Assembly (NCBI GenBank): GCA_905235955.1
Contig: CAJONN010000013.1
Span: forward strand, 1 to 21,079
DNA: 21,079 bases
Reading direction: 5' to 3'
Source: an uncultured Marinilabiliaceae bacterium
GTDB lineage: Bacteria; Bacteroidota; Bacteroidia; Bacteroidales; Marinilabiliaceae
Shown here piece by piece: positions 1 through 21,079 of this stretch; position 1 is the first letter of the stretch, and each line of letters opens with the position of its first letter. The notes beneath the pieces were generated by a model. The model searched no databases, was not told the origin of the DNA, and saw only the letters and a list, made by a program, of their open reading frames with translations. The position numbers and the translations under genes are program-made.

Positions 1-3
1 TTG

Positions 4-88
4 TTACTTTTTATTTCGCTTCGCTCAATCATCGTTGAGTCTTGCGGAAAGACCCGAAGATGATTGAGCGTAGCGAGATAAAAAGTAA
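4..88. repeat. Large imperfect inverted repeat (hairpin or MITE-like)
   Basis: The arms at 4-33 and 59-88 are 30 nt each and match as reverse complements at 28 of 30 positions. The 25-nt loop contains a smaller GTCTT/AAGAC stem (39-43 with 48-52). Transcribed, it would form a long stable hairpin. The right arm is followed by A-rich sequence and no T-run, so it is not a textbook rho-independent terminator in the plus direction. It could be a terminator for a gene to the left, a REP/MITE-type element, or a mobile-element end. No ORF is associated with it inside the window. Confidence 0.7.
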
Positions 89-136
89 AAGACTAATGAA
101 AAAGATGTGTTTGGAAATTTGTTTTAATACATTTCT

Positions 137-154
137 ACTTGCGAAACTTGAGCA
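137..154 (+). repeat. Dispersed 18-bp motif, copy A
   Basis: The sequence ACTTGCGAAACTTGAGCA is made of two tandem 9-mers of the form ACTTGnGnA. Close copies occur at 17558-17575 (plus) and 19989-20006 (minus), all in non-coding DNA. This copy lies about 135 nt upstream of carB on the same strand. Its function is unknown. It may be a regulator binding site or the core of a small dispersed repeat. Confidence 0.45.
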
Positions 155-246
155 GATATGTTAAATAAATATACAAACAAAATACGATTTAACTTTTAGT
201 ATATACATTTTGCAAAACAGGTGGCAAGGTATAAAGAAAAAAAATG

Positions 247-254
247 TAATTTTG
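247..254 (+). promoter_or_regulatory. Putative carB promoter (-7 element TAATTTTG)
   Basis: TAATTTTG fits the Bacteroidota -7 consensus TAnnTTTG and lies 35 nt upstream of the carB ATG. A good -33 TTTG at 19-20 nt is not present; the nearest candidate is TGG at 222-224 with 22-nt spacing. The call rests mainly on the -7 match and its position. Confidence 0.4.
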
Positions 255-289
255 TGCGCTGAAGACTTAATAGATAATCCTACTCAATT

Positions 290-2539
290 ATGAAACACGA
301 AGTCAGAAAGGTTGTCATTCTTGGTTCGGGCGCTCTCAAAATAGGTGAGGCAGGCGAGTTTGACTATTCTGGTTCACAAGCCCTTAAGGCTCTAAAAGAA
401 GAAGGAGTACGCACCGTACTTATCAACCCAAACATTGCTACAATTCAGACATCGGAAAACATTGCCGACAAGATTTACTTCTTGCCCGTAACTCCGTATT
501 TTGTTGAGCAGGTTATCAAAAAAGAACGCCCTGATGGCATTCTTCTATCATTTGGTGGCCAAACAGCACTCAATTGTGGCATAAAGCTCTTTGAGCAAAA
601 GATTTTGGAAAAATACAACGTCATGGTGCTCGGTACGCCCATTCAGGCCATCATCGACACTGAAGACCGCGAAATCTTTGCCAACAAGCTCAAAGAAATT
701 GATGTCAAAACACCTAAGAGCATTGCCGTAGAGAGTGTTGCCGATGCCCTCAAAGCATCAGACGAAATAGGCTTCCCTATCATTGTGCGCGCAGCATACA
801 CACTGGGTGGCATGGGCTCTGGCTTCTGCAACAACAAAGAAGAACTCATTGCTCGCGCTGAAAATGCGCTCTCATATTCAAACCAAATATTGGTAGAAGA
901 GTCGCTCAAAGGCTGGAAAGAGGTAGAATATGAAGTAGTGCGCGATGCTTACAACAACTGCATCACCGTCTGCAACATGGAAAACTTCGATCCGCTGGGC
1001 ATTCACACTGGCGAATCTATAGTTGTAGCACCTTCGCAAACACTCTCCAACTCTGAGTATCACAAATTGCGCGAGTTGGCCATCAAAATTGTACGCCACG
1101 TAGGCATTGTGGGCGAATGTAACGTACAATATGCCCTCGACCCCAACTCTGAAGATTACCGCGTCATCGAAGTCAACGCTCGCTTGTCGCGTTCATCAGC
1201 CTTGGCATCAAAAGCTACTGGCTATCCGTTGGCATTTGTAGCTGCAAAACTTTCGCTCGGCTACGGATTGTGGGAACTCAAAAACTCAGTTACCAAAACA
1301 ACTCCGGCATATTTTGAGCCAGCTCTGGACTATATTGTTTGCAAAATACCACGTTGGGACCTTGGCAAGTTTACAGGCGTTTCAAAGCAAATAGGTTCTT
1401 CGATGAAGTCAGTAGGCGAAATAATGGCCATCGGACGTTCGTTTGAAGAGGTTATTCAGAAAGGTCTTCGTATGGTCGGACAAGGCACCCACGGCTTTGT
1501 TGGCAACCAACCACTCAAAGGTCTTGACATAGAAGAAGAACTCAAAAACCCAACCGACAAACGCGTTTATGCTATTGCGGAAGGCTTTGACAAGGGCTTG
1601 AGTGTAAAAGATATTCACGAACTGACAAAGATTGATAATTGGTTCCTCGAGAAACTTTATCACATCTTCACCATCAAAAATCGTCTGTCAGAATACAACA
1701 AAATAGCTGACGTACCCAACGACCTATTGCTCGAAGCCAAAAAAGCTGGCTTCTCTGACTTCCAAATAGCTCGCCTCGTATTCAAAGACAAGAGCCGCAA
1801 AATGGAAGAGCAAAACCTTGAAGTACGCGAACACCGCAAAAAACAAAACATTGTGCCAGTTGTAAAGCAAATTGACACAATGGCAGGCGAATTCCCAGCA
1901 CAAATCAACTATTTGTATATCACCTACAACGGTGCAACCAACGATGTGCAGTATGTAGGCGACCACCGTTCAGTAATAGTGCTTGGCTCAGGCGCATATC
2001 GCATAGGCTCATCGGTTGAATTCGACTGGTGCTCAGTCAACGCTATCAACACCATCAAGCAGCAAGGTTTGCGCTCGGTAATGATAAACTACAACCCCGA
2101 AACCGTATCAACCGACTACGATGTGTGCGACCGCCTCTACTTTGATGAACTCACTGAAGAACGTGTGCTCGACATCATCGACCTTGAGCAACCTAAAGGC
2201 GTAATAGTGTCAGTGGGCGGACAAATTCCGAACAACTTGGCAATGAAGCTACATCGCCGAAATGTACCAATCTTGGGCACATCGCCTATCAACATTGACC
2301 GCGCCGAAAACCGCCAAAAGTTCTCAACTATGTGCGACGAACTTGGTGTCGACCAGCCACGTTGGAGCGAGCTTACTACCATTGACGACATTTACAAGTT
2401 TGTTGACGAAGTAGGCTTCCCAGTGCTTGTGCGCCCGTCATACGTACTCTCAGGTGCTGCTATGAATGTGGTATCAAACAAGCAAGAGCTTGAATACTTC
2501 CTCAACCTTGCAGCCAACGTGTCGAAAGAGTTCCCGTAG
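290..2539 (+). CDS. carB: Carbamoyl-phosphate synthase large subunit, N-terminal part (frameshifted)
   Basis: CarB makes carbamoyl phosphate from bicarbonate, ammonia delivered by the small subunit, and two ATP, for pyrimidine and arginine synthesis. This ORF carries the whole N-terminal synthetase half (start [22 protein letters not shown]-grasp core with [19 protein letters not shown] around residue 300), the middle oligomerisation region, and the start of the second ATP-grasp half ([20 protein letters not shown] around residue 562). It ends at TAG 2537-2539 after 749 residues, in the middle of the second ATP-grasp domain. The next frame continues the protein without loss of homology, and the two parts together give about 1073 residues, the normal family length. 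One base is missing between TTC 2531-2533 and GTA 2536-2538. The sequence is closer to the eukaryotic CAD type than to E. coli CarB. No carA is adjacent within the window. Confidence 0.93.
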
Positions 2540-3513
2540 TGGTTTCAGAATTCATAGAGCAAGCCAAAGAGATAGAGATAGACGCTGTGGCACAAGGTGG
2601 CGAGGTGATTGCATACGCCATATCAGAACACATAGAGTTTGCAGGCGTTCACTCTGGCGATGCTACAATAGTGTTCCCACCACAAAAACTCTACGTAGAG
2701 ACTATCAAACGCATAAAGAAGATAGCACGCCAAATAGCAAAAGCACTTGAAATTTCGGGTCCGTTCAACATGCAGGTTTTGGCAAAAAACAACGATATAA
2801 AAGTTATAGAGTGCAACTTGCGTGCATCGCGTAGCTTCCCATTCGTATCTAAAGTACTCAAAGTCAACCTCATCGAACTTGCTACACGCGTAATGCTTGG
2901 CTTGCCAGTAGAGAAGCCTGCAAAGAGCCTCTTCGACATCGACTATGTTGGCATCAAAGCACCTCAGTTCTCGTTTGCTCGTCTTCAGAAGGCCGACCCA
3001 GTGTTGGGTGTCGACATGTCGTCAACAGGCGAAGTGGGTTGCTTGGGCGAAAACTTCGACGATGCAGTGCTACAGTCGATGCTATCAGTAGGTTATCGCA
3101 TACCCCAAGCTGGTGGCAACATACTCATCTCGTCAGGTCCGGCACGTTCAAAAACCGAACTTCTCGATGGTGCACGTATGCTTGCGCAGAAAGGCTACAA
3201 ACTCTTTGCAACAGGTGGCACACATCGCTTCTTGTCAGAAAATGGTGTAGACTCTACGCTCTTGCATTGGCCCGATGAAGATGTGAAGCCCAATGTGATA
3301 GATTACATTCGTGAGAAAAAGATAGATTTGGTTGTCAACATACCTAAAAACCTCACTCACAATGAGCTCAAAAATGGCTACCGCATTCGTCGCGATGCCA
3401 TCGACTTCAATGTACCACTCATCACCAATGCACGTTTGGCATCAGCATTCATCAGAGCATTCTGCAAGCTGAGCATCGACCAAATAAGCATCAAGGCTTG
3501 GGATGAATTTTAA
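2539..3513 (+). CDS. carB: Carbamoyl-phosphate synthase large subunit, C-terminal part (continuation after frameshift)
   Basis: This is the remainder of the carB gene in the -1 frame relative to 290-2539. The GTG at 2539 is an internal valine codon of the intact protein, not a natural start. The homologous reading actually begins at GTA 2536. It contains the rest of the second ATP-grasp domain (IKVIECNLRASRSFPFVSKV, matching the metal-binding E/N region) and the C-terminal MGS-like allosteric domain from about residue 185 of this fragment (LISSGPARSKTELL ... LFATGGTHRFLSENG), which in other CarB proteins binds UMP, ornithine or IMP. No internal stop disrupts it and codon use matches the upstream part, so any inactivation is recent or the missing base is a sequencing error. 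A strong terminator follows 32 nt after the stop. Confidence 0.9.
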   Translation: MVSEFIEQAKEIEIDAVAQGGEVIAYAISEHIEFAGVHSGDATIVFPPQKLYVETIKRIKKIARQIAKALEISGPFNMQVLAKNNDIKVIECNLRASRSFPFVSKVLKVNLIELATRVMLGLPVEKPAKSLFDIDYVGIKAPQFSFARLQKADPVLGVDMSSTGEVGCLGENFDDAVLQSMLSVGYRIPQAGGNILISSGPARSKTELLDGARMLAQKGYKLFATGGTHRFLSENGVDSTLLHWPDEDVKPNVIDYIREKKIDLVVNIPKNLTHNELKNGYRIRRDAIDFNVPLITNARLASAFIRAFCKLSIDQISIKAWDEF

Positions 3514-3545
3514 GGAGTAAAAGTTTTATCGTAAAATATGTTTTG

Positions 3546-3583
3546 TAGAGATGCCTCAATTGTTGTGGCATCTCTATTTTTTT
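3546..3583 (+). terminator. Rho-independent terminator of carB
   Basis: A perfect 10-bp stem (TAGAGATGCC at 3546-3555, GGCATCTCTA at 3567-3576) with an 11-nt loop is followed directly by seven T residues. It lies between the convergent carB and yhcC genes. On the minus strand the stem has no T-run, so it serves mainly carB. Confidence 0.88.
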
Positions 3584-3587
3584 CAGA

Positions 3588-4496
3588 TCAGAACAATCGT
3601 CCTTGCCATGTCTTGCGCTCAGATATCAGTTTTTCTAACTGATGAACAAACTCAAAGTTTTTGATATTCCAGAAAGGGGCTATCACCATGTCGCGCGGTG
3701 CTTGACTTATAAAGCGTTCGACAACAATACTGGGATTGAGGCGTTCAAGAAAATCGACACAAAAATTGATGTATTCATTGGCACTAAAAAGGTTGAAGTT
3801 TTGCGGATTGTGTGCATATTCAGCAGCCATCTGTGAGCCTCTAACAATCTGCAGTTGATGCAGTTTCAGAAAGTTGATAGGCAATGCCGACAATATTGTA
3901 GCTTCGCTGAGCATCTGCTCCCGAGTTTCAGTAGGCAACCCCATTATCAGATGCACGCCAACAGCTATTTGCGCCTGCGCTATCTGTTCTATAGCTTGGC
4001 AACTATCGCTCCACGTGTGTTGCCTATTGATAGAGAGCAAGGTGTCATCGTAGCAGCTCTCTACGCCAAGTTCGATGGCTACGTAGTGTTGCTTGTTTAT
4101 TTCGGCCAAAGCAGCCAAAAGGTCAGGGGCGATGCAATCTGGGCGAGTACCAATAACGATGCCACTCACTTGTGGGTGTGCCAACGCCTCGTGATATAAG
4201 TTTAGCAGATGATTGGTATTGCCGTATGTATTGCTATAAGCCTGAAAATAAGCCAAAAAGACGTCTGATTTGTATTTGCTAAAAAACTGTATACCTCTGT
4301 TTAGTTGTTCGGTGATGCTGAGCGATGGTTGGCAATAGTCTGGGTTGAATGTAGAGTTGTTGCAAAATGTGCAGCCACCAACGCCTTTAGTACCATCGCG
4401 GTTCGGACAGGTGAGTCCGGCATTGACTGATATTTTTTGCGCTCTGCTGCCAAAAATATTGTTGCAATATTGCCTATATGTGTTGTAGTTGCTCAT
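3588..4496 (-). CDS. yhcC: Radical SAM protein, YhcC/TIGR01212 family
   Basis: This is a 302-residue radical S-adenosylmethionine protein. Three cysteines in the arrangement C30-x11-C42-x2-C45 (CPNRDGTKGVGGCTFC) provide the [4Fe-4S] cluster ligands, with the spacing typical of the YhcC subfamily rather than the common CxxxCxxC. The family-specific stretches FLAYFQAYSNTY, GTRPDC, ELGVES and GVHLIMGLPTET are all present. The exact substrate of the family is not established. The start ATG overlaps the miaA stop as ATGA (4493-4496), so it is the last gene of a three-gene minus-strand operon and is probably translationally coupled to miaA. Pairing with miaA, a tRNA modification gene, is suggestive of an RNA-related role but does not prove one. 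Confidence 0.9.
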   Translation of the reverse strand: MSNYNTYRQYCNNIFGSRAQKISVNAGLTCPNRDGTKGVGGCTFCNNSTFNPDYCQPSLSITEQLNRGIQFFSKYKSDVFLAYFQAYSNTYGNTNHLLNLYHEALAHPQVSGIVIGTRPDCIAPDLLAALAEINKQHYVAIELGVESCYDDTLLSINRQHTWSDSCQAIEQIAQAQIAVGVHLIMGLPTETREQMLSEATILSALPINFLKLHQLQIVRGSQMAAEYAHNPQNFNLFSANEYINFCVDFLERLNPSIVVERFISQAPRDMVIAPFWNIKNFEFVHQLEKLISERKTWQGRLF

Positions 4497-5404
4497 CTGA
4501 CGAGGCTCAGTGCTTGCTCTATCTTGATGTTCATTGGCTTCGAAGCGTCGATCCAGTTTATGTATGTGCCACGTTTTTCCATGCCTCTAAACCACGTCAT
4601 TTGTCGCTTAGCAAACTGATGTATGGCTATTTCGAGCTGTTGCACCATGTCGGCATACGATAGTTGTCCTATAAGGTGTAGCGTGATGTATTTGTATTCC
4701 AAGCCATAATATATAAGGTCGTCGGGCGAAAGACCTTGACGCAGTAGTGTTTCAACCTCTGCTACCATACCTTCACTTAGGCGAGTGCGCAAGCGGTTGC
4801 TGATGCGTTCTCTGCGCAAGTCGCGGTCGATGCTAAGCCCTATGACTATGGGGTTTAGAATATTTTGCTGAGTTTCATCGGCTGGATGCTGAGCGTAGTA
4901 TTGCTCTATCTCAATGGCACGTATAGCGCGCTGTATGGTGTCAGTGTCGGTATTATTGTGCAGTTTCCGATAGGTAGATAAGATTTGTGCAAGTTCGGCA
5001 AGCGACTTGTTGCTAAGTTCTTGCCGGAGAGCATGATTGGGCGGTACGGCTGTATGTCTGTAGCCTTTGAGTACTGCTTCTATATACAATCCTGTGCCAC
5101 CACACAAAATGGGCACTTTGCCTCGGCTCGTAACGTGTTGATAGGCTTCATCAAAATCGTTCTGAAATCTATAGACATTGTATTTTTCTCCGGCATCACA
5201 AATATCAATAAGGTGATAGGGTATTTGTACGCCATCAACCACATAGTCGGCAAGGTCTTTGCCCGTGCCTATAGTCATTCCTCTATATATTTGCCTTGAG
5301 TCAGCGCTTATAATTTCTGTGCTGAGTTGCTTTGCCAAATGTGCTGCAAAGGTAGTTTTGCCACAAGCTGTAGGTCCGAGAACTACAATAAGGTTGTTTG
5401 TCAT
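4493..5404 (-). CDS. miaA: tRNA dimethylallyltransferase
   Basis: MiaA transfers an isoprenyl group from dimethylallyl diphosphate to N6 of adenosine 37 in tRNAs that read codons starting with U. The P-loop is GPTACGKTT (residues 10-18), followed by the substrate-binding IISADSRQIYRGMTIGTGK segment and PYHLIDI. The length of 303 residues is normal. Both ends overlap neighbours by ATGA: its start with the antiporter stop (5401-5404) and its stop with the yhcC start (4493-4496). Bacteroidales often carry two miaA paralogs; whether this is the only copy cannot be seen here. tRNA-Trp is one of the tRNAs MiaA modifies in other bacteria, which links this gene loosely to the Trp-codon-sensing leader on the other side of the antiporter. 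That link is inference only. Confidence 0.93.
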   Translation of the reverse strand: MTNNLIVVLGPTACGKTTFAAHLAKQLSTEIISADSRQIYRGMTIGTGKDLADYVVDGVQIPYHLIDICDAGEKYNVYRFQNDFDEAYQHVTSRGKVPILCGGTGLYIEAVLKGYRHTAVPPNHALRQELSNKSLAELAQILSTYRKLHNNTDTDTIQRAIRAIEIEQYYAQHPADETQQNILNPIVIGLSIDRDLRRERISNRLRTRLSEGMVAEVETLLRQGLSPDDLIYYGLEYKYITLHLIGQLSYADMVQQLEIAIHQFAKRQMTWFRGMEKRGTYINWIDASKPMNIKIEQALSLVR

Positions 5405-6663
5405 TTGCTTACCTCCTCATTGATTGGTTGTTTTTTATCAAAAAAACGCATCAAAAGGTTGCCAAATGCCGTGCGATTGATAATGGGTATTAGCACTGAT
5501 GTAAGGATAATGCTAATGAGCACAACATTGTATACAAACGCCTGTATGTCAGCGCCTTCAATCATACCATATCTTGATGGCAAACCAGCCAACACTGCAG
5601 CTGCCAAGCCTTTGGGCACCATGATAGAGACGATGGTATTGTCGTAGGTCGAAATATGTTTGCCGACAACAATTTTTGTTACTATTGGGCGCATCAGATA
5701 AACGGCTACAACAATGCAGCAAGCCACGCCAGCGGTATAGATGTGTGCTATGGGAATGCTAATGCCTAAGTAGACAAAGAAGAATATTTTGATAAGGAAG
5801 ACTATCTCTTTGTAGAGTTCCTTTTCAGCATTGGAAACCACCACAATATTGTCGTTGACATTGCTCAGAGCATTCGACAATATTGGCACTCGGCGAGCCA
5901 AAGCTCTGTGATTGCCCAACAATATGCCGTATGCCAAGGCAGCTATTGGTCCGCTAAAATGCAACAAATCAGCAACTCCGTAAACTATAAACATAAAGGC
6001 AAATGTTGCAAACTGCGTATGAGTCCAGTTGCGCACATGCTCCAAAATGCGTATCCACAATATGCCACCCAAGCTACCTATGACGAGTGCAAAAACGAGC
6101 GATGATATGAGGTTGCCAATGATGCGCCCCACCTCAATCTCGCCACTATGCACACTTGCCAATACGCCAAGGGTGAAGATGATACAGAGCACATCGGTGA
6201 GTACTGATTCGAGGATGAGCATGGTAGAGGCTTTTTTGCCAACATTGAGTGCGCCCACAAGCGGAATGACTACAGCTGACGATGTGCCACCACATATAAA
6301 GCCCATAGCCAAACCAGCCATTGGCGAATAGTCGAAGCCCCAATAGAGTATGGCAAAAATGACAAAAGCTGTGGCAAAAAATGTGCTGACTGTAAGTTTT
6401 GTAGCTAAGCCAGCCGACCGCCATAAGGTACCAAGCTCTAAGTCGAGCCCACTTTCAAACAATATGATAATAAGCGCCATAGCCGTAAACAACTCGCCAG
6501 CTCGACCAATAGCTGCAGGATCGACAATATGAAAAATAGGACCAAGCAACATACCAAATACAATAAGGATGAGCACATCAGGCACTTTGGTTCGGTTGAA
6601 GAAATGCGTAAGCCAATGTCCGACGAAGTAGAGCAGTCCGAGAGCAATTATGGTTGTAGTCAT
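5401..6663 (-). CDS. Cation:proton antiporter (CPA superfamily), membrane protein
   Basis: This is a 420-residue polytopic inner-membrane protein with about 12 hydrophobic helices starting at the N-terminus. The ion-binding region reads CGGTSSAVVIPLVGAL followed by LILESVLTDVLCII. The acidic residue in the LTD motif corresponds to the essential aspartate of Na+/H+ and K+/H+ exchangers (ND in CPA1, DD in CPA2). An early VPDVLILIVFGMLLGP segment and LFESGLDLEL are also typical. No cytoplasmic TrkA domain follows, so it is the membrane module alone. The transported ion cannot be decided from sequence. It is the first gene of the antiporter-miaA-yhcC operon, with its own promoter at 6691-6722 diverging from the trp promoter. 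Confidence 0.85.
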   Translation of the reverse strand: MTTTIIALGLLYFVGHWLTHFFNRTKVPDVLILIVFGMLLGPIFHIVDPAAIGRAGELFTAMALIIILFESGLDLELGTLWRSAGLATKLTVSTFFATAFVIFAILYWGFDYSPMAGLAMGFICGGTSSAVVIPLVGALNVGKKASTMLILESVLTDVLCIIFTLGVLASVHSGEIEVGRIIGNLISSLVFALVIGSLGGILWIRILEHVRNWTHTQFATFAFMFIVYGVADLLHFSGPIAALAYGILLGNHRALARRVPILSNALSNVNDNIVVVSNAEKELYKEIVFLIKIFFFVYLGISIPIAHIYTAGVACCIVVAVYLMRPIVTKIVVGKHISTYDNTIVSIMVPKGLAAAVLAGLPSRYGMIEGADIQAFVYNVVLISIILTSVLIPIINRTAFGNLLMRFFDKKQPINEEVSK

Positions 6664-6690
6664 AGGCTAATCGGTTGGTAAAACATTATG

Positions 6691-6722
6691 CAAAGATAGT
6701 TGACAGAGCCTTTATTTGAAAA
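6691..6722 (-). promoter_or_regulatory. Putative promoter of the antiporter-miaA-yhcC operon
   Basis: Read on the minus strand, TTTC, 19 nt, then TATCTTTG matches the Bacteroidota form TTTG-N19-TAnnTTTG with a perfect -7 (6691-6698). The expected transcription start is only about 20 nt upstream of the antiporter ATG at 6663. Confidence 0.55.
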
Positions 6723-6791
6723 TTTATTTTACACCAGTGTATGTTGGGTTATTGTCGCGTGGTGTGAGAAAAATAATTTCATTGTAAATTA

Positions 6792-6822
6792 TTGTACAAA
6801 TAAAAATAGATTTATACATTTG
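6792..6822 (+). promoter_or_regulatory. Putative trp operon promoter
   Basis: TTG at 6792-6794, a 20-nt spacer and TACATTTG at 6815-6822 match the Bacteroidota promoter form. The predicted start near 6829 would put the leader ORF ATG about 14 nt into the transcript. It is divergent from the antiporter promoter with roughly 70 nt between the two -33 regions. Confidence 0.62.
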
Positions 6823-6842
6823 CACACAAATAATAATAGAGA

Positions 6843-6908
6843 ATGAAGTCGAGAAACAACATATGGTGGTGGCATCTTACTCTTGTAAAAACCGGAGTGA
6901 GAGCTTAA
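6843..6908 (+). CDS. trpL: trp operon leader peptide (21 residues, three tandem Trp)
   Basis: ATG 6843 to TAA 6906-6908 encodes 21 residues, with TGG TGG TGG at codons 8-10 (MKSRNNIWWWHLTL is the first part). Three adjacent tryptophan codons in a tiny ORF between a good promoter and trpD are the hallmark of a transcription attenuator. A ribosome short of Trp-tRNA would stall at 6864-6872 and leave 6891-6898 free to pair with 6952-6959, which blocks the terminator. With ample Trp the ribosome moves to the stop codon and covers 6891-6898, so the terminator at 6941-6969 forms. The pairing logic is read from the sequence; its operation in the cell is inferred. Confidence 0.85.
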   Translation: MKSRNNIWWWHLTLVKTGVRA

Positions 6909-6969
6909 GCCGTTAGTTCTTGAAGAAACAAGATATTGAAAGGCCTGCCGAACTCCGGTGGGCTTTTTT
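6891..6969 (+). promoter_or_regulatory. trp attenuator: antiterminator and terminator hairpins
   Basis: Two structures exclude each other. Terminator: AGGCCTGCCG (6941-6950) pairs with CGGTGGGCTT (6956-6965) around the loop AACTC, ten pairs including three G-U, and six T residues run from 6964 to 6969. Antiterminator: ACCGGAGT (6891-6898, inside the leader ORF) is perfectly complementary to ACTCCGGT (6952-6959), which takes the loop and part of the 3' arm of the terminator. A small TCTTG/CAAGA hairpin (6918-6922 with 6929-6933) sits between them and would bring the antiterminator arms together. trpD starts 33 nt after the T-run. Confidence 0.75.
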
Positions 6970-7002
6970 GATTATAGAAAAACAAAAACACCAAAAAATA
7001 CT

Positions 7003-8004
7003 ATGCAAAACACACTTACACGCCTTGTAGCTCATGAAGAGCTTACGGCTGCTGAAACAGAAGAGATACTTATCAACATCACTAACGAAAAATATCCGCA
7101 AGAGCAGATAACAGCCTTCTTGATGGGCTTGCAGATGCGTGGCATATCAGTTGACGAACTCATTGGCTTGCGCAATGGAATACTGAAGACTGGTGTACCT
7201 GTTGACCTCAGCCCCTATAAACCTATCGACATTGTTGGCACTGGTGGCGACGGCAAAAACACCTTCAACATATCTACATGTGCCTGCTTCGTAGTGGCTG
7301 GTGCTGGCTATAAAGTGGCAAAACATGGCAACTATGCTGCTACATCAGTGAGCGGAGCAAGCAATGTGATTGAGGGACATGGTGTGAAGTTTACCAACGA
7401 CAACGACAAGCTACGCAAAAGCCTCGAAGAGAGCAACTTTGTATATTTGCACGCACCACTTTTTGCACGTGCTATGAAGTTTGTTGCTCCCATACGCAAA
7501 GCTCTCAAAATACCTACTTGCTTCAATTTGCTCGGTCCGCTCGTAAACCCTTGCAAGCCAACTTATCAGATGCTTGGTGTTGCCAATCTCAACCAAATGC
7601 GCCTCTACAACAATGTATATCAGAAAATTGGCATCGGCTACGGCATTGTAAACAGCGTAGATGGCTACGACGAGATTTCGCTCACAGCCGACTTCAAGGT
7701 AACTACGAAGCAACAAGAGCGCATATACAGCCCAGCCGACTTAGGTCTGTCAACTGTTAGTCCTGATGAAATTTCGGGCGGCGCAAATCAGACCAAAGAA
7801 GATGCTCTCAGAGTATTCGATGCTATACTTGAAGGTAGTGATGTTGAGAGCCGCACAAATGTAGTGCTTGCTAATGCTGCTTTTGCTATCAACATCATCG
7901 AACCAGAAAAAACTCTTGAGGAGTGCCTTGCCATTGCACGCGAGTCGCTCGAATCAAAGAAAGCGTTGTTGGTGCTAAAGAAATATGTAGAGCTCAACTC
8001 ATAG
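7003..8004 (+). CDS. trpD: Anthranilate phosphoribosyltransferase
   Basis: TrpD joins anthranilate and PRPP to give phosphoribosylanthranilate, the second committed step of tryptophan synthesis. The PRPP-binding loop GTGGDGKNTFN is at residues 79-89, with KHGNYAATSVSGASNVIEGHG and the family block NLLGPLVNP following. I set the start at ATG 7003 (333 residues): the longer open frame back to 6958 runs into the terminator hairpin and would add a non-conserved tail. No glutamine amidotransferase domain is fused to it. It is the first structural gene after the attenuator, which is unusual because trpE and trpG normally precede trpD in Bacteroidales operons. The next gene begins about 60 nt downstream and has its own promoter-like sequence. 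Confidence 0.95.
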   Translation: MQNTLTRLVAHEELTAAETEEILINITNEKYPQEQITAFLMGLQMRGISVDELIGLRNGILKTGVPVDLSPYKPIDIVGTGGDGKNTFNISTCACFVVAGAGYKVAKHGNYAATSVSGASNVIEGHGVKFTNDNDKLRKSLEESNFVYLHAPLFARAMKFVAPIRKALKIPTCFNLLGPLVNPCKPTYQMLGVANLNQMRLYNNVYQKIGIGYGIVNSVDGYDEISLTADFKVTTKQQERIYSPADLGLSTVSPDEISGGANQTKEDALRVFDAILEGSDVESRTNVVLANAAFAINIIEPEKTLEECLAIARESLESKKALLVLKKYVELNS

Positions 8005-8011
8005 CATACTC

Positions 8012-8042
8012 TCTGATGCTCACAAAACTTTAGCTATATTTG
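8012..8042 (+). promoter_or_regulatory. Putative internal promoter upstream of the lipoprotein hydrolase
   Basis: TCTG at 8012-8015, exactly 19 nt, then TATATTTG at 8035-8042 matches the Bacteroidota promoter form with a perfect -7. It lies in the 59-nt gap after trpD, so the hydrolase and trpCFBA could be transcribed independently of the attenuator. Confidence 0.5.
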
Positions 8043-8063
8043 CATCAAAAAAAATATAACAAA

Positions 8064-9311
8064 ATGATATACAACAAAATAACCGTCTACAAAGCAGCTA
8101 TCATATCTGCTACAATGTTTGCCTTCAGTGCATGCAATTCGTCAGACAACACATCTGATGAGCCAACATCTGTAACATATAGTTGGACTGAAACTTCTGC
8201 GCAACAAGCTGAATTCACAGTTTTGAGAGCCGACACCATTCCGTCGGCATTGCTACTAAACCTACTGATGGGGCAAGATGTGCAAGTGCCGGGTAGCGTA
8301 GTGGTGCGCAACATTTCCTACAACGCTACTGCAGGCGAAAAAGCACATCAATTATCAGGCGTAGTAGCATTGCCTGCAGGCATTGACGAAGTGCACACCA
8401 TCATCATCGGCAACCATTGGACAATAGGTTCTGACGCTGAATGTCCGTCGAAGTCGCTCCCCATTGATGTAGGCTTATCGGTCACACGTGGTGCGATGGT
8501 AGTGTGTGCCGACTATTTGGGCTACGGACTGACGGCTGACGAAGTGCACCCATATTTGTGCGCCATAGAAACAGCTCGAAATAGCGTTGACTGCTTCAAG
8601 GCTGCGATTGCTCTGTGCCAATCGTTGGGCATAAAGTTGGCCGACGATTATCGCACATACAACATTGGATATTCGCAAGGTGGCGCGGTAGCTTTGGCTG
8701 TGCAACGATATATAGAGAGCAATGCCAGCGTAGATAGCTTAGTCAGATTGGAAAAGACACTTTGCGGTGCCGGACCTTACGACCCTATTGCTTGCTACAA
8801 AGAGTATCTGAATTCTGACACATTGGCATATCCGGTAGTTGTGCCAATGATAATAGCAGGTATGAAGGCAACCTACCCAGAGATATTGCAAGATGTAGCT
8901 GAAGCTGATTTCTTCTCAGAAAAATTCAACGCCGCTGGCATACTCGACTCAGTAAAGTCAAAAAAATATAACACTCTGCAGCTCAATAACCTGATAACCA
9001 GAAGCGTAGACGGAGCAACACCACAAAATATATTTTCAGCAGCAAGCCTTGACACCACATCGGCAATAGCTCAGAAACTTTCAGCCGCACTTGAGATAAA
9101 CAACCTTACCAAAGGTTGGCAGCCACAACACAGAGTGCAATTTTTCCACTCAACAGTTGATGTTGTTGTTCCAATAATAAACACCCAAAACGCCCTCAAA
9201 GCCTTTGGCGAAAGCACTACCGACAAAGCCATAATAGACAATATGGGCACTCACAACGACGCTGCTTTGCTCTTCTACAAATTAGTTTTGCAAAACAACA
9301 TATTTGAATAA
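8064..9311 (+). CDS. Exported lipoprotein alpha/beta-hydrolase (lipase/esterase-like)
   Basis: This 415-residue protein has a lipoprotein signal peptide with lipobox FSAC and acylated Cys24, so it should be anchored in the envelope. The chain then looks like a serine alpha/beta-hydrolase: nucleophile elbow GYSQG with Ser204, a likely acid Asp366 in FHSTVDVVVP, and a likely base His397 in MGTHND. The IIIGNHWTIG and ADYLGYG segments fit the oxyanion strand and the region before the elbow. The substrate is unknown. I start at ATG 8064; the frame is open back to 8040 but that part overlaps the promoter. Its TAA (9309-9311) touches the trpC ATG with no gap, so it is co-transcribed with trpCFBA even though it has no evident role in tryptophan synthesis. 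Confidence 0.82.
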   Translation: MIYNKITVYKAAIISATMFAFSACNSSDNTSDEPTSVTYSWTETSAQQAEFTVLRADTIPSALLLNLLMGQDVQVPGSVVVRNISYNATAGEKAHQLSGVVALPAGIDEVHTIIIGNHWTIGSDAECPSKSLPIDVGLSVTRGAMVVCADYLGYGLTADEVHPYLCAIETARNSVDCFKAAIALCQSLGIKLADDYRTYNIGYSQGGAVALAVQRYIESNASVDSLVRLEKTLCGAGPYDPIACYKEYLNSDTLAYPVVVPMIIAGMKATYPEILQDVAEADFFSEKFNAAGILDSVKSKKYNTLQLNNLITRSVDGATPQNIFSAASLDTTSAIAQKLSAALEINNLTKGWQPQHRVQFFHSTVDVVVPIINTQNALKAFGESTTDKAIIDNMGTHNDAALLFYKLVLQNNIFE

Positions 9312-10103
9312 ATGAACAACTATCTCGACAAAATAATAGCTACAAAGCCTGAATGCATAGCCGTAGCCAAACGCAAATGTTCGCTACCCGATGTAATAGC
9401 TATGTGTGCCGATGCCAAACCTGCCCTACCCTTTGCGCAAAGCATAAAAGAGCGCAACGGCATAATAGCCGAATTCAAGCGTCAGTCGCCCTCTAAAGGA
9501 CTGATACACGGCAACATAACTCCGCCCGATGTAGTACCATACTACGAAGAAGCAGGCGTCAGTGCCGTATCGGTGCTGACCGACCAAGAGTTTTTTGGCG
9601 GAACAATAGCCGATGTGCGCCAAGCATCAGAAACACTTGGCATACCAGTGCTACGCAAAGAGTTTATCATTGACCCATATCAAGTTTACGAAGCACGCGC
9701 CAACGGAGCATCGGCCATACTGCTAATAGCTGCAGTGCTTAGTAGGCAACAAGCACAAGACTTAGCCGGATTGGCAGCCGAGATAGGCTTAGAAGTGCTG
9801 ATGGAACTACACGGCGAAGATGAAACCAACTACACTGTAGAGGGTGTAACAGTAGCCGGCATCAACAACCGCAACCTACGCACCTTTGAAGTAGACTTGC
9901 ATCACTCAATAGACGTAGCACACCTCTTGCCTACCAATCTGCCAAAAATATCAGAGAGTGGCATACGCACCATCGACGACATGCTAATGCTAAGACAAGG
10001 CGGCTTCGACGGATTTTTGATAGGAGAAAACTTTATGAAAGCCGAGCACCCTGGCAAGGCGTGCATCAGCTTCTGCCAACAATACAAACAAGCTCTAAAC
10101 TAA
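9312..10103 (+). CDS. trpC: Indole-3-glycerol phosphate synthase
   Basis: TrpC closes the ring of carboxyphenylaminodeoxyribulose phosphate with loss of CO2 to give indole-3-glycerol phosphate. The TIM-barrel hallmarks are present: EFKRQSPSKG (residues 54-63, containing the catalytic lysine), LRKEFIIDPYQ, ELHGEDE, GINNRNL and the phosphate-binding SESGI near the C-terminus. At 263 residues it is a monofunctional enzyme with no fused TrpF. The ATG directly abuts the stop of the lipoprotein hydrolase (TAAATG), and trpF follows after 6 nt, so translation is probably coupled across the three genes. Confidence 0.96.
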   Translation: MNNYLDKIIATKPECIAVAKRKCSLPDVIAMCADAKPALPFAQSIKERNGIIAEFKRQSPSKGLIHGNITPPDVVPYYEEAGVSAVSVLTDQEFFGGTIADVRQASETLGIPVLRKEFIIDPYQVYEARANGASAILLIAAVLSRQQAQDLAGLAAEIGLEVLMELHGEDETNYTVEGVTVAGINNRNLRTFEVDLHHSIDVAHLLPTNLPKISESGIRTIDDMLMLRQGGFDGFLIGENFMKAEHPGKACISFCQQYKQALN

Positions 10104-10109
10104 CTATTT

Positions 10110-10742
10110 ATGCAAACGCCACAAATAAAAATATGCGGCATGACCGATATTGACAACATTAGCCGCATCTTGTTTTTAGAGCCCGACTATTTAGGCTTCA
10201 TCTTCTATCCGAAATCGCCACGCTACGTCAGAGGCAAAATAAAGCCCGACATGCTAAGCATCATACCTGACGATGTAAAACGTGTAGGCGTATTTGTAAA
10301 CAGCACCGAAGCTGAAATGCGCCAAACAGCCAGCACATACGGTCTGAGCGTCATTCAGCTACATGGCGACGAAAAACCCACCGTCTGCAAACGACTGCGT
10401 GAAGAGGGCTACGAAGTAATAAAAGCATTCAACATAGCTACCGAACAAGATTTTGAGCAAGTTTGGGCATACAACGACTTTGTTGATTACTTTCTATTTG
10501 ACAGTAAAACATCAAACTATGGCGGAAGCGGACAAGGCTTTGACTGGCAACTCATACTACGCCAACCCATACGCAAACCTTGGATACTATCTGGCGGCAT
10601 AGGACCAAACAACATAGAAGCAGCCTCGCAAACCGGAGCTGCCATAATTGACCTCAACAGCCGCTTTGAAATATCGCCCGGCATAAAAAACTACGACACA
10701 TTGCACGAAGCAATAAGCAAAATAAAAAACAAAAAAGGATAA
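10110..10742 (+). CDS. trpF: Phosphoribosylanthranilate isomerase
   Basis: TrpF converts phosphoribosylanthranilate to carboxyphenylaminodeoxyribulose phosphate by an Amadori rearrangement. The general base Cys9 is in KICGM (residues 7-11) and the general acid Asp131 in [19 protein letters not shown]. The usual C-terminal phosphate-binding sequence appears as GGIGPNNI and [15 protein letters not shown], where DLNSRFE replaces the more common DVSSGVE form. Length 210 is normal. It lies 6 nt after trpC and 19 nt before trpB. Confidence 0.95.
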
Positions 10743-10761
10743 AAACATTAAGCATAGAACA

Positions 10762-11955
10762 ATGGGAAAATATAGCGTCAACAACGAAGGACTATACGGC
10801 CGTTTTGGCGGAGCATACGTACCTGAAATGCTCTACCCAAATGTAGAAAACTTGCGCAACGTATATCTCAGCATCATCAACTCTGACGAATTCCAAAAAG
10901 AGTTTAAACAACTTATGCGCGACTATGTTGGCAGGCCTACGCCACTCTTCTTTGCCAAAAAACTGAGCAAAATATTCGGAGCCAACATATATCTGAAACG
11001 CGAAGACTTAGCACATACTGGTGCACACAAAATAAACAACGCCATAGGTCAAGCACTCATTGCCATAAAAATGGGCAAGACACGCATAATAGCCGAAACA
11101 GGTGCCGGTCAACATGGCGTAGCTACAGCCACCGCTTGTGCATTGCTCGGACTCAAATGTCGCATATATATGGGCGAAGTTGACATAGAACGCCAAGCCC
11201 CCAATGTAGCACGCATGCGCATGCTGGGTGCAGAAGTGGTGCCAGCACTAAGTGGCAACCGCACCCTCAAAGATGCCACCAACGAAGCTCTACGCGACTG
11301 GATTTCAAACCCTGACGACACCTTCTACATAATAGGCTCGGCCGTTGGTCCGCACCCCTACCCTGACATGGTAGCTCGCTTGCAATCAATCATAAGCGAA
11401 GAGATGAAGCAGCAGTTTACCGAACACACCGGCAAACCACTTCCTGACTACGTTGTAGCATGTATTGGTGGTGGCTCAAACGCAGCAGGTTCGTTCTATC
11501 ACTTCGTTGACGAAGAGAGCGTAAAACTAATAGCTGTAGAAGCAGCAGGCTTAGGACTCGACAGTGGCGAAACAGCTGCATCGATGGCTCGTGGCACAGA
11601 AGGCATCATACACGGCTCGCGCACTATGCTTATGCAAACTGACGACGGACAAATAACCGAACCATACTCCATCTCTGCTGGTCTCGACTACCCGGGCGTT
11701 GGTCCGTGGCACTCATATTTGCATGAGATAGGACGCGAAACAGTGCTTGCCGCCACTGACGATGAAGCACTCGAAGCAGCCCGACTACTCACCATAGAAG
11801 AGGGCATCATACCAGCACTCGAAAGTGCTCATGCCTTGGCTGCACTGCCCAAAATAAAGGCACAACTGAAGCCAACCGACAATGTCATCGTAACCATATC
11901 AGGGCGAGGCGACAAAGATATGGCTACATACATCAAAAGATTAAGCACCAAATAA
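10762..11955 (+). CDS. trpB: Tryptophan synthase beta chain
   Basis: TrpB condenses indole with serine in a pyridoxal-phosphate reaction, working as an alpha2-beta2 complex with TrpA. The PLP-binding lysine is Lys90 in [10 protein letters not shown], and the phosphate-binding loop is GGGSNA near residue 236. [10 protein letters not shown] at the N-terminus and the long [12 protein letters not shown] and [11 protein letters not shown] blocks identify the standard TrpB1 form that works with TrpA, not the TrpB2 type. Length 397 is normal. It sits between trpF (19 nt) and trpA (21 nt). Confidence 0.97.
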
Positions 11956-11976
11956 ATCCAACACACTCATCAGGCA

Positions 11977-12753
11977 ATGAAAAACAGATTAGACACCTTG
12001 TTTGAGCAAAAACGCAATCTGCTCTCGATATACTTCACAGCTGGTTTTCCGCAGCTCACTGACACAATGCCCATAATACGCGCCTTGCAAAATGCTGGCG
12101 TAGACTTTGTTGAAATTGGCATGCCCTTCAGCGACCCTTTGGCCGACGGACCAGTAATACAACTTGCAGCTATTGAAGCACTTAAAAATGGCATGACAAC
12201 CAAAGTATTGTTAGAACAGATAAAAAATATGCGTTCTGAAATAACAATGCCAGTGCTCCTCATGGGCTACATCAACCCCGTAATGCACTATGGCATAGAG
12301 AAGTTTGCAGCCGACGCTGAAGCCGCAGGAGTTGACGGACTGATACTACCTGACCTTCCATGGGACGAATATGTGGCAAAATACAAAACCCTATTCGACA
12401 AGCACAACCTGCACTTCATTCCGCTCATTGCGCCCCAAACGCCCGACGAACGCATACGCCATATCGATGCACAAGCTGAAGGATTTATCTACACAGTGGC
12501 ATCGGCAGGCATCACGGGCAACATCAAAACTACAGTTGACTATCGCACACTCTATTTTGAACGCATCAGAAACCTCAAGTTGCGCAACAAAAATGTGATA
12601 GGTTTTGGAATAAAAGACAATGCATCATACACCCACGCATGCTCACATGCTGATGGTGCAATAATAGGTACAGCTTTTGTCAATCATCTGAAGCAAAATG
12701 GTGCATCAGAAAATGCAATAAAGCAATTTGTAGAGCAGATAAAAAAGGCGTAA
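11977..12753 (+). CDS. trpA: Tryptophan synthase alpha chain
   Basis: TrpA cleaves indole-3-glycerol phosphate to indole and glyceraldehyde-3-phosphate and passes indole through the tunnel to TrpB. The catalytic pair is Glu46 (FVEIGMPFSDP) and Asp57 (LADGP), followed by LLMGYINPV, the LPDLPWDE loop and GIKDNASYTHACSHADGAIIGTA. Length 258 is normal. The segment around residues 170-180 (YTVASAGITGN) has the active-site loop in the usual place. It is the last gene of the tryptophan cluster, with a strong terminator 30 nt downstream. Confidence 0.96.
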   Translation: MKNRLDTLFEQKRNLLSIYFTAGFPQLTDTMPIIRALQNAGVDFVEIGMPFSDPLADGPVIQLAAIEALKNGMTTKVLLEQIKNMRSEITMPVLLMGYINPVMHYGIEKFAADAEAAGVDGLILPDLPWDEYVAKYKTLFDKHNLHFIPLIAPQTPDERIRHIDAQAEGFIYTVASAGITGNIKTTVDYRTLYFERIRNLKLRNKNVIGFGIKDNASYTHACSHADGAIIGTAFVNHLKQNGASENAIKQFVEQIKKA

Positions 12754-12782
12754 CAAGTCTTGATACTGAAAAAATTAGTCAG

Positions 12783-12815
12783 GTGCAGGCATTTGTGTGT
12801 CTGCACTTTTTTTTT
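12783..12815 (+). terminator. Rho-independent terminator of the trp operon
   Basis: GTGCAGGCA (12783-12791) pairs with TGTCTGCAC (12798-12806), nine pairs with one G-U, around a 6-nt loop, followed by nine T residues. A second small hairpin (GCATTTT/AAAATGC, 12821-12827 with 12833-12839) lies just behind it. Confidence 0.9.
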
Positions 12816-12861
12816 GAAAAGCATTTTCAGACAAAATGCCCCATATAAAGCATTATTTTGC

Positions 12862-12869
12862 TATTTTTG
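12862..12869 (+). promoter_or_regulatory. Putative promoter (-7) of the SpoIIE-type phosphatase gene
   Basis: TATTTTTG fits TAnnTTTG and lies 25 nt upstream of the ATG. No clear -33 TTTG is found at 19-20 nt, so the call rests on the -7 and its position after the trp terminator. Confidence 0.42.
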
Positions 12870-12893
12870 TAGATGAAATACTATTGAAATATC

Positions 12894-15059
12894 ATGAAAC
12901 TTCTGATATATATAACAATCTTACTAACAATTTCGGGCAATGTATGGGGCAAACAAGCTACCGACGAAGAACTTGAACGCCTCGAAGAGATGGTTACCAA
13001 CATGGAGGCTTCAATAGGCACACCACAAGCCGAAGCCAAGTCAGACGCTGTAATAGAATATGCTACTGAGTTGAACAACACCAACTTAGTATACTACGCC
13101 ATGACAACCAAACTTACCATCTACCTCAACGCTGCCAACTACGACCGCCTTGAAGAGTATGCTGATAGCATCATTCATCATTGCGACATCAAAAACGACG
13201 AAACCGAATATTACTACTATTACATCATATATTTGCGCTCGGCAGCTTACATAGAGCAAGGGAAATATAGATTGGCATTGCAATATGCACAGCAACTCTA
13301 CAACGATGGCAAAGAGATACCACGCAAAGCCTCAGCACCTGACGACGATGTACCACAAGCCATTCGGAACCGATGCAACGCCCTTATGTGCATGGGACTT
13401 GCCAACAGAGAAATGGGCATGACTACCGAAGCACTAAAGCAGTTTGACGAATGCATAGAAATAGCCTCGCCATACCAACTCATGCTCACAAGCATACTCG
13501 ATGCACAAACCTATAAAGTGTCGACAGTGCTAAAGTTCCCCGACAAACCAGCTGTACTAAACTACATCGACGAATATGCACAGTCACTCGACAAATTTAG
13601 AGATGTAGCCAACAACAACCCAATATTCAGCTACCTCTCGCTCGAGCCCTATCAGCTCACCATGCACCTTGCCTACGTTGATGTATATTGCGCCATGGGC
13701 AATACGGCTGAAGCCAAAAACCACCTCGACGAAGCACAAAGCATAGCCGACAACACAGAACTCGATGAGCAACTTATTGCTGAACTATCAGTAGCCAAAT
13801 CGAGATACTACAAAGCCATAGGACAAAACAATCTTGCCATGCAATTTGCTGACTCGGCAGCAACATACTACAACATAGTTTCAAAGCCGAGCCTCGAAGT
13901 AGAATCGCTCAAAAACAAACTCGACATAATGCACCTCTTGCATCTCTATCCGCAAGAATATCCTGTAGCACAACGCATTATAAGCGTGAGCGACTCACTT
14001 GCCGACCAACGCTACAACTCGCAGATAGAGGAAATGCGCACCATAATGGATGTAGACAAGCTCGAAAACGAAACACGCGCACTCAGCTTTCAGCGTCAAC
14101 TATGGGTATCGATAAGTGTGCTTGTAGTGCTTGTAGCATTTATTGTAATAATACTTGTAAATAGGCGCAGAGACAAAGAAAAACAACGCATACTGAGCCA
14201 ACAAAAAGTAATATTGGAAGCCGAAGTGGCAAGACAAACAGCCGAATTGCGCGAGCAAAAAGCCGAGATAGAAGAGAAAAACCGCGACATAACAGACAGC
14301 ATCAACTATGCCCAACGCATACAAAACTCCATCTTGCCTGACTTGACACAATATAGCAACTACGGCATCAAAGGCGCATTTGCATTCTTCATACCATGCA
14401 ACATTGTTAGTGGCGACTTCTATTGGGCTACACGCCACGGCGACGAACTAATAATAGCCTGCTCAGACTGCACCGGACATGGCGTTCCGGGTGCCTTCGT
14501 ATCAATGATTGGCTCAACAAGCCTCAACGAGATATGCTCAAAAGCCGAAATGCTTGAACCACATGACATACTTGAGGAACTCGACCGCAACCTAATGACC
14601 GTCTTGAGCCAAAATGGTGGCGAAGCACGCGACGGCATGGACATATCAATAGCCGTATACAACCCCACCACTCGCACACTCAAAACATCGGGCGCTCGCA
14701 GACCAGTATTTCTCTTCCATCCGAATGGCGAAATGGACGAGTTTAAAGGCGTAAAACGTAGCATAGGCGAGATGGACGAAAGCAGCCGTGAACGCCCATT
14801 TGAAACTCACCAAACACAAGTAGAACCCGGCGACACACTCTATATGTGCTCTGACGGCTTAGGCGATCAGTTTGGCGGACAAGAGAAAAACGGTCCGAAC
14901 GGCAAACGCCTGATGAGTGGCGGACTGAAACGAATGTTGGCACAAATAGCCGAAGCCGACATCACAGAGCAAAGCAAAGTAGCCGAAAAACTCTATTGGG
15001 AATGGCGTGGCACATGTCCTCAGCTCGACGACATCTCACTCGTAGGAGTTAAGTTCTGA
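12894..15059 (+). CDS. Membrane SpoIIE-type serine phosphatase with periplasmic TPR-like sensor region
   Basis: This 721-residue protein has an N-terminal signal sequence (about 1-19), an exported helical region (about 25-395) with repeated TPR-like A/Y/L patterns, one transmembrane helix (LWVSISVLVVLVAFIVIIL, about 402-421), a charged coiled coil (about 425-475) and a cytoplasmic PP2C/SpoIIE phosphatase domain to the C-terminus. In the phosphatase domain SGDFYW (about 504-509) and CSDCTGHGVPGAFVSMIG carry the metal-binding aspartates and glycine-rich turn, with MDISIAVY, YMCSDGL and LDDISLVGV later. Such proteins in other bacteria dephosphorylate anti-sigma antagonists or related partners; none is encoded next to it here. 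It stands alone between two promoters. The signal it senses is unknown. Confidence 0.88.
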   Translation: MKLLIYITILLTISGNVWGKQATDEELERLEEMVTNMEASIGTPQAEAKSDAVIEYATELNNTNLVYYAMTTKLTIYLNAANYDRLEEYADSIIHHCDIKNDETEYYYYYIIYLRSAAYIEQGKYRLALQYAQQLYNDGKEIPRKASAPDDDVPQAIRNRCNALMCMGLANREMGMTTEALKQFDECIEIASPYQLMLTSILDAQTYKVSTVLKFPDKPAVLNYIDEYAQSLDKFRDVANNNPIFSYLSLEPYQLTMHLAYVDVYCAMGNTAEAKNHLDEAQSIADNTELDEQLIAELSVAKSRYYKAIGQNNLAMQFADSAATYYNIVSKPSLEVESLKNKLDIMHLLHLYPQEYPVAQRIISVSDSLADQRYNSQIEEMRTIMDVDKLENETRALSFQRQLWVSISVLVVLVAFIVIILVNRRRDKEKQRILSQQKVILEAEVARQTAELREQKAEIEEKNRDITDSINYAQRIQNSILPDLTQYSNYGIKGAFAFFIPCNIVSGDFYWATRHGDELIIACSDCTGHGVPGAFVSMIGSTSLNEICSKAEMLEPHDILEELDRNLMTVLSQNGGEARDGMDISIAVYNPTTRTLKTSGARRPVFLFHPNGEMDEFKGVKRSIGEMDESSRERPFETHQTQVEPGDTLYMCSDGLGDQFGGQEKNGPNGKRLMSGGLKRMLAQIAEADITEQSKVAEKLYWEWRGTCPQLDDISLVGVKF

Positions 15060-15099
15060 GAAAAATAGTTTTCTGGCACAGACAAGAGACCCCTCACAT

Positions 15100-15107
15100 T
15101 ATCTTTG
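15100..15107 (+). promoter_or_regulatory. Putative promoter (-7) of the lipoprotein-murI operon
   Basis: TATCTTTG matches TAnnTTTG and lies 27 nt before the ATG at 15135. The -33 is weak. Its position rules out the longer open frame that begins at 15105 as the natural start. Confidence 0.47.
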
Positions 15108-15134
15108 CAAATGCAATCAACATTTTATTCAGAT

Positions 15135-16109
15135 ATGAAATATTTTGGCATTGCCATCATCGGAGCAATAGCTACAGCATGTGCGCCTGAGCAACCACAA
15201 GGCAATTTGCTCATCGACCTCAATGGCACCACTGCCAATACCATCTATGCCTACGCATTGCCCAATATAACTGACGTTATCGACTCAGCCACCGCCAAGG
15301 CAAGCGTCTATCATTTCGACACATCAGAGTGGCCCTACGGCTTCTATAGATTTACTATCGACAGCATCAACCACATCGACATAGTAACCAGTGGCAATGC
15401 ACCTATCAACATCTGTGCACGGCTCAACCATTTGCTCGAAGCCACTACCAACGACACAGAAACCAACTTGCTTTGGAATGTTGAACGTTTGCAAGCCGTA
15501 GCCGACACCATAACATTGCCTACCGACAGCCTCATATCTGTGCTAAGGCAACAAGCCGACCATATTCGCTCACACGCAGCCAACTCTATTGTAATGTTGC
15601 CATTGCTCAACTTGCACGTGCAACAAACAAACATATACAACATAGTGGCCGACCACAATATATTTGTAGCAGCTACGCCCATATTGCACCGCATAGACTC
15701 TACCAATGCTACCGCAGTAACCCTCATAGCACAAACCGAAGAGGCAAAAAAAATGACAGACTTTGCAGCCAAATATCAGAAGACAAACGAACTGCCACAA
15801 TTTAGCCTCAGCACCGCCAGTGGATACACCGTAAACAACAACAACCTTGCAGGCACGCCATTTGTGCTCTATTACTCAACCGATACCACATCACAAGGCA
15901 TTCAGCGATGGGAAACCATTTCGTGGGCTCGGTTTTCGAACCAAAAAGTAGTGGCTTGCGTACCACAAAAATATCTCAAAACGCCTAAAACCAACATCTT
16001 CATCGGCACCTTCGACGCACAAACAACACAAACATTCAGCTGCGCAGAGTCAGTAGCCATATATGTTGACAAACAAGGAGTTATAACCAAAGTCGACGTC
16101 AGATTATGA
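15135..16109 (+). CDS. Lipoprotein with DUF4369-like and degenerate thioredoxin-like regions
   Basis: A 324-residue lipoprotein: short signal peptide with lipobox ATAC and acylated Cys16. Residues about 20-95 (LIDLNGTTANTIYAYAL ... GFYRFTIDS) look like the DUF4369-type beta domain that precedes TlpA-like thioredoxins in many Bacteroidota lipoproteins. The C-terminal part has the order of a thioredoxin fold (NLAGTPFVLYYSTD ... IYVDKQGVITKVDVRL), but the CxxC redox motif is missing; the corresponding place reads YYSTDTTSQGIQ. If the fold assignment holds, it is a non-redox member. I chose ATG 15135 because it follows the promoter and gives a compact signal peptide. Its end overlaps the next gene by ATGA (16106-16109). 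Confidence 0.68.
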   Translation: MKYFGIAIIGAIATACAPEQPQGNLLIDLNGTTANTIYAYALPNITDVIDSATAKASVYHFDTSEWPYGFYRFTIDSINHIDIVTSGNAPINICARLNHLLEATTNDTETNLLWNVERLQAVADTITLPTDSLISVLRQQADHIRSHAANSIVMLPLLNLHVQQTNIYNIVADHNIFVAATPILHRIDSTNATAVTLIAQTEEAKKMTDFAAKYQKTNELPQFSLSTASGYTVNNNNLAGTPFVLYYSTDTTSQGIQRWETISWARFSNQKVVACVPQKYLKTPKTNIFIGTFDAQTTQTFSCAESVAIYVDKQGVITKVDVRL

Positions 16110-16594
16110 AAGCAACACATGCACACATTATACTTTTATTGCTAATGCTCTTGTGCTCAGTAGGAGCCAATGCGCAATGGTACGACGAATGGGTTGTGCC
16201 GTGCGAACATTCAGGCAATCAAGACCTCTGGACAGTAGTGCGCTACCGAGAGGGACTCTCATCGTGGGAAAAATCGCGCCCCGACAATGGCACTGTGCGT
16301 TGGAGCGACTCATGTGTAGAGATAATGTGCAACAACTTAGAGCTCTATTTCGACGTGAGTTCATACGTCAAAGACAGCCAAACATCGTTTAAAGTTTATC
16401 GTGCAAAAGAAGACGACACATTTGACTATATTGAAGTGCGCAAGTCGTTTGGTGCCGACAAAAGTCTGTACATCATGATTGTTGGCAAACTCGATGAAGA
16501 TGGCAACATACAAAATGCCGTTCAGATAACATGCCGACCAATGAAAATGCCCAAGCCAATGCCATTTCGCCCAAGAGTAGGAGGCATGAGATAA
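16106..16594 (+). CDS. Small exported protein of unknown function
   Basis: A 162-residue protein with a clear Sec signal peptide (hydrophobic LLLLMLLCSVGANA, cleavage likely after ANA-Q at about residue 23). The mature part is rich in aromatic and acidic residues, has three cysteines (in VPCEHS, DSCVEIMC) plus one near the end, and finishes with a Pro/Met/Arg-rich tail. I do not recognise a family. It overlaps the upstream lipoprotein by 4 nt and precedes murI by 10 nt, so it is expressed with both. Location is probably periplasm or outer surface. Confidence 0.72.
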   Translation: MKATHAHIILLLLMLLCSVGANAQWYDEWVVPCEHSGNQDLWTVVRYREGLSSWEKSRPDNGTVRWSDSCVEIMCNNLELYFDVSSYVKDSQTSFKVYRAKEDDTFDYIEVRKSFGADKSLYIMIVGKLDEDGNIQNAVQITCRPMKMPKPMPFRPRVGGMR

Positions 16595-16604
16595 TCATCA
16601 GACA

Positions 16605-17420
16605 ATGAAGAAAATAGGAATATTTGACTCAGGCTATGGCGGACTTACCGTCTTCCAATCGATAAGGCAGCAATTGCCACAATACGACTACATCTATTTG
16701 GGCGACAATGCCCGTGCGCCCTACGGCACTCGCTCGTTCGACATTGTTTACGAATATACACTGCAAGCTGTGCGCAAACTCTTTGATATGGGCGCAGAAC
16801 TTATAATTTTAGCATGCAACACTGCATCGGCTAAGGCATTGCGCAACATTCAGCAAAAAGACCTACCACTCATCAGCAACCAAAAACGCGTATTGGGCAT
16901 TATTCGCCCCAGTGCCGAAATTATTGGACAATATAGCAAAAGCGGACATGTAGGCATCTTGGGAACACAAGGCACAGTAGACTCCAACTCATACCCAATA
17001 GAGATAGGCAAAATATGGCCAGCCGTAAGCGTGCACCAACAAGCTTGCCCCATGTGGGTGCCAATAGTAGAAAACAACGAGTATAACAACGATGGTGCCG
17101 ACTACTTTGTAAAAAAATATATCGACCAACTTTTGTCGCAATCAGCACAAATAGACACCATAATGCTGGCATGCACACACTTCCCAATGTTGCTAAAAAA
17201 GATACGCCGCTATGTACCCGCACAAGTGCAGGTGCTTTGCCAAGGCGACATTGTTGCAAGCAGCCTTGCCAACTACCTCACACGCCATGCCGACATGGAA
17301 CACAACCTAAGCAAAAACGGCACAGTGCAATTCTTCACCACTGAAAATGCAGCAAAATTTTGCGACACAGCCAAAATATTTTTTAGTGGCGAATTGTATG
17401 TAGAAAAAATTGTGCTCTGA
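16605..17420 (+). CDS. murI: Glutamate racemase
   Basis: MurI converts L-glutamate to D-glutamate for peptidoglycan. The two catalytic cysteines are Cys71 (ILACNTASA) and Cys190 (MLACTHFPML), with Asp8-Ser9 at the N-terminus (GIFDSGYGGL) and GDNARAPYG around residue 33-41. Length 271 is normal. The gene is third in a short operon after two exported proteins. In many Bacteroidota murI follows ompH/skp outer-membrane genes; that arrangement is not seen here. Confidence 0.96.
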   Translation: MKKIGIFDSGYGGLTVFQSIRQQLPQYDYIYLGDNARAPYGTRSFDIVYEYTLQAVRKLFDMGAELIILACNTASAKALRNIQQKDLPLISNQKRVLGIIRPSAEIIGQYSKSGHVGILGTQGTVDSNSYPIEIGKIWPAVSVHQQACPMWVPIVENNEYNNDGADYFVKKYIDQLLSQSAQIDTIMLACTHFPMLLKKIRRYVPAQVQVLCQGDIVASSLANYLTRHADMEHNLSKNGTVQFFTTENAAKFCDTAKIFFSGELYVEKIVL

Positions 17421-17524
17421 GATTACCTCGCTACGCCAATATTCTCCAAAGGCGACAGATGCGAGTGTAAAAATCGGGTTCCGTGCTAATTGTTGAAAGG
17501 CAATTTGTCGGTTATATCCCTTTC

Positions 17525-17556
17525 GCCCATTTATGGCTTATTTTCTGGGCATTTTT
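17525..17556 (+). terminator. Possible weak terminator downstream of murI
   Basis: GCCCA (17525-17529) and TGGGC (17546-17550) can pair around a 16-nt loop, followed by ATTTTT. The stem is short, so this is tentative. It is the best candidate in the 229-nt murI-glnN gap, which otherwise holds no gene I can support. Confidence 0.3.
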
Positions 17557-17557
17557 C

Positions 17558-17575
17558 ACTTGCGAAACTTTAGTA
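17558..17575 (+). repeat. Dispersed 18-bp motif, copy B
   Basis: ACTTGCGAAACTTTAGTA shares a 13-nt exact core with copy A (137-154) and the AGTAAG right flank with copy C (19989-20006). It lies between the convergent murI and glnN genes, where no promoter for a known gene is expected. Confidence 0.45.
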
Positions 17576-17591
17576 AGTCTTTAAATAGAAA

Positions 17592-17621
17592 GAGCTGATG
17601 CATTGTGATTTGCACCAGCTC
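17592..17621 (-). terminator. Terminator of glnN
   Basis: GAGCTG (17592-17597) pairs with CAGCTC (17616-17621) and, after one mismatch, TGCA with TGCA around an 8-nt loop. On the minus strand the stem is followed by TTTCTATTT, a modest T-rich tail. It lies 28 nt after the glnN stop. Confidence 0.7.
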
Positions 17622-17649
17622 AAAAGTTATAGTTTTAGAGGATTATAAT

Positions 17650-19836
17650 TTATCTAAAGAATAGCATCTCGCGATATTTTGGCAATGGCCACATCTCGTT
17701 GTCAACAATAAGTTCGAGTTTGTCGACGTGATAGCGAATGACATCCTGATGTGGGTGAACATTGTCATGGTAAGCAATAGCTTTTTGCTCTGCATCTTCT
17801 ATCTTGTTGGCATCTTTGCGCGCGTCAATCATCTGCTGTGTTTCACGGCGAATGATAGTAACATGATTAGATATTTTGCGAATGAGCTCCTTCTCGTTTT
17901 CGGTAAGCGAGTCGGCTTCATCGCCAAATATATCCTTCATGCCTTTGACATTGCTGATGAGGCGGTTCTGATATTCAAGAGCAGTAGGCACAATGTGATT
18001 TATCACTATTTCACCCATTACGCGAGCCTCTATTTGCTCCTTGAGCACATATTTTTCATACTCTACTTCGGCACGTGCTTCGAGTTCGCGCTCAGTAAGT
18101 ATGCCACCCTCTACAAATACTCTTTTGGCATGGTCAGAGAGCATTTTTGAGATTGACTCTGGTACACTGGTGATGTTGGTCAGTCCGCGGCGAGCTGCTT
18201 CAGCTTTCCATTCATCGCTATAGCCGTTGCCATCAAAGTGGATAGGTGAACTCTCGATGATGAGGCGACGTATCTCTTGGAAGATAGCTTCATCTTTCTT
18301 TACACCTTTTTCGATAAGTGCATCGACGCTATTTTTGAATTCGATAAGCTGTGTGGCTACCATAGCGTTGATTGCGGTCATGGCACCAGCGCAGTTGGCT
18401 TGTGAACCTACGGCGCGGAACTCAAATCGGTCGCCCGTGAAGGCAAATGGCGATGTACGGTTGCGGTCAGTATTGTCTATCAATATTTCGGGCAAACGAC
18501 CAATGCCAAGTTTGAGCGCAGTTTTTTCTTCCGGAGTCATCTTAGCATCGCTCACTTTTTCTACTATTGAGTCGAGCATCGATGAGAGTTGTGTACCGAG
18601 GAATATTGAGATGATAGAAGGAGGTGCTTCGTTGGCACCAAGGCGGTGTTGGTTAGATGAGTTGAGCACCATAGAGCGGAGCAAATCCTGACCTTTGTAT
18701 ACGGCTGCCATTACATTGACAAGGAAGGTAAGGAAGAGCATGTTGCCTTTTGGTGTTTTGGCAGGTGCAAAGAGGTTGACGCCTGTGTTGGTGCTAAGCG
18801 ACCAGTTGTTGTGCTTGCCGCTACCATTGACGCCAGCAAAAGGTTTTTCGTGTAGCAACACCTCAAAGCCATGATGCTTAGCAATGCGCTTCATTGTGTC
18901 CATCACAAGCAAGTTGTGGTCGTTGGCAAGGTTTACCTCTTCATATATTGGTGCAAGTTCAAACTGGTTGGGTGCAACCTCGTTGTGGCGTGTTTTTACT
19001 GGGATGCCAAGTCGCTGACATTCTACTTCAAGGTCGCGCATAAAGACGGCTACACGCTCTGGTATCTGAGCAAAATAGTGGTCTTCAAGCTGCTGATTTT
19101 TAGCAGAGTTGTTGCCCAGCAAAGTACGACCAGTGAGCATCAAGTCAGGGCGAGCCATATAGAGGCTTTGGTCTATCAAGAAGTACTCTTGTTCCCAACC
19201 AAGGTTGGAGTGTACTTTGGTGATGTTTTTATCGAAATATTGGCACACCTCAACGGCTGCTTTGTCAACAGCATGCAGTGCACGTAGCAGAGGTGTTTTG
19301 TAGTCGAGAGCATCGCCAGTGTATGAGATAAATATGGTAGGGATGCAAAGTGTAGAGCCTACGATGAAGGCAGGCGACGACACGTCCCAAGCTGTATATC
19401 CGCGAGCTTCAAATGTAGCGCGTATGCCACCATTAGGGAACGACGAAGCATCAGGCTCTTGCTGAGCCAAATGTTTGCCAGCAAACTCTTCGATGATATT
19501 GCCGTCAGGACCATAGTTGATGAAGCAATCGTGTTTTTCGGCAGTGCCTTCAGTAAGTGGCTGAAACCAGTGAGTGTAGTGTACTGCGCCATGGTCGATA
19601 GCCCAAGCCTTCATACCAGCAGCTACGCCATCGGCAATGTTGCGTCCAATAGGTTCGCCACTTTGCATTGCAGCTTTCACCTGTTTGTAAACCGATGTTT
19701 GCAGATATTTTTTCATTGCTTCATCGTTGAAAGTGAGCTCGCCATAGAAGTCGGGCACGCGTTTTTCGGGCCATTGCATCTGTGGGGCTTTCTTTCCCAT
19801 CAAATCGCTCAACGCTTTGAATCTAAGTGTTGCCAT
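17650..19836 (-). CDS. glnN: Glutamine synthetase type III
   Basis: This enzyme makes glutamine from glutamate, ammonia and ATP and is the main ammonia-assimilating form in Bacteroidales. At 728 residues it is far longer than type I or II enzymes and has the type III signatures: HYTHWFQPLTEGTAEKHD (86-103), NEVAPNQFELAPIYEE (about 283-298), NGSGKHNNWSLSTNTG (about 332-347), NQHRLGANEAPPSIISIFLG, and DRNRTSPFAFTGDRFEFR (about 454-471). The ATG at 19836 begins MATLRFKAL, as in related enzymes. No regulatory P-II or sigma-54 gene is near. Its upstream region is 350 nt, AT-rich and has a small C/G hairpin at 19936-19953 that may be part of its leader. Expression is likely nitrogen-controlled, but that is inferred from the family. 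Confidence 0.97.
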   Translation of the reverse strand: MATLRFKALSDLMGKKAPQMQWPEKRVPDFYGELTFNDEAMKKYLQTSVYKQVKAAMQSGEPIGRNIADGVAAGMKAWAIDHGAVHYTHWFQPLTEGTAEKHDCFINYGPDGNIIEEFAGKHLAQQEPDASSFPNGGIRATFEARGYTAWDVSSPAFIVGSTLCIPTIFISYTGDALDYKTPLLRALHAVDKAAVEVCQYFDKNITKVHSNLGWEQEYFLIDQSLYMARPDLMLTGRTLLGNNSAKNQQLEDHYFAQIPERVAVFMRDLEVECQRLGIPVKTRHNEVAPNQFELAPIYEEVNLANDHNLLVMDTMKRIAKHHGFEVLLHEKPFAGVNGSGKHNNWSLSTNTGVNLFAPAKTPKGNMLFLTFLVNVMAAVYKGQDLLRSMVLNSSNQHRLGANEAPPSIISIFLGTQLSSMLDSIVEKVSDAKMTPEEKTALKLGIGRLPEILIDNTDRNRTSPFAFTGDRFEFRAVGSQANCAGAMTAINAMVATQLIEFKNSVDALIEKGVKKDEAIFQEIRRLIIESSPIHFDGNGYSDEWKAEAARRGLTNITSVPESISKMLSDHAKRVFVEGGILTERELEARAEVEYEKYVLKEQIEARVMGEIVINHIVPTALEYQNRLISNVKGMKDIFGDEADSLTENEKELIRKISNHVTIIRRETQQMIDARKDANKIEDAEQKAIAYHDNVHPHQDVIRYHVDKLELIVDNEMWPLPKYREMLFFR

Positions 19837-19935
19837 AAAATTCTCGATTCTTTTTGTTTTTTTATTGTTTTATGGCGCGAAGTTATCAAAAAAAGCATAT
19901 CTCAACTTATTTTTTATATATTTTTTCTGTTTACC

Positions 19936-19953
19936 CCCCCATTTTTATGGGGG
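19936..19953. repeat. C/G hairpin upstream of glnN
   Basis: CCCCCAT (19936-19942) and ATGGGGG (19947-19953) are perfect reverse complements separated by TTTT. In an otherwise A/T-rich stretch this is conspicuous. It is about 100 nt upstream of the glnN start and could be an operator or a leader hairpin. Confidence 0.55.
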
Positions 19954-19988
19954 TATAGACAAATATTTAATAGTTTTTGTTTACACCT

Positions 19989-20006
19989 TACTCAAGTTTT
20001 GCGAGT
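19989..20006 (-). repeat. Dispersed 18-bp motif, copy C
   Basis: On the minus strand it reads ACTCGCAAAACTTGAGTA, and with its left flank TTTCT it matches copy A (132-154) at all but a few positions. It lies about 150 nt upstream of glnN on the same strand, comparable to the distance of copy A from carB. Confidence 0.45.
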
Positions 20007-20073
20007 AGAAATATACTGCAAACAAGTCCATATATACGGCCTTCCCATTAATTTTACTTTTTACTCAACTTTC

Positions 20074-20109
20074 CCACCTAAGTTAGAAAACACCCCCATT
20101 GTTAGGTGG
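20074..20109. repeat. 8-bp inverted repeat upstream of the toxin-antitoxin pair
   Basis: CCACCTAA (20074-20081) and TTAGGTGG (20102-20109) are perfect reverse complements with a 20-nt spacer. Type II antitoxins usually bind inverted repeats near their own promoter, so this is a candidate operator, although it lies 78 nt before the start codon. Confidence 0.45.
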
Positions 20110-20186
20110 CGCGAGAAAATCAATAAACCCTTTCTTGTCAAATTCTCAAAAATTATTTGTATCCTTGCTTATTGATTATAAAATTG

Positions 20187-20435
20187 ATGATTATGGCAAA
20201 TGCAGCAACAGTGCCGGCAACCGGTCAGATTCTTGTAGAGATTGAAGATATGTCGATGTTGAAAGATATCAAGCGTGCTCTCCGTCTGATGCGTGGTGTG
20301 GGCAAAATCACCGTTCCGCGCGGCAAACGCATCTCATCCTACGAACGCTCGTTGCGCGACCTCGACGAAGGGCGTGTGTATGATGTGTATGAAGCAAAGG
20401 ATGTTGATGATTTGTTTAAGCAGATTTTAGGCTAA
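20187..20435 (+). CDS. Putative antitoxin paired with YafQ-type toxin
   Basis: A protein of 80-82 residues with an acidic C-terminal half (DLDEGRVYDVYEAKDVDDLFKQ) and a basic middle (KRALRLMRGVGKITVPRGKR). I do not recognise it as a DinJ/RelB ribbon-helix-helix protein by motif. The call as antitoxin is mainly positional: its TAA overlaps the toxin ATG by one base (TAATG at 20433-20437), the usual order and coupling of type II modules. Start is ATG 20187 or, six bases later, ATG 20193 (MANAATVPATG); the second looks equally natural. An acidic C-terminus that wraps the toxin would fit the general type II pattern. Confidence 0.75.
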   Translation: MIMANAATVPATGQILVEIEDMSMLKDIKRALRLMRGVGKITVPRGKRISSYERSLRDLDEGRVYDVYEAKDVDDLFKQILG

Positions 20436-20731
20436 TGGCAAGGTACACAATACGATACACGGGCGAGTTTAAGCGTGAGATGCGACAATGCGAAAAACGA
20501 GGCTATAACATGGATTTGCTGCGTGAGGCTATCCGTATTCTCTCTACCGAAGGAAAACTACCAGAAAAATATCGCGCACACATCCTAAGTGGCGACCGCA
20601 AAGGTCAATGGGAATGCCACATACAGCCCGATTGGTTGCTCATTTGGGAAATTCACGACCAAGAGCTTATCCTCGTTATGCTCAATACCGGCACACATTC
20701 CGACTTGTTTAGCAAAAAGTATAGGAAATGA
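20435..20731 (+). CDS. yafQ: YafQ-family (RelE superfamily) mRNA interferase toxin
   Basis: YafQ toxins bind the ribosome and cut mRNA in the A site. This 98-residue protein has the family's diagnostic positions: His49 in AHILSG, GQWECHIQPDWLLIW with His62 and Asp66, and TGTHSDLF with His88 and Phe92. In E. coli YafQ the corresponding residues are required for cleavage, so the toxin looks intact. It starts within the antitoxin stop codon, so translation is coupled. No frameshift or truncation is visible. Confidence 0.92.
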   Translation: MARYTIRYTGEFKREMRQCEKRGYNMDLLREAIRILSTEGKLPEKYRAHILSGDRKGQWECHIQPDWLLIWEIHDQELILVMLNTGTHSDLFSKKYRK

Positions 20732-20788
20732 CGCGTTTTTGTGTAACGCGCTGAAATTTTCATAGTCTGTATATATAATGTACTCCCC

Positions 20789-20831
20789 ATATAACTTCGG
20801 CAATAAATCGTTTTTTTTGCCGAAGTTATAT
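20789..20831. repeat. Perfect 15-bp inverted repeat
   Basis: The arms at 20789-20803 and 20817-20831 (ATATAACTTCGGCAA and its exact reverse complement) enclose a 13-nt T-rich spacer. It follows the toxin gene by about 57 nt and could stop toxin transcription, but no T-run follows the right arm; the T-run is inside the loop. A recombination or protein-binding site is an alternative. Confidence 0.75.
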
Positions 20832-20848
20832 TTATGTTCCCGAAACCT

Positions 20849-20980
20849 CCCCCGCATAATTCTATAGAAAAAATGACAAAACACCCATCAGATTTTATGG
20901 GAAAAATGACAAAACACCCATCTATTTTTATGGAAAAAATGACAAAATAGCCCCTTATTTATATGGAAAAAATGACACAG
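20849..20980. repeat. Four tandem 33-bp direct repeats
   Basis: Units at 20849-20881, 20882-20914, 20915-20947 and 20948-20980 are exactly 33 bp each. All share a 3' core close to GAAAAAATGACAAAA; the middle two are nearly identical and start with CACCCATC. Units 2 and 3 also contain a small CCAT/ATGG inverted repeat. The unit length is divisible by three, so the repeat keeps reading frame. The array ends just before a promoter, which suggests iterated protein-binding sites or an iteron-like array. Confidence 0.85.
20873..20950 (+). CDS. Micro-ORF encoded by the 33-bp repeats (uncertain)
   Basis: ATG 20873 to TAG 20948-20950 would encode 25 residues as an 11-residue repeat: MTKHPSDFMGK, MTKHPSIFMEK, MTK. 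It exists because each 33-bp unit carries ATGACAAAA in the same frame. No promoter directly in front of it is evident, so it may be only a by-product of the repeat. Confidence 0.25.
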   Translation: MTKHPSDFMGKMTKHPSIFMEKMTK

Positions 20981-20981
20981 G

Positions 20982-21013
20982 TTTGTCTAATGTGCTAAAA
21001 ATTAGCATATTTG
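20982..21013 (+). promoter_or_regulatory. Putative promoter of the gene at the right edge, with overlapping operator-like palindrome
   Basis: TTTG (20982-20985), 20 nt, then CATATTTG (21006-21013) matches the Bacteroidota promoter form with one -7 mismatch. TGCTAA (20993-20998) and TTAGCA (21002-21007) form a perfect palindrome around AAA that ends in the -7 element, a typical place for a repressor site. Confidence 0.52.
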
Positions 21014-21034
21014 CATAGTGTAAAATATAGAGCT

Positions 21035-21079
21035 ATGTTTGAACGTAAATTTTCTTCCTTCTTGGAGGCGTTTTTCTCT
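21035..21079 (+). CDS. Start of a gene running off the window (partial)
   Basis: ATG 21035 follows a good promoter by about 20 nt and gives 15 open codons (MFERKFSSFLEAFFS) up to the window end. The N-terminus is similar in feel to Bacteroidales AAA ATPases with a DUF4143 C-terminus, which often begin with MFxRK and a short amphipathic helix, but 15 residues are too few to assign a family. The tandem repeats lie directly upstream of its promoter. Confidence 0.5.
   Translation, partial: MFERKFSSFLEAFFS

Follow-up and report, generated by a model that had tools for sequence, protein, structure and literature searches.

The DNA upstream of trpD in an uncultured Marinilabiliaceae bacterium raises the question of whether a short reading frame rich in Trp codons is the leader of a ribosome-mediated transcription attenuator and, if so, through which strand of the terminator it would prevent termination. 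Textbook attenuators block the terminator by sequestering its 5' arm ahead of synthesis of the 3' arm. A preliminary description of the window (the whole 21,079-nt stretch of DNA analyzed here) had listed the open reading frame (ORF), its three consecutive TGG codons, an 8-nt segment perfectly complementary to part of a downstream hairpin, the hairpin itself, and six T residues, and all of these were confirmed when we reread the letters at their positions (Table 1). The upstream promoter that it had called Bacteroidota type was also borne out. The element fits TAnnTTTG, which we take to be the Bacteroidota-type promoter consensus, and 56 of 73 homologous leaders, compared to 4.9% of shuffles, carry the motif in the 100 nt that precede the Trp codons; 54 of the motif-bearing leaders have TTG 17 to 23 nt upstream of the motif. 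Transcription is presumably driven from this promoter, and the frame is likely translated.

Table 1. Features of the trp leader and operon in the window and the second Trp leader of the same genome
Feature	Position	Strand	Basis or remark
Promoter: TTG 6792-6794, 20 nt, TACATTTG 6815-6822	6792..6822	+	Fits TAnnTTTG; sequence and homologous leaders
Leader ORF, 21 codons, MKSRNNIWWWHLTLVKTGVRA	6843..6908	+	Sequence; Trp-cluster ORFs in homologous units
Three Trp codons (TGG x3, codons 8-10), proposed sensor	6864..6872	+	Sequence
Segment 1, 5' strand of 1:2 hairpin	6863..6883 (6863-6867, 6871-6883)	+	Minimum-energy fold
Segment 2	6891..6913	+	6891-6898 (ACCGGAGT) pairs with terminator loop and 3' arm
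Terminator hairpin	6938..6968 (stem 6938-6950, loop 6951-6955 AACTC, stem 6956-6968)	+	-18.3 kcal/mol
Run of six T	6964..6969	+	Sequence
trpD, anthranilate phosphoribosyltransferase	7003..8004	+	NCBIfam TIGR01245, 286.8 bits, cutoff 199
Secretory-lipase-like gene, between trpD and trpC	8067..9311	+	Pfam PF03583 LIP, 29.8 bits, cutoff 23
trpC	9312..10103	+	NCBIfam NF001377, 269.6 bits, cutoff 260
trpF	10110..10742	+	Best NCBIfam NF002298, E 3e-53, below cutoff 215
trpB	10762..11955	+	NCBIfam TIGR00263, 589.6 bits
trpA	11977..12753	+	NCBIfam TIGR00262, 201.4 bits
Second Trp leader of same genome, L110 / L145, MKIQNKNIWWWQLTRNNWSEQ	G000:C4:18239-18342	-	Before trpE-trpG

The best fold of the whole window leader (-46.3 kcal/mol, z -5.0, with 0/200 shuffles as good) contains a large 1:2 hairpin, 6863-6913, that was absent from the preliminary description. 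Segment 1 overlaps the Trp codons, and the 3' strand of the hairpin consists of 6894-6905 and 6909-6913 in the minimum-energy fold. Segment 2 has two partners in the window, namely, segment 1 and the terminator loop plus 3' arm, where its target at 6952-6959 (ACTCCGGT) is the exact complement of ACCGGAGT at 6891-6898. The terminator fold has a z of -4.2, with 1/200 shuffles as good, and places most of the T run within the stem; a simple terminator scan did not list the hairpin at 6938-6968, which appears in the fold. When the RNA before 6885 was removed, the long-range form of 6885-6969 had an energy of -28.5 kcal/mol versus -21.8 kcal/mol for the terminator form of 6909-6969.

Relatives of this leader were collected via the window TrpD from 80 loci of named records and 15 same-genus genomes. 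The nearest named TrpD relatives are Bacteroidales and Paludibacteraceae metagenome-assembled genomes (MAGs), and common orders among the relatives are leader-trpB-E-G-D-C-F-A and leader-trpE-G-D-C-F-B-A. An ORF with a Trp cluster precedes 76 of the 82 first trp units that have at least 200 nt of upstream sequence, a count that leaves aside 13 loci too short upstream and includes one ORF, in L088, that looks spurious; WWW is present in 52 of the 76. Across 1.32 Mb of loci, read on both strands, 51 short WWW ORFs lie within 300 nt upstream of trp genes and 4 lie elsewhere. For the structural analysis, a set of 76 leaders was reduced to 73, each having a terminator of at least -12 kcal/mol, by removing L054, where a terminator was not found, and the spurious ORFs of L088 and the L098 trpD unit; all 11 consensus stem pairs of the terminator are changed on both sides among the 43 leaders aligned. 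It could be argued that the frame is a chance short ORF, or that translating the leader benefits the downstream genes by some other route, given that no Trp-cluster ORF was found in 6 of the 82 units (L038, L081, L082, L083, L086, and L095). The recurrence of the ORF, its position, the terminator, and the compensatory changes argue against this, and we give a nonregulatory origin almost no credence.

If the leader is an attenuator, the main question is what segment 2 pairs with. For each leader, we took positions +20 to +44 counted from the first Trp codon and scored their best helix with a target made up of the terminator loop and 6 nt of the 3' arm. Over the 73 leaders, the mean was -7.90 kcal/mol for a leader's own terminator compared to -4.41 kcal/mol for permuted ones (z -11.4, 0/2000), while the 5' arm plus loop gave -3.35 versus -2.42 kcal/mol (z -4.3, 0/2000). 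Pairing favored the 3' side in 60 leaders and neither side in 3; it favored the 5' side in 10, namely, L057, L102, L103, and seven leaders (L029, L030, L037, L039, L044, L045, and L067) whose targets are TCGCGAC or TCGCGACT; TCGCGA is self-complementary. The helix is built from 49 distinct sequences, such as ACCGGAGT/ACTCCGGT in the genus of the window, TCGTGAGT/ACTCACGA, and GTCGTAAGT/ACTTACGAC.

Both the terminator and the segment-2 pairing show compensatory changes. In alignment A1 (MAFFT, 43 of the 73 rows, hand-chosen for spread), 57 cells of the segment-2 helix are changed on both sides versus 23 in shuffles (0/500), and the covariation score is 0.382 versus 0.223 (0/500). Pair 36:117, for example, is U-A in 15 rows, G-C in 13, and C-G in 10, with five further cells. 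Two of the five covariation measures were weak, doubly changed pairs being matched by 24/500 shuffles and further pair types by 132/500. In total, 75.5% of the segment-2 cells are paired, compared to 31 to 51% when the partner was slid. The preliminary description had proposed aligning related leaders to look for conserved Trp codons and compensatory changes in both pairings; the alignment yielded the latter, and the codons are kept in the 76 units described above. A further possibility is that segment 2 contacts the loop of an intact terminator, as a kissing or pseudoknot interaction, and modulates termination without preventing the hairpin, which would agree with most leaders having the apical loop among the bases that segment 2 pairs with. 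However, pairing in A1 is better kept within the 3' arm (84.5% of cells) than in the loop (57.4%). The terminator stem requires those same 3'-arm bases, so the segment-2 helix and the terminator are mutually exclusive, and we consider such a contact very unlikely.

The bias toward the 3' side recurred in a second set of leaders. We searched 79 genomes of the order with R1, a covariance model of A1 that holds the terminator pairs only. Of the loci fetched from other genomes, all 24 with at least 44.1 bits (L162-L185) lie before trp genes; among the weaker matches, about 42 bits and less (L186-L190), only L187 (1/5) combined a trp gene with a Trp ORF. Together with two same-genus loci (L156 and L159), the R1 loci gave 29 rows, one of which is a spurious ORF (the first L167 row). 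In this set, which is not fully independent since A1 supplied the model used to find it, the loop plus 3' arm again paired beyond permutation (-7.74 versus -5.15 kcal/mol, z -6.2, 0/2000), and the 5' arm plus loop was not specific (z -0.7, 512/2000). Of the 29 rows, 22 paired more strongly on the 3' side, 5 on the 5' side, and 2 were ties.

We considered whether this might nonetheless be a classical attenuator of the E. coli type, whose working antiterminator uses the 5' arm and in which complementarity to the loop and 3' arm is secondary. The signal for the 5' arm plus loop in the first set is in line with that reading. The pairing with the loop and 3' arm is, however, far stronger in both sets of Bacteroidales trp leaders, and in the window itself the segment-2 helix reaches -12.8 kcal/mol on the 3' side versus -2.1 kcal/mol for the best helix on the 5' side.

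The spacing of segment 2 provides information on what would set it free. A helix of at least 6 bp is present in 59 leaders, and in 55 of these segment 2 begins 26 to 31 nt past the first Trp codon; the 59 offsets span 21 to 31 nt, with a standard deviation (sd) of 1.9 within a search window limited to +20 to +44. In the window leader, the offset is about 27 nt. The end of the stop codon lies 9 to 72 nt after the first Trp codon (sd 12.4, 73 leaders), and relative to that end the antiterminator strand starts at anything between 42 nt upstream and 19 nt downstream. Given that the spacing is nearly fixed from the Trp codons while the stop is variable, the ruler appears to start at the Trp codons, which is what a stalled ribosome would require. 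The preliminary description had placed the difference from E. coli in two features, an antiterminator strand within the leader ORF and capture of the 3' side of the terminator. Capture of the loop and 3' side stands; the location inside the ORF is incidental, and we rejected it as a requirement since the spacing follows the Trp codons and not the stop codon.

We then considered how the leader could switch. Without a ribosome, the 1:2 pairing had a probability (P) of >0.5 in 73/73 leaders, and the terminator formed with a mean P of 0.99. A ribosome at the stop codon covering the segment, as originally suggested, is thus not the sole off-state, given that the 1:2 hairpin holds segment 2 with no ribosome present. 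The stalled state was modeled with the ribosome on the second Trp codon and an assumed footprint of 14 nt ahead. With the full terminator present, the terminator won at equilibrium (mean P of 0.96 over 73 leaders; 0.50 in the window, 0.62 in L056, and 0.02 in L053). This does not speak against attenuation because E. coli trpL behaves alike, with a terminator P of 0.97 when stalled. Equilibrium folding was rejected as a test of the switch since the terminator wins nearly everywhere, E. coli trpL included. The switch has to be kinetic, given that the completed terminator is favored at equilibrium in most leaders. In folds of the growing transcript, the antiterminator stayed ahead until typically 8 to 9 nt of the 3' arm was out, or 12 to 13 nt in the window, where capture was at least 0.97 until 11 nt was out. 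The order of events in these cotranscriptional folds is similar in E. coli trpL and the Bacteroidales leaders.

A first measure of capture, its maximum probability, was dropped because 73/73 leaders passed for both arms, and it was replaced by a shuffle control. In the stalled state with 6 nt of the 3' arm out, capture of the loop and 3' arm was 0.61 versus 0.16 with shuffled upstream RNA; it exceeded 0.5 in 58/73 leaders, was above all 25 shuffles in 27, and was below 0.4 in 12. In L016, the locus with the closest named TrpD, it was 0.0. The upper 5' arm was captured at 0.55 versus 0.21 in shuffles across the 73 leaders, which agrees with the classical reading and, with the z of -4.3 in the first set, suggests that the antiterminator may engage both arms. 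E. coli trpL captured its upper 5' arm (0.64 versus 0.21 in shuffles) and not its loop and 3' arm (0.00 versus 0.14).

Collectively, the comparative tests support the ribosome-stall reading offered initially, and we are confident that the window leader is a ribosome-mediated Trp transcription attenuator with a decoy-arm antiterminator. When charged tRNA-Trp is ample, the ribosome would clear the three Trp codons, segment 2 would lie under the ribosome or in the 1:2 hairpin, and the terminator would form, ending transcription at about 6969. When charged tRNA-Trp is scarce, the ribosome would wait at codons 8-10 and cover segment 1, leaving segment 2 free. The free segment would stand in for the upper 5' arm as a decoy, pairing with the loop as it leaves the polymerase and then with the 3' arm, and this capture would keep the terminator from nucleating at its loop until the polymerase clears the short T run. 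The timing prediction that follows is that capture must occur while the loop leaves the polymerase. Such capture, conserved and covarying, would demonstrate that an attenuator can also target the other terminator strand.

To place this pairing among other leaders, we examined trp leaders outside the order and leaders of other amino acid operons in the same genus. Outside the order, we fetched 19 trpE loci, one of which (L125) offers little upstream sequence, and found a Trp leader with a terminator in 15. Both sides of the terminator were above permutation in these 15 leaders (5' arm plus loop z -5.2, loop plus 3' arm z -3.8), and the stronger side was the 5' in 10, the 3' in 4, and tied in 1. 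Within the genus, His-run leaders occur at 9/15 hisG loci and Leu-run leaders at 4/14 leuA loci, and among the 12 whose terminator was usable, the 5' side gives the better pairing in 11, as judged with a wider search stretch than in the trp test and without permutation; the exception, L196, favors the 3' side by 0.1 kcal/mol. Pairing on the 3' side looks like a property of Bacteroidales trp leaders given that the his, leu, and outside-order leaders mostly favor the 5' side. The same comparisons lend the classical reading some plausibility for the Bacteroidales trp leaders, as does the stalled-state fold of the window, which pairs GCC 6909-6911 with GGC 6942-6944 inside the long-range helix. 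Weighed against the strength of the 3'-side pairing in both sets and in the window, the classical arrangement is, in our judgment, improbable.

Given that segment 2 pairs with the loop and 3' arm, unlike its counterparts in E. coli trpL and in all but one of the 12 his and leu leaders, it looks like a decoy 5' arm. E. coli trpL captures the upper 5' arm; the Bacteroidales segment 2 mimics the top of that arm and competes for the 3' arm. We favor, with some reservation, strand-swapped antitermination in the Bacteroidales trp leaders, in which the freed segment would seize the emerging loop and 3' arm and block hairpin nucleation; the E. coli pattern, with the 5' arm as partner, would be that of the same-genus his and leu leaders and of the majority of trp leaders sampled in the rest of the class. 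If this is true, the strand swap is a lineage-specific change within one class.

An attenuator of this kind is already known from Bacteroidota, and it is the pairing logic that is the variant part. The Bacteroid-trp RNA motif (Rfam RF01692) appears in Table 1 of Weinberg et al. 2010 (PMC2864571). Like the window leader, it lies upstream of trp operons in Bacteroidota and has a Trp-codon ORF with a long hairpin over the Trp codons. The RF01692 model ends inside the 5' arm of the terminator, so the loop, the 3' arm, and the segment-2 pairing are outside it. The window leader has the trp-upstream site and the short Trp-codon ORF and scores 22.1 bits (E = 3), below the gathering cutoff of 49, and an Rfam scan of the window returned no family at its cutoff, RF00513 (Trp_leader) and T-box included. 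Matches to RF01692 were found in Bacteroides fluxus L036 (92.6 bits), L028, L034, and L060, such that 4 of the 20 leader-bearing loci scanned reached the cutoff; no match to L110, the trpE leader of this genome, was listed at E up to 1. The claim that such leaders are normally missed thus applies to the window copy, but the kind itself had been recorded, without the terminator loop and 3' arm. It is very likely that the window leader is a diverged relative of Bacteroid-trp that occupies the same place and works like a member.

Searches of open-license papers for the RF01692 accession or Bacteroides trp leaders returned only Weinberg et al. 2010 (PMC2864571), the name of the motif returned three papers, and no mechanism for the motif, nor any description of loop and 3'-arm capture in such a leader, was found in the papers searched. 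Our model would provide a structural basis for a motif catalogued in 2010, in an order that contains common gut bacteria, and would account for the many copies that Rfam misses. The available portions of two reports suggest attenuation in Bacteroidota: clues for leader-peptide attenuation were described in Flavobacterium psychrophilum (PMC9723704), and small ORFs (sORFs) resembling leader peptides were described in long 5' untranslated regions (UTRs) of Bacteroides thetaiotaomicron (PMC7366714); in those portions, trp is unnamed and the antiterminator is undescribed. E. coli trpL (RF00513) shares with the window leader a Trp-codon ORF, a 1:2 hairpin, a U-run terminator ahead of the first gene, and a competing antiterminator exclusive with the terminator. 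It differs in the 5'-arm antiterminator, given that the main partner in the window is the loop plus 3' arm, with nested 5'-arm pairs possible; among the scanned loci, RF00513 matched only the E. coli locus. The trp attenuators of Actinobacteria, as covered in the part of Seliverstov et al. 2005 (PMC1262725) that we consulted, are alike in having double or triple UGG codons, an antiterminator, and a GC-rich poly-U terminator. Their complementary triples are described as gGCC-rGCy-GGCC, which we interpret as the classical order, with the middle strand as the terminator 5' arm, unlike the window.

Several individual leaders merit mention. The L094 leader, MFRNNIYWW (ORF ending at about 239), has a TGA stop in place of the third Trp codon. 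In L099-L101, L106-L109, and similar leaders, segment 2 contains a Shine-Dalgarno-like GGAGG(T) adjoining the stop codon, which gives the peptide end ...RR. Tandem pairs of Trp leader ORFs lie ahead of one trp gene in L170 (before trpE) and L183 (before trpB). One L055 contig carries near-identical leaders (at 2100 and 5897; 89% over about 157 columns) before trpB and trpE, and this identity shows that a leader was copied within the L055 genome. The L060 record, with its RF01692 match, is titled as a Clostridium sp. MAG and carries a Bacteroidales-type trp operon; the label is probably wrong.

In the window, the gene order after the leader is trpD-[lipase-like]-trpC-F-B-A, and trpE-trpG are elsewhere in the genome (G000:C4); the lipase-like gene had no NCBIfam match. 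The second leader, before trpE-trpG and, like the Rfam family, absent from the preliminary description, pairs weakly, with a segment-2 helix of just 4 bp. The two leaders of this genome are 66% identical, which is within the 64 to 70% seen between genomes; they may have arisen by duplication or separately. The pattern ATG-N18-TGGTGG occurs at 27 places in the genome versus 15 for the reversed pattern, which is no clear excess. The same genome has a His leader, MTTLHHHHHHHTDD, with a terminator (L192, G000:C178) upstream of hisG at 454; 8 other genomes of the genus have comparable His leaders, and four have Leu-run leaders before leuA. Elsewhere in the window, carB (carbamoyl phosphate synthase large subunit) is split over two frames, 290-2539 and 2539-3513 (+), which may be genuine or an assembly error. 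An ORF at 20157-20435 (+), without a Pfam match, may encode an antitoxin; it lies upstream of a gene at 20435-20731 (+) that matches the YafQ toxin (PF15738).
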